This document shows, piece by piece, positions 1 through 64,000 of a stretch of DNA of 64,000 nucleotides. This DNA is from a virus. Both the position numbers and the translations under genes were made by a program. The stretch is from positions 38,949-102,948 of IMG/VR virus record IMGVR_UViG_3300017739_000004; one strand, written 5' to 3'. Each line of letters opens with the position of its first letter. The first letter of the stretch is position 1. The notes under the pieces were generated by a model that saw only the letters and a list, made by a program, of their open reading frames with translations, did not search any database and was not told the DNA's origin.

Positions 1-18
1 AACCAATGAGTGATTTTT

Positions 19-26
19 TATAAATA
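19..26 (+). promoter_or_regulatory. T4-type late promoter TATAAATA
   Basis: Exact match to the T4 late promoter -10 box, which in T4 is read by gp55 with the gp33 coactivator. It lies 21 bases ahead of the ATG at 48 and a GGAGG Shine-Dalgarno run follows at about 40. It probably drives the two small genes and the iscU/iscA pair. Confidence 0.7.
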
Positions 27-47
27 TAATATATACATGGAGGAATT

Positions 48-245
48 ATGTTTACGTGGTTAAAAAATTTATTAGGTGTAGGAGAAGCATCTGGCAAAAG
101 AGCTAGAAATGCGAAAGGCAGATTTGTTGCTGATAATCCAGATACACCTGATGTGAACGAAGCGTATGTTGATGGTAAAACACCAACTCGTAAGAAAAAA
201 CCTGCCGCTAAAAAAAGAGGCAGACCAAGAAAGAATAGGAAATAA
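48..245 (+). CDS. Small basic protein with AT-hook-like tail
   Basis: A 65-residue protein. The N-terminus (MFTWLKNLLG) is amphipathic. The middle is acidic and polar (NPDTPDVNEAY), and the C-terminus is strongly basic with KKRGRPRKNRK, a good match to the AT-hook minor-groove motif centred on GRP. A GGAGG ribosome site sits just upstream of the ATG. It follows a late promoter and is followed two bases later by another small gene, so it is probably a late, DNA-associated or virion-associated protein. The function is unknown; DNA binding is inferred from the AT-hook alone. Confidence 0.75.
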   Translation: MFTWLKNLLGVGEASGKRARNAKGRFVADNPDTPDVNEAYVDGKTPTRKKKPAAKKRGRPRKNRK

Positions 246-247
246 AA

Positions 248-514
248 ATGGCAAGCACATTAAAATTATTAGGGTCGGAAGCGGCTTTAAGTACAACTGC
301 TAGTAATGTCGGAAGAGCTAAACTTGTAAGAGTATTAAATACAGATACAACTGCTAGATTAGTGACTGTAAAAAGTGGTTCTAATACTATAGGTACTATA
401 ACACTTGCACCATCTGAAGTACAAAATATTATGAAATTACCAGCTGAAACTTTAGAAGTAGCAACGGCAGCAAGTACAAAGGTAAAAGCAGTAAGTATAG
501 CATATACTAATTAA
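248..514 (+). CDS. Small virion-type protein, function unknown
   Basis: An 88-residue protein, rich in Ala, Thr, Ser and Val with alternating hydrophobic pattern (LVRVLNTDTTARLVTVKSGS, TIGTITLAPSE), consistent with a compact beta sandwich. It has no signal peptide or membrane segment. Similar small beta proteins occur among structural genes of marine T4-like phages, so a capsid-decoration or structural role is plausible but inferred. The gene starts 2 bases after its neighbour and its stop TAA shares the A with the ATG of the iscU-like gene, so it is translated in the same operon. Confidence 0.7.
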   Translation: MASTLKLLGSEAALSTTASNVGRAKLVRVLNTDTTARLVTVKSGSNTIGTITLAPSEVQNIMKLPAETLEVATAASTKVKAVSIAYTN

Positions 515-1008
515 TGGCATATTCAAAAGAGGTCACCGAGAGATTTTATGGGGTCTTAAATAATCCTCAGAGTTTTTCTGTGGGAAGATTCGACCCCAAA
601 GCGCCTAATGTCGCTACAGGAATGACCGGTGCTCCAGCTTGTGGAGATGTCATGAAGCTACAATTAAAGCTGAACGAAAAAGAAGAAATAATCGATGTTA
701 AATTTAAAACATATGGTTGTGGTTCAGCTATAGCATCATCTACAATGTTTGTAGAAATGCTGAAAGGTAAAACTGTAGAAGAAGCTAAAAAGATTAAAGA
801 TCGTGATATAGCAGAAGCTTTAGATTTACCACCAATCAAATTGCATTGTTCTGTTTTAGCAGAAGATTCTATTAAGAAAGCAATAGAAGATTGGGAAAGC
901 AAAAAACATAGGCAGCATAATTATCAAACTTATCCAACAACAGAGCATGACGAATCAGATGATTTAGAAGCTGCCAAGAGAGTTGATAATGTCGGAAACA
1001 CTGATTGA
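514..1008 (+). CDS. iscU: IscU-like iron-sulfur cluster scaffold
   Basis: A 164-residue IscU/NifU-N family protein. All three cluster-ligand cysteines are present in their standard contexts: GAPACGDVM, TYGCGSAIASS and LHCSVLAED. The aspartate after the first cysteine is kept, and the LPPIK segment matches the LPPVK motif recognised by the HscA chaperone. In the family, IscU assembles [2Fe-2S] and [4Fe-4S] clusters from sulfur delivered by IscS and passes them to carriers. The core ends near residue 130; a polar tail of about 35 residues follows and overlaps the next gene. No IscS, HscA or HscB gene is seen, so it would have to work with host partners. It is coupled to the iscA-like gene, which supports one shared role. 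Confidence 0.92.
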   Translation: MAYSKEVTERFYGVLNNPQSFSVGRFDPKAPNVATGMTGAPACGDVMKLQLKLNEKEEIIDVKFKTYGCGSAIASSTMFVEMLKGKTVEEAKKIKDRDIAEALDLPPIKLHCSVLAEDSIKKAIEDWESKKHRQHNYQTYPTTEHDESDDLEAAKRVDNVGNTD

Positions 1009-1369
1009 ATTAACTGATGAAGCAATTAAAAAACTTCTTCAAAAAAAAGACCAAGAACGATTTAATTATATACGGCTTGGGATCACAGGTGGAGGTTGCG
1101 CTGGTTTTGAGTATATCTTTGATTCTGTTGTTAATAAGTCTGTTGACGACATAGTATTAGACTTTGGTAAATTACAATTCGTAGTCGATAAAGTTTCCAT
1201 ACCATATCTATCTGGTATGACTTTAGACTTTGAAAAACAAGGACTAAATGAAGTCTTTGTATTCAGAAATCCAAAAGAAACATCAGCCTGTGGTTGTGGT
1301 GTTTCTATCAATTTTGATCTACAAAAAGTAGAAGAAGATAATTCCAAGATATTTGCGATCGAAGTATAA
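989..1369 (+). CDS. iscA: IscA/HesB-type iron-sulfur carrier
   Basis: An A-type carrier of 126 residues from the ATG at 989; an upstream TTG at 983 is possible, but the ATG has AAGAGAG just before it. The conserved cysteines are in GGGCAGF near residue 35 and in SACGCG near residue 101, the three-cysteine pattern of IscA/ErpA/HesB proteins that pass Fe-S clusters from a scaffold to target enzymes. The start overlaps the end of the iscU-like gene by 20 bases, so translation is probably coupled. An IscU plus IscA pair in a phage suggests supply of clusters to host or phage Fe-S enzymes during infection. Identity is clear; the target is not visible. Confidence 0.9.
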   Translation: MSETLIELTDEAIKKLLQKKDQERFNYIRLGITGGGCAGFEYIFDSVVNKSVDDIVLDFGKLQFVVDKVSIPYLSGMTLDFEKQGLNEVFVFRNPKETSACGCGVSINFDLQKVEEDNSKIFAIEV

Positions 1370-1374
1370 TTTAT

Positions 1375-1382
1375 TATAAATA
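1375..1382 (+). promoter_or_regulatory. T4-type late promoter TATAAATA
   Basis: An exact TATAAATA box in the 37-base gap between the iscA-like gene and the ATG at 1407. It is the first such box ahead of the membrane protein/curli gene run, so that cluster is probably expressed late. Confidence 0.65.
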
Positions 1383-1406
1383 GATTATATAATAATTAAT
1401 AATATT

Positions 1407-1703
1407 ATGGAAGACATATTTACTTTAATATCAGACGTGGGATTGCCAATCGCAGGAGCTTTGGTCATGGGTGTCTTTATATTCATAATTATAAAACAAA
1501 TAATGATGGGTATAGTAGATAATATCAGAACTCTTACTATGTTTTGCGAATCTTTAGAGAATCGTGCTAGAACTATGAGTAATGAAATGATTAAAATAGA
1601 TATGTTAGTTAGCAGTGCATTAGAGTTAAGACCAGATATCGATAGAGTAGCAAGAGCTGAAAATTTTATTGAAGATGGTAAACTTGATGTGAGGAGAGAT
1701 TAA
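1407..1703 (+). CDS. Small membrane protein with coiled-coil tail (first of pair)
   Basis: A 98-residue protein with one hydrophobic segment at about residues 12-33 (LPIAGALVMGVFIFIIIKQI), then a heptad-like, charged C-terminal half. The N-terminal pattern 'LISDVGLPI' resembles 'LITDYGFPT' in the next gene and the overall plan is the same, so the two are probably a diverged tandem pair. The stop overlaps the next ATG. The function is not recognised. Possible roles are a holin or anti-holin-like protein or a membrane partner of the curli export genes that follow; the sequence does not decide between them. Confidence 0.75.
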   Translation: MEDIFTLISDVGLPIAGALVMGVFIFIIIKQIMMGIVDNIRTLTMFCESLENRARTMSNEMIKIDMLVSSALELRPDIDRVARAENFIEDGKLDVRRD

Positions 1704-1999
1704 TGGATGTACAAATCACAGAAGCTGATTTTACTATTGTTTCTCTAATCACTGACTATGGCTTTCCAACTGTAATGGTAGTTGGGTTAGGATATTTTGT
1801 CTATTTCGTATGGCAATTTATTAATAATAATATCGAGCCAGAAATAGAAAAGATGCATTTCCAATTAATAAAAGTGATTGACCAAATGAGAATGTTGGAC
1901 CAAGATTTAATTAGGCTTCAACAAAAAGTAGATGTAGTTTTAGAATATAAAGAGAATGAAAAAAAGAAACGAGGAGAATTGGGAAAAGATGAAAAGTAA
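1703..1999 (+). CDS. Small membrane protein with coiled-coil tail (second of pair)
   Basis: A 98-residue protein with a hydrophobic segment at about residues 22-42 (VMVVGLGYFVYFVWQFI), then a helical, charged tail with heptad spacing (MRMLDQDLIRLQQKVDVVL) that should form a coiled coil. Length and plan match the preceding gene. The start overlaps the stop of the preceding gene and its 3' end overlaps the csgF-like gene, so all three are translated in one transcript. The function is unknown; association with the curli pore or with lysis is only an inference from position. Confidence 0.75.
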   Translation: MDVQITEADFTIVSLITDYGFPTVMVVGLGYFVYFVWQFINNNIEPEIEKMHFQLIKVIDQMRMLDQDLIRLQQKVDVVLEYKENEKKKRGELGKDEK

Positions 2000-2495
2000 T
2001 TTAGAAGTTGCTGGATTAATTGCTATATTTGGTTTATCTTTGTATGGCGTATCACCTGCAATGTCTGCAGATGAAATTGTACATAAGTTCAAAAATCCAT
2101 CATTTAGTGGAGTTGGTACAGGCGCACATTATCTTACAATAGAAAACCAGGAACATTCCAGAAAAAAAGCGATCGAAGATGCACTTGAAGCTGCAAAGAA
2201 TGCTGCTGAAAGAGAGGCAGAGAATTCAACTCTTGCAAAATTTATTAGAAACCTAGAGAGTAGAATATATGCTCAATTTGCTAAACAATTAGTTGAGTCA
2301 ATGTTCTCTAATGATAACCCTGCGGGGTTTGGTTCTTTTATTTTAGAAGGTAATATAATCACATGGGAAGTTGTCACAGATGAATCAGGTGCAGAGTTTA
2401 TTAGATTGACAGTTGTAAGTGAAGATGGAACAGAAACAGTAATTGAAATACCTGTAGGTACAGGAAACTTTGGACAAGACCCAGATAATGGTTAG
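1989..2495 (+). CDS. csgF: CsgF-like curli assembly protein
   Basis: 168 residues from the ATG at 1989. An in-frame ATG at 1956 exists, but the later start gives a clean signal peptide (IAIFGLSLYGVSPAMSA) and has AGGAG at 1972. The mature N-terminus reads IVHKFKNPSFSG, matching the FRNPxFGG segment by which CsgF plugs into the CsgG pore. The C-terminal half (QFAKQLVESMF, then ITWEVV and two beta strands ending ETVIEIPV) follows the CsgF fold. In Escherichia coli, CsgF sits on the outside of CsgG and helps anchor the curli nucleator. It is longer than E. coli CsgF because of an Ala/Glu-rich helical insert near residues 50-75. It overlaps csgG by 8 bases, in keeping with the partnership. Confidence 0.85.
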   Translation: MKSNLEVAGLIAIFGLSLYGVSPAMSADEIVHKFKNPSFSGVGTGAHYLTIENQEHSRKKAIEDALEAAKNAAEREAENSTLAKFIRNLESRIYAQFAKQLVESMFSNDNPAGFGSFILEGNIITWEVVTDESGAEFIRLTVVSEDGTETVIEIPVGTGNFGQDPDNG

Positions 2496-3420
2496 AGTAC
2501 TTTTAGCATCATTAATAATTTTAAGTGGTTGTGCTTCGATACCGAAGTGGTCGGACGATCCACAAGATTGTAAGATACCAAAGATTGTTGATGTAGTCAC
2601 GGCTGTACAAAAAGTTTTTGAAAGAAAATACATTTGTGTAGATATGCCAGAGGTTGTTAACTTACCTGCTTATATACAATTATTAGAATTACCACCACCA
2701 ACAATTGAAAAACCAGTTGTTGCAGTATATAGTTTTTTAGATAAAACGGGTCAAAGAAAAGCAAGAGAAGGTATAGCAGATTTCTCAACAGCTACGACTC
2801 AAGGTGGAGTAGAATTATTAGTAGACGCTCTAAAGACAGCCGGAGGTGGCACATGGTTTAGAGTTGTTGAAAGACAAGGCGTAGATCATCTAGTTAGAGA
2901 AAGACAGATTATCAGAAGCGCTAGACAAGAGTTTGCAGGTGATAATGGCCCGCAACCTTTAAACCCTTTATTATTCGCAGGAATGATTATAGAGGGTGGA
3001 ATAATTGGTTATGATACTAACATAATGACGGGAGGTCGGGGCGCACGAACTCTCGGTATTGGTTATGCGAAACAATATCGTAAAGATGTTGTGACTGTTT
3101 CGGTTAGAGCTGTTTCAGTTCTGACTGGTGAAGTATTATTAAACGTCCAAGCTCGTAAGACTATTTTATCTTATGGGTCAGGTGGTGATATCTTTCGTTT
3201 TATAGAGGAAGGTACTCAACTAGTAGAATATGAGGACGGTGTGGGAAATAATGAGTCGGTGACATATGCAACACGAGCAGCAATTGAAGCTGCGGTGTTG
3301 GAATTAATTTACCAAGGCCACGATCGTGGTTATTGGAATATAAGTGATGGGCATCGCCATCCACATCTTAATGATGGGGTAAACGATAAACATCAATTAG
3401 AGGAGTACGAAAATGAATAA
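2488..3420 (+). CDS. csgG: CsgG-like curli secretion pore lipoprotein
   Basis: 310 residues from the ATG at 2488; a TTG at 2470 in the same frame is less likely because the ATG gives a compact lipoprotein signal with lipobox LSGC (Cys15). CsgG forms the nonameric outer-membrane channel that exports curli subunits. Family landmarks are clear: VVAVYSFLDKTGQ, DFSTATTQG, WFRVVERQGVDHLVRERQII, LLFAGMIIEGGIIGYD, GGRGARTLGIG, ARKTILSYGSGGDIFRFIE and HDRGYWNI. The pore-loop phenylalanine (DFST) is kept, but the asparagine before it is Asp here, and the loop tyrosine of E. coli CsgG has no obvious match. An N-terminal insert of about 50 residues follows the lipobox, and a short His/Asn/Glu-rich tail is added. 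CsgE, the usual gate, is not seen. Confidence 0.95.
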   Translation: MVRVLLASLIILSGCASIPKWSDDPQDCKIPKIVDVVTAVQKVFERKYICVDMPEVVNLPAYIQLLELPPPTIEKPVVAVYSFLDKTGQRKAREGIADFSTATTQGGVELLVDALKTAGGGTWFRVVERQGVDHLVRERQIIRSARQEFAGDNGPQPLNPLLFAGMIIEGGIIGYDTNIMTGGRGARTLGIGYAKQYRKDVVTVSVRAVSVLTGEVLLNVQARKTILSYGSGGDIFRFIEEGTQLVEYEDGVGNNESVTYATRAAIEAAVLELIYQGHDRGYWNISDGHRHPHLNDGVNDKHQLEEYENE

Positions 3421-4150
3421 ACTTTTAAGTATAGCATTGCTATTGTCGACTACTTTTGTTTTCGCACAAGCCACTGATGATAACGAAATTAAGATCACAC
3501 AATCTGGTGATACCTTAAAATTATATGTAGACCAAATCGGTTTTGGAAACAAAATCGGCGGTGATGACGCTTCAGGCGGTTCACTATCTGCTATGACTAT
3601 TACAGGTAGTTCACTAGAGTTTGATTTAGATTTTACTGGTAATCAAAACGTTTTATTTGGACCAGTCGAAGCTGATAGTTCTTACTATAAGCTCGATTTT
3701 ACTGGTGATTCAAACAAAATAGATTGGAATATTGGTTATATCGGAAGTGCTGATGATTCAAACATTAACTTTGATGTGACAGGTGATTCTAACGAATTTG
3801 ACCTAGATCAAGGTTATGTTGCTAGTGCAGAAAGATTAGATGCTGATTTAATTTTAATTGGTAGTTCAAATATATTTGACATAGACTGGGAAAGTGATGA
3901 TAACGTTTGGGACTTTGATATTACAGGAGATTCAAACAATATTAACACATTACAAAATGACGGCGAACACAATCTTGAGTTCACTTTAGTAGGTGATTCA
4001 GCTGACGTCGACATTAATCAAATATCTGGTACATGTGCAAGTGGAGCAGGAACAAGTTGTGTTTCACCAAATGCAAATATTGTATTAGATGTGACTTCAG
4101 ACAATGCAATCATTCAACTTAATCAACAAGATTCGTCTAACGATTCTTAA
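3413..4150 (+). CDS. Curlin-like secreted repeat protein, Asp-rich (CsgA/CsgB type)
   Basis: 245 residues with a signal peptide (LLSIALLLSTTFVFAQA). The mature protein opens with DNEIKITQSGDTLKLYVDQ then IGFGNKI, the Gln/Gly/Asn pattern of curlin repeats. At least five repeats then carry the core TGDSN or a close form: FTGDSNKIDW, VTGDSNEFDLDQ, IGSSNIFDID, ITGDSNNINTLQ and VGDSADVDINQ. Unlike CsgA it is rich in Asp. Two cysteines lie near the C-terminus (GTCASGAGTSC), as in the second curlin of this locus. It overlaps the end of csgG by 8 bases. It is presumably the substrate of the CsgG/CsgF pore; whether it is the main subunit or the nucleator cannot be told. Confidence 0.82.
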   Translation: MNKLLSIALLLSTTFVFAQATDDNEIKITQSGDTLKLYVDQIGFGNKIGGDDASGGSLSAMTITGSSLEFDLDFTGNQNVLFGPVEADSSYYKLDFTGDSNKIDWNIGYIGSADDSNINFDVTGDSNEFDLDQGYVASAERLDADLILIGSSNIFDIDWESDDNVWDFDITGDSNNINTLQNDGEHNLEFTLVGDSADVDINQISGTCASGAGTSCVSPNANIVLDVTSDNAIIQLNQQDSSNDS

Positions 4151-5213
4151 TTTATTACTCATTAGTGGGTTTGCTTTTTCTAGCGAACCCATTGGTGGTA
4201 TTAAAGAATCTATTGGCTATGGTGGAATTACAAGAGATGATGAAACTTATAACCATGATGTCGGATTAGAAATTCAACTTAACGATCAAGCTGAAACAGC
4301 AAATGGTCGTATGCTTATAGAGTTCTTAGACGATGCAGAACTCCAACTCAAAGAACATTCAAGGGTTTTAATAGATACGGTTTATTACGATCCAAACCCA
4401 AACCTATCAAAAATGACTATGCGTATGGTCAGTGGAACAGCAAGATTTGCATCAGGTTCTAAGGGTTTAATTAATAAAGCAAACATAGAAATATCAACAC
4501 CAACCGCTACAATTGCTGTAAGGGGCACGGACTTCACCACAACAATAGATGAAATTGGACGAAGCCTTGTTATCTTATTACCTGACGATAAGGGAGAACC
4601 TTCAGGTGTTATTGAAGTCACCAGTTTAGGTGGAACAGTTGTATTAGATGAAGCTTATGCAGCCACAATGGTGTCATCTTATGATTTACCACCAACAACA
4701 GAAACCGTAATTCAAGGTATAACACCTGCACTGATTGATAATATGTTTATTGTGAATCCACCAGAGGAGGTGAAAGAGGCAGTAGAAGAACAATTAGCCG
4801 ATGAACAAAACGAAGATCAAGGAATATTAGATATAGATTTATTAGACTTTACTGAATTAGAAGAAGATGAACTAGAAGAAGATGACTTAGGTGAGTTTAA
4901 TGAATTAGATATTGATGAATTAGATGTAGAGTTTTTAATAGATGTTTTAGACATTGTAGATTCTGGTGATCTATTTGATACATTAGGTGAGTTTGATATT
5001 CAAGGCGCAACAAGAGGATTTAATGATGAATCACAATATAATGTCTTTTTAAGAAATGGTGATTTAGTATTTTATAGAAATGTAAATGGTGTAATAGAAT
5101 TACAATTCGAAGCTGGAGGTAGCTTTACCTTAGACACAGATACTCCAACATGGTCAGGTATAATTACTGGTAATGATGGAGAAGATATAATAGTAAGGAT
5201 TAGACAGTTATAA
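4104..5213 (+). CDS. Secreted FecR-domain protein with acidic region
   Basis: 369 residues. A signal peptide (IRLTILNLLLISGFAFS) precedes a FecR domain at roughly residues 55-200, with the typical run GRMLIEFLDDAELQL, MRMVSGTARFASG and the signature STPTATIAVRGTDFT. Residues of about 225-295 are extremely acidic (Asp, Glu and Leu repeats), and the last 60 residues look like a small beta domain. Here the domain is exported and is not attached to a membrane anti-sigma segment. In bacteria, secreted FecR proteins are often encoded beside CHASE2 cyclases, as here. The start lies 47 bases inside the preceding curlin gene. A ligand-sensing or matrix-binding role is inferred. Confidence 0.85.
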   Translation: MQSFNLINKIRLTILNLLLISGFAFSSEPIGGIKESIGYGGITRDDETYNHDVGLEIQLNDQAETANGRMLIEFLDDAELQLKEHSRVLIDTVYYDPNPNLSKMTMRMVSGTARFASGSKGLINKANIEISTPTATIAVRGTDFTTTIDEIGRSLVILLPDDKGEPSGVIEVTSLGGTVVLDEAYAATMVSSYDLPPTTETVIQGITPALIDNMFIVNPPEEVKEAVEEQLADEQNEDQGILDIDLLDFTELEEDELEEDDLGEFNELDIDELDVEFLIDVLDIVDSGDLFDTLGEFDIQGATRGFNDESQYNVFLRNGDLVFYRNVNGVIELQFEAGGSFTLDTDTPTWSGIITGNDGEDIIVRIRQL

Positions 5214-5216
5214 ATA
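5209..5216 (+). promoter_or_regulatory. TATAAATA box just upstream of second curlin
   Basis: An exact TATAAATA that overlaps the stop of the FecR gene and ends 5 bases before the ATG at 5222. If used as a T4-type late promoter, transcription would start at or next to the start codon, giving a leaderless message. It may be chance in AT-rich sequence, but the same arrangement recurs at 25118 and, on the - strand, at 19823. Confidence 0.4.
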
Positions 5217-5221
5217 AAACT

Positions 5222-5899
5222 ATGAATAAGAACTTCCATTACAATTTCGTACCACTATTAACAACTATGTTTATGTTTCTTGCATTTGATTTAGTTGCTG
5301 GTCCTACAGACGATAATCATATTCACGTCGAACAAGTAGCTGATGGTGATAATATAGAATTAAATATATCTCAAATAGGTTTTGCAAATAGCATAGAATT
5401 TTCATTTGCGCATTCAGGTAATGTATTTAATCTTCAACAAAATGGTAATGGTAATAGCATATCATGGGTGTCATATTGGGGCTCAGGTAAATCATGGGGT
5501 GGAGATGTTGATGGTTCTAATAACACAGAAAATATAATTCAGTATGATGGTGCAACTTATGGTAGACATATATGGGGTGATGAAAATATTGTAGATGTTT
5601 ATCAACATGGAAATCATACACACAATTTAGACATTCACGTTGATGATGTCGAACATGACTCATGGCAAGATGGTGCTGGGTCGCATTATAGTCATGTATA
5701 TTATTATGGTAATTCAGATGGTTCAATAACTAATCTTAAACAAGAAGGTACAGGAAATCATAATGCACAAGTAGTTTTATATGGAAATTATTTAACAACA
5801 CTTAATGTTTTACAACAAGGGTCAAATAATCAGTCATATAATTTAACACAAAATTGTCAAACAGTAGGTGGATGCACAGTTAACGTCACACAAGATTAA
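5222..5899 (+). CDS. Curlin-like secreted repeat protein, His/Asn/Gln-rich (CsgA/CsgB type)
   Basis: 225 residues with a hydrophobic signal sequence (FVPLLTTMFMFLAFDLVAG). The mature start, PTDDNHIHVEQ then LNISQIGFANSIE, parallels the first curlin. Curlin-style repeats follow with Gln-X-Gly-X-X-Asn spacing: LQQNGNGNSISW, YQHGNHTHN, LKQEGTGNHN, LQQGSNNQSYNLTQ. It is rich in His, Asn, Gln and Tyr, and carries 13 histidines. Two cysteines lie near the end (QNCQTVGGCTV), matching the other curlin. It is a second probable CsgG substrate. Its stop overlaps the cyclase ATG (TAATG), so expression is coupled to the cyclase gene. Confidence 0.85.
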   Translation: MNKNFHYNFVPLLTTMFMFLAFDLVAGPTDDNHIHVEQVADGDNIELNISQIGFANSIEFSFAHSGNVFNLQQNGNGNSISWVSYWGSGKSWGGDVDGSNNTENIIQYDGATYGRHIWGDENIVDVYQHGNHTHNLDIHVDDVEHDSWQDGAGSHYSHVYYYGNSDGSITNLKQEGTGNHNAQVVLYGNYLTTLNVLQQGSNNQSYNLTQNCQTVGGCTVNVTQD

Positions 5900-7737
5900 T
5901 GAAATATATTACTTCGGTATGGTCTACATTATTACTCGTATCAGCTCTGATATTAATAAGAGTTTATGATCCAGCAATAGTCGAGCAAGTCAGGCTCAAT
6001 ACATTCGATCAATACATCAAAACACTTCCAAAAGAAAAATCAAATGATATAGTACTTGTTAATATCGGTGAGAAATCACTTGGTAAGATTGGTCAATTTC
6101 CATGGCCTAGACAAGAATACGCACAAATGATTTCTGACCTAAGAAATATTAATGCTGGCTATATTGGATTTACTATAATGTTTCCAGAACCAGATAGATT
6201 TGGTGGTGACGATATATTTGCTCAATACATACAAGACAATGGGATTATCTTATCACAAGACGCAGATAACAATGGAAGGGCCGACAGTGCACCGTATGTA
6301 GGGCATGCACTATTTGGTACATCAGACCCTTTAGATTTTATATACAAATATAATGGTATAGTTGCTAATATTAAGAATTTAGAACAAGAGGCATGGGGTA
6401 TAGGATTAATAAATGCATCACCTGAAGTAGATAATATCACTAGAAGAATACCACTTATGACAAATGTAAAAGATGAAATCTATCCATCTTTTGCTTTAGA
6501 ATTAACTAGATTAAATATGGATCAGTTATCTTATACTATAAAATCAAATGAAGCAGGTATAGAAAGTGTAGTAGTTAGACCTTTTGAAATACCTACAGAT
6601 AGTGATGGTTCAATATGGTTAAAATGGAATACAGAATTTGAAGAAATAGAATACGAAAGGCTAATGCCAGGGTATGATAATTTAGAAGGTAAGACTGTTA
6701 TAGTCGGTGTATCAGCCAGTGGATTAGGTGCTCAGATTCCTACTCCTGGTGGTTTGATGAATCCAAACCAGCTTCAAGCCGCAGCTCTTCAAACAATTCT
6801 GTCAGACAATCCGATTTCTCGTCCTCTATGGGCTGATTCAATAGAAATTCTTGTAAGTGGAATTCTGGCTCTGTTGTTAATTCTGTTGATATATCGCGCA
6901 CCGATTTGGGCTTCAGGACTCGGCTTCGTTGTTCTTTGTGTTGGACAAGCCGGATTGACTTTTTATATCTGGAATAAATTTTATATACTCCTCGATCTTA
7001 GTTATTCACTAATATTATATATAATATCTTTTGCTTCAACGAGTTTTAATAACTTCTATAAACAATTTGCTCTTAGACAACAGATAAAGAAACAATTTGA
7101 AACATATTTGGATCCAAGACAAGTGGCTCTATTACAAAAAGACCCAAGCAGATTAAAGCTTGGTGGTGAAAGAAAAGAAATGACTTTCTTGTTTATGGAT
7201 ATAGTAGGATTTACTCCTATATCAGAACATTATAAAAATAATAATGACCCAGAAGGGTTAGTAGAAATTATAAATAATTATTTAAACCGTATGACCAATA
7301 TTATCTTAGACAATGGTGGTACTATTGACAAATATATGGGTGATTGTATAATGGCCTTTTGGAATGCTCCATTAGACTGTGAAGATCATGCATACCTAGC
7401 TACTAAAACAGCTATGGAAATTGAGAGAGCAGCAGATGAACTTATTAAAGAACTTGAAGATAAAGGCTTACCACGTATTGATGTTGGTATTGGTATTAAT
7501 TCCGGGACTTGCATCGTCGGAAACATGGGATCCGAAACTAGATTTGACTATTCCGTCATTGGAGATGCCGTCAACTTGGCAGCTAGACTCGAAGGCCAAA
7601 CACGCAATTACGATGGGGTTCGAGTGTTGTTGGGCGAACAAACATATAAAAGCTGTTCATCTGGAGAATTCACTGAAGTCGATAGAATCAAAGTTAAAGG
7701 TAAATCCGAACAGGTTAGAATATATACCCCAATTTGA
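5899..7737 (+). CDS. CHASE2-domain class III adenylate cyclase
   Basis: 612 residues. An N-terminal membrane helix (residues 5-22) precedes an extracytoplasmic CHASE2 sensor (about 30-300), which shows IVLVNIGEKSLGKIGQFPWPR. Three membrane helices follow at about 313-395, then a class III cyclase domain from about 425. The catalytic parts are complete: metal Asp in FLFMDIVGFT, the adenine-contact Lys in TIDKYMGDCIMAFW with the second metal Asp, the Asp in YSVIGDAVNLAARLEG, and the Asn/Arg pair in NLAARLE. The Lys and Asp pair predicts ATP and not GTP as substrate, giving cAMP. It is the last gene of the curli-like run and lies beside a FecR protein. Codon choice becomes GC-richer near 6740-6960 and 7500-7690, suggesting mosaic origin or overlap constraint. 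Confidence 0.93.
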   Translation: MKYITSVWSTLLLVSALILIRVYDPAIVEQVRLNTFDQYIKTLPKEKSNDIVLVNIGEKSLGKIGQFPWPRQEYAQMISDLRNINAGYIGFTIMFPEPDRFGGDDIFAQYIQDNGIILSQDADNNGRADSAPYVGHALFGTSDPLDFIYKYNGIVANIKNLEQEAWGIGLINASPEVDNITRRIPLMTNVKDEIYPSFALELTRLNMDQLSYTIKSNEAGIESVVVRPFEIPTDSDGSIWLKWNTEFEEIEYERLMPGYDNLEGKTVIVGVSASGLGAQIPTPGGLMNPNQLQAAALQTILSDNPISRPLWADSIEILVSGILALLLILLIYRAPIWASGLGFVVLCVGQAGLTFYIWNKFYILLDLSYSLILYIISFASTSFNNFYKQFALRQQIKKQFETYLDPRQVALLQKDPSRLKLGGERKEMTFLFMDIVGFTPISEHYKNNNDPEGLVEIINNYLNRMTNIILDNGGTIDKYMGDCIMAFWNAPLDCEDHAYLATKTAMEIERAADELIKELEDKGLPRIDVGIGINSGTCIVGNMGSETRFDYSVIGDAVNLAARLEGQTRNYDGVRVLLGEQTYKSCSSGEFTEVDRIKVKGKSEQVRIYTPI

Positions 7738-8068
7738 TTTCATAGAACCAGCACATTGGACATCATACGCAGTATCTTTTGCATTACAATATGCCGATAT
7801 TCATTATACTAATAAAGCTTTACAATATCAATGTGTACGTGAGCTTAATCCTTTAGTTGGTAAAAGACCATCATGGAATCATTTAGTAGCTCACAAGGTA
7901 ATTACATTGTGGCCTGTGTATCACCCAGACTTTAATAAGTATCCAATCACTGATAAAGACTTAAATCAAGTTAATGTGTTTATGGCCATTGTTGTATTAC
8001 ATAATAAAAGAGTGCTTGAAAAAGTGCAAAGACACCCAGATATCTGTCCTAAGATTTCTACTATTTAA
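7436..8068 (+). CDS. Unknown protein overlapping cyclase gene; possible secreted protein
   Basis: The open frame runs from TTG 7421 (ATG at 7436, another at 7613) to 8068 and has no ATG, GTG or TTG after the cyclase stop, so it must begin inside the cyclase gene. The ATG at 7436 has GAGAG about 8 bases before it and gives 210 residues with a signal-like start (HVLMLVLVLIPGLASS). The ATG at 7613 would give 151 residues. The part beyond the cyclase (EPAHWTSYAVSFALQYADIHYTNKAL, stated as EPAHWTSYAV then FALQYADIHYTN) looks like real protein, with a YADIHYT...ELNPLVG pattern like small membrane proteins of the DUF5658 kind. The function is unknown. The 3' half is fairly sure and the start is not. 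Confidence 0.6.
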   Translation: MNLLKNLKIKAYHVLMLVLVLIPGLASSETWDPKLDLTIPSLEMPSTWQLDSKAKHAITMGFECCWANKHIKAVHLENSLKSIESKLKVNPNRLEYIPQFDFIEPAHWTSYAVSFALQYADIHYTNKALQYQCVRELNPLVGKRPSWNHLVAHKVITLWPVYHPDFNKYPITDKDLNQVNVFMAIVVLHNKRVLEKVQRHPDICPKISTI

Positions 8069-8080
8069 GTTATATTACAC

Positions 8081-8122
8081 TGTGTGACAGTTGTGTGACA
8101 ACTGTGTAACAATTGTGTGAAT
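8081..8122 (+). repeat. Four tandem 11-base TGTGTGACA boxes (operator array)
   Basis: Copies begin at 8081, 8092, 8103 and 8114, exactly 11 bases apart: two perfect TGTGTGACA, then TGTGTAACA and TGTGTGAAT. Positions 8087-8105 also form an 8-base perfect inverted repeat (ACAGTTGT gtg ACAACTGT). The array sits 15 bases upstream of the -35 box of the promoter at 8137, the usual place for an activator or repressor array. The same box on the other strand precedes the promoter at 9078. Confidence 0.8.
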
Positions 8123-8136
8123 TCTTTAAAAAACCG

Positions 8137-8165
8137 TTTACAAACCTATCAAACTATAGTATAAT
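8137..8165 (+). promoter_or_regulatory. Sigma70-like early promoter
   Basis: TTTACA (8137-8142), a 17-base spacer and a perfect TATAAT (8160-8165), 28 bases before the ATG at 8194, which has a strong AAGGAG ribosome site. It is the first promoter of the early small-gene region and is probably read by host RNA polymerase. Confidence 0.85.
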
Positions 8166-8193
8166 GGTACTATAATTTAGATAAGGAGAAAAA

Positions 8194-8490
8194 ATGAGTT
8201 ATAACATAATATTAAAATCCGTCGACGGATTTCAAAGCGTAGATAAAGAAGCAGTAGTTGCTTTTGTAAAAGATAAATTAAGCTATAGTGTAGACCCAGT
8301 AGCTAGATCAGAAAACAAGTTCTGGTTAAATGGAAAATGGGAAGGCGGTAAATTTTACGCATTCCTAGAAGGTCAAAGATACTATCAGTTAGTTATCAAT
8401 AGATTTGATTTTGGAATCAAAGCTGGTGGAGATTTTAATTCTTGGAATGTAGCAGGCATTCTTAGAGAAGAAATTAAGGAGGCGTTATAA
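8194..8490 (+). CDS. Hypothetical early protein, 98 aa
   Basis: A 98-residue soluble protein of mixed alpha/beta pattern with no recognised motif. It is aromatic-rich in the middle (KFWLNGKWEGGKFYAFLEGQ). It has an AAGGAG ribosome site 7 bases before the ATG and is the first gene after the strong promoter at 8137, so it should be among the earliest and most highly made proteins. Its stop TAA overlaps the next ATG. A host-takeover role would fit the position but is inference. Confidence 0.8.
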   Translation: MSYNIILKSVDGFQSVDKEAVVAFVKDKLSYSVDPVARSENKFWLNGKWEGGKFYAFLEGQRYYQLVINRFDFGIKAGGDFNSWNVAGILREEIKEAL

Positions 8491-8726
8491 TGCAAGTAGT
8501 TATAAAAGGAAACCCAATATATAATGGCGTGGTACGTGATGGCGCCATTATAGAAATACCGGTACCAGCAGAATTGCATGTTCTGGCTTTAGCAAAAGGT
8601 CCAGATTCAGGCGATGCATGGGACCTATTGTGTAGAAAGTTACCATCCTATGGTTTTATGAACCCTATTGGTAAAATGCACATAAGCCATCTAGTGATAG
8701 ATGGAGTGGAAAAAAGGTTCCACTAA
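8490..8726 (+). CDS. Hypothetical early protein, 78 aa
   Basis: A 78-residue protein, not recognised. The N-terminal half is beta-like (MQVVIKGNPIYNGVVRDGAI), and the remainder mixed (KMHISHLVIDGVEKRFH). It has no membrane segment or cysteine pattern beyond one Cys. A TAAGGAGG ribosome site lies inside the preceding gene and the start overlaps that gene's stop, so it is translationally coupled to the 98-residue early protein. The function is unknown. Confidence 0.75.
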   Translation: MQVVIKGNPIYNGVVRDGAIIEIPVPAELHVLALAKGPDSGDAWDLLCRKLPSYGFMNPIGKMHISHLVIDGVEKRFH

Positions 8727-8756
8727 AAATAAACAGGAATCGAGGAAGAGCTGTAG

Positions 8757-8819
8757 ATGGTTGGTTGTTGTGAAGCTCTACGAGATAACCTTAGTAATGA
8801 TTGGTTTAAAATCAATTAA
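8757..8819 (+). CDS. Possible 20-residue microprotein in early leader
   Basis: An ATG at 8757 with GAGGA about 10 bases upstream opens a 20-codon frame (MVGCCEALRDNLSNDWFKIN). It lies in the roughly 100-base gap between two early genes. The same stretch can form two exclusive short stems (GAGCT with AGCTC, GTAGA with TCTAC), so it may instead be a structured leader. The call is weak and rests on the ribosome site. Confidence 0.3.
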   Translation: MVGCCEALRDNLSNDWFKIN

Positions 8820-8829
8820 GACGTGAAAT

Positions 8830-9081
8830 ATGGTGTTGAGATCATTACAAAAAAAGGTTAACAAAGAAGTGACAGAAATTTTGGATAAGCAATTGGGATG
8901 TCATGGTAAACGAGATTCTTTATGGTCGTTAGCTATCGACCTAGATAAAATTCAGGTAAGGCCTGACTTAGAAGGACACGCTGTCGAACTTGGGGTAACA
9001 CCCAAGCCATTGAAACACCGCAAAAACTTATGTGACCAGCCAGTCACAAATTGTCACACAATTGTCACACAAAACAGTTGA
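8830..9081 (+). CDS. Hypothetical early protein, 83 aa
   Basis: An 83-residue basic protein (MVLRSLQKKVNKEVTEILDK at the start), not recognised. It has no clear ribosome site, only a run GACGTGAAAT before the ATG. The last 15 or so codons coincide with the TGTGAC/GTCACA operator cluster and the stop lies inside the -35 box of the promoter at 9078, so the gene end and the control region are interleaved. This could mean the frame is open by chance at its 3' end; it is kept because it fills an otherwise empty gap and the codon use looks ordinary. Confidence 0.45.
   Translation: MVLRSLQKKVNKEVTEILDKQLGCHGKRDSLWSLAIDLDKIQVRPDLEGHAVELGVTPKPLKHRKNLCDQPVTNCHTIVTQNS
9031..9071 (-). repeat. Inverted copies of the TGTGTGACA box upstream of second early promoter
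   Basis: Two perfect TGTCACACA (reverse complement of TGTGTGACA) at 9052-9060 and 9063-9071, 11 bases apart, and a partial copy (GTCACA at 9043). TGTGA at 9031 and TCACA at 9044 form a dyad with an 8-base gap. The cluster ends 6 bases before the -35 box at 9078. With the array at 8081 it suggests one regulator controlling both early promoters. Confidence 0.75.
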
Positions 9082-9106
9082 CATTTACAGAAAAGCGTGA
9101 TACTAT
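9078..9106 (+). promoter_or_regulatory. Sigma70-like early promoter
   Basis: A perfect TTGACA (9078-9083), a 17-base spacer and TACTAT (9101-9106). The small gene at 9140 follows with an AAGGAG ribosome site. The inverted operator boxes lie directly upstream. Confidence 0.85.
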
Positions 9107-9139
9107 AGACATATAAATTAATAATGATAAGGAGTAAAT

Positions 9140-9286
9140 ATGAGTGATTATTATAATAACGACGATATTGTTAGCAGCGTCGATCAATCAAAAGCTGACA
9201 TCATAAGTAGACTAGACGAAATTGAATCAAGAATTGAAAAGATTTTTGAAATCGTTGAAAATATGGAGGCTAATTTAAATGGATAG
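9140..9286 (+). CDS. Small acidic coiled-coil protein, 48 aa
   Basis: A 48-residue protein that starts at an ATG 7 bases after an AAGGAG ribosome site and directly follows the promoter at 9078. The first 15 residues are Asp/Asn/Tyr-rich; the rest is an amphipathic helix with heptad spacing (IISRLDEIESRIEKIFEIVE), so it should oligomerise as a coiled coil. The stop overlaps the next ATG. The function is unknown; small early coiled-coil proteins of phages often bind and redirect host proteins, but nothing specific is seen here. Confidence 0.75.
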   Translation: MSDYYNNDDIVSSVDQSKADIISRLDEIESRIEKIFEIVENMEANLNG

Positions 9287-9725
9287 AATAAAATTTGAAA
9301 ATGTCTCCGAGGACATCTCTTACGCAATAGGCTCTTCTCTTAGAGGCTATATTAATGAAGTAACTACAAACCAATTGATTGCAATGTTTGGTGAGCCAAG
9401 CAGAGTACCTTCTGGTGATGGTAAAGTCCAACTTGAATGGATTATTAAAACTAAAGTTATTGAAGAAGATGGCAACGAAATAGATAGTTGCTTTACACTT
9501 TACGATTGGAAAGGTTCAGCACCTTCCGATGATAATGCCGAATGGAAAATCAATGTTGGTGGTAGATCACAACAAGATTATTGGAATGTATTTGATGCAT
9601 TTGATATTGCTAACGAAACAGATTTCTTATATGCTTACGATGGTGATGGCAAACTATGTCAATCCAAAGAAGGTTTTAGTCTACATCTATTACAGATGTG
9701 TAAAGAGGAGGCAGCAAATGGATAG
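9279..9725 (+). CDS. Hypothetical early protein, 148 aa
   Basis: A 148-residue soluble acidic protein, unrecognised by motif. It shows a pattern NQLIAMFGEPSRV near residue 31, and later YDWKGSAPSDD and a GGRSQQDYWNVFDAFD segment, which look conserved in style (turn plus aromatic cluster). It overlaps the 48-residue gene by 8 bases and the next gene by 8 bases, so it is part of a tightly coupled early operon driven from 9078. The function is unknown. Confidence 0.8.
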   Translation: MDRIKFENVSEDISYAIGSSLRGYINEVTTNQLIAMFGEPSRVPSGDGKVQLEWIIKTKVIEEDGNEIDSCFTLYDWKGSAPSDDNAEWKINVGGRSQQDYWNVFDAFDIANETDFLYAYDGDGKLCQSKEGFSLHLLQMCKEEAANG

Positions 9726-10017
9726 AACAGATTCTTATGTCATGACTGCTTATACTGACTCTGCTGGTGATATGTTAGAAATTGAGACAGTCAGAAATAC
9801 AATAAAGTCAATAAACAAACAAAATGCAAGAGCTGAAAGGTATCATAATAACCATCCGATGAGTGATGATATTGTATCTATGCCTAGATATCGTGTTTCA
9901 TTAAAAGGTAGGTATGGAAGAAATAATCCAAACTATTGTTCATGGAGAGGTAATAATGGTAGTGTTCCCTTAGAACATGCAGAAAGAGTGGATGTATATA
10001 TCCATAGGAGTAATTAA
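9718..10017 (+). CDS. Hypothetical early protein, 99 aa
   Basis: The frame is open from further upstream, but the ATG at 9718 is chosen because GAGGAG lies 8 bases before it and it overlaps the preceding stop in the usual way, giving 99 residues. The C-terminal half is basic and aromatic (MPRYRVSLKGRYGRNN, then YCSWRGNN and VDVYIHRSN). The form suggests a small nucleic-acid or protein binding protein, but no family is recognised. Confidence 0.75.
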   Translation: MDRTDSYVMTAYTDSAGDMLEIETVRNTIKSINKQNARAERYHNNHPMSDDIVSMPRYRVSLKGRYGRNNPNYCSWRGNNGSVPLEHAERVDVYIHRSN

Positions 10018-10019
10018 AA

Positions 10020-10193
10020 ATGGTAATGAACTTTGAACACATTGCAACTCGAATACCTTTAAATGTAAGAGTTGACATGATAAGCTTTATATGTTATAAT
10101 ATAGGTTTAAAAAACAAAGCAATTAATAGAGTAATGAAATTTTATGATATTGATGAAAATGAATATTTTTACGAAGGAGTGATTTATGGGTAA
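10020..10193 (+). CDS. Hypothetical small protein, 57 aa
   Basis: A 57-residue frame from the ATG at 10020, two bases after the previous stop, to a stop that overlaps the next gene's ATG. The sequence (FEHIATRIPLNVRVDMISF, then NKAINRVMKFYDIDENEYF) looks like a real, mostly helical protein. The sigma70-like promoter at 10072 lies inside it, so downstream genes can be expressed without it. The function is unknown. Confidence 0.65.
   Translation: MVMNFEHIATRIPLNVRVDMISFICYNIGLKNKAINRVMKFYDIDENEYFYEGVIYG
10072..10100 (+). promoter_or_regulatory. Sigma70-like promoter inside small gene
   Basis: A perfect TTGACA (10072-10077), a 17-base spacer and a perfect TATAAT (10095-10100) with TGT before the -10 box. 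It would drive the gene at 10186 and those after it. Confidence 0.85.
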
Positions 10194-10473
10194 AGCATTT
10201 GATGAAATTAGAGCTCAGTTATTAGCTGAGAAAGAAAAATACGAAGCAGAAAAAGAATTTAAAGAAACTGTGAGAAGAGTTTATAGTAGACCAAAAGACT
10301 ATAATAAATTATCTGGTTCTGTGAAAAAAGCAAAACATCTAGCACCTGGTGGTTTAGATTTACATAAAGACGAGAACAGACATTATTCAAAAGAGAATAC
10401 AGAAAAATGGTTAGGTTCAACATCTTATATGGAAACATATCAGTCAATGAAGGAGCAAGACTCATGGGATTAG
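10186..10473 (+). CDS. Hypothetical protein, 95 aa, charged
   Basis: A 95-residue highly charged helical protein (LLAEKEKYEAEKEFKETVRR) followed by a Gly/Pro turn (HLAPGGLDLHKDENRHYSKE). A GAAGGAG ribosome site precedes the ATG. It overlaps its neighbours on both sides by a few bases. No family is recognised. The long charged helix suggests a protein-binding role; nothing more can be said. Confidence 0.78.
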   Translation: MGKAFDEIRAQLLAEKEKYEAEKEFKETVRRVYSRPKDYNKLSGSVKKAKHLAPGGLDLHKDENRHYSKENTEKWLGSTSYMETYQSMKEQDSWD

Positions 10474-10571
10474 GTGCAAGTTTATATGAGGTGTTTCTAG
10501 TAATTATAGGAACAGGTTTTTGTACAGCAACTTATGTGGTTGTTGACTATTTTGTAAATGGTGGTAAATGA
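10464..10571 (+). CDS. Tiny membrane protein, 35 aa
   Basis: A 35-residue frame from ATG 10464 (GGAG upstream) to a TGA that overlaps the next ATG (ATGA). Most of it is one membrane helix (YEVFLVIIGTGFCTATYVVV) with a short polar tail ending NGGK. Such tiny inner-membrane proteins are common in T4-like early regions. The overlapping start and stop on both sides support expression. Confidence 0.65.
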   Translation: MGLGASLYEVFLVIIGTGFCTATYVVVDYFVNGGK

Positions 10572-10774
10572 GATTATTAGTAGAAAATTATGGTAATGTA
10601 AGAGTATTTAAAGATCGCTCTTTAGTAGGATTACCTCGTTATATTATAGAATCTATGGATCCCGATTTTGGTTTTAGACATACTAAAGTTTTATCTGGTG
10701 TATGGTATAAAAAAGAAAAAGTGTTAGAGATAGCATTGGATATGGCTCAAGAATTAGATGGCAGAGAAAAGTAA
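10568..10774 (+). CDS. Hypothetical protein, 68 aa
   Basis: A 68-residue alpha/beta protein (LLVENYGNVRVFKDRSLVGL, then SGVWYKKEKVLEIALDMAQE). The N-terminal half looks like two or three strands and the end a helix. The ATG overlaps the stop of the tiny membrane gene and the 3' end overlaps the next gene by 17 bases. It is not recognised. Codon use matches its neighbours, and the operon-like overlaps support it being a real gene. Confidence 0.7.
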   Translation: MRLLVENYGNVRVFKDRSLVGLPRYIIESMDPDFGFRHTKVLSGVWYKKEKVLEIALDMAQELDGREK

Positions 10775-10907
10775 AGATATAGTTGGTAGTTTACAAAAAC
10801 AAGCTTGGAGAAGAGCAACACAATTGCCTAAGCCAAATTCAGGTACACCACATGATTGGGAAGATTACGAAAAAATGAAAGAGGATAAAAATAATGAGCG
10901 AACATAA
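10758..10907 (+). CDS. Hypothetical small protein, 49 aa
   Basis: A 49-residue frame nested between overlapping neighbours (17 bases shared with the gene before, 14 with the gene after). The sequence is basic in its first half (SLQKQAWRRATQLPKPNSG) and acidic in the second (HDWEDYEKMKEDKNNERT). It is not recognised. The overlaps and AGAATTAG-type weak ribosome signal leave some doubt, but the frame is needed to fill the gap between the neighbouring genes. Confidence 0.6.
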   Translation: MAEKSKDIVGSLQKQAWRRATQLPKPNSGTPHDWEDYEKMKEDKNNERT

Positions 10908-11187
10908 AGACGCTGTAATAAAACAAGCTAAACTATTATTAGCTGAACAATGGGCAAATGGAATTACGAATGTCCATGTGTTTGATACTACTAAAGTTCA
11001 GATGTGGTACGAGAATATTAATACAGAAAAAGACGGTCGTGTCACAGATATAACTTACAACGATGGACGTATTGAAAGATCACAAAATGGAAAAGTGATT
11101 AGAACTTTTGGTGAGAAACAATTATGTGGCAATGACTTAATTAATCAATGGGAGAGATTTGGACCAACAGTTGACATCTCAATTTAA
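10894..11187 (+). CDS. Hypothetical protein, 97 aa
   Basis: A 97-residue protein with a helical start (AVIKQAKLLLAEQWANGI) followed by a strand-rich part with turn-repeat look (DITYNDGRIERSQNGKVIRT). GAGG lies upstream of the ATG. It is not recognised. The promoter at 11171 begins inside its last codons. It belongs to the same compact early operon as the preceding genes. Confidence 0.78.
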   Translation: MSEHKDAVIKQAKLLLAEQWANGITNVHVFDTTKVQMWYENINTEKDGRVTDITYNDGRIERSQNGKVIRTFGEKQLCGNDLINQWERFGPTVDISI

Positions 11188-11199
11188 CTGTGTTATAAT
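11171..11199 (+). promoter_or_regulatory. Sigma70-like promoter
   Basis: A perfect TTGACA (11171-11176), a 17-base spacer ending TGTGT and a perfect TATAAT (11194-11199). Transcription should start near 11206, which argues that the ATG at 11208 is not the normal start of the next gene unless the message is leaderless. Confidence 0.85.
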
Positions 11200-11276
11200 A
11201 TAATATTATGGGAATGACTAATTTTTATCAAGGTTCACTGAGGTATTCACCTTGTGGCCGAAAAAGAAAAAATCAC

Positions 11277-11564
11277 ATGGCTAATCCAGTCAAGAAAAAA
11301 CCAATTCATTTTAAAAAGATGAAAGTTGAAAAGTCAACATTAGATATAATGCGTAAAGAACAAGCAAAGCAATATAAATCATTAATGGAAGAAGCTATCA
11401 AAGATGGTACATGGTTAGATCAGGCAGGTAATACAGCTAAAAAAGAGAATCCAGTTTATACTGGCACATTAGTAAAAGGTATTGCCACAATGCATAAATC
11501 AAATGCTGTTCCAGTTATTAATCAGCAAGAAGCAGAAGATATTGCTAAAATGAGGAGAGGTTAA
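11277..11564 (+). CDS. Hypothetical basic protein, 95 aa
   Basis: The frame is open from an ATG at 11208, but that codon would lie at the very 5' end of the message from the promoter at 11171. The ATG at 11277 is preferred and gives 95 residues opening MANPVKKKPIHFKKMKVEKS. The leader in between holds a short inverted repeat (CAAGGT with ACCTTG at 11229-11254). The rest is helical with a WLDQAGNTAKKENPVYTG stretch. It is basic and soluble, and unrecognised. The stop overlaps the next start. Confidence 0.7.
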   Translation: MANPVKKKPIHFKKMKVEKSTLDIMRKEQAKQYKSLMEEAIKDGTWLDQAGNTAKKENPVYTGTLVKGIATMHKSNAVPVINQQEAEDIAKMRRG

Positions 11565-11689
11565 TGAAAGAGTTTTGGAAACAGTTTTTTGGTTTTTGGA
11601 ACAATATTTTCAATTGGTCGTTTAGAGTTTTAATATTATTAATTATTTGTTATTTTATATTACATTTAATTAATGGTGGTAATATATGA
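11564..11689 (+). CDS. Tiny membrane protein, 41 aa
   Basis: A 41-residue frame whose ATG overlaps the preceding stop (TTAATG) and has GAGGAGAGG just upstream. The N-terminal part is aromatic (FWKQFFGFWNNIFNW), and one membrane helix follows (RVLILLIICYFILHLI). It is another tiny inner-membrane protein of the early region with no recognised family. The strong ribosome site supports it. Confidence 0.7.
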   Translation: MKEFWKQFFGFWNNIFNWSFRVLILLIICYFILHLINGGNI

Positions 11690-11733
11690 AAGAGTATCGT
11701 CGTGACGACGGTTAAATATCAAATAGGAGTATT

Positions 11734-11940
11734 ATGATAACAGAACAAGGAAGTAAAAAAGAAATCTCTACGTTTATGAGAGGACCATTGAAGTCAGATT
11801 TATTTGAATCAAATGGAGTTTATGGATGTGATTATTACCGAGACGGAGTTTTGGTTTTAACAGAAATGTATGAAGGTAAAAGCAGACACTATGCACAAGC
11901 AGCTGCAGAGAATTACGTAGATGGAATTAAACAAGTTTAG
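11734..11940 (+). CDS. Hypothetical protein, 68 aa
   Basis: A 68-residue protein with a TAGGAG ribosome site before the ATG. The sequence suggests a small sheet plus a helix (GVYGCDYYRDGVLVLTEMY, then YAQAAAENYVDGIKQV). It is preceded by a 13-base palindrome (CGTCGTGACGACG, 11698-11710) in the short gap and followed directly by a hairpin terminator, so it ends this early transcription unit. The function is unknown. Confidence 0.75.
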   Translation: MITEQGSKKEISTFMRGPLKSDLFESNGVYGCDYYRDGVLVLTEMYEGKSRHYAQAAAENYVDGIKQV

Positions 11941-11942
11941 AA

Positions 11943-11994
11943 GGTTGACCGGAGTTTCCAACTCCTTATCATTAGCTTCGGTTAACCAATTTTT
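11943..11994 (+). terminator. Rho-independent terminator after early small genes
   Basis: Outer arms GGTTgACCG (11943-11951) and CGGTtAACC (11979-11987) enclose a perfect inner hairpin GGAGTT tcc AACTCC (11951-11965). AATTTTT follows. It sits 2 bases after the stop of the 68-residue gene and just before the ATG at 12001. Some read-through is likely, because no promoter is seen between it and the next gene. Confidence 0.7.
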
Positions 11995-12000
11995 ATATAT

Positions 12001-13143
12001 ATGAGTATGGCAAGAAAAAAGAAAAGAGGACCAACCTTAGAAGATAAGTATTTAGGACCAGAACCTAATTATGGACCACACAATAACGTTGGTGAAGGCG
12101 AAGAAAGACTTAAAGAATATCACAGAGGTGCATCTTGGTTTTATTATTACGAGAATAGAAAGAAAGCACACAATGCAATATTACACTATGCAAAGCACGA
12201 TTTAAAATTAACGAATAAAGAACTAGTTAATTTAAATAAAAATCCTGTATGGAAAATTAATCAAAAAAATTATAAACCAATTGCAATGTATCAAGCAGGC
12301 TGGGTTGGAGCTCCTTTAGATTTAGAAGCAGTTAATCAAAGATTACGTGATCTAGTGAAAAAAGGTGAGAAGATCAAACTACAAAAATTAAAAGAGAGTC
12401 CACCAAAGCCTGTCATTACACCACAAGAAAGAACAAGAAAAAAAGTTATAGAAACAATTTATATGGACTGGGACTCTACAATAGTAGAAGGTTGGTTTGA
12501 TGAAGATTATACACAAAAGTTTTCTGCCTATAATAGATTTAGAGGTTATGGATTAAAAAGTAATTCAATTAATATATTTAAAGCTTTATTAGAACAAGAG
12601 TATAATAATATACAAGAGGCTTATAATAGAACTTGCGAGCAATGTGTAGAAGCCTATTCACATATTACAAAAGGTAATAAAAGAAAAATATTAAAACAAT
12701 TTGAAGATGTATTTGCTGATTTAGAAAAATTAAGAACATCATTTAAATCAGCTCGTAAACCAAGAGCACATAAACCAAAAACATCAGACAAACAAGTTGA
12801 AAGATTACAATACATGGAAGAAAGTATTGATGATAAACTTGTTTCAATTAATCCTGTACTCATACCAAGAAGTCATAAGCTTTTTGTTTATAATACAAAA
12901 CAAAGAAGATTATTTGAATACAAGACTGAATCAGCTCATGGATTTGAAGTGAGTGGTACAACAATTAAAAATTTTGATGACGAAAGTAGAGTTGCACTTT
13001 TACGCAAACCAGAAGAGATATTACCACAAATTTTAAATAAAACAGAAAAACAAATTGAAAAGGTTTGGAGTAATATCACAACAAAAATAAATAAACCTAC
13101 AGGCAGAATCAACTCAGACTGTATTTTATTAAGGGTAATATGA
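12001..13143 (+). CDS. Conserved T4-like phage protein, function unknown, 380 aa
   Basis: A 380-residue basic protein; a second ATG at 12007 could also be the start. It opens with a basic tail (MARKKKRGPTLEDKYLGPEP), then YYYENRKKAHNAILHY. The middle and end are helical and charged, with a short motif ETIYMDWDSTIVEGWFDED around residue 150 and strand-like FVYNTKQRRLFEYKTES later. It has no signal peptide or membrane segment. It lies directly upstream of and overlaps gene 33, in the replication/transcription block, and proteins of this type recur at this place in marine T4-like phages as I recall them. No function is assigned. Confidence 0.8.
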   Translation: MSMARKKKRGPTLEDKYLGPEPNYGPHNNVGEGEERLKEYHRGASWFYYYENRKKAHNAILHYAKHDLKLTNKELVNLNKNPVWKINQKNYKPIAMYQAGWVGAPLDLEAVNQRLRDLVKKGEKIKLQKLKESPPKPVITPQERTRKKVIETIYMDWDSTIVEGWFDEDYTQKFSAYNRFRGYGLKSNSINIFKALLEQEYNNIQEAYNRTCEQCVEAYSHITKGNKRKILKQFEDVFADLEKLRTSFKSARKPRAHKPKTSDKQVERLQYMEESIDDKLVSINPVLIPRSHKLFVYNTKQRRLFEYKTESAHGFEVSGTTIKNFDDESRVALLRKPEEILPQILNKTEKQIEKVWSNITTKINKPTGRINSDCILLRVI

Positions 13144-13382
13144 CAGAAATAATTGAAGAAAAAATAATGACTAAAAAAAGATTTTCACTTGCAGTTGAGA
13201 GTTTAGTATCTAGTCATAAAATGAATTATATAGATGCAGCTGCGCATGTAGTTCAAGAAAGAGGATTAGATTACAGGTCTATGAAAAGACTTATGACAGA
13301 TTCTCTAAAAGCAAAAATAGAAGCAGAAGCTAAAAGCTTAAATTTATTAAGAGTAAAAAAAACTAATAAATTACCAGTATGA
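13140..13382 (+). CDS. 33: gp33-like late transcription coactivator
   Basis: 80 residues. T4 gp33 bridges RNA polymerase and the gp45 sliding clamp and, with gp55, allows transcription from TATAAATA promoters. The match is seen across the helical core: FSLAVESLVSSHKMNYIDAA corresponds to the T4 part with EKMVEEFGMSYLEA, and KIEAEAKSLNLLRVKKTN to T4 KIQSEAIDENLLRP. It is shorter than T4 gp33 at its N-terminus. Position also fits, as T4 has 33, 59 and 32 in this order. The ATG overlaps the stop before it. Its presence agrees with the many TATAAATA boxes in this window. Confidence 0.82.
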   Translation: MTEIIEEKIMTKKRFSLAVESLVSSHKMNYIDAAAHVVQERGLDYRSMKRLMTDSLKAKIEAEAKSLNLLRVKKTNKLPV

Positions 13383-13552
13383 CAATCTGGAACAATACTA
13401 AAGATTGGGAAAAGACTTCCAATGAATGGGTTGCAACCATGCACAAATCAAGACTTAAAAAAGAAAAAAAAGCTATGTGTAATCACGATGATTTTGGCTG
13501 GTGTGAGAATTGTTTAACAACTGAAGATGGTGAGAAATTAGAACCAGTATGA
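13379..13552 (+). CDS. Small protein with Cys/His zinc-knuckle-like motif, 57 aa
   Basis: A 57-residue frame linked to both neighbours by ATGA overlaps. The N-terminal half is Trp-rich (MTIWNNTKDWEKTSNEW), then a basic helix, then CNHDDFGWCENC, in which three Cys and one His could bind zinc. It lies between genes 33 and 59, where T4 has no such gene. It may be a replication or transcription accessory factor; this is inference from position. The tight overlaps make it very likely to be translated. Confidence 0.72.
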   Translation: MTIWNNTKDWEKTSNEWVATMHKSRLKKEKKAMCNHDDFGWCENCLTTEDGEKLEPV

Positions 13553-14142
13553 AAGACCCTTTTGATTCTTACAAATTATATAATTCGTTAAAATTACATT
13601 TTGAAACTGATAATTATGATGCGATTAAATATAATTTTAAAACTTCAGTTAAACCTACTTCTTTCTTTAAAAGAAAAGATAAATATTTTTTTGCAAAGTT
13701 AGCAAATACATACGATGATCTCTTAGATTTCTATGTTGCTAATTTCAAAAATGATGTTAAGTATGTCGGTGATATGCTTAACGAACATGGCGAACGATAT
13801 TATCGTGAGCATAAAAAGGTATGTGAAAGTTTAACATATACTTTTGAAAATGATATAAATAAATTATACGAAAGTAATTCTGATTTTAATGCTTTATTAG
13901 AAGCAAAAGATAATGAACATCCTTTCGTAATAACTTATTGGCTTCAAGATGAAATACACTTAGAAACTGTAGTAATCTTGGATGCAATAACCGGGTTTAT
14001 AAATCGTGAGAATAAAAAGATTTCTGAAACAATTATTTGGCCAGATATCTTTAGAAAGATTACGAAATATAAACCTTTCGTAAAGTTCGATAAAACTAAA
14101 TGTGTAAATATTTTGAAAAAGACCTTTACAAAGACACAGTAA
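13549..14142 (+). CDS. 59: gp59-like loader of gp41 DNA helicase
   Basis: 197 residues, close to T4 gp59 (217). It shows the family start (SYKLYNSLKLHFETDNYDAI then YNFKTSV) and the KRKDKYFFAKLANTYDDL segment equivalent to the T4 RRDKYFFQKLSEKY stretch, and continues all-helical to the basic end. T4 gp59 binds fork DNA and gp32 and loads the gp41 helicase during recombination-dependent replication. Placement just before gene 32 matches T4. The ATG overlaps the previous stop. A promoter for gene 32 begins in its last codons. Confidence 0.88.
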   Translation: MKDPFDSYKLYNSLKLHFETDNYDAIKYNFKTSVKPTSFFKRKDKYFFAKLANTYDDLLDFYVANFKNDVKYVGDMLNEHGERYYREHKKVCESLTYTFENDINKLYESNSDFNALLEAKDNEHPFVITYWLQDEIHLETVVILDAITGFINRENKKISETIIWPDIFRKITKYKPFVKFDKTKCVNILKKTFTKTQ

Positions 14143-14153
14143 TGTGTTATAAT
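14125..14153 (+). promoter_or_regulatory. Sigma70-like promoter for gene 32
   Basis: TTTACA (14125-14130), a 17-base spacer ending TGTGT and a perfect TATAAT (14148-14153). It lies 58 bases ahead of the gp32 ATG at 14211, which has GGAGA upstream. The TGTGTTATAATATAA context is nearly the same as at 11191. Confidence 0.82.
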
Positions 14154-14210
14154 ATAAGTATATTTTGTTATGTATAAAGTGGATAATTCAGTAATATATG
14201 GAGAAATAAA

Positions 14211-15116
14211 ATGTCGTTAGATAATTTAAAGAGTATGCGAGGCTCATCAATAGATAAACTCGTTAAGGCAGCAGAAGCTGTATCCACAAGTAAACCAGAA
14301 ACTACTTCTTATGAAGATACTAGATTCTGGAAACCTACTAGAGATAAAGCAGGAAACGGATATGCCGTGATTAGATTCTTACCTGCCAAAGAAGGCGAAG
14401 ACCTTCCTTGGGTGAGATATTGGGACCATGGCTTTAAGGGACCTACTGGACTATGGTATATAGAAAACTCATTAACCTCTATTGGTCAACAAGACCCAGT
14501 ATCAGAAGCTAATTCTGTTTTATGGAATACAGGTAGAGACGAGGATAAAGCTTTAGCTAGAGAAAGAAAGAGAAGATTACATTACGTAAGTAATATTCTT
14601 GTTATTTCTGATCCAGATAATCCACAAAATGAAGGGAAAGTTTTCCTTTATAAGTTTGGTAAGAAAATATTTGATAAGATCATGGATGTTATGCAACCAC
14701 AATTTGCAGATGAAACACCTATTAACCCTTATGATTTTTGGGAAGGTGCCGATTTTAAAATTAAGATCAGAAAGGTCGAAGGTTGGGTAAACTATGATAA
14801 ATCAGAATTCAGTAAAGCATCTGCTTTATTTGAAAGTGATGAAGCAAGATTGCAAGAGACATACGATCAATTGCATGCCTTATCAGAATTTACTGATGCC
14901 GCAAACTATAAATCTTATGATGAACTTAAGGCTAAGTTTAATAGAGTACTAGGAATTGATGCGGGTGTAGCAATGGATGCACCAGTTATGGAATCTGCAG
15001 AACCAGCTTCTCAACCAGCAGTTGATAATTCACCTGTAATTGATACACCAACAGACGATGGTGGATCGGAAGAAGAAGATACACTTAGTTATTTTGCTAA
15101 ATTAGCGAATGAATAG
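14211..15116 (+). CDS. 32: gp32-like single-stranded DNA binding protein
   Basis: 301 residues, matching T4 gp32 (301). The order is a basic N-terminal cooperativity region, a core with RFWKPTRDKAGNGYAVIRF, DHGFKGPTGLWYIE, NILVISDPDNPQNEGKVF and KFGKKIFDKI, and a flexible acidic C-terminal tail ending GGSEEEDTLSYFAKLANE. The tail in T4 binds replication partners. The zinc-binding cysteines of T4 gp32 are missing: the segment after WYIE reads NSLTSIGQQDPVSEANSVLW with no Cys or His. This is, to my memory, also the case in other marine T4-like gp32. It has its own promoter and a strong terminator, so it is a monocistronic, highly expressed gene. Confidence 0.95.
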   Translation: MSLDNLKSMRGSSIDKLVKAAEAVSTSKPETTSYEDTRFWKPTRDKAGNGYAVIRFLPAKEGEDLPWVRYWDHGFKGPTGLWYIENSLTSIGQQDPVSEANSVLWNTGRDEDKALARERKRRLHYVSNILVISDPDNPQNEGKVFLYKFGKKIFDKIMDVMQPQFADETPINPYDFWEGADFKIKIRKVEGWVNYDKSEFSKASALFESDEARLQETYDQLHALSEFTDAANYKSYDELKAKFNRVLGIDAGVAMDAPVMESAEPASQPAVDNSPVIDTPTDDGGSEEEDTLSYFAKLANE

Positions 15117-15167
15117 TAGTCTCGTAAGAGGCCAGGCTTCGTAGCTATAGATACGGGAGTCGAAAGC

Positions 15168-15191
15168 AGGGACCTTCGGGTCCCTTTTTTT
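15168..15191 (+). terminator. Strong rho-independent terminator (UUCG loop)
   Basis: A perfect 7-base stem AGGGACC / GGTCCCT (15168-15174, 15179-15185) closed by the TTCG tetraloop, followed by TTTTTTT. It ends the gp32 message. The 51 bases before it (15117-15167) can also fold (GCTTCGTAGC hairpin, CTCGTA with TACGGGAG). The T-run overlaps the stop codon of the convergent tape-measure gene. Confidence 0.95.
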
Positions 15192-17271
15192 AATCTGATG
15201 AAACAGCTGAATTAGATGTTTGTTGACCTTCTGGATTAATACCGACTGATGCAATTGTTGGACCGACACTTGTATTAGCATTAGAAATATTATTAATTAC
15301 AACATTTCCTGTTGCACCACCATTACCTAATGCAAATAACTCTGGTCCACTATTAATTGTAGGTAAAATTAAATTATTAGATTCATCATTGACTCTTTCC
15401 ATAGAATCGGCAAGTTCATTAAACACTATAGCAAGATTTTGTAAAGGTGCTATTCTATCTACACCATCACCTAATACATTATCAAAAAGTAATCCTTCAT
15501 TAACAATTGTTTCACCACTTAATAATCTTACACCATCTGAAAATTTGGCTAGACTTTCTACTGCATCATCTGATATTTTAAAATCTTTATCAAGATCAAG
15601 TCTACTAAAAACTGCAAAGGCTCTTCCAAGTTCTTCCATACCTTCTGCACCAGCTTTAAGTTCAGGTCCTTTATCAGCAACTTCCATTGCTATATCTAAT
15701 GGTGATTTTTTAGAACCTGTAAAAAATTCTAAAACACTTGAACCAAAATTAGATAGTGCACTACTAAAAGCTTCAGAACCAAAATATGAAATTCCATTAC
15801 CGACTTTGCGTAGAGCATAGTTAAGATCGTCTGAATCTTGTTTAATATCTCTTCCCTCACCAATTGATAATAAGGTAGTCACTTTACTTTTAATATCTTC
15901 AGCAAAATTACCTTCTTTAGACATAAAGTTTGCTAAACCAGAACCAACTCCTGCAACAGCTGTACCTATTCCAAATACAGCCAAACCAGCTCCAATACCT
16001 GACATTGCTAAAAAGAATTTTCCACTTTCACCAATAAAAGTATCGCCATCGGCTTCGACCGCATCTTTTATAGATAACAATATTAAAACATTATCTTTAA
16101 TTTGTTGTGCAAATAATTCTCCAGTTCCTGTAAATCTTGCAACACCTTCGGCAACTCCTGAGCCAGCACCTGCAACTGCAGCACCTGCACCAAATATAGC
16201 TAAGCCAGTTCCAATACCACTCATGGCTAAGAAAAACGCTCCACTATCAAATAACATATCAATATTACCACCTAATGAATCTTTAATTGATAATAATATT
16301 AGTACATTATCTTTTATACTTTGGGCAAACTGAGTATCTGAACTAAATTTATTAATACCTTCTGCAGCTCCTACTCCTGCTGAACCAACAGTTGCTCCAG
16401 CTCCAAAGACTGCAAGACCTGCAGCTAATCCTGTCATAGCTGCGGGGAAGAAGGCACTATCTATTAAGAACTCAAGATTACCACCTGCATCATCTGCAAT
16501 AGATAATAATGTCAATACATTTTGTTTTATACTCTCACTATCTAAACCTATAAATTTATCAGCTGCGCCCGCGGCCGCGGAACCAACTCCAAATACACCA
16601 AGACCGATTCCTAAACCAGCTAATACTGCTGTCAGAACTCCACCTTCTGCATAGAATGAAAGTAATGAACCTTCGCCATCAGCTGATGGTACTATAGCCA
16701 TAATCTCTTGTATATTATTTGCAACTTTAGCTCCATCTACGCCTTGAAATTCTTTCATTGCTTTTGCAGATGCAAATAATGCTATACCTAAACCTGCTGC
16801 AGCTATACCTGCTCCAGCTAAAGCTCCACCAAGTTTACCAATCATTGACCCACGGCTTTTAGCTTCTGTAGCTTGTACTTTACTTGCTTTACTTGTTTCT
16901 TCAGCTACCTTAGAATCTTTTTCTAGTAATTTTAATTTTTCTTGATCGTCTTGTTCTTTTTGAAATTGATTTTCAGCTTGATCTTGTTTTTGTGATTTAA
17001 ATATATTAGCTATAGAATTTAATATATCTGTTTGAGGTGCAGATTGTTCTGCAAAACCTTTTAAGGCTACTTGTTGTTCTAATATTGCGGTTTGAGTATT
17101 TTCTTTTGCAGGCTTTTCTTTACCAAATATATTTTTACTAGAAAAAACATCTGTTAAATCTTTTAAAGCTTTTTTACGATTTTTATTTGGATCATCGTCA
17201 CCGCCACCGCCGCCACTACCTCCGGCACCAGCACCAGTTTGTCCAAACAATTGGTTAAAATCTTCTGCCAT
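15190..17271 (-). CDS. Tape-measure candidate (gp29 position)
   Basis: 693 residues. It has a Gly-rich start, a charged coiled-coil part (about 40-140), then at about 145-470 a run of five Gly/Ala-rich hydrophobic segments, four of which belong to repeats of the form SGIGTGLAIFGAGAAVAG followed by NVLILLSIKD. The C-terminal half is helical and polar with a Asn/Ser/Thr-rich end. Tape-measure proteins fill the tail tube, fix its length and insert into the host membrane; length (T4 gp29 is 590), hydrophobic repeats, and position right after the gp26 frameshift gene and a small gene support this. I see no sequence match to T4 gp29 itself, so the identity is by architecture and synteny. Confidence 0.68.
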   Translation of the reverse strand: MAEDFNQLFGQTGAGAGGSGGGGGDDDPNKNRKKALKDLTDVFSSKNIFGKEKPAKENTQTAILEQQVALKGFAEQSAPQTDILNSIANIFKSQKQDQAENQFQKEQDDQEKLKLLEKDSKVAEETSKASKVQATEAKSRGSMIGKLGGALAGAGIAAAGLGIALFASAKAMKEFQGVDGAKVANNIQEIMAIVPSADGEGSLLSFYAEGGVLTAVLAGLGIGLGVFGVGSAAAGAADKFIGLDSESIKQNVLTLLSIADDAGGNLEFLIDSAFFPAAMTGLAAGLAVFGAGATVGSAGVGAAEGINKFSSDTQFAQSIKDNVLILLSIKDSLGGNIDMLFDSGAFFLAMSGIGTGLAIFGAGAAVAGAGSGVAEGVARFTGTGELFAQQIKDNVLILLSIKDAVEADGDTFIGESGKFFLAMSGIGAGLAVFGIGTAVAGVGSGLANFMSKEGNFAEDIKSKVTTLLSIGEGRDIKQDSDDLNYALRKVGNGISYFGSEAFSSALSNFGSSVLEFFTGSKKSPLDIAMEVADKGPELKAGAEGMEELGRAFAVFSRLDLDKDFKISDDAVESLAKFSDGVRLLSGETIVNEGLLFDNVLGDGVDRIAPLQNLAIVFNELADSMERVNDESNNLILPTINSGPELFALGNGGATGNVVINNISNANTSVGPTIASVGINPEGQQTSNSAVSSD

Positions 17272-17280
17272 TTATTTTAC

Positions 17281-17655
17281 CTATTTGCCACCAAATGCTT
17301 TTCCAGCCTCGCTTATACCAAATGCACCTAATGTCACTACGACAAATGATGTATAAATTGTATCACTAATTACTAAATCAACTCCTTGGAAAGCTGTGAT
17401 TAAATCACATATTCCAAATACTGTCATTAAAGTAAAAGAGATAAAACCAATAATTGATTTTTCATTGACATCATTATCATCTAAAAATAAATCCATAAAT
17501 TTACGTTTAGGTGGTGCTAATTGTTTACGAGCTGCTTCAGCTTCAGCTTTCATTTCTTTAATAGTATCTTCGGACTGATCGAGTTTATCGATCAAAGCCA
17601 TATACTTATCTAAGTCTATTTCTACTTCATTTCTGCTATTATCTTGTTCAGTCAT
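17281..17655 (-). CDS. Small two-TM protein in tail operon
   Basis: 124 residues: a charged N-terminal coiled coil (KYMALIDKLDQSEDTIKEMK), a Pro/Lys linker (APPKRKFMDLFLDD), then two membrane helices at about 69-87 and 98-117 with a short loop and a basic end (GISEAGKAFGGK). It starts 2 bases before the frameshift extension stop and ends 10 bases before the tape-measure gene. Two helices with a charged tail resembles class II holins, but the gene lies among tail assembly genes, so a structural or tape-associated role is as likely. The function is unknown. Confidence 0.72.
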   Translation of the reverse strand: MTEQDNSRNEVEIDLDKYMALIDKLDQSEDTIKEMKAEAEAARKQLAPPKRKFMDLFLDDNDVNEKSIIGFISFTLMTVFGICDLITAFQGVDLVISDTIYTSFVVVTLGAFGISEAGKAFGGK

Positions 17656-17656
17656 T

Positions 17657-18543
17657 CTATCTTCCTTGTTGTCTTATTCTTTCATTTTCCTGTTCTATAT
17701 GAGCCCTGAGCATCGCAGTATATACCTCCCTCTCCCATGGCATCATATCATTTAGTTCTTCCAAACTATAGTTATGATGTTGCATCATCGCAAAGTTTGA
17801 CTGATAATGGTTTACCAGCGTATCATGCGAGAGGCCTACGTAAAAAAACTTTGAAGCCCTTTTAACCCTATTGTATTTTCATGCTGACAATTAGTGCAAC
17901 AAAATGTGTCTTCGTAAGACATTGCTGGTACGTTTGTAAAAAAATCTTGAATCATTTTAAATTGTTCTGATCCAAATGATTCTACAAAGTCTACCAAATC
18001 TTCTTTTGTTTCTTCGTCTGCATTATATACGTTGTCGTCATCAAATATAGTATCGACACTTGCAACTACTAAATCCATTAAACCTTGAACGGTATCTAGT
18101 TTGTTTAAATCAATATTTTCTAAACTATCCATTGTTGGATATCTTAAAGTCATTCCAATCTTTTTTTGTTGATCTAACATAAAAGTTTTTTCTACATCAA
18201 GATTGCTAACTTTAATATCATCAATATTAATTTCAATGTCATTCATAGTTTCACATTCTTCACATTTCATTCCGATTTTTATTTTCTCACCTACAGATTT
18301 AGCTCGTAGATTTAAAAATAAAAACTCTATATCAAAAGATGTTAATTTACCAACATCTTTAATATCGCAACAACTCATAATTAAATTTCTTACTGCTTGT
18401 TGGATTTGCATAGCATCCTTAGATTCTAATGCTACTAACAAGACTTTTTCTTCCCTTACTAAGTAAGGTCTCATACTAATTTTTTCTCCAGTTGATGGTA
18501 ATTCAACCATATACTGAGGAACACTCAATTTTGGTAAAGCCAT
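17657..18543 (-). CDS. gp26 plus extension by -1 frameshift (fusion product)
   Basis: Reading gp26 to the heptamer T TTT TTT (17848 down to 17842), one -1 slip avoids the TAG at 17838-17836 and continues for 61 codons to a TAG at 17659-17657, giving about 296 residues. The extension starts YVGLSHDTLVNHYQ and includes NYSLEELNDMMPWEREVYTA, which is clearly protein-like and has no good start of its own (ATG ATG only in its middle). This is the gpG/gpGT plan used by tail assembly chaperones just upstream of the tape-measure gene in many tailed phages, and that is where it lies here. T4 has separate genes 26 and 51; the extension may correspond to gp51, which is inference. Confidence 0.7.
17836..18543 (-). 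CDS. 26: gp26-like baseplate hub/tail assembly protein
   Basis: 235 residues. The start SVPQYMVELPSTGEKISMRP with LVREEKVLLVALESKD is typical of the T4 gp26 family of marine phages, which acts in assembly of the baseplate hub. Two CxxC pairs (CEEC at 94-97, CTNC at 216-219) probably form a zinc ribbon; a second half (SFDIEFLFLNLRAKSVGEKI) joins them. AGGAGA lies before the ATG. The gene ends QSFFT with the slippery heptamer on the last codons, so most ribosomes should make this form and some the longer fusion. It follows the gp19-family gene in the same operon. Confidence 0.82.
   Translation of the reverse strand: MALPKLSVPQYMVELPSTGEKISMRPYLVREEKVLLVALESKDAMQIQQAVRNLIMSCCDIKDVGKLTSFDIEFLFLNLRAKSVGEKIKIGMKCEECETMNDIEINIDDIKVSNLDVEKTFMLDQQKKIGMTLRYPTMDSLENIDLNKLDTVQGLMDLVVASVDTIFDDDNVYNADEETKEDLVDFVESFGSEQFKMIQDFFTNVPAMSYEDTFCCTNCQHENTIGLKGLQSFFT
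17842..17848 (-). promoter_or_regulatory. -1 frameshift slippery site T TTT TTT
   Basis: On the - strand the last gp26 codons read AGT TTT TTT ACG TAG. The heptamer T TTT TTT fits X XXY YYZ in the zero frame, and the zero-frame stop follows one codon later. After a -1 slip the frame is open for 61 codons. The downstream stimulatory structure was not worked out. Confidence 0.7.
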
Positions 18544-18568
18544 TATTTTCTTCTCCTATATAATAATA

Positions 18569-19216
18569 TTATCCAATTAGAGATTTAGGAAAACCCGCTC
18601 CGATAGCTGATACACTACTAGCAATGGTATCTTCCGGTACATATCTATCATAAGACATTGTCACCTCTATTTTGCTTTCTCCATTTGGTGCTTGCGTTAA
18701 TTGCATAGCGCCAATTCCAACTGGGAAAGCATCAATTAATTTCACGCCATAAACCACATCATTTTCTTGGTTCAGTTGTTGTATCACAACATCACAAGTA
18801 TAATCATTTTTATAACCTAAGGCATAACCTTCAGAACTTACAATCATTTGCGCCCAGTCATCAAACATTCTTTTTATATAAAAATCGTTTGTGACTAAAA
18901 AGCTAAATGATACATCAGCATCTGTATAACCTTGCACTCTCTTTTCAGGATATCGTGCAGTGTAATCAAATTGTTTTGTTTGAATTGCTTTAGATGGCAA
19001 TGATGTAGACTCACATAATAATGATAGTGTTCTTGGATCACTTAATAATTGATTTTTATTAAAAGTGCCTCTTACTAAACTACCAAGTATTGCATCAATG
19101 TCTATATTAATTAAAGCTTGAGATGGTGGTGTAAAGAGTACATTAAATCTATTAGTACGACCTATGCCACCTCTATTATTAATTTCTGCTTTTAAATCGT
19201 CTATTGAGCCTGCCAT
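18569..19216 (-). CDS. gp19-family tail-tube-like protein (gp54-like candidate)
   Basis: 215 residues with the T4 gp19 family pattern: NRFNVLFTPPSQ at the start, CESTSLPSKAIQTKQF, then DVSFSFLVTNDFYIKRMFDD and a C-terminal KIEVTMSYDRYVP. The true tail tube (gp19) normally follows gp18, which starts at the right edge of this window, so this copy is more likely the tube initiator (gp54 role) or a second tube protein. It lies between a conserved virion protein and gp26 in the - strand operon. Family call is good; the exact role is inferred from position. Confidence 0.78.
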   Translation of the reverse strand: MAGSIDDLKAEINNRGGIGRTNRFNVLFTPPSQALINIDIDAILGSLVRGTFNKNQLLSDPRTLSLLCESTSLPSKAIQTKQFDYTARYPEKRVQGYTDADVSFSFLVTNDFYIKRMFDDWAQMIVSSEGYALGYKNDYTCDVVIQQLNQENDVVYGVKLIDAFPVGIGAMQLTQAPNGESKIEVTMSYDRYVPEDTIASSVSAIGAGFPKSLIG

Positions 19217-19217
19217 T

Positions 19218-19817
19218 TTATGTTGCCTGTTTCTTACTTAACATTTGACTATCTCTAAAGACTTTTGATAGAGATGCCTTTTCAAATTGTTCGGTTGGCA
19301 AGAATATTGCAATTTCCCAATCTGTCATTGGTACTCTTCTAATTGTTGATTTGATATGTGAAGTTAAATATCTTTTATAACATGGTGCAAATTCACGAAA
19401 CTTTACTACACCTTTTAAAAGATCATATTTAAGACCATTTAACCTAGCATTTTCATTTGGTTCTTCTGGTCCAAATTCCATTAACTTGTCTAAAAAGGCT
19501 GCCCTTACATCTGGTCTAAGATAATGCAAATTAAGTGCATCAAATCCATCTTTATTAACTCCCATTAAAATGCCTAATGGAAATCTATCATAATATGGTA
19601 ATACATTTTTTAATTTTGGATCGTATGCATACATTACCATATCACCAATTCTTGGTTTAGTACTAGTAAAAAGCGCAGGGTCTTTTAAGACTTTATTTCT
19701 CGTCACATTTAGATTACGAACATTTTTCATAAACCACTTTTGAGCTTCTTTAGACCTAGGATTTACTCTAGCTCTATAAGCTGACGACGAAATCTTATCA
19801 AATAAACTATCTGCCAT
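19218..19817 (-). CDS. Conserved T4-like virion-associated protein, 199 aa
   Basis: 199 residues, basic. The start LFDKISSSAYRARVNPRSKE followed by AQKWFMKNV, the middle GDMVMYAYDPKLKNVLPYYD then RFPLGILM, and LNLHYLRPDVRAAFLDKL recur in a protein conserved among marine T4-like phages as I recall it; its function was not clear to me. It lies next to gene 4, where T4 carries gene 2 (DNA-end protector), but I see no firm match to gp2. A - strand TATAAATA lies 5 bases before its ATG. Confidence 0.75.
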   Translation of the reverse strand: MADSLFDKISSSAYRARVNPRSKEAQKWFMKNVRNLNVTRNKVLKDPALFTSTKPRIGDMVMYAYDPKLKNVLPYYDRFPLGILMGVNKDGFDALNLHYLRPDVRAAFLDKLMEFGPEEPNENARLNGLKYDLLKGVVKFREFAPCYKRYLTSHIKSTIRRVPMTDWEIAIFLPTEQFEKASLSKVFRDSQMLSKKQAT

Positions 19818-19822
19818 ATCTT

Positions 19823-19830
19823 TATTTATA
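19823..19830 (-). promoter_or_regulatory. T4-type late promoter, - strand
   Basis: TATAAATA on the - strand (TATTTATA on +), ending 5 bases before the ATG of the 199-residue gene. It lies in the 18-base gap after gene 4. If used, it gives an almost leaderless message for the downstream - strand genes. Confidence 0.5.
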
Positions 19831-19835
19831 ACAGT

Positions 19836-20276
19836 TTACAGTACTTTTATACCTAGATTCTTTAAAGTTTCTTCTGTCCAGACTTGAAATTGCCAACCAT
19901 TATGTTTTGCAAACTTATCTGCAGCATTCCATTTATCTTGATTTCTTGAAAAGGTAAGTGCTTCATTGATATATCTTTTAGTTTTTCTTGATTTCTTTTT
20001 AGGTGGCATAGTTTGATTCTTTGGTTTGATTTCCACCAAAAAGATTTTTTTGTTTTCCATTTCTATTAATAAGTCTACAAAATACCTATGTATTTTATTA
20101 TCAATAGAACATTTATAAGGAACAACAACTCCTTCACTATTCCATAACTTAACTTTGGGGTTATTCTCGCACCATCTAAAGGCATTTCTTTCCCATAATG
20201 ATCTGAATACCACATCGCGTGTATTGCCAGCATACTTTTCTGGCTTTTTAATTGTGTATTTACCCTTGTAACTCAT
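19836..20276 (-). CDS. 4: gp4-like head completion protein
   Basis: 146 residues, matching T4 gp4 (150). Family signs: YKGKYTIKKPEKYAGNTRDV, then VFRSLWERNAFRWCENNP, IHRYFVDLLIEME and FLVEIKPKNQTMPPK. The FVDL...EIKPK pattern is that of a TnsA/restriction-type nuclease core, with Asp and the E-x-K pair as likely metal ligands. In T4, gp4 (with gp50) completes the head before tail joining. It is the first gene of the - strand operon and diverges from gp48, with late promoters for both in the gap. Confidence 0.85.
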   Translation of the reverse strand: MSYKGKYTIKKPEKYAGNTRDVVFRSLWERNAFRWCENNPKVKLWNSEGVVVPYKCSIDNKIHRYFVDLLIEMENKKIFLVEIKPKNQTMPPKKKSRKTKRYINEALTFSRNQDKWNAADKFAKHNGWQFQVWTEETLKNLGIKVL

Positions 20277-20315
20277 ATAAATAACTCTATATACTTTTAT
20301 TTATTTATATTTATA
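20276..20315. promoter_or_regulatory. Divergent late promoter region between gp4 and gp48
   Basis: The + strand has TATAAATA at 20276-20283, 42 bases ahead of the gp48 ATG. The - strand has two overlapping TATAAATA boxes (TATTTATA at 20302-20309 and 20308-20315), 25 to 31 bases ahead of the gp4 ATG. AAGGAA before 20326 is the ribosome site. This gap serves both the - strand tail operon and the + strand baseplate operon. Confidence 0.72.
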
Positions 20316-20325
20316 AGGAATACAT

Positions 20326-21291
20326 ATGTCAGAAAATACCAATAAAGATGCAGGTTCTCAAGCATTAGAACCAACAGAAGTATTGTATTATCCATCAAGA
20401 TTAGAAAGTGATTTGTCTAAAGGTACGTCAATGTTAAAATTTACAATTGTAGAAAGACGTCATAGAGAAATAATGAAGCATATTTATTTACCATCTCCAA
20501 ATTCATTTAATTTAAATGATGGTGCTAGTTATGATTCATTGGATAAAGGTGATATACAACAAGCTTTTGGTGGAGCCGCTAGTCTGCTTGGCCAAGCAAT
20601 CAGAGGTGACCAAGCTAGAGGTGGAGGTGCAGCTGGTGCTGAAAGTTTTACTGCTGATTTAGCTGTTACGGGTTTATTGTTTGGTGGTGGCATACCTATT
20701 ATTGGTGGATCAATGAATGAAATAGCTTTTCAAGCAGGTGCTGCTGCAAATAAACAAGAAAGAACCAGATTTACAGGTAATGCTATTCGTACATTCAGTT
20801 TCCAAATAGAACTTTCACCAGAAAGTAGTGATGAAAATAAAAAAATAGTTAAAATATTAGATACATTTAGAAGGTATCTTTATGCTGCTAAAGGTACTAA
20901 TGTATTGGCATTAGATTATCCACCAGAATTTTTAGTAGAATTTTATAATGGTAAAAAAATAAACACTAACTTTCCAGTATTTGCTCCAGCATATTTAGAA
21001 TCTATACAAACTACTTATAATCCAAATACTTTTGCATTACACACAGATGGTGGTGCAGAAACTTATACACTAAATTTGACATTTAAAGAAAGTAGAAAAT
21101 TAATTAGAGAAGAAATAGATACATTAAAAGCAAATCAAGAATCAAATACAAGACATCAAGAACTTTATAAAAATCAATATTTAACAGCTGATCAAGTTAG
21201 CCAATTAGAAAGAGGTGTACGTACATTAGAAAATGAGAAAATAGAAGAGTTAAAAGAAGCATACTTAGATGAACAAGGAACAGGATATTAG
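20326..21291 (+). CDS. 48: gp48-like baseplate tail tube cap
   Basis: 321 residues (T4 gp48: 364). The start PTEVLYYPSRLESDL, then KHIYLPSPNSFNLNDGASYD is typical of gp48 of T4-like phages. A Gly-rich stretch follows, then IRTFSFQIELSPESSDENKK, LDTFRRYLYAAK and YNPNTFALHTDGG with the final tube-like strands (ETYTLNLTFKESRKL). gp48 sits on the hub and, with gp54, starts tube assembly. The last 60 residues are a charged helix. It begins the + strand baseplate operon, three bases ahead of gp53. Confidence 0.88.
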   Translation: MSENTNKDAGSQALEPTEVLYYPSRLESDLSKGTSMLKFTIVERRHREIMKHIYLPSPNSFNLNDGASYDSLDKGDIQQAFGGAASLLGQAIRGDQARGGGAAGAESFTADLAVTGLLFGGGIPIIGGSMNEIAFQAGAAANKQERTRFTGNAIRTFSFQIELSPESSDENKKIVKILDTFRRYLYAAKGTNVLALDYPPEFLVEFYNGKKINTNFPVFAPAYLESIQTTYNPNTFALHTDGGAETYTLNLTFKESRKLIREEIDTLKANQESNTRHQELYKNQYLTADQVSQLERGVRTLENEKIEELKEAYLDEQGTGY

Positions 21292-21293
21292 AT

Positions 21294-22217
21294 ATGTTTT
21301 TTAATAGATTTCCAAATACTAAATATGACTTTGATGGTCAAGGTAAATTTCAAAATATAAAAAATATTTTTAGAAGTGTAAGAGCTCTTCCAGAATTTTT
21401 AGATACATTTACATCATACAAATTATATGATGTCTTAAATGGTGAAAGACCAGATATTGTATCTTCCAGATTATATGGAACACCACAATTTTATTGGACA
21501 TTTTTTGTAGTAAATGATTTCTTACATGATGGTTATAGAGCATGGCCAATGTCTCAACAAGATTTAGTACAATATTTTGAAACACAATATGAAGGTTTTG
21601 TTATAACAACTGATCCAGAAATTGTTCCTGATGCTGATGGGTTAGATACATTTAAAAATTCTATAGCTGGTCAATTTGATTTAGGAGAAATATTACATGG
21701 AGGTACCTCTGGTGCAAAAGGTACTTTAACTAAAAAAGATGTAGACATGAATCAATTAGTTATTCAAGATGTGACACTAGGTACTGCTGGTAAACATCCA
21801 ATTAGTGGTGCAGATGACTCTTCAATTACTGGTGGTCAATTTATTGCTAACGAAGCTATAATACAAAACTCAAATACTGAACAAGTAGAAAGCCATATTG
21901 TTTACAAATATATTGATGCACCATATCAATATTATGCAACAGCAGATTCAGCAAATCAAAGATCAGTGACTAACAGAACATTTATAAATTCAAGTGAAAA
22001 AGAACAAATAGCAATTGATCCTAACAATTCAGAAGCTAATAGTGATGGACAAGTTTTTAGAACTACAAATAATACAGTAGATGAAAACTTTATTTCATTT
22101 AAAACATATCGTGAATATGAAACAGAGCTGAATGATGCTAGATCACAAATTAGATATGTAGACCCTAATTATATTGGAGAGTTTGTAGAAAGGTTTACAG
22201 AATTATTAAACGAGTAA
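21294..22217 (+). CDS. 53: gp53-like baseplate wedge protein
   Basis: 307 residues, longer than T4 gp53 (196). The start FFNRFPNTKYDFDGQGK, then IFRSVRALPEF, TSYKLYDVLNGERPDIVSSR and LYGTPQFYWTFFVVNDFLHD with GYRAWPMSQQDL are clear gp53 marks. At about residues 130-185 there is an inserted beta module containing LHGGTSGAKGTL that T4 lacks and that resembles inserts in gp8, gp13 and the DUF4815 protein here. The C-terminal part returns to family style (REYETELNDARSQIRYVDPN). In T4, gp53 holds neighbouring wedges together. Confidence 0.88.
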   Translation: MFFNRFPNTKYDFDGQGKFQNIKNIFRSVRALPEFLDTFTSYKLYDVLNGERPDIVSSRLYGTPQFYWTFFVVNDFLHDGYRAWPMSQQDLVQYFETQYEGFVITTDPEIVPDADGLDTFKNSIAGQFDLGEILHGGTSGAKGTLTKKDVDMNQLVIQDVTLGTAGKHPISGADDSSITGGQFIANEAIIQNSNTEQVESHIVYKYIDAPYQYYATADSANQRSVTNRTFINSSEKEQIAIDPNNSEANSDGQVFRTTNNTVDENFISFKTYREYETELNDARSQIRYVDPNYIGEFVERFTELLNE

Positions 22218-22221
22218 TATT

Positions 22222-23631
22222 ATGACAATTGGTTCAGGCAGTGAAAGCAATGAAAACCAAGTTTTTTCACCAAAAAATTATCTATTAAGAACAGTCAAAC
22301 TATTAAGACAAGGATTGGGTGGTCAAGATATTGGCGCTAAAGCTATTGACATCACACAAAAAATATTATCTATTGATATTGTAGAAAGTATTTATAAATC
22401 TGGCATACAAGTAGATTTACAAATTAAAGATGATGTACAACTTTTTAGTAGTATGCGCTTAAATGGTGCTGAAAAGATCGCATTGATTATTTCAAGAGCA
22501 CAAGATACACCTGACGAAACTATCAAGCTTTTATTATCTATTATTAATATTGATACATTTTCAGATGTTAATCCTGGAATGAAATCATATAAATTAAGAT
22601 GTGCATTTGATTATACTATAGTAAATCAATCAAAAATTATATCCGACGAATTCACTGATATTTCAAAAAAGATAAGTGACATAGCAAAAACAGATTTAGG
22701 TATATCTGAAAAGCTTTTAGATATTAGTGAATCATCACAATCTGCAAAAGGCATCATACCTAGAATGAAGCCATTAGCTGCTATTAATTGGTTAACAAGA
22801 AATATTGCTGATGCAGGCACACCATACTATTTTTATCAAACTTCTTCTGGTACAGTACATTTAAAATCATATAAACAAATGTTAAGAGATATACACGAAG
22901 AAGATAATCTTTATACAAATAATGTTAATTTTAATTTATTTGATAAACAAGATAAGATGGCTGATTCAACAGAATTGTCCTTTGCACAAGAAAAATTTAA
23001 TATAATTAGTATTAATTCTAATTTAAATATATCACCATTTAAAGGTGTAGCTGATGGTACATATAGATCAAACAAATTAAGCTATGATATTTATAAAAAA
23101 GAATTTAAATCATCAGTTAAATTCGAAGCTAATGAATTACAAAATCATTTAAATAAATTTGCTGCAATTCCAAAAGATTATTTTGAGAATAAAGGTGAGA
23201 CAGGAAAAAATTATTATATTAATTTAAATAGTGGTGCATTTGATGGTAATGCTACTAATTATCATAATGTAGTAGATGATATTATACAAGAAAAAGAAGC
23301 TTATCATACAAGACTTGAAACAATAACACAAGAATTTGTTATACCTGGAGATTTTAATATAGAGGCTGGAAAAGTTATAAGAATATTATTATTAGATAAC
23401 GCATTTGAAGAAAAGGTGCACGAAGATGATACAGGAGATGCTATTGATAGACAAAACTCCGGTCTGTATTTAATTACTTCTATAGTACATACATTTAGAA
23501 ATCAAGAATTTGTTTCAAGATTAGTATGCAAAAAAGATACACATATAGATGACCAGAATCAGCCAATAGATTATTTTGCATCGACTGACCCTGGCAGAAC
23601 AATTGATTTAATAGGAAATAATAATGGATAG
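22222..23631 (+). CDS. 27: gp27-like baseplate hub protein
   Basis: 469 residues (T4 gp27: 391). The N-terminal part (SIDIVESIYKSGIQVDLQIK, IALIISRAQD), the central helix with AAINWLTRNIADAGTPYYFY and the C-terminal barrel (EFVIPGDFNIEAGKVIRILL, GLYLITSIVHTFRNQEFVSR) follow gp27-type hub proteins. These trimers form the tube-side hub and bind gp5. It overlaps the gp5-like gene by 8 bases, the expected partner. Overall identity to T4 is low by eye, so the call rests on pattern and synteny. Confidence 0.8.
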   Translation: MTIGSGSESNENQVFSPKNYLLRTVKLLRQGLGGQDIGAKAIDITQKILSIDIVESIYKSGIQVDLQIKDDVQLFSSMRLNGAEKIALIISRAQDTPDETIKLLLSIINIDTFSDVNPGMKSYKLRCAFDYTIVNQSKIISDEFTDISKKISDIAKTDLGISEKLLDISESSQSAKGIIPRMKPLAAINWLTRNIADAGTPYYFYQTSSGTVHLKSYKQMLRDIHEEDNLYTNNVNFNLFDKQDKMADSTELSFAQEKFNIISINSNLNISPFKGVADGTYRSNKLSYDIYKKEFKSSVKFEANELQNHLNKFAAIPKDYFENKGETGKNYYINLNSGAFDGNATNYHNVVDDIIQEKEAYHTRLETITQEFVIPGDFNIEAGKVIRILLLDNAFEEKVHEDDTGDAIDRQNSGLYLITSIVHTFRNQEFVSRLVCKKDTHIDDQNQPIDYFASTDPGRTIDLIGNNNG

Positions 23632-24064
23632 ACGAGATGATAATTTTAGAAATGGTATGTTCAGTTGGTTTACTGGCGAAGTATTAAAGATACATGCGGA
23701 TGGTACTAATAGAGTAAAAGTATTTCCTCATGGGTATTATGATGAAAAATTTAATAGTGAAGAAGAAGCAGATAAATTACCATGGGCAACAGTCATGATG
23801 CCATGTACCACAGCTGGTACTAATACAAGCCATCAAAATCATAGCCTAGAAGTTGGTTCTCATGTTGTTGGTTTTTTTAGAGATGGCCCAAGTGCACAAG
23901 ACCCAATTATTATGGGAACAATACATGGTAAAGATAAACCAACGTTAGCAAGTCCTGATGTAAAACAGCAAAGATTCCAGGGTGGACAAAATATAATTTT
24001 TGATAATAAATCTGGAACAATCACATTGGCTGGTTCTTCAGTTGGTAAAGTAATAATATTATAA
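23624..24064 (+). CDS. 5: gp5-like hub OB-fold protein without lysozyme
   Basis: 146 residues against 575 in T4. It holds the N-terminal OB-fold only: MFSWFTGEVLKIHADGTNRV, KVFPHGYYD, LPWATVMMPCTT and HSLEVGSHVVGFFRDGPSAQ then DPIIMGTIHG. After about residue 125 there is a short strand-rich end (NIIFDNKSGTITLAGSS) where the T4 lysozyme domain and long beta-helix would begin. So the tail-tip muralytic activity is not in this protein. Similar short gp5 proteins are found in marine T4-like phages. It couples to gp27 upstream and shares its stop with the next ATG. Confidence 0.85.
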   Translation: MDRRDDNFRNGMFSWFTGEVLKIHADGTNRVKVFPHGYYDEKFNSEEEADKLPWATVMMPCTTAGTNTSHQNHSLEVGSHVVGFFRDGPSAQDPIIMGTIHGKDKPTLASPDVKQQRFQGGQNIIFDNKSGTITLAGSSVGKVIIL

Positions 24065-25113
24065 TGACTCAATTAACAGCAACAGTTCCACCAATGGAGT
24101 GTCCCGATACACAGTTGCCAACCCCAGCTAATCTAGCAAATCTTTTTGGTAATCTGATTACACAAGCCGAGAGAGGTGCGTTATCTGAAATTGCAGAAAT
24201 ACAAGAAGAAGCTCAAAAATTAAAAGAAAAAATAGAAAAGATACGAGAAGATATACTAAGTCCTTACGATCCTAAATTCAAAAGATTAGAAATACCTGAA
24301 AAAGAATATGAGATAATGATTACTAGATTAGTCAATGAATATAGTACTTATGTTCAGGCGAAGATGTTAGAGATTATTGCTGATCTTACAACAATAGAAA
24401 TTAATGTCACTATATTAGGAGTAGAAGTAGATGCAATCAAATTTGCAATAGACAGACCATATCGAGCAGAAATACTTGGACAAATAGATGTTGATAGTAT
24501 GTATGATTTATTACCACCTGAATATCAAAGCTTTAAAGATAAATTTGATAGTGCAGATTTAAAAGGTAAAAAAATAAATGACTTTATTGAAACTAAAATA
24601 AAAGAATTTTTACAAGGTAATATTATTCAAGGATTAAAAGATTTAGAATTGAGTTTTACATTACCAACTGATCCAAGAGCTGCTATTCAATTAAAAATTC
24701 AAGAAATTAAAGATGATGCAAAGAAAGATATGAACGAAAAGATAGAAGATTTAAAAACAATTACAATTGGTGGTTATACATTAGAACAAATATTAGGTGG
24801 AGAGTTTGATGATAATGTAGAGATAACTGAATTTACTTTTGATAGACTAATTGATAAACTATTAGTTTTTGCACAAGACTATTGGAGTTATTTAGTAAAA
24901 GAAATGCTATCAAAAATAACAGATGCAATCAAAGATATACCTGGATTAGATAAGATAATAGAATTTTTAACATTTACATTCTGTGATTTCTTAACACTTA
25001 TAGGATTTCCAAAGACAATTGACTTATCTGCATTCAATGGTATTACAGTAGTAGCTAATGAAAATGCTGGATTAGGGTCTGTTTTATCAACTACGCCTGA
25101 AAGTTCAGGATAA
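24064..25113 (+). CDS. Baseplate-operon protein, helical, function unknown
   Basis: 349 residues, mostly helical and acidic. The start is Pro-rich (TVPPMECPDTQLPTPANLAN), then long charged helices (EIQEEAQKLKEKIEKIRED), and near the end a hydrophobic segment (KIIEFLTFTFCDFLTLIGF) that could be a membrane-active or buried helix. It lies between gp5 and gp25 with start/stop overlap at the 5' side. The place, at the hub, would suit a central tip or spike-associated protein delivered to the membrane. I do not recognise a T4 orthologue. Confidence 0.78.
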   Translation: MTQLTATVPPMECPDTQLPTPANLANLFGNLITQAERGALSEIAEIQEEAQKLKEKIEKIREDILSPYDPKFKRLEIPEKEYEIMITRLVNEYSTYVQAKMLEIIADLTTIEINVTILGVEVDAIKFAIDRPYRAEILGQIDVDSMYDLLPPEYQSFKDKFDSADLKGKKINDFIETKIKEFLQGNIIQGLKDLELSFTLPTDPRAAIQLKIQEIKDDAKKDMNEKIEDLKTITIGGYTLEQILGGEFDDNVEITEFTFDRLIDKLLVFAQDYWSYLVKEMLSKITDAIKDIPGLDKIIEFLTFTFCDFLTLIGFPKTIDLSAFNGITVVANENAGLGSVLSTTPESSG

Positions 25114-25117
25114 ACAT

Positions 25118-25125
25118 TATAAATA
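25118..25125 (+). promoter_or_regulatory. TATAAATA box ahead of gp25
   Basis: An exact T4-type late promoter box that ends 5 bases before the gp25 ATG, in the 17-base gap after the preceding gene. It has the same close spacing as the boxes at 5209 and 19823. Confidence 0.5.
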
Positions 25126-25130
25126 ACTAT

Positions 25131-25577
25131 ATGGCTACTTATACTTCAGATAGGACAACAACAAATACTAGCAAATCTAGTATAATCTCTGCAAAGAAAA
25201 AAGAATATAGAGATTTAGATTTAAGCTTGACATTACATCCTACCAAAAAAGATATAATGCCTCTAAGAGACGATCAAGCAATTAAAAATGCAATCAAAAA
25301 TCTTATAGTGACTAATGCTTTTGAAAGACCATTTAAACCAGCTTTAGGTGCAAGTCTTGGAAATGCTCTATTTGAACCACCAGGGTTTTTTACAGAAAAT
25401 ACAATAGAGGATAGAGTAAGAAGAGTAATAGTAGATCACGAGCCTAGAGTAAAAGTTTTAGGTGTAGCAGCTGCTTATGCTGAAACAGATGATAGCTATA
25501 GAGTCAATGTAAAATTTTTAATAAAAGAAAATGATGTAGAAACAAATGTAGACATCAGATTAAGAAGGTTAAGATAA
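25131..25577 (+). CDS. 25: gp25-like baseplate wedge protein
   Basis: 148 residues, close to T4 gp25 (132). Family core: RDLDLSLTLHPTKKDIMPLR, DDQAIKNAIKNLIVTNAFER, PFKPALGASLGNALFEPPG and HEPRVKVLGV. gp25 is the wedge protein conserved in all contractile tails and type VI secretion, where it joins the gp6-gp7 bundle and nucleates the sheath. The stop overlaps the gp6 ATG, as in many T4-like phages. The N-terminal 25 residues are Ser/Thr-rich and variable. Confidence 0.93.
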   Translation: MATYTSDRTTTNTSKSSIISAKKKEYRDLDLSLTLHPTKKDIMPLRDDQAIKNAIKNLIVTNAFERPFKPALGASLGNALFEPPGFFTENTIEDRVRRVIVDHEPRVKVLGVAAAYAETDDSYRVNVKFLIKENDVETNVDIRLRRLR

Positions 25578-27769
25578 TGGCAACAATAAATAAACTAAAC
25601 GTCACAGAATTAGATTTTGACCAGATAAAATCTAATCTTAAAAATTTTTTAAAGTCACAATCAGAATTTACTGATTTTAATTTTGAAGGATCAGGGCTCA
25701 ATGTATTACTAGATGTTCTAGCATATAATACACACTATAATGCTTTGAATGCTCACTATTCATTAAATGAAGCATTCTTAGATTCAGCTCAGATTCGTGG
25801 TAATATTGTAGCAAGAGCTAAACAATTAGGATATATACCAAGATCAGTTTTATCACCAAGAGCAACTGTTAGTTTAGTAGTCACTGCAGGTACAGATCAA
25901 AATTCAACAGCTGCTGGTACATTAACATTACCAAGAGGTACTAAATTTCAAACTAGTGTTCAAGGCCAATCATTTAATTATATATTAAAAGATGCTACAA
26001 GTGCTTCATATACACCAGCTTCAGGTTCAACTAATGGAACATATTCTTTTTCTAGTTTAGAATTAGTAGAAGGTGAATTAAGAAATTTAAAATATAGAGT
26101 AGATAATGATATTGAAAGTCAAAAATTTCAATTGTCAGATTTAAATGCAGACACATCCACACTCAGAGTAAGAGTGCAAGAAAATGAAAATAGTGAAGTG
26201 TTTGATTTATATACTCAATTTGAATCACTGAAAGATGTTGATTCTACTACTAAAGTTTATTATCTACAAGAAAACACATCTGGTTTTTATGAAATATATT
26301 TCGGTGATGGCGTAAATGGATTTAAACCTTCAAATAATAATATTGTCACATTAGATTATGTAATTACAAGCGGACCTGATTCTAATAATGCATCATTTAA
26401 TAGTAATGCATTACAAGATACTTTATCAGATGGAACAAATACATATCCAAATACTTCAACTGGTGGTGGAACTGCAGTCACAACTACAACTCAAAGTTCT
26501 GGTGGAACAGCACAAGAAACAAATGAATCTGTGAGGTTCAATGCTCCACTTGCATTTGCAACTCAGAATAGAGCAGTGACATCAGACGATTATGCGACTA
26601 TTATTAAAAATGGTTTTCCAAATATTCAAGCAATATCAACATGGGGTGGAGAAGATAATGACCCTGTAGATTTTGGTAGTGCATATATTTCTATCAAGCC
26701 ACTAACTGGTAATCTATTAACTGATTCAGAAAAGACACAGATAAAATCTTTACTAAAAGGTAAAAATGTTGTTTCAGTTGTACCAGAAATAGTAGACCTT
26801 GAAGAAACATTATTAGAATTAGATGTCTTTATTAAATACAATCCAAACCTTACAGATAGAACATCAGCAGAGGTACAATCAGTAGTAAATGATACTATAT
26901 CAGATTATGACTTTAACCAATTAAATAGATTTGATGGCGTTTTTAGACATTCAGAAATCTTAGGACAAATAGTTAGTTCAGAACCAAGTATTACAAGTGC
27001 TAATGTTAGACCTAGAATGTTCCAAAATATTACACCTAATATTTCAGCTGTAATTACATTCGACGGTTCTAGTAGTTCAGTTGTAAGTTTAGCAAATAAT
27101 ACAATTACTCTATCAGTATCAGAAGCAGCTAATTTTGCCGACGGTGATAAGATCACATATATTGTACCAACCGGTACAGTAATTGGTAATTTAGTCGATG
27201 GACGAGAATATTTTGTAAGAGATAAAACAACAACCTCACTAAAATTATCAGAAACATTAAATGGTAATCCAGTAAGTTTAGGAGCTTTAGGTTCTGCAAC
27301 TGGTCATCAACTTAAAGCATCTACTGCAGATAATAATTTTACTTTAACATTTGCTGAGCCATTCTTTAATACAGGTAATTCAACAAACTTTATTTTAAGT
27401 AGTTCAAAATTTAGATTAAATACTGATCCAAATACAGATGTACAATTTGGTGATATACCAATTGCTGGATCAGCAAATAGACAAGTTATTGTATACAAAA
27501 TTGTTGATGGTGTCAATATTACAGTAATAGATGACGCGGGTACATTAGATATTACAAATGGTAAAATAACTTTAAAAGGTTTTGTACCAAATACTACAGA
27601 TGTTATCAGACTTACCGTAGTGCCAGATTCTTTAGATATCGCACCAGTAAGAAATCAGTTATTAAATATAGAGCAAGCTAGAATTACAACAGTTGTAGAA
27701 GTAGATACTGTGGCTGTGTCAGGAACATCGGGTACTATTGATTATAATACAAATAGAAGGATTAAGTAA
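25577..27769 (+). CDS. 6: gp6-like baseplate wedge protein
   Basis: 730 residues (T4 gp6: 660). It has the gp6/gpJ-type start (LDFDQIKSNLKNFLKSQSEF, GLNVLLDVLAYNTHYNALNA, HYSLNEAFLDSA) and the mid-region NRAVTSDDYATIIKNGFPNI, the region that forms the dimer ring of the baseplate in T4. At about residues 515-575 there is an insert with TGTVIGNLVDGREYFVRDKT, then SLKLSETLNGNPVSL, a beta module that looks unrelated to gp6 and is of a type repeated in marine phage structural proteins. Start and stop overlap both neighbours. Confidence 0.92.
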   Translation: MATINKLNVTELDFDQIKSNLKNFLKSQSEFTDFNFEGSGLNVLLDVLAYNTHYNALNAHYSLNEAFLDSAQIRGNIVARAKQLGYIPRSVLSPRATVSLVVTAGTDQNSTAAGTLTLPRGTKFQTSVQGQSFNYILKDATSASYTPASGSTNGTYSFSSLELVEGELRNLKYRVDNDIESQKFQLSDLNADTSTLRVRVQENENSEVFDLYTQFESLKDVDSTTKVYYLQENTSGFYEIYFGDGVNGFKPSNNNIVTLDYVITSGPDSNNASFNSNALQDTLSDGTNTYPNTSTGGGTAVTTTTQSSGGTAQETNESVRFNAPLAFATQNRAVTSDDYATIIKNGFPNIQAISTWGGEDNDPVDFGSAYISIKPLTGNLLTDSEKTQIKSLLKGKNVVSVVPEIVDLEETLLELDVFIKYNPNLTDRTSAEVQSVVNDTISDYDFNQLNRFDGVFRHSEILGQIVSSEPSITSANVRPRMFQNITPNISAVITFDGSSSSVVSLANNTITLSVSEAANFADGDKITYIVPTGTVIGNLVDGREYFVRDKTTTSLKLSETLNGNPVSLGALGSATGHQLKASTADNNFTLTFAEPFFNTGNSTNFILSSSKFRLNTDPNTDVQFGDIPIAGSANRQVIVYKIVDGVNITVIDDAGTLDITNGKITLKGFVPNTTDVIRLTVVPDSLDIAPVRNQLLNIEQARITTVVEVDTVAVSGTSGTIDYNTNRRIK

Positions 27770-29763
27770 TGCCTAAAAGTTATAGTTCAGGTAATACAAG
27801 TTTATCTAAGAATACACTCAAAGATACAAAAGAGGATATTCGCTTAGATCAATTATTACCTGGTGAAATATTTAGAGATAAAACTACATTAGATGCTTTA
27901 CTTAAAGCATACTATGAGTTTTTAAATATAGATGAATTTAACTATACAACTAGTGAAACATTTACTGATACAATTTTAGATAGTAAAGCTGTTTTTAGAA
28001 TAGCTGATCCAGAATTAAAAAATAATAAATTCTTTCAACAAAACTCTGTTTCAACAATGGTCATTGATAATGGTGATGGTACTACCACATCATTTCCAAT
28101 AAACTTTTCTGGTACAAACCTCAATGTAGAAATTACAAATGGTAATAATTTACCAGAATCATTATCTGCAAGTACCTTACAAAGAGGTAAAACATTTACA
28201 GTCAAAGATACTACAGCAAATGATTTAACCATACACAATGGTAAGGTTGCAACTCTGACGACAATTGTTCAGAATCATACAGGTGCAGGACCATCATATG
28301 CTTTAAATGAAATAGAAAGAAATATTGACATTGATAGAAATGACCCTCAGTATTTAGAAAAATTAGCAAAAGAGATTGCACCTATATTACCTCGTAATCC
28401 AACTGTAGAAAAAAGAACATTATATAAACAGATTATAGATTTTTATAAACTTAGAGGTTCGGAAGATTCACTTATAACCTTTTTCAGATTAATATTTAAT
28501 GATACAGCTGAGATAGAGTTTCCAATAGATAAAACATTAATACCTTCTTCTGGAAAATGGGAAAAGAATAGTAATCTAATTTTAGGTGGACAATATCTTG
28601 ACAATAAAGGTTTTTTATCTAATAATATTAAATTACATGATAGTGATAGATTTCAAAAATTTTCTTATGTCATCAAGTCTGGTCAAAGTTTAGATAGTTG
28701 GAAAGATTCATTTAAAAAATTAGTACACCCTGCAGGATTTAAATTCTTTGCAGAAATATTAATTTTATTAGCTTTAGTAAATGCTGGTAATCCAACAACT
28801 CAAAGATTAAGTTCACCATTCAGAAAGACATTACCAAATATTGGAGATACACAAAGAGAACTATTTAGTGCAATGCCATTTAGATCACCGGGTGTTATTG
28901 GTATTGAAGATGTTCCAGTTTTAGTACAGGCTTTTGCAGCTTCTTATGGACCTGGTATTCAAGTTATAAGAGGTGTCAATGCTAATATTCAATTAAACTT
29001 TACAGGTGGTCAATTAAATACAATGGCGCAAACACCACCAGGTGTAGAAATTATAAATCCTGGTTCTGGTTATATTGCATTACCATCTATAAGTTTTACA
29101 TCTAATTCTGGTGCAACAAATCCAGTAATTTCTTTTGGTGGTGGTGCTAGTGATCTTACAGCTGATGGTGGAATTGATCCAGATAAAATTACAATTGGTA
29201 CTGATGATAGAGGTTCATCAATAACTAGTATTGTTGCTTCTATTGATGTACCAAGGAATGCAAGTAATGTAGATATGACTGGAAAGATAGTAAATCTTAG
29301 ATTATTTGGTCAAGCAAATAAAATATATAATTCAGCTCCAACCATTCAATTTAGTACACCGACAGCAAAAGATGCTGATGGTAATTTAACTGGCACAACA
29401 GCAACAGCAGTATTAACACTAGATGCTGAAGGTGAAGTCAGTGGATTCAATATTACTAATCCTGGTTCTGGTTATATATTAGACCCAGATGTAAACTTAA
29501 CAACTGGTTCTCAAAATGAGGATAGAGTAAAAGAAGATTTAGTTAAACAAATTGTTTCATTAAATCATCAAGGAAAATTACATGATGGCACTCACAGAAC
29601 CATTATAAATAATAGCATGAGGAAACGACAAGGTTCCAATGCAACAACCCGTTTGTATAATAGAAATGTAGCAATAGAGGCTTTTGGTGCCGAAGAAATC
29701 CAAAACTTCGATGCAAATGATATAAATAATATAGATATACAAACTTATATTAATATAGAGTAG
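27769..29763 (+). CDS. Baseplate wedge protein at the gp7 position
   Basis: 664 residues (T4 gp7 is 1032). The start GEIFRDKTTLDALLKAYYEF then LNIDEFNY and the region PQYLEKLAKEIAPILPRNPT with FYKLRGSEDSLITFFRLIFN are characteristic of a wedge protein found after gp6 in marine T4-like phages. The middle and end hold two repeats with NPGSGY (IINPGSGYIALPSISFTS and ITNPGSGYILDPDVNLTT), a beta module common in such virions. It ends with a basic helix and PFGAEE-like tail. The gp7 identity is from synteny (6, 7, 8), not from clear similarity. Confidence 0.75.
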   Translation: MPKSYSSGNTSLSKNTLKDTKEDIRLDQLLPGEIFRDKTTLDALLKAYYEFLNIDEFNYTTSETFTDTILDSKAVFRIADPELKNNKFFQQNSVSTMVIDNGDGTTTSFPINFSGTNLNVEITNGNNLPESLSASTLQRGKTFTVKDTTANDLTIHNGKVATLTTIVQNHTGAGPSYALNEIERNIDIDRNDPQYLEKLAKEIAPILPRNPTVEKRTLYKQIIDFYKLRGSEDSLITFFRLIFNDTAEIEFPIDKTLIPSSGKWEKNSNLILGGQYLDNKGFLSNNIKLHDSDRFQKFSYVIKSGQSLDSWKDSFKKLVHPAGFKFFAEILILLALVNAGNPTTQRLSSPFRKTLPNIGDTQRELFSAMPFRSPGVIGIEDVPVLVQAFAASYGPGIQVIRGVNANIQLNFTGGQLNTMAQTPPGVEIINPGSGYIALPSISFTSNSGATNPVISFGGGASDLTADGGIDPDKITIGTDDRGSSITSIVASIDVPRNASNVDMTGKIVNLRLFGQANKIYNSAPTIQFSTPTAKDADGNLTGTTATAVLTLDAEGEVSGFNITNPGSGYILDPDVNLTTGSQNEDRVKEDLVKQIVSLNHQGKLHDGTHRTIINNSMRKRQGSNATTRLYNRNVAIEAFGAEEIQNFDANDINNIDIQTYINIE

Positions 29764-29772
29764 GAAAGAAAA

Positions 29773-31428
29773 ATGACAGCAATAGTAAGTTCTAATTTTA
29801 GAGTTGTTAACGCAGATAATTTTAAAGAAGATGTTAAAAACTCGAATGTATATGTAGCTATCGGAAGAGCTGATGCATGGTCCTTGACCACATCAGATAC
29901 GACAGATACAACTCCATTCACACCAAACGATCATTTAGACGATCAAAACAACGCAAGGCGCCAATTTATTGGTATGCAAAAACTAACATCTGCAGATGTT
30001 TCTCATGTAGTCAAAAGACATAATTGGACTACAGGTACAGTGTATGTACCATGGGATTCAGATGATGCAGATATATACGATAAAAATCCATGTTTCTATG
30101 TACTAACAAACGAATTTAAAGTTTATAAATGTCTAAGAAATGGTAATGGAGCTCAGTCAACAGTGCAACCTACTCACACTACTCCGACTCCTACAGGTTC
30201 AGCAACAGATGGTTATATCTGGAAATATATGTATAGTATTACAACAGCTGATTCCGAAAAGTTTTTAACAAATGCATATATGCCAGTTAAAACTATACCA
30301 ATCACTATAGAAGCATTTGCTGCAGCCGCGGCCGCGGATAATCAGACAAAAATATTATTAACAGAAGCTAACTTAGATATTAAAGTTGGCCATCAAGTTG
30401 TGAATGCTAGTGCACAAGTTGTTGGAGAAATCAGTGCAATTGTTGGAGCAGAATTAACTCTAGCAGCAAACTTAGCACATGCGGTATCATCAGGTGATAT
30501 ACTAACTATTAATTTTGCAAATGATACAAAAGCAAGTACAGCATTATCAACGGACTTTACACAATATAAAGCACAAAAAGATTCATTAGAATTAGCAGAG
30601 GCTGGTGGTATTGAAAGAATAGAAATACCATCTGGTCAAGGTGGAGCTGGTTATACAGGTAATCCAACCAGTATCGTAATTAGTAGTGATGGTGAAACAA
30701 ATGCAGTTGCAGAACCGGCTGATGTCACAATTGTTGGTAATTCTATTACAGCAATCGATATTGGAACAGCTACTGGTAGTTCTGCTCATGGTAAAAATAT
30801 TACAGTGGCTACTATTACAGTTGCTGGTGGAGGTGCTACTACAGATGCAACTCCAAGAGCTGTTATAGCTCCAAATAGAGGTCATGGTACTGATCCAGTT
30901 GCTGAGCTAGGTGGATTCTTAGTTGCATTAAATACACAATTAACTGGTACAGGTGGTGGTGACTTGACAATCGGAAATGATTTTAGACAAATTACAATTA
31001 TTAAAAATCCAAGAGTTCATAATAGTACACCTTTTGCAGGTGGATTAGCAACAGCAACAACATTAAATCCATTAAAAGCATTAAATATAGCTAACACTGG
31101 AGATGTAGCCAACTTAGCAGCTGATGACGTAATTACTGGTGGAAGTTCTGGAGCAAAAGCTTTTATCGCATATGTCGATGCATCTGGCTCAAATAATAAA
31201 ATTTATTATTATCAGAACGAAAAAACTGGATTTAAAAGCTTTACAACTGGAGGTTCAGAAACAATTACTGCACAAGATGGTGGTGGTGGAAGTGGATTTA
31301 CTGTAAGCTCTATTTCAAATGCTGAAGTAGATAGTAGAAGTGGTGAAATGTTATTCTTAGAAAATAGAACACCAATTAACAGATCAGCAACACAAATTGA
31401 AGATATAAAACTAATACTAGAATTTTAA
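29773..31428 (+). CDS. 8: gp8-like baseplate wedge protein with inserts
   Basis: 551 residues (T4 gp8: 334). N-terminal match: SSNFRVVNADNFKEDVKNSN, VYVAIGRADAWS, DVSHVVKRHNWTTGTVYVPW, CFYVLTNEFKVYKCL and TDGYIWKYMYSITTADSEKF. Then come long inserts absent from T4 gp8: a polyalanine stretch (FAAAAAADNQ) whose DNA is the 12-base GC palindrome at 30326, a GGAGYTGNPT module and a DVITGGSSGAKAFIAYVD module. The last 40 residues (GEMLFLENRTPINRSATQIE) return to gp8 style. gp8 dimers link gp10 and gp7 in T4. Confidence 0.9.
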   Translation: MTAIVSSNFRVVNADNFKEDVKNSNVYVAIGRADAWSLTTSDTTDTTPFTPNDHLDDQNNARRQFIGMQKLTSADVSHVVKRHNWTTGTVYVPWDSDDADIYDKNPCFYVLTNEFKVYKCLRNGNGAQSTVQPTHTTPTPTGSATDGYIWKYMYSITTADSEKFLTNAYMPVKTIPITIEAFAAAAAADNQTKILLTEANLDIKVGHQVVNASAQVVGEISAIVGAELTLAANLAHAVSSGDILTINFANDTKASTALSTDFTQYKAQKDSLELAEAGGIERIEIPSGQGGAGYTGNPTSIVISSDGETNAVAEPADVTIVGNSITAIDIGTATGSSAHGKNITVATITVAGGGATTDATPRAVIAPNRGHGTDPVAELGGFLVALNTQLTGTGGGDLTIGNDFRQITIIKNPRVHNSTPFAGGLATATTLNPLKALNIANTGDVANLAADDVITGGSSGAKAFIAYVDASGSNNKIYYYQNEKTGFKSFTTGGSETITAQDGGGGSGFTVSSISNAEVDSRSGEMLFLENRTPINRSATQIEDIKLILEF

Positions 31429-31451
31429 TTTAGTATTGATAGGAAAGATTT

Positions 31452-34400
31452 ATGGCAATAAAAATATATGGCGACCCGTACTTTGACGATTATGCAGAGT
31501 CAAAAAATTTTCATAGGATATTATTTAAACCTGGATTTTCTGTTCAGGCAAGAGAACTAACTCAATTACAAAGTTTATTACAAGCACAAATAGATAGACA
31601 TGGACAATATTCTTTTAAATCAGGTTCAAGGGTTGTAGGTGGTAAAGTATCTGTTGATACTAATTTAGATTTTGTTAAGGTTGAAGATGCATGGAATGAT
31701 GGTTCTAGTGCTTTTACAACTAGTTCTTATCTTAGTCAATTTGTTGGAAGAACAATTACAGGTGGAACATCTGGAGTCACCGCAACTGTCGTAGATCATG
31801 TGGTTGCAGGTGGAACTGCACCAAATGGTGATACAATTTCTAATACTCTTTATATTCAATATACAAATACTGGTTCTGATAATATAACAAAAGTATTCTC
31901 AGTTGGAGAAATACTAACTGGTACAAATTCTAGTGGTCAAACAATTAAAGCAATGGTTGGTGGTGGTCCCGATACGGATTTATCTACTGCAGGTAATCAA
32001 GCATCAACAATATCAAGTCAAACTGGAAAAGGTTCACGAGCTAATATAGAAGAAGGTGTATACTTTATATCAGGTAATTTTGTATTTGTAGCTGCACAAA
32101 GTTTAGTATTAGAAAACTATGGAATAACACCTAGTTTTATTTTAAGCTTACAAGTCAATGAAGAAATAATCAATTCAACTACAGATGCTAGTCTTTTAGA
32201 TAATGCAGCTGGAACTCCAAATGCTACAGCACCTGGTGCTGACAGATATAAGATTGGAACTGTTTTAGTTAAACACAAGATTACAGCTGCAGACCCTACT
32301 GGTTATGCACAAAGAACGACAGATGGTTTAAATAATTTAATCACATTAATTAAAATTGTAGATGGTAAAACATCTGTCGATAAAACAGATAAAACAGATG
32401 ATACACCACTTACACGAAGATTAGCAAAAAGAACATTTGAAGAAAGTGGTAATTATAGTGTAGAGCCATTTCAAATAAGCGTAAAAGAATATTTAAATGA
32501 TGGTTCTAATAATGGTTTTAAAACAGTGGCACAGATCAGAGCTGATGGTGATGCTAATACTGATGCTGCTGCTACTCAATTTGGTCAAGATAGATTAAGT
32601 ATATCAGTAGAACCAAATGTTGCATATGTCAAAGGATTTAGAATTGAAAAAACAATAGCCGATAGAGTTATTGTAGAAAAGCCAAGGGCAGCATTTACAG
32701 GTGATGGTAATGATAGAGAAGATGTTGATGTTGCAGTTAATTCAGCTACTGATGTACAGAGAACTATTAGAAATGGTAATTTTGCAGAAGTAATTTTAAG
32801 TACAGTCGAAGGTGTTCCAGATGTCAATGGTTATACAACTATTAATTTACATACATCAACCACACCTGGTAGTGGATCAGTTGTTGGTACAGCAAGAGTT
32901 CGTGGTATAACTGCAGACGATGAAGCAGCAAATGCAAGAATATTCTTGTTTGATATTAATATGACAACAGGTGCATTTTCATCTGTAAATAGTTTCCAAG
33001 AAACAGCAAGTTCTACTTTAAGATTCCAGGGTCAATTTAAATCATACGCTAGTACAGGTGCACAATTATTTGATACAAATAATTTAGGTATGATTATACC
33101 ATTACCTCATGCAGCTACAAAAGAAGTAAGTTCTGTTAAATATACAACTAAGAAAAGGTTTAGTTATTCTAGTTCAGCAACTGCAAGTCATACATTTACT
33201 TTAGGTACTGGAGAAACTGCAGTGAATGTTGCAGCATCAGGTTATGTTTTTGCAAATGTTAGTGGTTCACCAAAGATTAAAAAAATACCATCTATTGGTG
33301 GAGGAACATCTACACAAGTTGGTACAAATGATGTCACTGTAAATGTTGCACATGCTAATTTATATGGTTCAGGTACAGCTTCAAATATTGATCTTATTGT
33401 AGATGTTGAAAAAACAGCCGTACAAAGAACAGCAGCCAGAGCAACAGTCACAACTAGTGCAGCATCTTTAGGAACAGTCGATGGTGTTGTAAATGCATTA
33501 TCACTCGGAAGAGCACATATTATTAAAATTAATTCTGTTAAAGAAACAGGAAATACTAGTGTAGATATTAAAGATCAATTTGAATTAGATAATGGTCAAA
33601 GAGAATCAATGTTTGATCTAGGTAAAATTATTTTAAAACCTGGATTTCAAGCACCAGCAAATACTCTTGTCGTAGAGTTTGACCATTTCAATGTCACAGG
33701 TGAAGGTGATTATTTCAGTGTAGATTCTTATGGATTTGCTGAATATGAAAATATACCTTCTTTTAAAACAGTCAATAAAGAAATACAATTAAGAGATGCA
33801 TTAGACTTTAGACCAATTAGAGATAATGCTGGTACAGGATTTACTGGTACAGGTGGAAATCCACAACCTCTCGTTGATTCAAGTACAATAGAATTTGATA
33901 CTAAATATTATTTACCAAGAATAGATAAACTAATCTTAAAAAGAAATGGTTCATTAGTTGTTAAAAAAGGTGTACCAGATGAAAGACCATCACCACCTAC
34001 AGTAGATGATGATGCATTTTCATTATATGATTTTAGATTAAAGCCATATATATTTAATTTAAATGATTTCAAACCAAAAATAAACAATACTCAAAGATAT
34101 ACAATGAAAGACATTGGTAATCTTGATAAAAGAATTAAGAATCTTGAGTACTATACATCATTATCTTTATTAGAACAAAATGCAGCAGATGCACAAATCT
34201 TTGCTGCTGATGGAACATCAAGAACTAAAAATGGATTTATTGTAGATGGATTCTTTGGCCACAATATCGGTGACCCAAGAAATCCAGACTATAGTGCATC
34301 TATCGATAAAAAGCGTGGTCATCTAAGACCTAAGTTTGATGAAAGAAATGTTAACCTTATTAGAAAATCTGGTGATAGTGGTACAGCTGTAAAAAGTGGT

Positions 34401-36914
34401 TCTTTAGTCACAATGCCTATGGCTACAGATGTGGCTGAAATAGATCAACCTTATTCATCAACATTTTCAAATGTCAACCCTTATAATGTCTTTACATGGG
34501 GTGGTATGGTTAACCTTACACCAGAAAGCGATGAATGGAAAGAAGTAGATATTAGACCAGCAGTTATTATAGATGATACAGCTCAATATGATCAGTTTGT
34601 ACAAATGGCTGAAGAAGAAGGTATCTTAGGAACAGTTTGGAATGAATGGGAAACAAACTGGACCGGTGTAGAATTAGACATACAAAGAGAAACATTTTTT
34701 GATGATGAAGGACGAGGTGAAATTATTGAGGCAGATAGAGTTGTAGAAACAAGAACAGTCACAAGTCAAGAAACAAGAGATGGTGTAAAAACAGAAGTCG
34801 GATTTGATACAGTATATCGTAGTGATGGATTTAAAGTAGTAGAAATTAATTTCTTGCCATTTATTAGATCACGAAAAGTATTTTTCGATGCTCAATTATT
34901 AAAACCAAATACTAAGTTCTATGCATTTTTTGATGATGTAATGTTATCAAGTTATCCAAGTGGTACTTTTAATGCAGCAACTACTTTTGTAAAAGAAGAA
35001 AGTTCTATTACAGAATACTCAGATCAAACCTCAGTTGATACATTTGAAGGGCTTACAGTGCATCCTGATGGTGCTGGTGGAGAGTTGGTATCAGATGGTA
35101 CAGGAAGAATATTAGGTTCATTTATTATACCAAGAAATGATGTATTGAAATTTGCTGCTGGTGTCAGAGAATTTAGACTATCAGATGATATTAATAATAA
35201 TAAAGATAACGAAACATCTTTTGCAGAAGCTCAATATCATGCACAAGGTATGTTAGAAGTATTAGAAGAAACTATTGTATCAACAAAGGTACCGAAACTT
35301 GTACATACAGAAGTCAGTGAAGATAGAACTGTAGTAGAGACAGAAGTTAGTGAAACAACAGAATGGGTTGACCCAATAGCACAAACAATTCTTATCGATA
35401 AAGACGGTGGTCTATTTTGTAAATCAGTAGAGATATGGTTTAAAACAAAAGATGATAATATACCGGTAAGATTATCAATTAGAACAACTAAGAATGGTGT
35501 ACCAACACAAAGAATAGTACCAGGTGCAGATAAAATTTTATACCCTGGTTCAGTTAATGTATCAGAAAATGCAGCAGCTAATTCAGGTACAACTTTCTCA
35601 TTCGATCACCCAGTATATTTAAATCAAGATCAAGAATATGCAATAGTTCTTACATCACAATGTGATAATTATAATGTCTTTATTGCTGAGGTTGGTCAAA
35701 AAGATTTAACAAAAGCAAACGAAACAATTACAAAACAACCTTATGGTGGTGTATTCTTTAGTTCAGCAAATGCTTCAACATGGACACCTGAACAATTTAG
35801 AGATATGAAGTTTAAATTAAATAGAGCTGAATTTAATATTGGCTCTACATCAGTATTGACTTTACAAAATGATGCTTTACCAGCACGAAGAGTTGGTGGA
35901 AATCCATTTGTCACAAATACTACCTCTGGTTCGGGAACAACGTTTGCCTCTAATCCAAAAATAGTTTTAGTGAGACACCCAAACCATGGTATGTATAAAG
36001 GAACACAAAGTGTAGTTATTAGTGGAGTAAGTGGTGCACAAAATGGCATACCAGCTGCAGAATTAAATGGTACACATACGATTGGTAATGTCACACATGA
36101 TACATATACAATTACTGTAGGTTCTACTAATGCAACTGCAGATGGAAGATGTGGTGGCTCAAGTGTAAGAATAACTGAGAATAGACACATGGATGTGATG
36201 TACCCAGTCATATCAAATATTACAGTACCTGGAACATCAGTTAGATATTTTGCAAAGACTGTTTCTAATAAGAGTATAAATGGTTCAGAAACTGGTGGTG
36301 TTATGGACACTGCAAGATTTGAAATATTACCAAATAGAACATTTACATTTGCTGATCCAAGAGCAATATATAGTGATGTAAATGGTGCTCTATTAAGTGG
36401 TTCAAATAGATTTGGTACAAATAAAACATTCCAAATAGAAGTAGAATTATCTTCAACACAATCACACTTAAGTCCAGTGATTGATATGAATAGAACTTCT
36501 GTACATACAATTCAAAATAGAATTGGTAATAGTGGTTCAGCATCATCTGGTGAATTATTAGCTAGAGGTGGTTCTGAATTAGCAAGATATATAACAAGAA
36601 AAATACAATTACAAGAAGAGGCAGATGTCTTTAATGTATTTTTAAATGCACATAAACCAACTGGTAGTGATATATTATTATATTACAGAGCTTTAGGACA
36701 AAATAGTAAAACAAGTATATTCGATCAACCATTTATTTTGGCTGCTCCAACAGTAGGTTCAGTGCCATTCAATGATACTGGATTTGATGAAGTAGAATAT
36801 TCAATAGACCCAGCAGGTACATTTGGTGTGATACAATTTAAGATTGTTCTCGTGAGTAATAGCTCATCAAACATACCAAAGGTGAAAGATTTTAGAGCAA
36901 TATGTTCAACATAG
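31452..36914 (+). CDS. DUF4815-type large baseplate/virion protein, 1820 aa
   Basis: 1820 residues. The N-terminus (KIYGDPYFDDYAESKNFHRI, LFKPGFSVQARELTQLQSLL) is the hallmark of the DUF4815 proteins encoded after gp8 in marine T4-like phages. A GRTITGGTSGVTATVVDHVV module follows near residue 100. Later parts show SVEPFQISVKEYLNDGSNNG, DALDFRPIRDNAG and DLKSVEIWFKTKDDNIPVRL-like segments (KSVEIWFKTKDDN), and a NHGMYKGTQSVVISGVSGAQ module near 1515. It occupies the place of gp9-gp10 and probably links the baseplate rim to fibres; this role is inferred. The gene is coupled to a 65-residue gene downstream. Confidence 0.85.
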   Translation: MAIKIYGDPYFDDYAESKNFHRILFKPGFSVQARELTQLQSLLQAQIDRHGQYSFKSGSRVVGGKVSVDTNLDFVKVEDAWNDGSSAFTTSSYLSQFVGRTITGGTSGVTATVVDHVVAGGTAPNGDTISNTLYIQYTNTGSDNITKVFSVGEILTGTNSSGQTIKAMVGGGPDTDLSTAGNQASTISSQTGKGSRANIEEGVYFISGNFVFVAAQSLVLENYGITPSFILSLQVNEEIINSTTDASLLDNAAGTPNATAPGADRYKIGTVLVKHKITAADPTGYAQRTTDGLNNLITLIKIVDGKTSVDKTDKTDDTPLTRRLAKRTFEESGNYSVEPFQISVKEYLNDGSNNGFKTVAQIRADGDANTDAAATQFGQDRLSISVEPNVAYVKGFRIEKTIADRVIVEKPRAAFTGDGNDREDVDVAVNSATDVQRTIRNGNFAEVILSTVEGVPDVNGYTTINLHTSTTPGSGSVVGTARVRGITADDEAANARIFLFDINMTTGAFSSVNSFQETASSTLRFQGQFKSYASTGAQLFDTNNLGMIIPLPHAATKEVSSVKYTTKKRFSYSSSATASHTFTLGTGETAVNVAASGYVFANVSGSPKIKKIPSIGGGTSTQVGTNDVTVNVAHANLYGSGTASNIDLIVDVEKTAVQRTAARATVTTSAASLGTVDGVVNALSLGRAHIIKINSVKETGNTSVDIKDQFELDNGQRESMFDLGKIILKPGFQAPANTLVVEFDHFNVTGEGDYFSVDSYGFAEYENIPSFKTVNKEIQLRDALDFRPIRDNAGTGFTGTGGNPQPLVDSSTIEFDTKYYLPRIDKLILKRNGSLVVKKGVPDERPSPPTVDDDAFSLYDFRLKPYIFNLNDFKPKINNTQRYTMKDIGNLDKRIKNLEYYTSLSLLEQNAADAQIFAADGTSRTKNGFIVDGFFGHNIGDPRNPDYSASIDKKRGHLRPKFDERNVNLIRKSGDSGTAVKSGSLVTMPMATDVAEIDQPYSSTFSNVNPYNVFTWGGMVNLTPESDEWKEVDIRPAVIIDDTAQYDQFVQMAEEEGILGTVWNEWETNWTGVELDIQRETFFDDEGRGEIIEADRVVETRTVTSQETRDGVKTEVGFDTVYRSDGFKVVEINFLPFIRSRKVFFDAQLLKPNTKFYAFFDDVMLSSYPSGTFNAATTFVKEESSITEYSDQTSVDTFEGLTVHPDGAGGELVSDGTGRILGSFIIPRNDVLKFAAGVREFRLSDDINNNKDNETSFAEAQYHAQGMLEVLEETIVSTKVPKLVHTEVSEDRTVVETEVSETTEWVDPIAQTILIDKDGGLFCKSVEIWFKTKDDNIPVRLSIRTTKNGVPTQRIVPGADKILYPGSVNVSENAAANSGTTFSFDHPVYLNQDQEYAIVLTSQCDNYNVFIAEVGQKDLTKANETITKQPYGGVFFSSANASTWTPEQFRDMKFKLNRAEFNIGSTSVLTLQNDALPARRVGGNPFVTNTTSGSGTTFASNPKIVLVRHPNHGMYKGTQSVVISGVSGAQNGIPAAELNGTHTIGNVTHDTYTITVGSTNATADGRCGGSSVRITENRHMDVMYPVISNITVPGTSVRYFAKTVSNKSINGSETGGVMDTARFEILPNRTFTFADPRAIYSDVNGALLSGSNRFGTNKTFQIEVELSSTQSHLSPVIDMNRTSVHTIQNRIGNSGSASSGELLARGGSELARYITRKIQLQEEADVFNVFLNAHKPTGSDILLYYRALGQNSKTSIFDQPFILAAPTVGSVPFNDTGFDEVEYSIDPAGTFGVIQFKIVLVSNSSSNIPKVKDFRAICST

Positions 36915-36922
36915 GATAAGAG

Positions 36923-37120
36923 ATGGCAAGAAAGAAAATAAAAGATTTACCTGACTTTATTAAAGATGAAAATAGTGGTGCTGTTATAAATACTAATAGT
37001 AATGCTATTAGAGCAAGAAGAGCACAAATGAATTTAGCAAATCAACAAGCTGAAAAGATTTTAGTACTTGAAGAAGAATTAGCTGAGCTTAAAAAAGCTA
37101 TAAAAAAATTGAGTAAATAA
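36923..37120 (+). CDS. Small coiled-coil virion protein, 65 aa
   Basis: 65 residues with GATAAGAG before the ATG. The N-terminus is basic (MARKKIKDLPDFIKDENSGA), and the C-terminal half is a clear heptad coiled coil (QQAEKILVLEEELAELKKAI). Similar small proteins sit between the DUF4815 gene and the first fibre in related phages. It may be a fibre-attachment or trimerisation factor, which is inference from place and coiled coil. Confidence 0.75.
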   Translation: MARKKIKDLPDFIKDENSGAVINTNSNAIRARRAQMNLANQQAEKILVLEEELAELKKAIKKLSK

Positions 37121-37122
37121 AT

Positions 37123-40100
37123 ATGGCAATAGATAAAGAAACAAGAATATTAAAAAGTAATACCATTGAGCAATTTAGACAAAAGGCCAATGAGGTATCT
37201 TTACACTTAGGCGATACAGACCAATTAAATAGTTTAATTGCAGATAATGTATTTGACTATTCAAATGTTTCTGTAGGTACAGATTTAGTACAAGGTAGTG
37301 ATGATAATTCACTCATACAAAAATTTAATATAAAACCAGATGAAAGTTTAGATAATACTGGTGGTTATATTATTCTCAAAGGAAGTCCAACAATACCATC
37401 AAGTTTTGTTGCAGATGCTGTTGTCACACAATCAGGTGGATTCTCAGCAACTATTGTTAGTGTTTCAACATCAAAAATTCTTGTTAAAAATAGTTCAGGT
37501 ACATTTAATGCTGCACAAAATCTAGTAATAGGTTCAGACAATATAGCCAATTCAGCAGTCGTTAGATTAATTACAGAATCATATAATGTTGGTAATATTA
37601 GAGTATTTAAAAATGGTACTGAATTACCACAAGACTTATCAGCTACAGGTTTCCACGTTCCAGCTTTATCTGGTGTCATTACTTTACAAAATAATCCAGC
37701 ACTAGCAGGTTATGAAGAAGGTACAACAATTTCACAATCAGGTGGATTTAGTGCGACAGTTCTAAAGGCCACTTCAACAGCATTATTCTTAAAAGTACAA
37801 TCAGGTACATATTCAGTTAGTCAAAATATTACTGGTGGTGATGCCGCTATTATAGCAGCTAATCATACAGGTATATCAAGTAAAGACATTGCATTCGGAA
37901 ATGCCATCGAACTCAATACAATTACTGCAAATGCAACTGATGATATCCAAATTAAAGCCACAAGTACAGTACAAGCTTTAAACGAATTACAAGATGACAT
38001 CGGTAATATTGCTAACTTAGGTACAACCTCTGCAGGTGATTTAGTAGTTAGTATTAATGAATTAGAAACAGGGCTGAGAGGTACTTTAGGAAATTATACA
38101 GTATCTACAACTCAAGCTGGCCATGGTGTGGTCGGTGCAGTAAATGAATTACATACTGATATCGGAACAGCTAGTTTTACAAATGATCTTCCAAGTCATG
38201 CGACTTATAATACTGGTTCGCAAAACTTAACTGGTCAAATAGAAAATATTGCAACCTTTATTGGTGACACAGCAATTAATAATATTCATGGAAGTACACA
38301 TACTATTACACAAACTATTTCTAAACTACATACAGAAATAGGAAATATGACATTGACTGGATTAAGTGCAACAACTTTATCCGGTGCGGCAAGAGAACTC
38401 AGAACAGAATTAGGTGATGTCACTGCATTAAATACATCAGTCACAAGTAATGTGGTTGGTGCAATCAATGAGATTGAAGGTGTATTCGATGCATCAGCAA
38501 GAACAATTACTACATCCGGTGACTTGACAATTGATTCATCTGGTGATATAATATTGGATGCAGATGGTGGTGATATATTACTTAAAGATGCTGGGAATAG
38601 TTTTGGTAAATTTACTAATAGTTCTGGTAGTTTGCATATAGTATCTCAAGGTTCAGACAACGATATTAACTTCTTTGGTAATGATGGTGGCTCAAGTGTG
38701 ACTGCTCTCACCCTTGATATGTCAGATGCTGGTACAGCAATCTTTAATCACGATATTAAATTACCTGATAGTGGTCAAGCAATTTTTGGTGCAGGCTCTG
38801 ATTTAAAAATTTATCACGATGGTTCTAATAGTTATATAAATGATGCTGGTACTGGATATTTAGTAATTCAATCAAACGGACCGGGTATTCGTTTAAATAG
38901 TTCTGCAGCAGAAATAATGATTGATGCAACTCCTGATGGTGCTGTAACACTTTATCATAATAATATAGCAAAACTAGCCACTAAAGCAGATGGTGTAGAT
39001 ATTACAGGTGAATTACAATCAGATTCATTAGACGTAGATGGTGTTGGAGATATATCTGGTAATCTTACAGTTCACGGTGTCTTAGATATAGGAACACTCA
39101 GTACACAATTTAGTGTATCAAATAGAAATGATGTAAAACTTGCTTTAAATGAATTGCATTCAGAATTAGGTAATGCTGTAATAACAGGAACAAATACCGC
39201 AGCTGCAGGTTTAACTAATCTTACATCAGCCATAAATGCAATCGATGCAGAAATTGGTGTCACAAATACAATATTAAATAGTGTTGGTACTCATGGTGGT
39301 ACAACTGTTGCAGGTGTATTAGGAAATCTAAGTACAGCAATAGTAAATAATGATACAGATATATCTACCCTTCAAGGAAGAGATATAATTGCAGGAACTG
39401 GTTTAACTGGTGGTGGAACATTAGCTGAAGATAGAACATTAAATGTCATTGGTGGTGATGGTATCACTGCTAATGCAAATGACGTTGCAGTAGATGCTAC
39501 AGTTCTAAGAACAACAAGTACAAATGTTGTAAGAACAGATGCAAATAGAAATATTGTCAGTGGAACCACTGTCACATTTGATTCTGGTTCATCATTAATA
39601 ATTAATGGTACATTGACATTAGCTGGTTCTGCATCAGGTGTATCTACATTTGGTGTAAACTTTGTTGAGGTTGATGGTTCTGGAAATCAGCAAGGTCTAC
39701 AGGTACAAAATAGTTTTTCAGGATATAGTGTAGACCCTAGAGTTCAATGGAATCATACAAGAGTCAGTGCAGCCCCAACAAGAGCATGGCAATTAGTTGG
39801 TCTTGCAGCTGATGGAAGTACAGCAGATACTACAGACATAGTCACATATACAAACTTTGGTGATCTTGCAGATGGTACTCATTTAGAAAAGAGTGGTACA
39901 TCTCTTAGAATAAAAGATAGTGGTGTCACAACAGATAAAATTGCAAATTTAAATGTCACAACAGGTAAAGTTGCTGCTAGTGCGATTACATTTGCTAAAA
40001 TGCAAAACATATCACAGAATAGATTATTAGGAAGAACTGCTGCAGGTTCTGGTAATATAACAGAAGTTCAAATACAAACAGGTATGATTGCAGCAGATGC

Positions 40101-42708
40101 AGTCACAAATGCTAAATTAGAACACGATCACTTTACAATTACAGATGGTTCAAACTCAACAGATGTTGCATTGAATGATACATTAACAATTCAAGGTACA
40201 GCAAATGAAATTGAAGTGGTTGAAAATTCAAGAACAGTCACAATAGGTATACCAACTAATCCAACTTTATCTGGAAATGTAGTAGTCACAGGTAATCTAC
40301 AAGTCGATGGTACAACAACAACTGTAAATACAGCTACACTTGATGTTGAGGATCCATTAATTAAATTAGCTAAAAATAATAATTCTGGTGATGCAGTAGA
40401 TATTGGTCTATATGGATTATACGATACATCAGGTTCACAAGATTTATATGCTGGTTTATTTAGAGATGCTAATGATTCAGGTAAGTTTAAACTATTTAAA
40501 GATTTACAAGTAGAACCAACAACCACAGTAAATGTAAGTGGAACTGGTTATGCAGTGGCAACATTAGTAGCCAATGTCGAAGGTTCAGTCACAGGTACTG
40601 TTTCTGGAAATGCTGGATCAGCAACTGTTTTACAAAATGCAAGAAACTTCTCAGTCAGTGGTGATGCTACTGCAAGTGCTGTCTCTTTTGATGGTAGTGG
40701 AAATGTTGATCTCAACGTAAATATAGATGCTAATACAGTTGGCATAACAGAATTAAATGTCACAGATGGTTCAGCAGGTCAAGTATTAGAAACAGATGGT
40801 AGTGGTAATTTATCATTTGGTACAGTATCAACCACAAATAACTTTGTCAATAGTGTAGCATTTAATACAAGTAATGGTATTCTAACATTAGGAAGAAATG
40901 GTCTATCTAATTTAACCGTTGATCTTGATGGCAGATTCTCAACTACAGATACAAATACACAAAATCAATATGCTATATCATGCGTTGATGGTGACAATAC
41001 AGACGAAGAAAAGATAAGACTTTCTGGTTCAGGCCATAATGGTAGTACTACAGATGATGTTGTTTTAGAAGCTTCAACTGGTTTATCTATTGCTAGAAGT
41101 GGAGATAAAATTACATATACAAACACAGCACCAGATCAAACAGTTGCTTTAACAGGTGGTTCAAACGTCACCGTCACTGGAACATATCCAAACTTTACAA
41201 TTGCATCAACTGATACAAATACACAATTATCGACAGCAGATGTTAGAGGTAAGTTCTCTGCAGGAGAAGGTATCGATATATCATCTGGTGTAATATCAGG
41301 TGAAGATGCTACAGCAACAAATAAAGGTATTGCATCTTTTAATTCTGGTGATTTCACAGTAAGTTCAGGTTCTGTAAGTATTAATTCAGGTGGTATATCA
41401 AATGCTCAGTTAGCAGGGTCAATTGCAAATGGTAAATTAGCAAATAGTTCTGTATCATTCGGTGGAATAAGTCTTTCATTAGGTGGTTCAGATGCTACAC
41501 CTGCATTTGATTTACAAGATGCGACTGGTTATAAAACAATCAATTTAGTAGGTACAATTACAAGTGCACAATTAGCAGGTTCTATTACTCAGGATAAATT
41601 AGCAGGTTCGATAGCTAATAACAAATTAGCAAATAGTTCAATTAGTGGTATTTCATTGGGTGGTCAATTATTAGCACTAAGCGTAGATGATAGTACTTTA
41701 CAATTAAATAGTGGTACAACATACAATGGATCAGCAACTAAGACAATATCTATTAAAGATGGTGGAGTTGCAGCTGCTAAATTACATAATAATAATGTCA
41801 CAAATGCTTCAGTATCAGGTACAACATTAACACTTACCCGACAAGGTGTTGCAAATGTTGCATTTACTGCAGATAATTATGGTTCATTTAGTGTCACAGA
41901 TGGGAGTGAATCAGATACAGTTAGTTCAGGTCAATCCATAACATTTGCAGCAGGAACTGGATTATCAGTAGATCAAACAGATAGAACAGTCACTTATACA
42001 CCTAATTTAAATGCGATAAGAGGTGTCAGACTAGAAGATTCTGGTGGTAGCTTAATTTCAAATGTTGATGAAACTGGATTAGAACAAAGAATCACATTAA
42101 AAGAAGGTACTAATATTGATCTTCAAAATTCAGGTGGAGAGATTGTTATTAATGGTCCAGCTGTAAATAATGCAGCCAATTTAGATAGTGGTACATTACC
42201 AAATGCAAGAATTAATAATGATCTAAGAGGAACTGTCAATAAGATTGGTAGTACATCTGGTAATACTTTTTTACATTTTAATTCATCTACTGATATTAAA
42301 TTCTTTGTTAATAATCAAGAAGAAGCACTATTAGAAGAAGATGGTGATTTCCATGTAAGAAATGACATAATAGCTGTTTCAACAACTCTTACATCAGATG
42401 AAAAATTAAAAGAAGATATACATAAAGTTGAAGGTGCATTAGAATTAGTATCTCAACTTGATGGTGTGACCTTTAAATGGAAAAAAGATGGCAGACAATC
42501 TGCTGGTGTTATTGCACAAAATGTAGAAAAAGTATTACCAAGTGCAGTACGTGAAGTAAATAATATTGATAATTCAGATACACATAAGGTTGTTGATTAT
42601 AACCAATTATCTGCTTTATTAATTGAAGCAATCAAAGAATTAAAAGAACAAAATAAAGAACTGAAAGACGAGATTGAAGTTCTTAAAAATATAAATAGTA
42701 ATAGTTAG
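37123..42708 (+). CDS. Long tail fibre with C-terminal S74 chaperone domain
   Basis: 1861 residues. Near the start it has two copies of the QSGGFSAT module (about residues 90-150 and 200-250), then repeats with VGAVNELHTDIG and ALNELHSELGN, a FHDGSNSYINDAG block, and NLQVDGTTTTVNTATLDVED followed by IKLAKNN. The end is an S74 intramolecular chaperone: TLTSDEKLKEDIHKVEGALE, FKWKKDGRQSAGVIAQNVEK, then a coiled coil. The Ser of SDEKLKED and the Lys of the WKKDGR region are the expected self-cleavage dyad, so the last 105 or so residues should be released after trimerisation. It is probably host-binding. Confidence 0.88.
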   Translation: MAIDKETRILKSNTIEQFRQKANEVSLHLGDTDQLNSLIADNVFDYSNVSVGTDLVQGSDDNSLIQKFNIKPDESLDNTGGYIILKGSPTIPSSFVADAVVTQSGGFSATIVSVSTSKILVKNSSGTFNAAQNLVIGSDNIANSAVVRLITESYNVGNIRVFKNGTELPQDLSATGFHVPALSGVITLQNNPALAGYEEGTTISQSGGFSATVLKATSTALFLKVQSGTYSVSQNITGGDAAIIAANHTGISSKDIAFGNAIELNTITANATDDIQIKATSTVQALNELQDDIGNIANLGTTSAGDLVVSINELETGLRGTLGNYTVSTTQAGHGVVGAVNELHTDIGTASFTNDLPSHATYNTGSQNLTGQIENIATFIGDTAINNIHGSTHTITQTISKLHTEIGNMTLTGLSATTLSGAARELRTELGDVTALNTSVTSNVVGAINEIEGVFDASARTITTSGDLTIDSSGDIILDADGGDILLKDAGNSFGKFTNSSGSLHIVSQGSDNDINFFGNDGGSSVTALTLDMSDAGTAIFNHDIKLPDSGQAIFGAGSDLKIYHDGSNSYINDAGTGYLVIQSNGPGIRLNSSAAEIMIDATPDGAVTLYHNNIAKLATKADGVDITGELQSDSLDVDGVGDISGNLTVHGVLDIGTLSTQFSVSNRNDVKLALNELHSELGNAVITGTNTAAAGLTNLTSAINAIDAEIGVTNTILNSVGTHGGTTVAGVLGNLSTAIVNNDTDISTLQGRDIIAGTGLTGGGTLAEDRTLNVIGGDGITANANDVAVDATVLRTTSTNVVRTDANRNIVSGTTVTFDSGSSLIINGTLTLAGSASGVSTFGVNFVEVDGSGNQQGLQVQNSFSGYSVDPRVQWNHTRVSAAPTRAWQLVGLAADGSTADTTDIVTYTNFGDLADGTHLEKSGTSLRIKDSGVTTDKIANLNVTTGKVAASAITFAKMQNISQNRLLGRTAAGSGNITEVQIQTGMIAADAVTNAKLEHDHFTITDGSNSTDVALNDTLTIQGTANEIEVVENSRTVTIGIPTNPTLSGNVVVTGNLQVDGTTTTVNTATLDVEDPLIKLAKNNNSGDAVDIGLYGLYDTSGSQDLYAGLFRDANDSGKFKLFKDLQVEPTTTVNVSGTGYAVATLVANVEGSVTGTVSGNAGSATVLQNARNFSVSGDATASAVSFDGSGNVDLNVNIDANTVGITELNVTDGSAGQVLETDGSGNLSFGTVSTTNNFVNSVAFNTSNGILTLGRNGLSNLTVDLDGRFSTTDTNTQNQYAISCVDGDNTDEEKIRLSGSGHNGSTTDDVVLEASTGLSIARSGDKITYTNTAPDQTVALTGGSNVTVTGTYPNFTIASTDTNTQLSTADVRGKFSAGEGIDISSGVISGEDATATNKGIASFNSGDFTVSSGSVSINSGGISNAQLAGSIANGKLANSSVSFGGISLSLGGSDATPAFDLQDATGYKTINLVGTITSAQLAGSITQDKLAGSIANNKLANSSISGISLGGQLLALSVDDSTLQLNSGTTYNGSATKTISIKDGGVAAAKLHNNNVTNASVSGTTLTLTRQGVANVAFTADNYGSFSVTDGSESDTVSSGQSITFAAGTGLSVDQTDRTVTYTPNLNAIRGVRLEDSGGSLISNVDETGLEQRITLKEGTNIDLQNSGGEIVINGPAVNNAANLDSGTLPNARINNDLRGTVNKIGSTSGNTFLHFNSSTDIKFFVNNQEEALLEEDGDFHVRNDIIAVSTTLTSDEKLKEDIHKVEGALELVSQLDGVTFKWKKDGRQSAGVIAQNVEKVLPSAVREVNNIDNSDTHKVVDYNQLSALLIEAIKELKEQNKELKDEIEVLKNINSNS

Positions 42709-42717
42709 GGATATATT

Positions 42718-43059
42718 ATGGCAATGATTTCAAACTTAACCATCGACCAAGGGGCGAGTTTTAAGGCTGAAATAGATGTTAAAGATGCTGATGGAGATGC
42801 ATTAGATTTAACTGGATTTACTGGTGCTGGCCAAATGAGAAAAACATACTCATCTAGTACAGCAACAAATTTTACAGTAGAATTTAAGAGTCCGAGAACG
42901 ACAGGTACATTGACTATATCACTTACTGCAGCGCAAACAAATGCGATTAAAGCAGGAAGATATGTATATGATGTAGAGATCACTAAAACAGCAGATTCAG
43001 AAGTGACTAGAGTAGTAGAAGGACAGATAGACGTGACACCAGGGGTGACAAGAGCATAA
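42718..43059 (+). CDS. Fibre-associated small beta protein (BppU-N-like)
   Basis: 113 residues of beta-sandwich pattern: SNLTIDQGASFKAEIDVKDA, LDLTGFTGAGQMRKTYSS, GTLTISLTAAQTNAIKAGRY and YDVEITKTADSEVTRVVEGQ. This plan (a strand-rich 'X Gly ... Ala-Gly-x-Tyr-x-Tyr-Asp-Val') resembles the N-terminal baseplate-anchoring domain of the BppU kind, common in marine phage structural genes. It sits just after the first fibre and its stop overlaps the next ATG. A role in anchoring fibres is inferred. Confidence 0.78.
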   Translation: MAMISNLTIDQGASFKAEIDVKDADGDALDLTGFTGAGQMRKTYSSSTATNFTVEFKSPRTTGTLTISLTAAQTNAIKAGRYVYDVEITKTADSEVTRVVEGQIDVTPGVTRA

Positions 43060-43304
43060 TGGCAATAAAAGCAACTTTAAGACAGCAGAGTGGAATCAAG
43101 GCTTCATTAAATAATAAGAAAGAAGTCGTAGCTCAAACAATTAAAGTCTCACAAGGAAATATTGGATTAGGCGACTTAAATAATGTTAACATCTCTGGAG
43201 CAACAGATGGTTCAGTACTTATATTCGATGGCACTACACAAGGATTTAAAGTAGTTAATAACGTAGAGAATGAAAACCTTACTTTAACCGGAGGTTTATA
43301 CTAA
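43059..43304 (+). CDS. Small fibre-associated protein, 81 aa
   Basis: 81 residues. The start is basic ([20 protein letters not shown]), then [20 protein letters not shown] with [12 protein letters not shown], the 'LxDLxNVxxSGATDGxVLxFD' repeat that occurs singly or many times in marine phage fibres. It may be a separate adaptor or the detached N-terminal domain of a fibre. The start overlaps the previous stop, and the next gene follows at 2 bases. Confidence 0.75.
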
Positions 43305-43305
43305 T

Positions 43306-44907
43306 ATGGCAGCAAAAACAAGAATTAAGATTTTAACCAGTGGAACTACTGGAGCCCCGTCGAGCATATTAAAGACAGGTGAATTAGCTTACTCATACGC
43401 ATCAGGTAGTGGAGGAGATACTCTCTATGTTGGTGCTGGTACCGAAGTCGGTGGAGTTGCATCATCGGTTCATATTTTAGGTGGTAAAGCATATACAGAT
43501 TTATTCCCTACAGATTTTGATGGCGGTACAAATGAAGCTGGTAAGATATTAATTACAGATGGTAATAAACATGTAAGTGAATTAAATACAGGTGGACTAA
43601 AATTAGCAGCCACTGGTTCTCTTGCTTCAGCACAACAAGTCACAAGTATCCAGACTTCAATGCCTGGTTCACCATCAAATACTCAGCTGATTACAGCTTC
43701 AGCAATTAAAACATACATTGATACACAAGTCACAGCACAAGACTTAGATTTTCAAGGTGATTCAGGTGGTGCATTATCAATAGATATAGATAGTGAAACA
43801 TTAACTATAGCGGGTGGAACTGCATTAAGTTCAGTTGGGTCTGGTAATACAGTCACACTTAATCTTGATAATACTGCAGTATCAGCTGGTTCTTATGGTT
43901 CAACCACAGCAATTCCAACATTTACAGTAGATGCTCAAGGTCGATTGACTGCGGCAGGTCAAGTAAATGTTGCAACAGCTTTAACAGTAGATGGTGATTC
44001 TGGAACAGGTGATGTTGATCTCTTAACAGATGATCTAAGAATCGTCGGTACAGCAAATGAGATTTCTACAAGTGTAGCAAAATCAGGTACAGACGTTGTA
44101 GTCACTCTTGCATTACCAGATGATGTCACAATTGGTGATGATCTAACAGTCACAGGTGATGCAGCCATTGGTGGTAATACCACAATTACTGGAAACTTAA
44201 CAGTTAATGGTACCACAACAACCGTATCTAGTAGCACAATTTCTGTGACAGATACAATGATCGAATTAGCCAAAGATACTTCATCGGCTGATAACCTAGA
44301 TCGTGGTGTAAGATTTAAATATCATAATGGTTCAGCAGTCAAAGATGGATTCTTTGGATTTGATATTCAAACAGAAAGATTTGTATTTACAAAAGACGAA
44401 GATTTATCAGGAGCTGAAAATGTCAGTACACCTTTCCATGATGCTCAATTTGGTGGTGTCTTTGCAGGTAATGTACGATTAGGAGTCACTGCTGATAATG
44501 AAATTGATACTTCATCAGGTAATCTTATATTAGATTCAACTGGTGGTACAGTACAAATAACAGACAATTTAGATTTAGATGGTAATGGAGATGTATCAGG
44601 CACCTTAGCAGTTGGAAGTAATTTAACTGTTGGTGGTAATATAGCAGCAGGTTCAAATAACCTGACAGCTACCGGTACAGTATCTTTAGGTGCGACATCA
44701 GCAGCCTCATTATCATTAACAACAGATTTACCAGTAGCCCATGGTGGTACTGGAATAAGTTCATTTACCGGAGATGCAGTATTAATTTCAAATGCTGGCG
44801 GTACGGCACTAAGTTTTATAACCTCTAGTGACGAAGGTGCAATATTACAATTTAATAGTTCTAATGTACCAGTTGCTTCTACAGTCGTAGACTGTGGAAC
44901 ATACTAA
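43306..44907 (+). CDS. Tail-fibre-like structural protein, 533 aa
   Basis: 533 residues. The N-terminal anchor region ([40 protein letters not shown]) is a small domain found at the start of marine phage fibres. It is followed by [20 protein letters not shown] and [20 protein letters not shown] and MIELAKDTS, a block shared with the other fibres in this window. The end ([29 protein letters not shown]) is a common short fibre ending with no S74 domain. It is likely part of the fibre assembly, perhaps a proximal piece. Confidence 0.8.
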
Positions 44908-44947
44908 TATATAAACTCTATATAGAGATTGATAGGAGAAGCCAAAA

Positions 44948-47900
44948 TTGGCCAGAAAGACAGACATTCGACTGAGGAGATCAGCAACTGCTGGTAATGC
45001 TCCCTCAACATCAGATTTAAATTTAGGAGAATTAGCGCTTAATACGTATGATGGTGCTATATTCCTTAAAACACACGATGGCTCCAGCGATGCAATTGCT
45101 GTTGCAGCCGATGCAAGAACCTTATCAATAGATTATACTAATCAAAGAGTTGGTATAGGAGACACTTCGCCTGATAATAAACTACATATAAATTCAGGTG
45201 CAGACAATATAAATACGAAATTTGAAAGTACAGATACAGAAGTAAGATTACTTCTTAAAGACAGTACCGGTACAGCTTATATTGCTGCAAGAAATGATAT
45301 TAGATTTGGTAATGATACTACAACAGAAAGAATGCGAATTACTAGTGCCGGCAAAGTTGGTATTGGAACTATTACTCCTTCACATGAATTGGCCATTAGA
45401 AAAGATCAAGATTCAAATACTGAACTTAGTATTGTTAATTTAAATAGTGGTGATAGTGCTTCAGCACTTTTAAGATTTAGAAATCATACATCAGCTAGTG
45501 AAACTGGTAATGGTGCATATATACAATTAAATAAGTTTAATGCTTTTAAAATATGGAATCAATTTGGTAATCCAATAGTATTTGGAACTAACAATGCTGA
45601 AAAGATGCGTCTTGATACTAATGGCAATCTTGGTATTGGTACAACTAATCCAACAGAACCTTTATCAATTCATGCATCCGATCCAAAAATAAAATTACAA
45701 GATACAGATGGCACATCCCAGGTTGGAACTATTTTTCAAGCTGGAGCCATGTTAGGAATTCAATCAAGAGATAATACTTCACACGGTTCAATAAAATTTC
45801 AAGGTCATAATGGAACTACTGGTTTAGAATATGCGAGGTTTATTTCATCAGGTAATTTTGGTATAGGAACCGGTGCACCTGGTGGTGGAAAATTAGTAGT
45901 ACAAACAGTCAGTGGTGAATATGGTTTAAGATTACAAGATAATTCAAGCCATTATTTTAGAGTTGCTCATGGTGGTAATACAGAAATAGCGGGTGATCTT
46001 ACATTATCTGCAGGAGCACTTACAATAGCCGGTAATGCAACCTTTAATGGTAGTTTAGAAATCAATCATAATCCACTTATATTAGATACAAATCCAGGTG
46101 CTACTTATGGAGTAAGTGAAGCTTTAAGAATTGATGATAGTGCTGGAACAAACGATAGAGCATTACAAATATATGAGCTTTTACATTCTGGTGGAAGACA
46201 CCATAGATTAACTTTTAATACACAAATAACTACAGACGGTTCTTCAGCATATACTTATACACAAGGTAATTATGGTGGTTCCTCACAAATTCAATTTGGA
46301 AATAATGGTGAAATAGTTTTTTACACAAATCCTCAAGACACAGGCGGATCCGCTACAGCAATTACACCATTAGAAAGATTTAGAGTAAATAGTGATGGTG
46401 ATATTAGATTTGAAGGTGGTAATTTATTCTATGATGCTTCAGCAAATGCATTAAACTTTATAGACAATGTTTACGCACAATTTGGTTCAAGTAATGATCT
46501 TCAAATATTCCACGATGGCTCTAATAGTATAATAAAAGAAGCTGGAACTGGAAATTTAAGACTACAAACTGGAAATTCAATTCAATTTAGAAATGGAAGT
46601 GGAGCTGACTTATACTTTAATGCTGCATTAGCAGGTGCCACAACTCTATACCATAACAAAGTAGCAAAACTAGCTACATCAGCAAGTGGTGTTGAGATAA
46701 CAGGTAATATAACAAATACATCAGGTGATTTAACATTAGATGTTGCAGGAGATATATACTTAGATGCAGGTGGAGATGACATATATTTATCTCAAGGCGG
46801 CACACATTTTGGTGAACTAAAAAGAAATAGTTCTAATTTAGAAATACATTCACTAATATCAAATGGTGATATAGTATTTAAAGGTAGCGATGATGGGTCA
46901 ACAATAACTGCTCTTACTCTGGATATGTCAGAGGCTGGTAGGGCTAATTTCAACAATGACATAGGCTTGAACGACGGCAGAGCGCTAAGACTGGGAAGTA
47001 ATGATGATGGAGCTATATATAACGATGGCTCAAACACATACATAAAAAACTCCACAAATAACCACGACATTATTTTTCAAGGTAATGATGATGGTTCGGC
47101 AATCACAGCGCTTACCATTGACATGTCTAACGCAGGTAAAGCAACATTTAATGCTGATGTTATAGTAGGTGGTAATCTAACAGTTAATGGTACAACCACT
47201 ACTATTAATACTGCAACTCTAGACGTTGAAGATTTAAATATTACAGTTGCAAAAGGAGTGACAACAAGTGCTGGCGCTGATGGTGCTGGACTTACGATTG
47301 AAGGCCCTACAAGCAATGCCTCTTTAATTTGGGACCATGGTAATCAATATTTAGAATTTAATAAAGACGTATTTACATCGGGTTCATTTATAATTGGTAC
47401 AACATCTACTAATGTTGGAAGAATGTATAATAGTTCCGGTGTTATGGCTTTAGAGGCTTATACTGCTAGACAAATATCTTTTGGTAATGCCACAAACGGT
47501 GAACACGTCAGAATTGATGCTGACGGCAACGTTGGTATTGGAACTACTGCACCTCGTCACAAATTATCAGTAAATGGAACACTAGGTTCATCTACATTTT
47601 CAGGATTCGGTTTAGGTGTTGTTGGTGGTATAGCAACAGCAGAGAGTGGAACGCCAAATGCTGCGATAGGTATGCAAGCAGCTAATGCAACTAGTTCAAA
47701 AATATTTGCTTATGATTATGCTGGCTCAGCCGGTATACCTATTTCTATACAACCAGATAATGCAAATGTATTTATTTGTGCAGGAGGAGGCAACGTTGGT
47801 ATTGGAACTACGAGCCCATCAAAATTACTTCATATAAAAAGTGCTGATCCTGTTATTAGATTAGAAGATTCAAGTCCATCTGCTTATGCAGAAATTGATG

Positions 47901-50422
47901 GTGCAGGTGGAGACTTAATTATTAGTTGTGATGCAGGTGATAATGATGCAGATTCAGTTATCCAATTTAAAGTTGATAATTCAGAAAAAATGCGTCTTAA
48001 TTCATCAGGAAATTTTGGAATTGGAACTACATCCCCTTCTTCATTATTACATTTAAATGCAACTTCTTATCCTAAAATTACATTAACAGATACTACAGGT
48101 GTTGCTCGGTCATTTAGTATTGGAACAGATAATGAAACTTTCACAGTAAGAAATGAAACTGCTTCGTCTAATCCAATAACAATTAGTAATGCTAATGTTG
48201 TCACGTTTAATGGTGCATACTCATTTCCAACAGCAGATGGTTCATCAGGTCAAGTATTAAAAACAGATGGTTCAGGTAATTTAAGCTTTCAAAATGATTC
48301 TGGTGGAGGTGGTTCATCTAATTCTATAACAGATGCGGATAACGATACAAAAATTCAAGTAGAAGAAGGCACAGATGATGATACAATCAGATTTGATACT
48401 GCTGGAACTGAAAGAGCTTTATTTAATGCAAATGGATTAGATATAAAAAATTCAGGTGGATTAAGAATATCAGGTACTGAAGTTATTTCATCTGCAAGAA
48501 ACCTAACAAACATAGGAACTATATCATTAGGTGATGGTCATTTAATTGGAGATGACGCATCTGATAATTTAGTAATTAATTCAAGTAGTGGCGAAAGTAT
48601 TTTAGTTGGTTCAAATCAGCATATCTTTTTTAATACTGGAGCAACAAGTCTTACTAGCCAAGGTACTACTAGAATGTTTATTAATAGCTCAGGCAACGTG
48701 GGTATAGGTAATAGTTCACCTTCACAAAAACTTCATGTCACAGGCAACATATACGCAGCATCAGGTTTTGTTAATAGTTCAGGCTATCAGCTAAATGGCA
48801 CTTATATTGTTGATAGTAGTAGAAACTTAGTCAATATCGGAACTCTTACAACTGCATCAACAATTAAAGTTGACCCTGCATCAGGCGATGCAATTGTTCA
48901 AATGGAAGGTGCTGGTGGAGCACAAATATTAAGAATAGATCAAAATAGTATTAGAACAACTACAAGTTCTGATTTAAGTATATTTACAAGTGGTAATACT
49001 AGACAAATATTTTTAGATCAGAGTGCTGCAAATATTGGTTTTAATATGGGTTCAGATACTCCACACGCAGGAACAGCTGTACATATAAAAGGTCATGACA
49101 CTACTCCAGATTTTACTGCGACAGCTATTGATGATTGTACATTGGTATTATCAAATAGCGATGATGATTATGGAACAATCTTTGGACAACTTGGAACTGG
49201 AACAGGTGTAATTCAAGCAAGACGATTAGCTTCAGCTGTATATTATAATCTTGCATTAAATCCACATGGTGGTAAGGTTGGTATAAATCAAGTTGCACCT
49301 TTAAGAACCTTAGAGGTTGGTGGAGCTGGTGCTACCATGCGTGTAGGTCCAGATTACTATACACTAAATGGAAGTACTGATAGAGATTATGTAGAAATAC
49401 AAGCTCATGGTACAGATAGTAAAATTGTATCACCAAATGAAAGATTCCATATTGAAAATACATCAGGAGATATAGTATTAACTGCGAGTGGTAATACAGG
49501 TATCGGTACAACTGCACCGCAATCAAAATTAGAAACTAACCTACATAGTGGTGCTGATAGTTCATTAATGAATGCTAATAGTGTTAATGATGTACATCTT
49601 ATAAGAGCAGGATTTGGACAAAATGCTGCTTCTACTACAAATGCAGGAGCTAAATGGGGTTTAAGATTTGTTGGTAGAAACGATAGCAATTATGATAATC
49701 AAAAATCTGGAGCAATATTCGCTGTATCAGAGGATTCATTAGGTTATAATAGAAAGGTAGGATTGGCATTTCATACCAGTTCACATGATGCATCACATGC
49801 AGAAAGAATGCGTATTGATGCTGACGGTAAGGTTGGTATTGGAACCACTTCACCTGATACAAGTTTAGATGTCACAGCTGCTGGTGTCCAAGGTTTAATT
49901 ATAAATCAAGATACTAGTAATGCAGCAGTATCTGCAAGAATGTTCTTTAAAGATAATGTTAGAACAAATGGATTCGTAAATGTGAATGGTGTACTTGAAG
50001 CTAGAACAGGAATGGCCATAGGAAGTACATCTGGTACTAAAATTGTTGGTATAGGGCCAACACAAGTTCATATAACTACACCTGTATTAATTGAAGAATA
50101 TCAAATAGATACAGTCACTACGACGACATCAGCCACTTCACAAGCTGTAATATCACAATCAGGTTCTACTGTATTTAGGTCTTGTCGTTATACTGTTCAG
50201 ATCACAAATAGTACAGATAGTACTTATCACACAACTGAATTATTATTAGTACATGATGGTACCACAGCAAATATCACAGAATTTGGTACAATATTTACTG
50301 GAGCTGCAATTGAAGCCACATTTGATGCAGACATTTCATCAGGTAATATTAGATTATTAGCCACACCAGCATCTACTGATACTATGGTATTTAAAGTAGT
50401 TAGACATTCTATCACTGTTTAA
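44948..50422 (+). CDS. Long tail fibre with GIGTTSP repeats, no S74
   Basis: 1824 residues from a TTG start at 44948, chosen because AGGAG lies at 44934-44938, 9 bases upstream, and the sequence ARKTDIRLRRSATAGNAPST is a typical fibre start. About ten repeats with MRIDxxGNVGIGTTSPxxxL follow (for example GIGTTNPTEP, GIGTTAPRHK, GIGTTSPSKL, GIGNSSPSQK). Between them lie a FHDGSNSIIKEAGTG block and [20 protein letters not shown] shared with the first fibre. The C-terminus is a beta domain (TVFRSCRYTVQITNSTDSTY, ELLLVHDGTTANITEFG) that is common in marine phages, in place of an S74 domain. It is likely a receptor-binding or side fibre. Confidence 0.87.
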   Translation: MARKTDIRLRRSATAGNAPSTSDLNLGELALNTYDGAIFLKTHDGSSDAIAVAADARTLSIDYTNQRVGIGDTSPDNKLHINSGADNINTKFESTDTEVRLLLKDSTGTAYIAARNDIRFGNDTTTERMRITSAGKVGIGTITPSHELAIRKDQDSNTELSIVNLNSGDSASALLRFRNHTSASETGNGAYIQLNKFNAFKIWNQFGNPIVFGTNNAEKMRLDTNGNLGIGTTNPTEPLSIHASDPKIKLQDTDGTSQVGTIFQAGAMLGIQSRDNTSHGSIKFQGHNGTTGLEYARFISSGNFGIGTGAPGGGKLVVQTVSGEYGLRLQDNSSHYFRVAHGGNTEIAGDLTLSAGALTIAGNATFNGSLEINHNPLILDTNPGATYGVSEALRIDDSAGTNDRALQIYELLHSGGRHHRLTFNTQITTDGSSAYTYTQGNYGGSSQIQFGNNGEIVFYTNPQDTGGSATAITPLERFRVNSDGDIRFEGGNLFYDASANALNFIDNVYAQFGSSNDLQIFHDGSNSIIKEAGTGNLRLQTGNSIQFRNGSGADLYFNAALAGATTLYHNKVAKLATSASGVEITGNITNTSGDLTLDVAGDIYLDAGGDDIYLSQGGTHFGELKRNSSNLEIHSLISNGDIVFKGSDDGSTITALTLDMSEAGRANFNNDIGLNDGRALRLGSNDDGAIYNDGSNTYIKNSTNNHDIIFQGNDDGSAITALTIDMSNAGKATFNADVIVGGNLTVNGTTTTINTATLDVEDLNITVAKGVTTSAGADGAGLTIEGPTSNASLIWDHGNQYLEFNKDVFTSGSFIIGTTSTNVGRMYNSSGVMALEAYTARQISFGNATNGEHVRIDADGNVGIGTTAPRHKLSVNGTLGSSTFSGFGLGVVGGIATAESGTPNAAIGMQAANATSSKIFAYDYAGSAGIPISIQPDNANVFICAGGGNVGIGTTSPSKLLHIKSADPVIRLEDSSPSAYAEIDGAGGDLIISCDAGDNDADSVIQFKVDNSEKMRLNSSGNFGIGTTSPSSLLHLNATSYPKITLTDTTGVARSFSIGTDNETFTVRNETASSNPITISNANVVTFNGAYSFPTADGSSGQVLKTDGSGNLSFQNDSGGGGSSNSITDADNDTKIQVEEGTDDDTIRFDTAGTERALFNANGLDIKNSGGLRISGTEVISSARNLTNIGTISLGDGHLIGDDASDNLVINSSSGESILVGSNQHIFFNTGATSLTSQGTTRMFINSSGNVGIGNSSPSQKLHVTGNIYAASGFVNSSGYQLNGTYIVDSSRNLVNIGTLTTASTIKVDPASGDAIVQMEGAGGAQILRIDQNSIRTTTSSDLSIFTSGNTRQIFLDQSAANIGFNMGSDTPHAGTAVHIKGHDTTPDFTATAIDDCTLVLSNSDDDYGTIFGQLGTGTGVIQARRLASAVYYNLALNPHGGKVGINQVAPLRTLEVGGAGATMRVGPDYYTLNGSTDRDYVEIQAHGTDSKIVSPNERFHIENTSGDIVLTASGNTGIGTTAPQSKLETNLHSGADSSLMNANSVNDVHLIRAGFGQNAASTTNAGAKWGLRFVGRNDSNYDNQKSGAIFAVSEDSLGYNRKVGLAFHTSSHDASHAERMRIDADGKVGIGTTSPDTSLDVTAAGVQGLIINQDTSNAAVSARMFFKDNVRTNGFVNVNGVLEARTGMAIGSTSGTKIVGIGPTQVHITTPVLIEEYQIDTVTTTTSATSQAVISQSGSTVFRSCRYTVQITNSTDSTYHTTELLLVHDGTTANITEFGTIFTGAAIEATFDADISSGNIRLLATPASTDTMVFKVVRHSITV

Positions 50423-50434
50423 GACTCTTACTCT

Positions 50435-50442
50435 TATAAATA
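50435..50442 (+). promoter_or_regulatory. T4-type late promoter TATAAATA
   Basis: An exact box in the 52-base gap between two fibre genes, 32 bases ahead of the ATG at 50475. GGAG and AAACGGAAAT lie near the start as a weak ribosome site. It gives the largest fibre gene its own late promoter. Confidence 0.7.
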
Positions 50443-50474
50443 ATAGTATTAACCGTGGAGAGTGAAACGGAAAT

Positions 50475-53400
50475 ATGGCAACAGATCACAATTTTAAAGT
50501 CAAAAATGGCCTTCATGTCGAAGGTGCAGATACAAAGTTAGTCGACGCAGGCAGTGGAAACGCTAAGCTTGAGGTCGGTGGTACACTATCTATTCGACCA
50601 GAAGGTACAACTTCTAATAAACACTTTTTTGAATTAAACGATTATACCGCAGCCGGTACTATTACTGGTGCAACTCTTGCATCAACCGGAAATATTACTG
50701 TAGGTGGTAATCTTACATTAAATAGTAATTCAAATTATATTGCTACCAGACAAATTCTTGCAAGAGACACCAATGGTTTATCATTCAAAACAAGTGGTGG
50801 TGGAACTACAATGTTTTATACCAATGCTGGTGATGTCACTGTATCAAACAATCTAACTGTAAGTGGTAATCTTACAGTCAGTGGAGATACTACAACTTTA
50901 AATGTAGCGACATTAGATGTTGAAGATAAAAATATAACTCTCAATAAAGGTTCAGGAGATACTTCAGGTTCAGCCGATGGAGCTGGTATTACCATACAAG
51001 ATGCTGTCAATAGTTCGACAGATGCTACTATTCTTTGGGATGCGACTAATGACGAGTTTGATTTTTCACATTCAATTAAAGTTGCAGGAAGTTTAGGTGT
51101 TACCAATATAGTAACTAACAAAGTTGTTAAATTTAATGGAACAATATTAGATGATTCAAATATTACAGATACAGGTTCAGCAATTACTCTTGGTTCTAAT
51201 ACAACAGTTTCTGGAACTACAGTTTTAACTGGCGATACTAGAATTGGTTCAGCAGCTCCATCTGGGACTCATGCATTAAAGGTTTACCATACAGACAACT
51301 TTGAAGCAGCAAAATTTGAAACTAATCTAGGAGGAGCATTAGCAAGATTTACTGATACAAATGCCAGCATAGAAATAGGAAATCAAAATGGAGAGGCTGT
51401 ATTAAGAACTGGTAATTCAGTAAGACTAGCTGCAAATTCAAGTGGTAATGTAAGAGTTGCAACTGGCGATCTGCAAATGGGCTCAACGACAGTCATAGAT
51501 AGCTCAAGAAACATTTCAAACATTGGTACTATAGCCAATAGTGGTACAATCACTTCAACTGGTTCAGATCACACATTCTATAATGGTGGATCAGAACAAT
51601 CTTTATCTATCGGAAGAAATGCAAACGAAAGATTAAAAATACGTGTCACCGATGGCGATATTACATTAACAGCAGATCAAGATGCAGATGGTAATAGTAC
51701 ACACAACTTTATATTAGATAGAACATTTGATGGCTCGGGTGCAAGTCAATTTCAAATAAAAAATAACGGTTCACTACAATTTAATATGAGTGCAACCGAT
51801 GCTCAATTCTATAATGGTACATTATATGTTGGTACTAATGATAGTACACCGGGTACATTACATCTATTTGGTGGTGCAACTGGAAACGCAGAAGGTGGTG
51901 AATTAAGATTATACACTGGTGCTGATCACGATGGTACAGTCGATTGGTATAGATTCGATGCTTATCAAGATGATTTAAGAATTGGTCGTTCAGGTCAAAC
52001 AGATATTTATTTATTCCAAAATGGTTCTGTTAAAATAGAAAATAGTAATTTAATATTGAACCATGACCTTGATATGGCAAACAATAAAGATATTAATTTC
52101 TTTAATTCATCAGGTGCAGATGATGGTACAAAAATTACAAGAGCAAGTGGTAATGCATTCAGATTTAAGTATACAGGCAACTCTATGATTTTTGATGCTC
52201 TTGCTGATAATCAAATTTCATATAGAAATAGTGATGATGAAGAAGTAATGAGAATAGTACCGAATAGTACACCTACAAGCTCAAGTGTTGATGTTGTCGG
52301 TAATCTTAGAATAAACACAACAACCGTTATAGATTCATCAAGAAATTTATCTAATATAGGAACTATTACCGCAACTGGTGATATGGCAATTGATACAGAT
52401 ACTTTATTTGTTGATGTCTCAGCAAATAGAGTTGGTATAGGTGAAGATAGTGTAGATATGAAATTACACATCTCCGATACTACAACACCAGGTATAAAAT
52501 TTGAAAGACCTGGTGCTGTATCATGGAGAGCTGGTGTATCAGGTACATCATTTCAAATATCAGATAGTAGTGACACATTAGCAAGTCCAGAGTTAGTCTT
52601 AACAAATTCGGGTAGATTACAGGTAAACCATGATGCCGTAGCATTAGCATCTCAGCCAGCAATTGTTGCACAATTTGATTCTACTGCTACTGATGGTTTA
52701 GCATTAATTACAGTTCAAAATTTAACAGCAAATACAGCTGCAGCATTAGGTGCTGGTATAGAATTCAGAGTTGGAGATGGAACATCTGGTTCAGCAACTA
52801 AATCCTCGTATATATTCCAAAGAGGTGCTGGTCAAACTACAATGAATTATATTGCTGACAGAAATCATCAATTCTATGTAGATCACCATGACAACGATAT
52901 AACAGGTACTGGTTATAGTGATTATGGAACTCTTGCTATGGATATACAAGAGAGTGGTACAATTACAATTGGTACTACATCTACTACACCTGGCTTTTCA
53001 AGTACAAATGGCCATGCTTTTCATGTAGGAGATGCATCACACATATCACGAAATTCTGGTACAGCTTTAATTGTCAATAGAGGTACAAATGATGGCGACA
53101 TAATTAATTTTAGAAGAGCCGGTACTAGTGTTGGTGTTATAGGTGTAGCCGCGTCTGATAATTTATATATTGCAGGTGGTAGTGGAGGTACACATGGTAT
53201 TTACTTTAATGATACTGCCATTGTTCCTGCAGCTCAAGGTGGTGCGCCTGATCATGGTACACTTGATTTAGGTACATCTTCTTATAAATTTAAAGATGCT
53301 TATCTGACTGGTTTAAATTTGAATACAGGTTCAGCTGAAGCACTTCCTAAAACTTTTGCGATCGCAAATACAGGTGGTGATAGTGGTCAATATATTAAAT

Positions 53401-56400
53401 TTGGAACAATATCAAGCATAGCACAATCTGGTAGATCAGTAAAAATAACTGTACATTCTAATTCAGGTTATAACGCTTCTAATGCACAAAACCAAGAAAC
53501 AATAATAAGGTTTAAAACTTCTAATGGTTCATCAAATCAAAGTGGTTTTTATGGTGATTGCCAAAAATATGATTTCGGTGACCAAGCTGGTGCACCTAGT
53601 TCAGTATTAGTAAAACAAGTTTCATCTACAGAATATGAATTTTATGGATTGTTTGCTAATTTTACAGGTGATAGTTCTTTTTATACAGTAGAGCATAGAC
53701 ACGGAACATGGACACATAGTGGTTCAAATACAGGTTCTTCTGCACCATCAGGTACAGTCTTAACTGCGACTGAAAGAGTAATATTCACATCAGGAACAAC
53801 TAACCAATCAGCCACATTAAAAGCAGGTGGTTTAACTTATCCAAGCTCTGATGGTTCAAATGGACAAGTATTAACTACAAATGGTTCTGGTACATTATCA
53901 TTTACAACACCAAGTAGTGGTACAATTACTTCTGTTGCAAATATGTCCAATAATAGAGTTCTTACAGCAAGTGGTTCAACTACAATCAATGGAGAAGCAA
54001 ATCTTACCTTTGATGGTAATGCACTAATACTTTTTGATTCAGGAGCTGTGACAGAAGATACTACTGGTCTTACATTTAGACAAACAGGTACATACTCAGA
54101 TGGTAGATACGAACACAGATTTAGAAAACAAGATTTAGGTGGAGGTATACCATTATTCTTAGATAAGACAGCAGGAACTGCAGGTTCTCATACTACAATA
54201 GCTAGGTTTGGTTCTTATACGAGTAATCCTGAAGAATTTGAAGTTTTCGGAGATATGACAGCAACCGGTTATGTTGAAGGTGGTGGACTACAACTAGGTG
54301 CAGGAAATTCTGCTGCTAGTATATTCCGAATAGCTTCCGGTATGTGCGGATTTCATTTTTCAACTAATACAATTTTTCCTACAGACAATGCTGGTCAACT
54401 CACTAATGGTCTTGTAGATTTAGGTAGTGCAGGTGCTAAATATAAAGACCTATTTTTAGGAGGTGACCTTAGTTGTGAGGATATAACTATTACTGGTGAA
54501 TTAAACATACCTAATAAATTAAGACATGTTGGTGATACTAATACTTATTTACAATTCCATGCTGCAGACCAAGTCAGAATAGTTGCCGGCAATACTGAAA
54601 TAACAGAATGGCGTTCAGATAGAATGCAGATGAGTAATGGGCTGCCCATTACTTTTAATAATTGGAGTGCTTTTTCAGATACTGCTTTAACAGATATTAA
54701 TTATGCTACTCTAAATGCTCCAATACATATTCCTGCAGTTAACGTTGGTTCTGCAGATAAGTATTTACCTATTCTACAAGGTTCAGCTCAACACGATCAA
54801 GGATATAGAACAAGTTATGTATTAGGTGGATTTAAAAAAGCAACAACAGGTGCTGGTTGGGGTGACGGACAAACTGGTTTCTTTATGGCTATGGGTAATT
54901 CAGATAATAACCCTACGAAAGAATTTAGATTTACTTGGGATGGTCGTATATGGTATACAGATGCAGGAAGTGATACATACCTAGACTTTGATACAGATAG
55001 TCATATAAAATTTGTCACGAGTGGAGTACAAAGAGCAGAAATAGATGATGCTGGCATCAACGTTGTTTCTGGTGGTTATCAAACTTCTGGTACAACTAGA
55101 ATTGCTCAAGATGGTTCATTTTTCCCAACAAGTATAGATAGTACCGGTAAAATATCATTCTTAAATGGTAGTGCAGCTCAAGGTATTAGAGTAAATACTT
55201 TATATGCTGGAACCACATATGCAAGTGATGGTGCAGCTTCTGGTATGGTTGATACTCTCAATGGATATAGAGTACAAGGTGCACAAAGGATAGACTCTTC
55301 AGGTAATTTCTTTGCAAGTGATTACATTAATATAGGTGATGATGCAACTATAGAAGATTATGATGTTGCTAATGCAATTAGAATTAAAGGTCAACAAGCA
55401 AATACTCAAGGATATATAGCATTTGGTCAACAAACAGCTAAATTAGGTTGTAATAATTCAGCTACTTTAACCTATAGTAATGACTTCCAAGCAACAGGTC
55501 GAATAACCGCTACTAGTTATGTTGTAGCAGGTTCAGGTTCTGGTGGTGTAGCACTTACAGTAAATGATGGTTATGGAAATGCAAACGTCACATTTAACCA
55601 TGTTGCTGGTGTACCAGAACAAAATGGTGCATCAGCTCGTATAGTAGTAAATACAGATTCTGCAGCTGAAGCTGCTATGGAATTTGAAGTTTCTAGTGCA
55701 GCTGTCACATCAGGTTCAGCGGTTAATTTACCTGTTGGTCTGAAAGTAGGACATGACTATGTAGAGATGCCTGATCGACTCAGACATCAAGGTGATACTA
55801 ATACTTATTTTCAATTTAATGCTGCAGATTCAGCAAGAATAGTGACTGGCGGTACAGTTAGGTTTTTAACAGATTCCAATGGAGTGACAATAAAAAATTC
55901 TACACTATTATTAGATAGTAATGATATTTCTGGAGTTGGTAGTTTACAAATAGGTAGTAATACGGTAATAGACGCATCAAGAAACCTTACAAACATAGGC
56001 ACAATTTCTAGTGGAGCTTTAACTGTAACCTCTGGTGATACAAGCACTTTTGCAGGTACAGATTACCTAAATATCAACGCAAATGTTGGTGGTGTTAACA
56101 CAAATGGTTCTCAAGGATTACATATAGGTTGGAATAAATCTAATGGTGGTCGTGAAATTAATATGATCTTTGATGGTGGTACTGCTCAAGCTGATACTGA
56201 AATGATCTTTACCAGTACAGATGGCACTACTTATACAGACATTTTTCAAATTAATGGTGCTGTTGGAACAGGTGTAGATATAAAAAGTGGTGGACTTAGA
56301 ATGGGCACAACTACAGTCATAGATGCATCAAGAAATATTACTGCCGTGACCGGCGCATTTAGTGGTAAAGTTGCTGTTATGAGCGCATCAGTCCATGGCT

Positions 56401-57278
56401 CTTATGATTTTTATAATAATGGTACTTTTTATAATAATGGTGCGGCTATTATAGACGATAATCTAACTATATCAAGTGGAAACTTATACATACCTGAATA
56501 CATATACCATTCAGGAGATACAAATACTTATATTAGATTTACTGGTGATGCTATTACATTAAGAGCTGGTGGTACAGATATGATTAACATCATAGAAGGT
56601 TCAGATGACTATGTAGAGATTGCTGGAAGATTACAGCTTAGAGATAGTGTAGATTTAAAAATGTTTCATTCATCAACTACAACTGATAGTGCCATACATA
56701 TGCCACGAGCTGGTTATATTAGTTTCTATGGTGATACAAATGTGCACCATTGTATAAGATCAGCAAATCAGAGTAATTCTGAATCAGATGATATAATGAT
56801 TAGTTCTTATGGTGCACTTTATATTGATCTTGATTCTAATAACAATAATGTGTCTGGTGCTGACTTTGTAATTGGTCGACATAATTCTACTTCATCTAAT
56901 ATGTTTAGTGTAAGTGGAGAAGATGGAGATACAATTGCAGCGGGTGATGTCACAGCTTTTGGTTCACCATCAGATATTAGACTTAAAGAAAATATAGAAG
57001 TAATTGCTGATCCACTCAATAAAGTACTAAAACTAAAAGGTGTCACATTTAATTATAAAGACACAGGTAAAAAATCAACTGGACTTATTGCACAAGATTT
57101 AGAAGAAGTCTTGCCAGAAGTTGTTTATGAAACACACGATATAAATGATGATAATAATAAATTTAAAGCAGTTAGATATGGTAATACTGTAGGTTTATTG
57201 GTTGAAGCAATAAAAGAACAACAAACTATTATAAATAGATTAGAAGAAAGAATTAAAAAACTCGAGGGAGAAAAATAA
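50475..57278 (+). CDS. Very long tail fibre with C-terminal S74 chaperone domain
   Basis: 2267 residues, the largest gene in the window. The N-terminus reads ATDHNFKVKNGLHVEGADTK, a common fibre start. Repeats with RLRHQGDTNTYFQFNAADSA-type blocks (RHVGDTNTYLQFHAADQVRI near 1350, RHQGDTNTYFQFNAAD near 1770, YHSGDTNTYIRFTGDA near 2010) and TVIDSSRNLSNIGTI blocks alternate. NLTVSGDTTTLNVATLDVED links it to the other fibres. The C-terminus is an S74 domain: SPSDIRLKENIEVIADPLNK, FNYKDTGKKSTGLIAQDLEE, and a coiled coil (IINRLEERIKKLEGEK). Self-release of about 100 residues is expected. Confidence 0.88.
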   Translation: MATDHNFKVKNGLHVEGADTKLVDAGSGNAKLEVGGTLSIRPEGTTSNKHFFELNDYTAAGTITGATLASTGNITVGGNLTLNSNSNYIATRQILARDTNGLSFKTSGGGTTMFYTNAGDVTVSNNLTVSGNLTVSGDTTTLNVATLDVEDKNITLNKGSGDTSGSADGAGITIQDAVNSSTDATILWDATNDEFDFSHSIKVAGSLGVTNIVTNKVVKFNGTILDDSNITDTGSAITLGSNTTVSGTTVLTGDTRIGSAAPSGTHALKVYHTDNFEAAKFETNLGGALARFTDTNASIEIGNQNGEAVLRTGNSVRLAANSSGNVRVATGDLQMGSTTVIDSSRNISNIGTIANSGTITSTGSDHTFYNGGSEQSLSIGRNANERLKIRVTDGDITLTADQDADGNSTHNFILDRTFDGSGASQFQIKNNGSLQFNMSATDAQFYNGTLYVGTNDSTPGTLHLFGGATGNAEGGELRLYTGADHDGTVDWYRFDAYQDDLRIGRSGQTDIYLFQNGSVKIENSNLILNHDLDMANNKDINFFNSSGADDGTKITRASGNAFRFKYTGNSMIFDALADNQISYRNSDDEEVMRIVPNSTPTSSSVDVVGNLRINTTTVIDSSRNLSNIGTITATGDMAIDTDTLFVDVSANRVGIGEDSVDMKLHISDTTTPGIKFERPGAVSWRAGVSGTSFQISDSSDTLASPELVLTNSGRLQVNHDAVALASQPAIVAQFDSTATDGLALITVQNLTANTAAALGAGIEFRVGDGTSGSATKSSYIFQRGAGQTTMNYIADRNHQFYVDHHDNDITGTGYSDYGTLAMDIQESGTITIGTTSTTPGFSSTNGHAFHVGDASHISRNSGTALIVNRGTNDGDIINFRRAGTSVGVIGVAASDNLYIAGGSGGTHGIYFNDTAIVPAAQGGAPDHGTLDLGTSSYKFKDAYLTGLNLNTGSAEALPKTFAIANTGGDSGQYIKFGTISSIAQSGRSVKITVHSNSGYNASNAQNQETIIRFKTSNGSSNQSGFYGDCQKYDFGDQAGAPSSVLVKQVSSTEYEFYGLFANFTGDSSFYTVEHRHGTWTHSGSNTGSSAPSGTVLTATERVIFTSGTTNQSATLKAGGLTYPSSDGSNGQVLTTNGSGTLSFTTPSSGTITSVANMSNNRVLTASGSTTINGEANLTFDGNALILFDSGAVTEDTTGLTFRQTGTYSDGRYEHRFRKQDLGGGIPLFLDKTAGTAGSHTTIARFGSYTSNPEEFEVFGDMTATGYVEGGGLQLGAGNSAASIFRIASGMCGFHFSTNTIFPTDNAGQLTNGLVDLGSAGAKYKDLFLGGDLSCEDITITGELNIPNKLRHVGDTNTYLQFHAADQVRIVAGNTEITEWRSDRMQMSNGLPITFNNWSAFSDTALTDINYATLNAPIHIPAVNVGSADKYLPILQGSAQHDQGYRTSYVLGGFKKATTGAGWGDGQTGFFMAMGNSDNNPTKEFRFTWDGRIWYTDAGSDTYLDFDTDSHIKFVTSGVQRAEIDDAGINVVSGGYQTSGTTRIAQDGSFFPTSIDSTGKISFLNGSAAQGIRVNTLYAGTTYASDGAASGMVDTLNGYRVQGAQRIDSSGNFFASDYINIGDDATIEDYDVANAIRIKGQQANTQGYIAFGQQTAKLGCNNSATLTYSNDFQATGRITATSYVVAGSGSGGVALTVNDGYGNANVTFNHVAGVPEQNGASARIVVNTDSAAEAAMEFEVSSAAVTSGSAVNLPVGLKVGHDYVEMPDRLRHQGDTNTYFQFNAADSARIVTGGTVRFLTDSNGVTIKNSTLLLDSNDISGVGSLQIGSNTVIDASRNLTNIGTISSGALTVTSGDTSTFAGTDYLNINANVGGVNTNGSQGLHIGWNKSNGGREINMIFDGGTAQADTEMIFTSTDGTTYTDIFQINGAVGTGVDIKSGGLRMGTTTVIDASRNITAVTGAFSGKVAVMSASVHGSYDFYNNGTFYNNGAAIIDDNLTISSGNLYIPEYIYHSGDTNTYIRFTGDAITLRAGGTDMINIIEGSDDYVEIAGRLQLRDSVDLKMFHSSTTTDSAIHMPRAGYISFYGDTNVHHCIRSANQSNSESDDIMISSYGALYIDLDSNNNNVSGADFVIGRHNSTSSNMFSVSGEDGDTIAAGDVTAFGSPSDIRLKENIEVIADPLNKVLKLKGVTFNYKDTGKKSTGLIAQDLEEVLPEVVYETHDINDDNNKFKAVRYGNTVGLLVEAIKEQQTIINRLEERIKKLEGEK

Positions 57279-57556
57279 TGGCGATTAATAAAAGTGTAGC
57301 AATACAAAGAATTGAAGTACATCCAGCAGAATCAGGGGCGGCAGAAAATACAAATGCTTCTAAACCATGGATGTTAGTAGTAAGTGAAATAACTTTCACT
57401 GGTACAGGTCAAGATACATCTGATGTAGATTTACCGATGACAGATACTATATCAAAAAATCTTTACTATTATTCAGATGAAGCTAACCAAACACAAACAT
57501 CGTTGGCTGGTGAAGATGCATTAGTACAATCAGTTGGCACTGCAATTTGGAGCTAA
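57278..57556 (+). CDS. Small virion-type protein after fibre, 92 aa
   Basis: 92 residues, with start overlapping the fibre stop (TAATG). It is beta-like (KSVAIQRIEVHPAESGAAEN, WMLVVSEITFTGTGQDTSDV), then a polar C-terminus (YYYSDEANQTQTSLAGED). No family is recognised. The coupling to the long fibre gene suggests a fibre chaperone, cap or attachment protein, which is inference only. The next gene, gp13, begins 3 bases later. Confidence 0.75.
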   Translation: MAINKSVAIQRIEVHPAESGAAENTNASKPWMLVVSEITFTGTGQDTSDVDLPMTDTISKNLYYYSDEANQTQTSLAGEDALVQSVGTAIWS

Positions 57557-57559
57557 TAC

Positions 57560-58522
57560 ATGGCAAAACCGAATAGTAAAGATACATTCAAAGATTATTG
57601 TTTGAGGCAACTCGGTGCACCGGTTATAGAAATCAATGTTGATGATGACCAATTAGACGATCGAGTAGATGAAGCTTTACAATATTATCAAGAATATCAT
57701 ACTGACGGTACTGAAAGGTTTTTCTTAAAACATAAATCTACTGGTTCTGTCTTAGCGTTTACCGGTTTATCTGGTACATTTGTTGTGAATGAAGAAGTGA
57801 CAGGTAATACATCTGGAGCTAAGATGATTGTCGATTCTATTGTAGGTTCGACTTTAGTATATAAAGTTTTAGGTGACCCTAATGTTGCTTTCCAAGCAAA
57901 TGAAACAATCACTGGTGGTACCTCTAGTGCAACGGCACAAATTAGTAGTATCACAATTGGTGATTTTGAAAATGGATATATTCCTATTAATGATCTTATT
58001 ACTCAGGTAGTACAAGTATTACCAATAAGAGATTCGGTAAGTTCAAACGATATGTTTGATGTTAGGTATCAAATACATTTACATGACATTTATAATATGG
58101 GCTTCATGGGAAGTCTAGCAGAATACGTTATGAGTATGCAATATCTTGATATGTTAGATAATGTAATTGACTCAGATGAAAAACAAATAGGATTTGAAAG
58201 ACACACAAACAGACTAAATATCTTTATGGATTGGGGTGAAGAAATAAGTATTGGTGATTTTATTGTAGTAGAATGCTACAGAATTATTGATCCAGATACT
58301 TTTACCGATGTCTATAATGATTATTATTTAAAGAAATATGCGACAGCTTTAATCAAAAAACAATGGGGACAAAACCTAATTAAATTTGAAGGTATGCAAA
58401 TGCCAGGTGGTGTCACCTTTAATGGCAGACAGATATATGATGATGCGATCGCTGATATTGAAAAGCTTGAAGAAGAAATGCGACTTAATTGGGAGGACCC
58501 AGTCGATTTTTATACAGGATAA
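57560..58522 (+). CDS. 13: gp13-like neck protein with beta insert
   Basis: 320 residues (T4 gp13: 309). The start SKDTFKDYCLRQLGAPVIEI, NVDDDQLDDRVDEALQYYQE and YHTDGTER is the standard gp13 N-terminus. At about residues 68-133 lies an inserted beta module with TFVVNEEVTGNTSGAKMIVD and ANETITGGTSSATAQISS, absent from T4. The core resumes at YIPINDLITQVVQVLPIRDS with NMFDVRYQ-like SNDMFDVRYQIHLHDIYN and FIVVECYRIIDPD, and KKYATALIKKQWGQNLIKFE near the end. gp13 and gp14 form the neck that joins head to tail. Confidence 0.92.
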   Translation: MAKPNSKDTFKDYCLRQLGAPVIEINVDDDQLDDRVDEALQYYQEYHTDGTERFFLKHKSTGSVLAFTGLSGTFVVNEEVTGNTSGAKMIVDSIVGSTLVYKVLGDPNVAFQANETITGGTSSATAQISSITIGDFENGYIPINDLITQVVQVLPIRDSVSSNDMFDVRYQIHLHDIYNMGFMGSLAEYVMSMQYLDMLDNVIDSDEKQIGFERHTNRLNIFMDWGEEISIGDFIVVECYRIIDPDTFTDVYNDYYLKKYATALIKKQWGQNLIKFEGMQMPGGVTFNGRQIYDDAIADIEKLEEEMRLNWEDPVDFYTG

Positions 58523-58525
58523 TAT

Positions 58526-59443
58526 ATGCCAAGAAATGTTTATTTTTCACAGGCCGTAAAATCTGAACAGAATCTGTTCGAGGACCTGGTAATTGAATCA
58601 CTTAAAATATATGGACAAGATGTCTATTATATTCCTCGTACACTTGTAAACAGAGATAATATATTAGGTGAAGATGCAGCGTCTAAGTTTGATGATGCGT
58701 ATATTATTGAAATGTATATTGAAAATGTTGATGGGTTTGAAGGCTCAGGTGATCTATATTCTAAGTTTGGTTTAGAGATGCGAGACGAAGTCACTTTCGT
58801 TGTATCAAGAAGAATGTGGAATCAATCAATTGGTAAATTCAGTTCTAATGGTTTTAATCCTAGACCTCAAGAAGGTGATCTAATATTCTTACCACTATCT
58901 AATACATTTTTTGAAATATCTTATGTAGAGGACGAGGATCCATTTTATCAATTATCAAAATTACCAACATATAAACTTAAGTGTAATCAATTTGAATATA
59001 GTGATGAAGCATTTGATACGGGCATCTCAGTTATTGATGATGAAATATCAGAAACATCATTTAAAGTCACAATGGATGTTTCAACTACAAATACACAATT
59101 CCCAGAAGTCGGAGAGATTGTAAGACAGACTGTTGGTACAGGTATACAAGTATTTGGTGAAGTCGTAGAAAGAACAAAAACATCAGCCACAAATGGTCAA
59201 TTAAAAATACAAAACGTTGGAGTCACTGGCTCTAATGATGCTAAGGATTTCTTAGTAGATGCAACAAAACCATTAGTAGGTGATACATCAACAATCAGTG
59301 TCACTATAACAAAAATATATGGATTATTAGATACAACTGGTGAAGCCTTTATAGATGACCCACAAGCAGAAAATATTACTTATGAGGCATTTGAATCTGG
59401 CTTTATGGATTTCAGTGAAACTAATCCATTTGGAGAACCATAA
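58526..59443 (+). CDS. 14: gp14-like neck protein
   Basis: 305 residues (T4 gp14: 256). Clear signs: PRNVYFSQAVKSEQNLFEDL, VYYIPRTLVNRDNILGEDAA, KFGLEMRDEVTFVVSRRMWN and RPQEGDLIFLPLSNTFFEIS. From about 180 to 260 it holds a module (EVGEIVRQTVGTGIQVFGEV, TSATNGQLKIQNVG) not seen in T4 and like the other beta inserts of this phage. The end is acidic (DDPQAENITYEAFESGF). The stop overlaps the gp15 ATG. Confidence 0.92.
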   Translation: MPRNVYFSQAVKSEQNLFEDLVIESLKIYGQDVYYIPRTLVNRDNILGEDAASKFDDAYIIEMYIENVDGFEGSGDLYSKFGLEMRDEVTFVVSRRMWNQSIGKFSSNGFNPRPQEGDLIFLPLSNTFFEISYVEDEDPFYQLSKLPTYKLKCNQFEYSDEAFDTGISVIDDEISETSFKVTMDVSTTNTQFPEVGEIVRQTVGTGIQVFGEVVERTKTSATNGQLKIQNVGVTGSNDAKDFLVDATKPLVGDTSTISVTITKIYGLLDTTGEAFIDDPQAENITYEAFESGFMDFSETNPFGEP

Positions 59444-60198
59444 TGTTTGGAGATCATTTTTATCATGCAACAATGCGAAAATCCGTAGCGGTTTTTGGTA
59501 CACTATTTAATAATTTAAAAGTAATAAGACAAGCTTCAGGCGGCGGTGTCTTAAATCAGGTTAGAGTGCCTCTAGCATATGGTCCTAAGCAAAAATTCTT
59601 AGCTAGACTAGATGCAGAAGTTGGCCGAGATAATCCAATTGCTATTAAATTACCAAGGATGGCTTTTGAAATTACAAGTTTAAGCTTAGATGCTTCTGCT
59701 AAATTAAATAGAAGAAATCAAATAGCAGAAGATAATGTTAGTGATGTCACTAAAAAGAAAGTAATTAAACATTTTACTGCATACGATATTGGTATGGGAT
59801 TATCTATCATGGTTAAAAATCAAGATGATGGATTACAAATACTAGAACAAATTTTACCTTTCTTTCAACCAGAATATTCAGTCACAATAAAACCTGTTGA
59901 TGACTTTAATCATAAACAAGATGTTCAGGTTATATTACAAGACGTCAGTATAGAAGATAATTATGAAGGTGACTTTTCTGAAAGAAGAGTTTTAATATAT
60001 AACCTTAACTTTATAATGAAGATGAAGTTCTATGGACCTACAGGTGATTCAAAACTTATTAGAGAAGTTAAACTTGATTTCAAAGAGAAAGATAATATTA
60101 CAAGAAAGTTTGAGGATATGGATTTTACAATTAATCCAACAAGTGCAGGTGAAAACGATTCACATACGGTGGTCGTGACTATTACAGAAGGTAGCTAA
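59443..60198 (+). CDS. 15: gp15-like tail sheath stabiliser / tail completion protein
   Basis: 251 residues (T4 gp15: 272). The start FGDHFYHATMRKSVAVFGTL, FNNLKVIRQ, QVRVPLAYGPKQKFLARLDA and IKLPRMAFEITSLSLDASAK are strong family marks. The C-terminus has VQVILQDVSIEDNYEGDFSE. gp15 caps the finished tail and binds the last sheath ring and the neck. It has no inserts and is the most T4-like of the neck genes. Stop and start overlap at both ends. Confidence 0.93.
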   Translation: MFGDHFYHATMRKSVAVFGTLFNNLKVIRQASGGGVLNQVRVPLAYGPKQKFLARLDAEVGRDNPIAIKLPRMAFEITSLSLDASAKLNRRNQIAEDNVSDVTKKKVIKHFTAYDIGMGLSIMVKNQDDGLQILEQILPFFQPEYSVTIKPVDDFNHKQDVQVILQDVSIEDNYEGDFSERRVLIYNLNFIMKMKFYGPTGDSKLIREVKLDFKEKDNITRKFEDMDFTINPTSAGENDSHTVVVTITEGS

Positions 60199-60602
60199 TG
60201 AGTAAAGAAAAGATTATGAAAAATTTAGAAAAGAATGCGCCTGCTATAAAACAAGACAGACCCATCTCTGTAAATAAAGATGTAAAAGATGATTATGATT
60301 TTTCTAGGAGAACGTATAAAGATTTAATTACGGTCGGTACTAGGTCCTTGGATGTTTTGGCTGAACTCGCACGCGAGAGCGAGCACCCGCGAGCCTTCGA
60401 AGTTTTATCAAAAAGTATCAAAGATATAGGAGATACTACTGAAAAACTAATGAAACTTCAGAAAGATAAAGAAGATTTAAAGAGAGTTCAAGATACAGCT
60501 AAAAAGATTACTAATAATAATGTATTCGTTGGTAGCACAACCGACTTACAAAGAATGTTATTAGACAAGGATAATGTGATAGATGCAAAGAGTAAAGAAT
60601 AA
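60198..60602 (+). CDS. 16: gp16-like terminase small subunit
   Basis: 134 residues (T4 gp16: 164). The core is DYDFSRRTYKDLITVGTRSL, DVLAELARESEHPRAFEVLS and KSIKDIGDTTEKLMKLQKDK, a helical hairpin that makes the oligomeric ring in T4-like phages. It recognises DNA for packaging and stimulates gp17. The codons for LARESEHPRAF are strikingly GC-rich (see the separate entry). It overlaps gp17 by 20 bases. Confidence 0.92.
   Translation: MSKEKIMKNLEKNAPAIKQDRPISVNKDVKDDYDFSRRTYKDLITVGTRSLDVLAELARESEHPRAFEVLSKSIKDIGDTTEKLMKLQKDKEDLKRVQDTAKKITNNNVFVGSTTDLQRMLLDKDNVIDAKSKE
60366..60400 (+). other. GC-rich patch in gp16, pac-site candidate
   Basis: 35 bases with 25 G or C (71%) in a genome of roughly one third GC. 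It has three GCGAG copies (in CGCGAGAGCGAGCACCCGCG). It encodes a conserved protein stretch but uses codons (CGC, GAG, AGC, CCG, CGA, GCC, TTC) rarely used elsewhere here, so the DNA itself seems to be under selection. T4 gene 16 has been proposed to hold a pac-like sequence, which makes this the natural candidate; function is inferred. Confidence 0.5.
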
Positions 60603-62199
60603 CGAATTTGGATATTTAGGAAATCCCTCCGTAAAACGTGATGGGGTTGAGGCTTCTTTTACAAAAGAAGAAGTTAAAGAATATGCTAAGTGCATGAAAG
60701 ACCCTGTCTATTTTGCAAAAAAGTATATTAAGATTATATCACTAGATGAAGGTTTAGTACCTTTTGAAATGTACCCATATCAAAAAAAGATGTTTAAACA
60801 TTTCAATGATAATAGATTTAGTATTGTTTTAGCATGTAGACAATCGGGTAAATCTATATCATCAGTTGTTTATCTCTTATGGTATGCAGTCTTTCACCCA
60901 GAAAAGACAATTGCTATTTTAGCAAATAAAGGTGCAGTAGCAAGAGAAATGTTAGCTCGTATTACTCTTGCCTTAGAGAATCTTCCATTCTTTTTACAAC
61001 CAGGGTGTAAAGCCTTAAATAAAGGTAGTGTTGAATTTAGTAATAATAGTAAGATCATAGCATCAGCAACTTCTGGTAATTCTATAAGAGGTTTGTCTAT
61101 TAATTTATTATTCTTAGATGAGTTTGCCTTTGTAGAAAATGATGCGCAGTTCTATACATCAACATATCCAGTTGTTACGGCTGGTAAAGATACACAGATT
61201 ATAATTTGTTCTACAGCGAATGGTATAGGTAATATCTATCATAAACTATGGGAAGGAGCCGTACAAGATACTAACGAATTCAAACCATTTAGAGTTGATT
61301 GGTGGGATGTACCAGGAAGAAATAAAACTTGGAAAAAGCAAACAGTAGCGAATACTTCGGAATTACAGTTTGAACAAGAGTTTGGTAATACATTTCATGG
61401 AAGAGGTAATACACTGATCAGTGCAAATCATTTATTAGCACAAAAGAGTAAAGACCCTATGTGGTATAAAGAAAACGTATTTGTTTATGAAGAGCCAAAA
61501 GAGGGTCATGAGTATGTCATGACTGTAGATGTCTCAAAAGGTAAAGCACAAGACTATAGTACATTTAATATTATAGATGTGTCTGAAAAACCTTTTGAAC
61601 AAGTATGTGTATTTCGCGATAATAATATATCGCCTATGTTATTGCCAGATGTGATATATAAATATGCAAAAACATATAATGAGGCTTATGTCATTATAGA
61701 AAGTAACGATCAAGGGAGTGTAGTCTGTAATGGATTATATTATGAATTAGAATATGAAAACATGTTTGTTGAGTCTACAGTGAAGGCCAATGCTTTAGGG
61801 GCGACAATGACCAAAAGAGTAAAGCGAATAGGTTGTTCTACTGTAAAAGATTTAATTGAACAAAATAAAATCAAGATACATGATGCACAAACAATAGTTG
61901 AGATGAGTACCTTTGTATCAAGAGGTTCTAGTTGGATGGCACTCCCACCTAATCATGACGACCTGATGATGAATTTAGTATTATTCTCATGGTTTGTCAC
62001 AACTGATATATTTGAATCTTTAACTAATATTGATATGAAGAATATGTTGTATAAAGAAAGATTAAAAGCAATACAAGATGATATGTTACCATTTGGATTT
62101 ATAGAGGATGGCAATTCTAATAATGATAAATATATAAAAGACGAAGAAGGAAATATCTGGTTCGAGGAAAAACAATGGAAAGGTTCAACGACTTTTTAA
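60583..62199 (+). CDS. 17: gp17-like terminase large subunit
   Basis: 538 residues (T4 gp17: 610). ATPase domain: Walker A ACRQSGKS near residue 90, the Walker B plus catalytic Glu in LLFLDEFAFV, and the coupling motif ICSTANG. Nuclease domain: first Asp in YVMTVDVSKGKAQDYSTF, second acidic patch in VIIESNDQGS, third in NHDDLMMNLVL. All key residues are present. It drives DNA into the prohead and cuts at the end of each headful. Its 3' end overlaps the RimK-like gene by 25 bases, so translation of the latter may be coupled. Confidence 0.96.
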   Translation: MQRVKNNEFGYLGNPSVKRDGVEASFTKEEVKEYAKCMKDPVYFAKKYIKIISLDEGLVPFEMYPYQKKMFKHFNDNRFSIVLACRQSGKSISSVVYLLWYAVFHPEKTIAILANKGAVAREMLARITLALENLPFFLQPGCKALNKGSVEFSNNSKIIASATSGNSIRGLSINLLFLDEFAFVENDAQFYTSTYPVVTAGKDTQIIICSTANGIGNIYHKLWEGAVQDTNEFKPFRVDWWDVPGRNKTWKKQTVANTSELQFEQEFGNTFHGRGNTLISANHLLAQKSKDPMWYKENVFVYEEPKEGHEYVMTVDVSKGKAQDYSTFNIIDVSEKPFEQVCVFRDNNISPMLLPDVIYKYAKTYNEAYVIIESNDQGSVVCNGLYYELEYENMFVESTVKANALGATMTKRVKRIGCSTVKDLIEQNKIKIHDAQTIVEMSTFVSRGSSWMALPPNHDDLMMNLVLFSWFVTTDIFESLTNIDMKNMLYKERLKAIQDDMLPFGFIEDGNSNNDKYIKDEEGNIWFEEKQWKGSTTF

Positions 62200-63611
62200 C
62201 AGAAAAAGTAGATAAAAAACAAATGCAAAAATTGCATGTGGTTATTCTCGGCCTTGGTGATGAAGAAGGCACGTTTGCAGATATTGTACAAAAATTATCT
62301 AAGAAATATAATATAACACATACTATGGTAGATGTCAAGGAAGCTTACATTGCTTCTAGTGATATTGAGATTGGAGAAGTATTAATTAAAAATATAGATG
62401 GTGAAGATAAAGATGTCACAATTAATATGCATGACTCTTTAGTATTTGTAAGAGCTGGTGCAATTAAAAATCTTACATCTCAAGCATTAGTATCTACATT
62501 ACAAACAATCGGATTCTTTCTTATAAATGATTTAGAAGCTATGTTATTATGTGATAATAAAATGGCATCCACCGTTGCACTAGAAAGAAACAATATACCT
62601 GTACCAAGAACATCAATTATTAATAATATTAAGAGTGTAGAAGATGCACATAAAAAGGTTGGTGGTAAATTTCCAGTCATAATAAAAACACTAAAAGGTA
62701 CTCAAGGTATCGGTGTTTCTAAGGTAAACGATATGAGTTCATTGACATCAGTAGTTCAATCACTGTGGAAGTTTGATGCTGATCTTCTTATACAAGAATA
62801 TTTTGATTTAAAATCAGATATTAGAACTTTATTAGTTGGTAATAAAATCATAGCAAGTGCAGAAAGAAAGAAAGTAGACAAAAAAGAATTTAGAAATAAT
62901 GTACATTTAGGTGCAGAAACACTACCATATAAACTATCAGATGAAGAAAAAGAATTAGTAATCAACGCTGCAAGAACCAGTGGGGCACATTATTGTGGTG
63001 TAGATCATTGTAAAATAGGTGGCAAATATTATATCTTAGAGGTTAATGGTTCACCGGGTATTAGATCACATTTTATGGGGTATAATCCAGAAAACAATAT
63101 GGCCACAGGAAAAAAAGTTACTGATGTAGATGTATTAGAAACAGTATTATTATGGTTCAGTGATGAAGCAAATAGACGACCATTTATGAGACAAGAAGTT
63201 GGTTATATTGAAAGTATTTTATTAGATGGCTTTGATAAAAATTTAATTAGAGCAAAGTTTGATACTGGTAATTCAGCATCAGCAACTATGTTACATGTAG
63301 ATAAACTTAAAATTGAAGGTGATAAAGCTATTTGGAAAAAAAATGGTTTAACGTTTGAAAGTGAAATAGTTGATTTATCATTACCAAGAAGAGGTGGAAA
63401 AGCTTTTGACACAAGACCAGTAATAGAACATGGTATTACCTTCAATAATAAAAAATATAATATAGAAATAGGACTCACAGAAAAAGACACAGCTAGTGAA
63501 ATGTTAGTAAATAGAAAAACAATGACTAAATTAAGAGTTGCGGTCAATCCAAATAGACGATATATCGTAAGTAATTATGCAGGTCAAGATGACGATTATA
63601 GTAGAGATTAA
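62175..63611 (+). CDS. RimK-like ATP-grasp ligase fused to retropepsin-like protease domain
   Basis: 478 residues. Residues about 20-320 are an ATP-grasp ligase of the RimK type: NKMASTVALERNNIPVPRTS, FPVIIKTLKGTQGIGVSK, DIRTLLVGNKIIASAERK, EFRNNVHLGAET and YYILEVNGSPGIRSHFMG (ATP, Mg and substrate sites all present). RimK adds Glu residues to the C-terminus of ribosomal protein S6. From about 345 comes a second domain with KFDTGNSASATMLHV, then LPRRGGKAFDTRPVIEHGI and IEIGLTEKDTASEMLVNRKT, matching the retropepsin-like 'ATP-dependent zinc protease' (RimB-like) family with catalytic Asp in DTG. It lies between terminase and sheath, where T4 has no gene. The target is unknown. Confidence 0.9.
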   Translation: MERFNDFLTEKVDKKQMQKLHVVILGLGDEEGTFADIVQKLSKKYNITHTMVDVKEAYIASSDIEIGEVLIKNIDGEDKDVTINMHDSLVFVRAGAIKNLTSQALVSTLQTIGFFLINDLEAMLLCDNKMASTVALERNNIPVPRTSIINNIKSVEDAHKKVGGKFPVIIKTLKGTQGIGVSKVNDMSSLTSVVQSLWKFDADLLIQEYFDLKSDIRTLLVGNKIIASAERKKVDKKEFRNNVHLGAETLPYKLSDEEKELVINAARTSGAHYCGVDHCKIGGKYYILEVNGSPGIRSHFMGYNPENNMATGKKVTDVDVLETVLLWFSDEANRRPFMRQEVGYIESILLDGFDKNLIRAKFDTGNSASATMLHVDKLKIEGDKAIWKKNGLTFESEIVDLSLPRRGGKAFDTRPVIEHGITFNNKKYNIEIGLTEKDTASEMLVNRKTMTKLRVAVNPNRRYIVSNYAGQDDDYSRD

Positions 63612-63630
63612 GTGTTAAGAACTGCTTAAT

Positions 63631-63638
63631 TATAAATA
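63631..63638 (+). promoter_or_regulatory. T4-type late promoter for tail sheath
   Basis: An exact TATAAATA in the 89-base gap, 62 bases ahead of the gp18 ATG at 63701, which has GAGGATAAAG upstream. Nothing else is seen in the gap. Confidence 0.75.
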
Positions 63639-63700
63639 CTATTATTGAATATTCGTATTATGAAACATATTAACTAACTCAAAAAATAGAGGATAAAGCG

Positions 63701-64000
63701 ATGGCATTTCAAGTATCACCTGGCGTCAGGATAAAAGAAGTTGACGCTACCAATGTTGTTCCAGCATCATCACTATCAATCGGTGGTTTTGTAGGAGCAT
63801 TTAATTGGGGTCCGGTCGAGAAAGTCCGCCTGATAAGTTCGGAGAACAAATTAGCAGAGACTTTTTATCAACCAGACGACAATACTGCAAAATATTTTTT
63901 ACCAGCAGCTGGATTTCTAAAGTATGGAAATTCACTGAAGGTCGTTCGTGTTGTTGATTCAACAGCTAAGAACGCACACTCAGAAGGTTCTGGTTCAAAT
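63701..64000 (+). CDS. 18: gp18-like tail sheath protein (5' part, cut by window end)
   Basis: The frame is open from the ATG at 63701 to the window edge (100 codons seen). The start AFQVSPGVRIKEVDATNVVP, SIGGFVGAFNWGPVEKVRLI and FLPAAGFLKYGNSLKVVRVV is a clear contractile-tail sheath N-terminus; the equivalent strand in T4 gp18 joins neighbouring subunits. The gene follows its own late promoter. The rest, and presumably gp19, lie outside the window. Confidence 0.95.
   Translation, partial: MAFQVSPGVRIKEVDATNVVPASSLSIGGFVGAFNWGPVEKVRLISSENKLAETFYQPDDNTAKYFLPAAGFLKYGNSLKVVRVVDSTAKNAHSEGSGSN

Follow-up and report, generated by a model that had tools for sequence, protein, structure and literature searches.

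The question raised by this locus is why a marine T4-like phage would carry genes of the curli (type VIII) secretion pathway and what their products may do in the infected cell. The window, i.e., the whole 64,000-nucleotide stretch that was analysed, belongs to a 102,948-base virus fragment encoding a single-stranded DNA-binding protein, a gp59-like loader, tail tube, baseplate and terminase, and these structural and replication genes of T4 type agree with the original prediction of a T4-like phage. The terminase is closest to that of phage C48C1 (67%; Kyanoviridae), followed by cyanomyophages (~45%). SAR11 is the presumed host, given that the cassette is common to this phage and HTVC008M. Nine plus-strand genes, overlapping or abutting, occupy positions 1407-8068 (Table 1), and the gene assignments that had been made there were borne out, by clear Pfam matches in the case of CsgF, CsgG, FecR, CHASE2 and the cyclase domain.

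Table 1. Features of the curli-type cassette (positions in the window)
Feature	Position	Strand	Basis
T4-type late promoter box TATAAATA	1375..1382	+	exact match
Small membrane protein a (98 aa)	1407..1703	+	phrog_18771 2.6e-25
Small membrane protein b, paralogue of a	1703..1999	+	phrog_18771 1.6e-24; alignment
CsgF-family protein, CsgG pore partner	1989..2495	+	PF10614 9.7e-12
CsgG outer-membrane lipoprotein pore	2488..3420	+	PF03783 3.5e-49; lipobox LSGC
Curlin 1, signal peptide and curlin-like repeats	3413..4150	+	profile match 8ENQ 0.0024
Exported FecR-domain protein	4104..5213	+	PF04773 1.2e-9; phrog_37870 1.8e-56
Curlin 2, signal peptide and curlin repeats	5222..5899	+	profile matches 8C50 1.6e-8, 8ENQ 6.4e-6
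Membrane CHASE2-class III adenylate cyclase	5899..7737	+	PF05226 9.8e-44, PF00211 (Guanylate_cyc) 6.7e-21
ORF7, signal-peptide-like protein	7436..8068	+	dual-coding signal; starts inside cyclase gene

The explanation that we favor, at a probability of roughly 0.7, is a late phage-borne type VIII module. The cassette would be expressed late in infection; both curlins, having reached the periplasm by their signal peptides, would exit via the lipoprotein pore that CsgG makes with CsgF attached and, once outside, would build amyloid of beta-solenoid type on the infected cell. The FecR protein and the CHASE2 cyclase would form a periplasmic sensor-to-cAMP pair, gained together with the export genes, and ORF7 would be a further envelope protein of the cassette, partly encoded within the cyclase gene. 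Computation establishes the gene identities and order, their retention and purifying selection, the late-type box, the intact cyclase residues and the dual coding of ORF7; export, fibre formation, sensing and cAMP synthesis are activities that we infer for the cassette proteins.

The predicted export apparatus is recognizable from sequence. Residues 60-287 of the product of the gene at 2488 align with the E. coli CsgG structures (4.3e-46), and its predicted placement in the CsgG family, one of the points on which the original prediction could have failed, held. The lipid-site residue of its lipobox is Cys15, a cysteine that is missing from CsgG in one group of relatives. The CsgF match lies above the Pfam cut-off. 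A CsgG-family outer-membrane lipoprotein pore and its CsgF partner, two of the features by which type VIII (curli) systems are recognized, are both encoded here. No match to CsgE or CsgD was obtained among the cassette proteins with Pfam, and CsgC was not found in the cassette. The absence of CsgE and CsgD was treated as non-defining for type VIII secretion; the CsgE gate and the CsgD regulator are reportedly missing outside some classes (PMC9599517).

The substrates are less easily assigned. As single sequences the two curlins match Pfam Curlin_rpt at 0.0032 and 0.85, both under the cut-off. Family profiles of 36-37 sequences each, comprising the window's own curlin and its viral relatives, do match solved curlins, clearly for curlin 2 (structure 8C50 and the CsgA fibril 8ENQ) and at a borderline level for curlin 1 (8ENQ). 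AlphaFold models of both are rich in strands, with pLDDT values of 82.8 for curlin 1 and 76.7 for curlin 2. Foldseek searches of the PDB with both models returned nothing below 0.001. The best of the weak Foldseek matches were mainly beta-helices. We therefore regard both products as probable curlin-repeat, beta-solenoid proteins with moderate confidence, curlin 1 being the borderline case, and the expectation that the genes at 3413 and 5222 encode beta-solenoids was not refuted.

Late-type expression is supported by the promoter box, which ends 25 nt 5' of the first cassette ATG (1407). Across the whole window TATAAATA is little enriched (21 seen against 14 expected), but in 66 of 116 relatives the 120 nt preceding the cassette's first gene include an exact copy, compared with 0 in an internal control stretch. 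The late timing proposed from the sequence alone is borne out to this extent. All eight genes tested are under purifying selection, with dN/dS values of 0.03-0.28.

Retention of the gene set was counted in 124 distinct viral loci, taking for each gene those loci with enough sequence on that side; the loci were retrieved by their resemblance to the window CsgG or to aligned viral CsgG proteins and are therefore biased to near relatives. CsgF is kept in 105/105 loci with room, a curlin adjoins CsgG in 107/107, FecR is kept in 79/79, the second curlin in 39/44 and the cyclase in 35/37. At least one small membrane protein precedes these genes in 105/105 loci, and two do so in 99. The scan of other phages for the same gene order that had been proposed therefore yielded a set kept throughout. 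Such retention and selection contradict the notion that the cassette is decayed bacterial passenger DNA or that its assignment reflects chance similarity, a view to which we give almost no credence. A bacterial operon with a like gene order in Hyphomonas (see below) would suit it, yet the reading frames are intact and selected, and the set persists in divergent phages as well as in two isolates in culture.

The small membrane proteins of the phrog_18771 type measure ~98 aa each, and protein a has one hydrophobic segment with a helical tail after it. Lysis genes typically encode short proteins of the membrane. The hints of a holin were weak, however (YvrJ 0.15; PDB matches to generic coiled coils), and a holin-like role was set aside. 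The label of histidine kinase was likewise rejected, given that neither HisKA nor HATPase_c was found in 15 members with Pfam and NCBIfam.

CsgF and CsgG were found in phage Melnitz and a role in lysis was proposed (PMC9004378), which leads to the alternative that CsgG/CsgF form a pore in the outer membrane by which lysis is timed or solutes are taken up, and that the curlins are incidental. The late-type box upstream of the cassette and the pair of small membrane proteins almost always preceding CsgF are compatible with this, as is the argument, made in PMC9599517, that a pore lacking the CsgE gate may stay open. The curlins, however, are never missing, FecR is as constant, and purifying selection acts on the curlins themselves; moreover, the GenBank record of Melnitz annotates two curlin-repeat proteins, although csgA and csgB are said to be missing from this phage (PMC9004378). 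The invariable retention of curlins disfavors a role for the pore alone, which we consider unlikely, and strengthens the export reading. Amyloid export, as first proposed, is plausible in view of the gene set and curlin retention; against it count the weak matches of the curlins as single sequences, the Foldseek searches without a significant match and the lack of a CsgE match among the cassette proteins.

It is a further question where the amyloid would end up. Deposition on released virions or cell debris instead of living cells would fit late expression and the beta-solenoid-like curlin models, but signal peptides and a CsgG pore would direct the curlins outside whereas virions assemble in the cytoplasm, and no link from the curlins to virion proteins was seen here; we hold this to be highly improbable. 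With export to the surface of the infected cell as the preferred reading, the leading candidates for a benefit to the phage are aggregation of host cells and masking against superinfection, both of which have been proposed before (PMC7029224; PMC9599517). Melnitz-infected cells showed no clumping (PMC9004378).

The genes for FecR and the cyclase call for a separate explanation. The FecR-domain protein has a signal-peptide-like N-terminal leader (by inspection) and matches by its FecR domain alone, and no FecI- or FecA-like gene was found in the cassette. This does not fit classical FecI/FecR/FecA iron signalling, in which an inner-membrane regulator works with a partner sigma factor and a receptor. 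Bacterial CsgG loci gave no FecR neighbour in any of 72 cases (1.2 Mb in all), whereas a FecR-domain gene lies within 5 kb of the CHASE2-cyclase in 15 of 20 bacterial loci, all without curli genes, that were taken from the taxonomic order to which the Hyphomonas genome belongs; nine of these neighbours are Pfam-confirmed, and their strand and spacing differ. FecR-domain proteins also adjoin CHASE2 kinases in a biofilm-regulating operon, mutation of which abolished the biofilm (PMC5192318), and when a cyclase lacks its CHASE2 domain its cAMP production is constitutive (PMC5498481). On the strength of the 15/20 against 0/72 contrast, FecR and the CHASE2-cyclase look like a periplasmic sensor pair and not an iron regulator. 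Their pairing in curli-free loci, together with the biofilm operon, makes it seem that they were a unit of their own that joined the curli genes. The iron-regulator reading is thereby exchanged for a sensor model that can be tested.

The cyclase has the residues expected of an active enzyme. Among 12 viral cyclases D434, K478, D482 and R563 are invariant and D550 and N559 nearly so, and the window cyclase has all six. The two metal-binding Asp, the adenine-specifying Lys/Asp and the transition-state Asn/Arg are present, as would be predicted for a class III adenylate cyclase. The cAMP receptor domain PF00027 was found in none of nine phage records (the present record, HTVC008M, Melnitz and six viral contigs, several of which are fragments) and in 10/121 Pelagibacter genomes, always within an 870-aa frame; CsgG occurs in 3/121 of these genomes, one occurrence being a phage-type contig (L058). 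The absence of receptors from the phages and their rarity in Pelagibacter leave the cyclase output without a known target.

The last gene, ORF7, shares its first 302 nt with the catalytic core of the cyclase (7436-7737), read in the +1 frame, and its start is signal-peptide-like. In 31 phages with ORF7 the 97 +1-frame codons contain 0 stops, compared with 8.9 expected under synonymous recoding, and in the cyclase synonymous variation declines from 0.47 to 0.33 in the overlap (p 8e-8, an optimistic value, since the phages are related). In 23 phages without ORF7 the +1 frame has a mean of 6.7 stops and synonymous variation is not lower, a contrast that is partly circular in that the groups were picked by the open frame. 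When the sole criterion for grouping was the domain that follows the cyclase stop codon, 28 of 29 ORF7-positive phages had 0 or 1 stop and 21 of 21 negative ones had at least 3, with L190 as the sole exception. The possibility that the signal-peptide look is a by-product of a conserved cyclase motif was rejected, as cyclases without ORF7 show 3-14 stops and undiminished synonymous variation. ORF7 is a real gene under dual-coding constraint. Its downstream part weakly resembles DUF2670/DUF5658, separate copies in two loci (L024 and L042) carry their own signal-peptide-like start, and searches for relatives elsewhere gave near copies or nothing. It is an overlapping gene that does not appear in the annotated relatives, and cyclase knock-outs must reckon with it.

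It can be speculated that FecR, the CHASE2 cyclase and ORF7 together form a cAMP-signalled feedback sensor of envelope amyloid export, with ORF7 gained last, as a new exported protein overprinted in the +1 frame of the catalytic core. We put this forward as a doubtful suggestion; since the host is mostly without known cAMP receptors, such a sensor would need a new one.

The complete gene set, FecR and cyclase included, had been taken as undescribed, and this did not hold. CsgF and CsgG with unknown neighbours were reported in pelagimyophages in 2020, with sibling capture proposed (PMC7029224), and the full module, in which FecR and adenylate cyclase are joined by putative histidine kinases, was reported in podo- and myo-pelagiphages in 2022, with its curli genes expressed in metatranscriptomes and the module present at all 65 GOV2.0 stations (PMC9599517). 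The cultured phages HTVC008M and Melnitz carry it as well. The kind of module is therefore already known, and the additions made here are mainly ORF7 over the cyclase and a matching bacterial operon, of which no mention was met in the available parts of PMC9599517 and PMC7029224. If the module works as proposed, phages would supply an amyloid coat to some of the commonest bacteria of the sea, which are without genes of their own for it, and such a coat could alter how cells aggregate and sink and how phages compete. With so constant a gene set, this is open to test by heterologous export.

Among known systems, E. coli curli (csgBAC-csgDEFG; 4UV3, 6L7A, 8ENQ) has the CsgG fold family, the CsgF family and curlin repeats in common with the cassette, which differs in giving no CsgD, CsgE or CsgC matches and in adding the FecR protein, the CHASE2 cyclase, the two membrane proteins and ORF7. 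The pelagiphage module has CsgF, CsgG, curlins, FecR and cyclase ordered alike. HTVC008M (KC465899) has two small proteins, CsgF, CsgG, curlin, FecR, second curlin and cyclase, in the order seen here, and the present lineage stands apart from it (CsgG 52% and cyclase 44% identical); the proteins called histidine kinases in PMC9599517 correspond here to short membrane proteins without a kinase match. The Methylophilales phage Melnitz (MZ577097) also has the order CsgF-CsgG-curlin-FecR-curlin-cyclase, with a CsgG 38% identical, but it is without the overlapping ORF7 and its cyclase has Ser at the D550 and N559 positions and may be inactive. The BiofilmReg operon of Burkholderia contaminans likewise sets an exported FecR-domain protein beside a CHASE2 membrane sensor, although its output is a histidine kinase and not a cyclase and curli genes are not described in it (PMC5192318). 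FecR and cyclase have been stated not to be part of bacterial curli operons (PMC9599517). An exception is the metagenome-assembled genome of Hyphomonas sp. TMED17, in which a 705-kb chromosomal contig (L056) with metabolic genes around the locus has CsgF-CsgG-curlin-FecR-CHASE2-cyclase in the phage order, without the small membrane pair and ORF7 and with one longer curlin (504 aa). Its CsgG falls inside the phage clade beside a phage contig, L025 (99/96), as does its cyclase (node SH-aLRT 94), and this operon is a lead to cellular relatives of the module.

In both the CsgG and the cyclase trees, the chromosomal operon of Hyphomonas sp. TMED17 (L056, a metagenome-assembled genome) is nested within the phage clade. 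Five contigs binned in bacterial metagenome-assembled genomes (L051, L053, L055, L057 and L058) carry a phage-type cassette, recognized by the small membrane protein pair or a phage-like CsgG, and are probably misbinned phage contigs. A Salmonella phage label is attached to a 1.5-kb unverified wastewater contig (L050, OR851715.1) encoding a CsgG 43% identical to that of the window, and this host assignment is doubtful.

The CsgG N-termini of ten relatives (L005, L008, L010, L142, L157, L160, L162, L169, L176 and L186) are hydrophobic and lack the lipobox cysteine, a sequence feature suggesting that the pore of this phage group may not be lipid-anchored. Fe-S assembly genes of the NifU-N/IscA type adjoin or lie within the cassette in 12 of the 37 well-covered relatives. 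Stop counts and lowered synonymous variation show dual coding where ORF7 overlaps the cyclase, only in ORF7-bearing phages. Of the four giant reading frames elsewhere in the window, two carry a C-terminal Peptidase_S74 chaperone domain and one contains DUF4815; these frames probably encode tail-fibre type proteins.

Coordinates of features in the window and in loci L049 and L056
Feature	Location	Remark
NifU-N and IscA-type Fe-S assembly genes	window 514-1369	immediately upstream of cassette
ORF7	window 7436-8068	+1 frame relative to cyclase; ~300 nt shared with cyclase catalytic core
Four giant reading frames	window 31452-57278	1820-2267 aa
Two curlin-repeat proteins, Melnitz	L049 8848-9567 and 10626-11642	GenBank annotation
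CsgF-CsgG-curlin-FecR-CHASE2-cyclase operon	L056 8366-14389	chromosomal

Methylophilales phage Melnitz (L049, MZ577097) was reported to be missing csgA and csgB (PMC9004378); however, its GenBank record annotates two curlin-repeat proteins. The Melnitz cyclase lacks the catalytic residues D550 and N559 (window-protein numbering).
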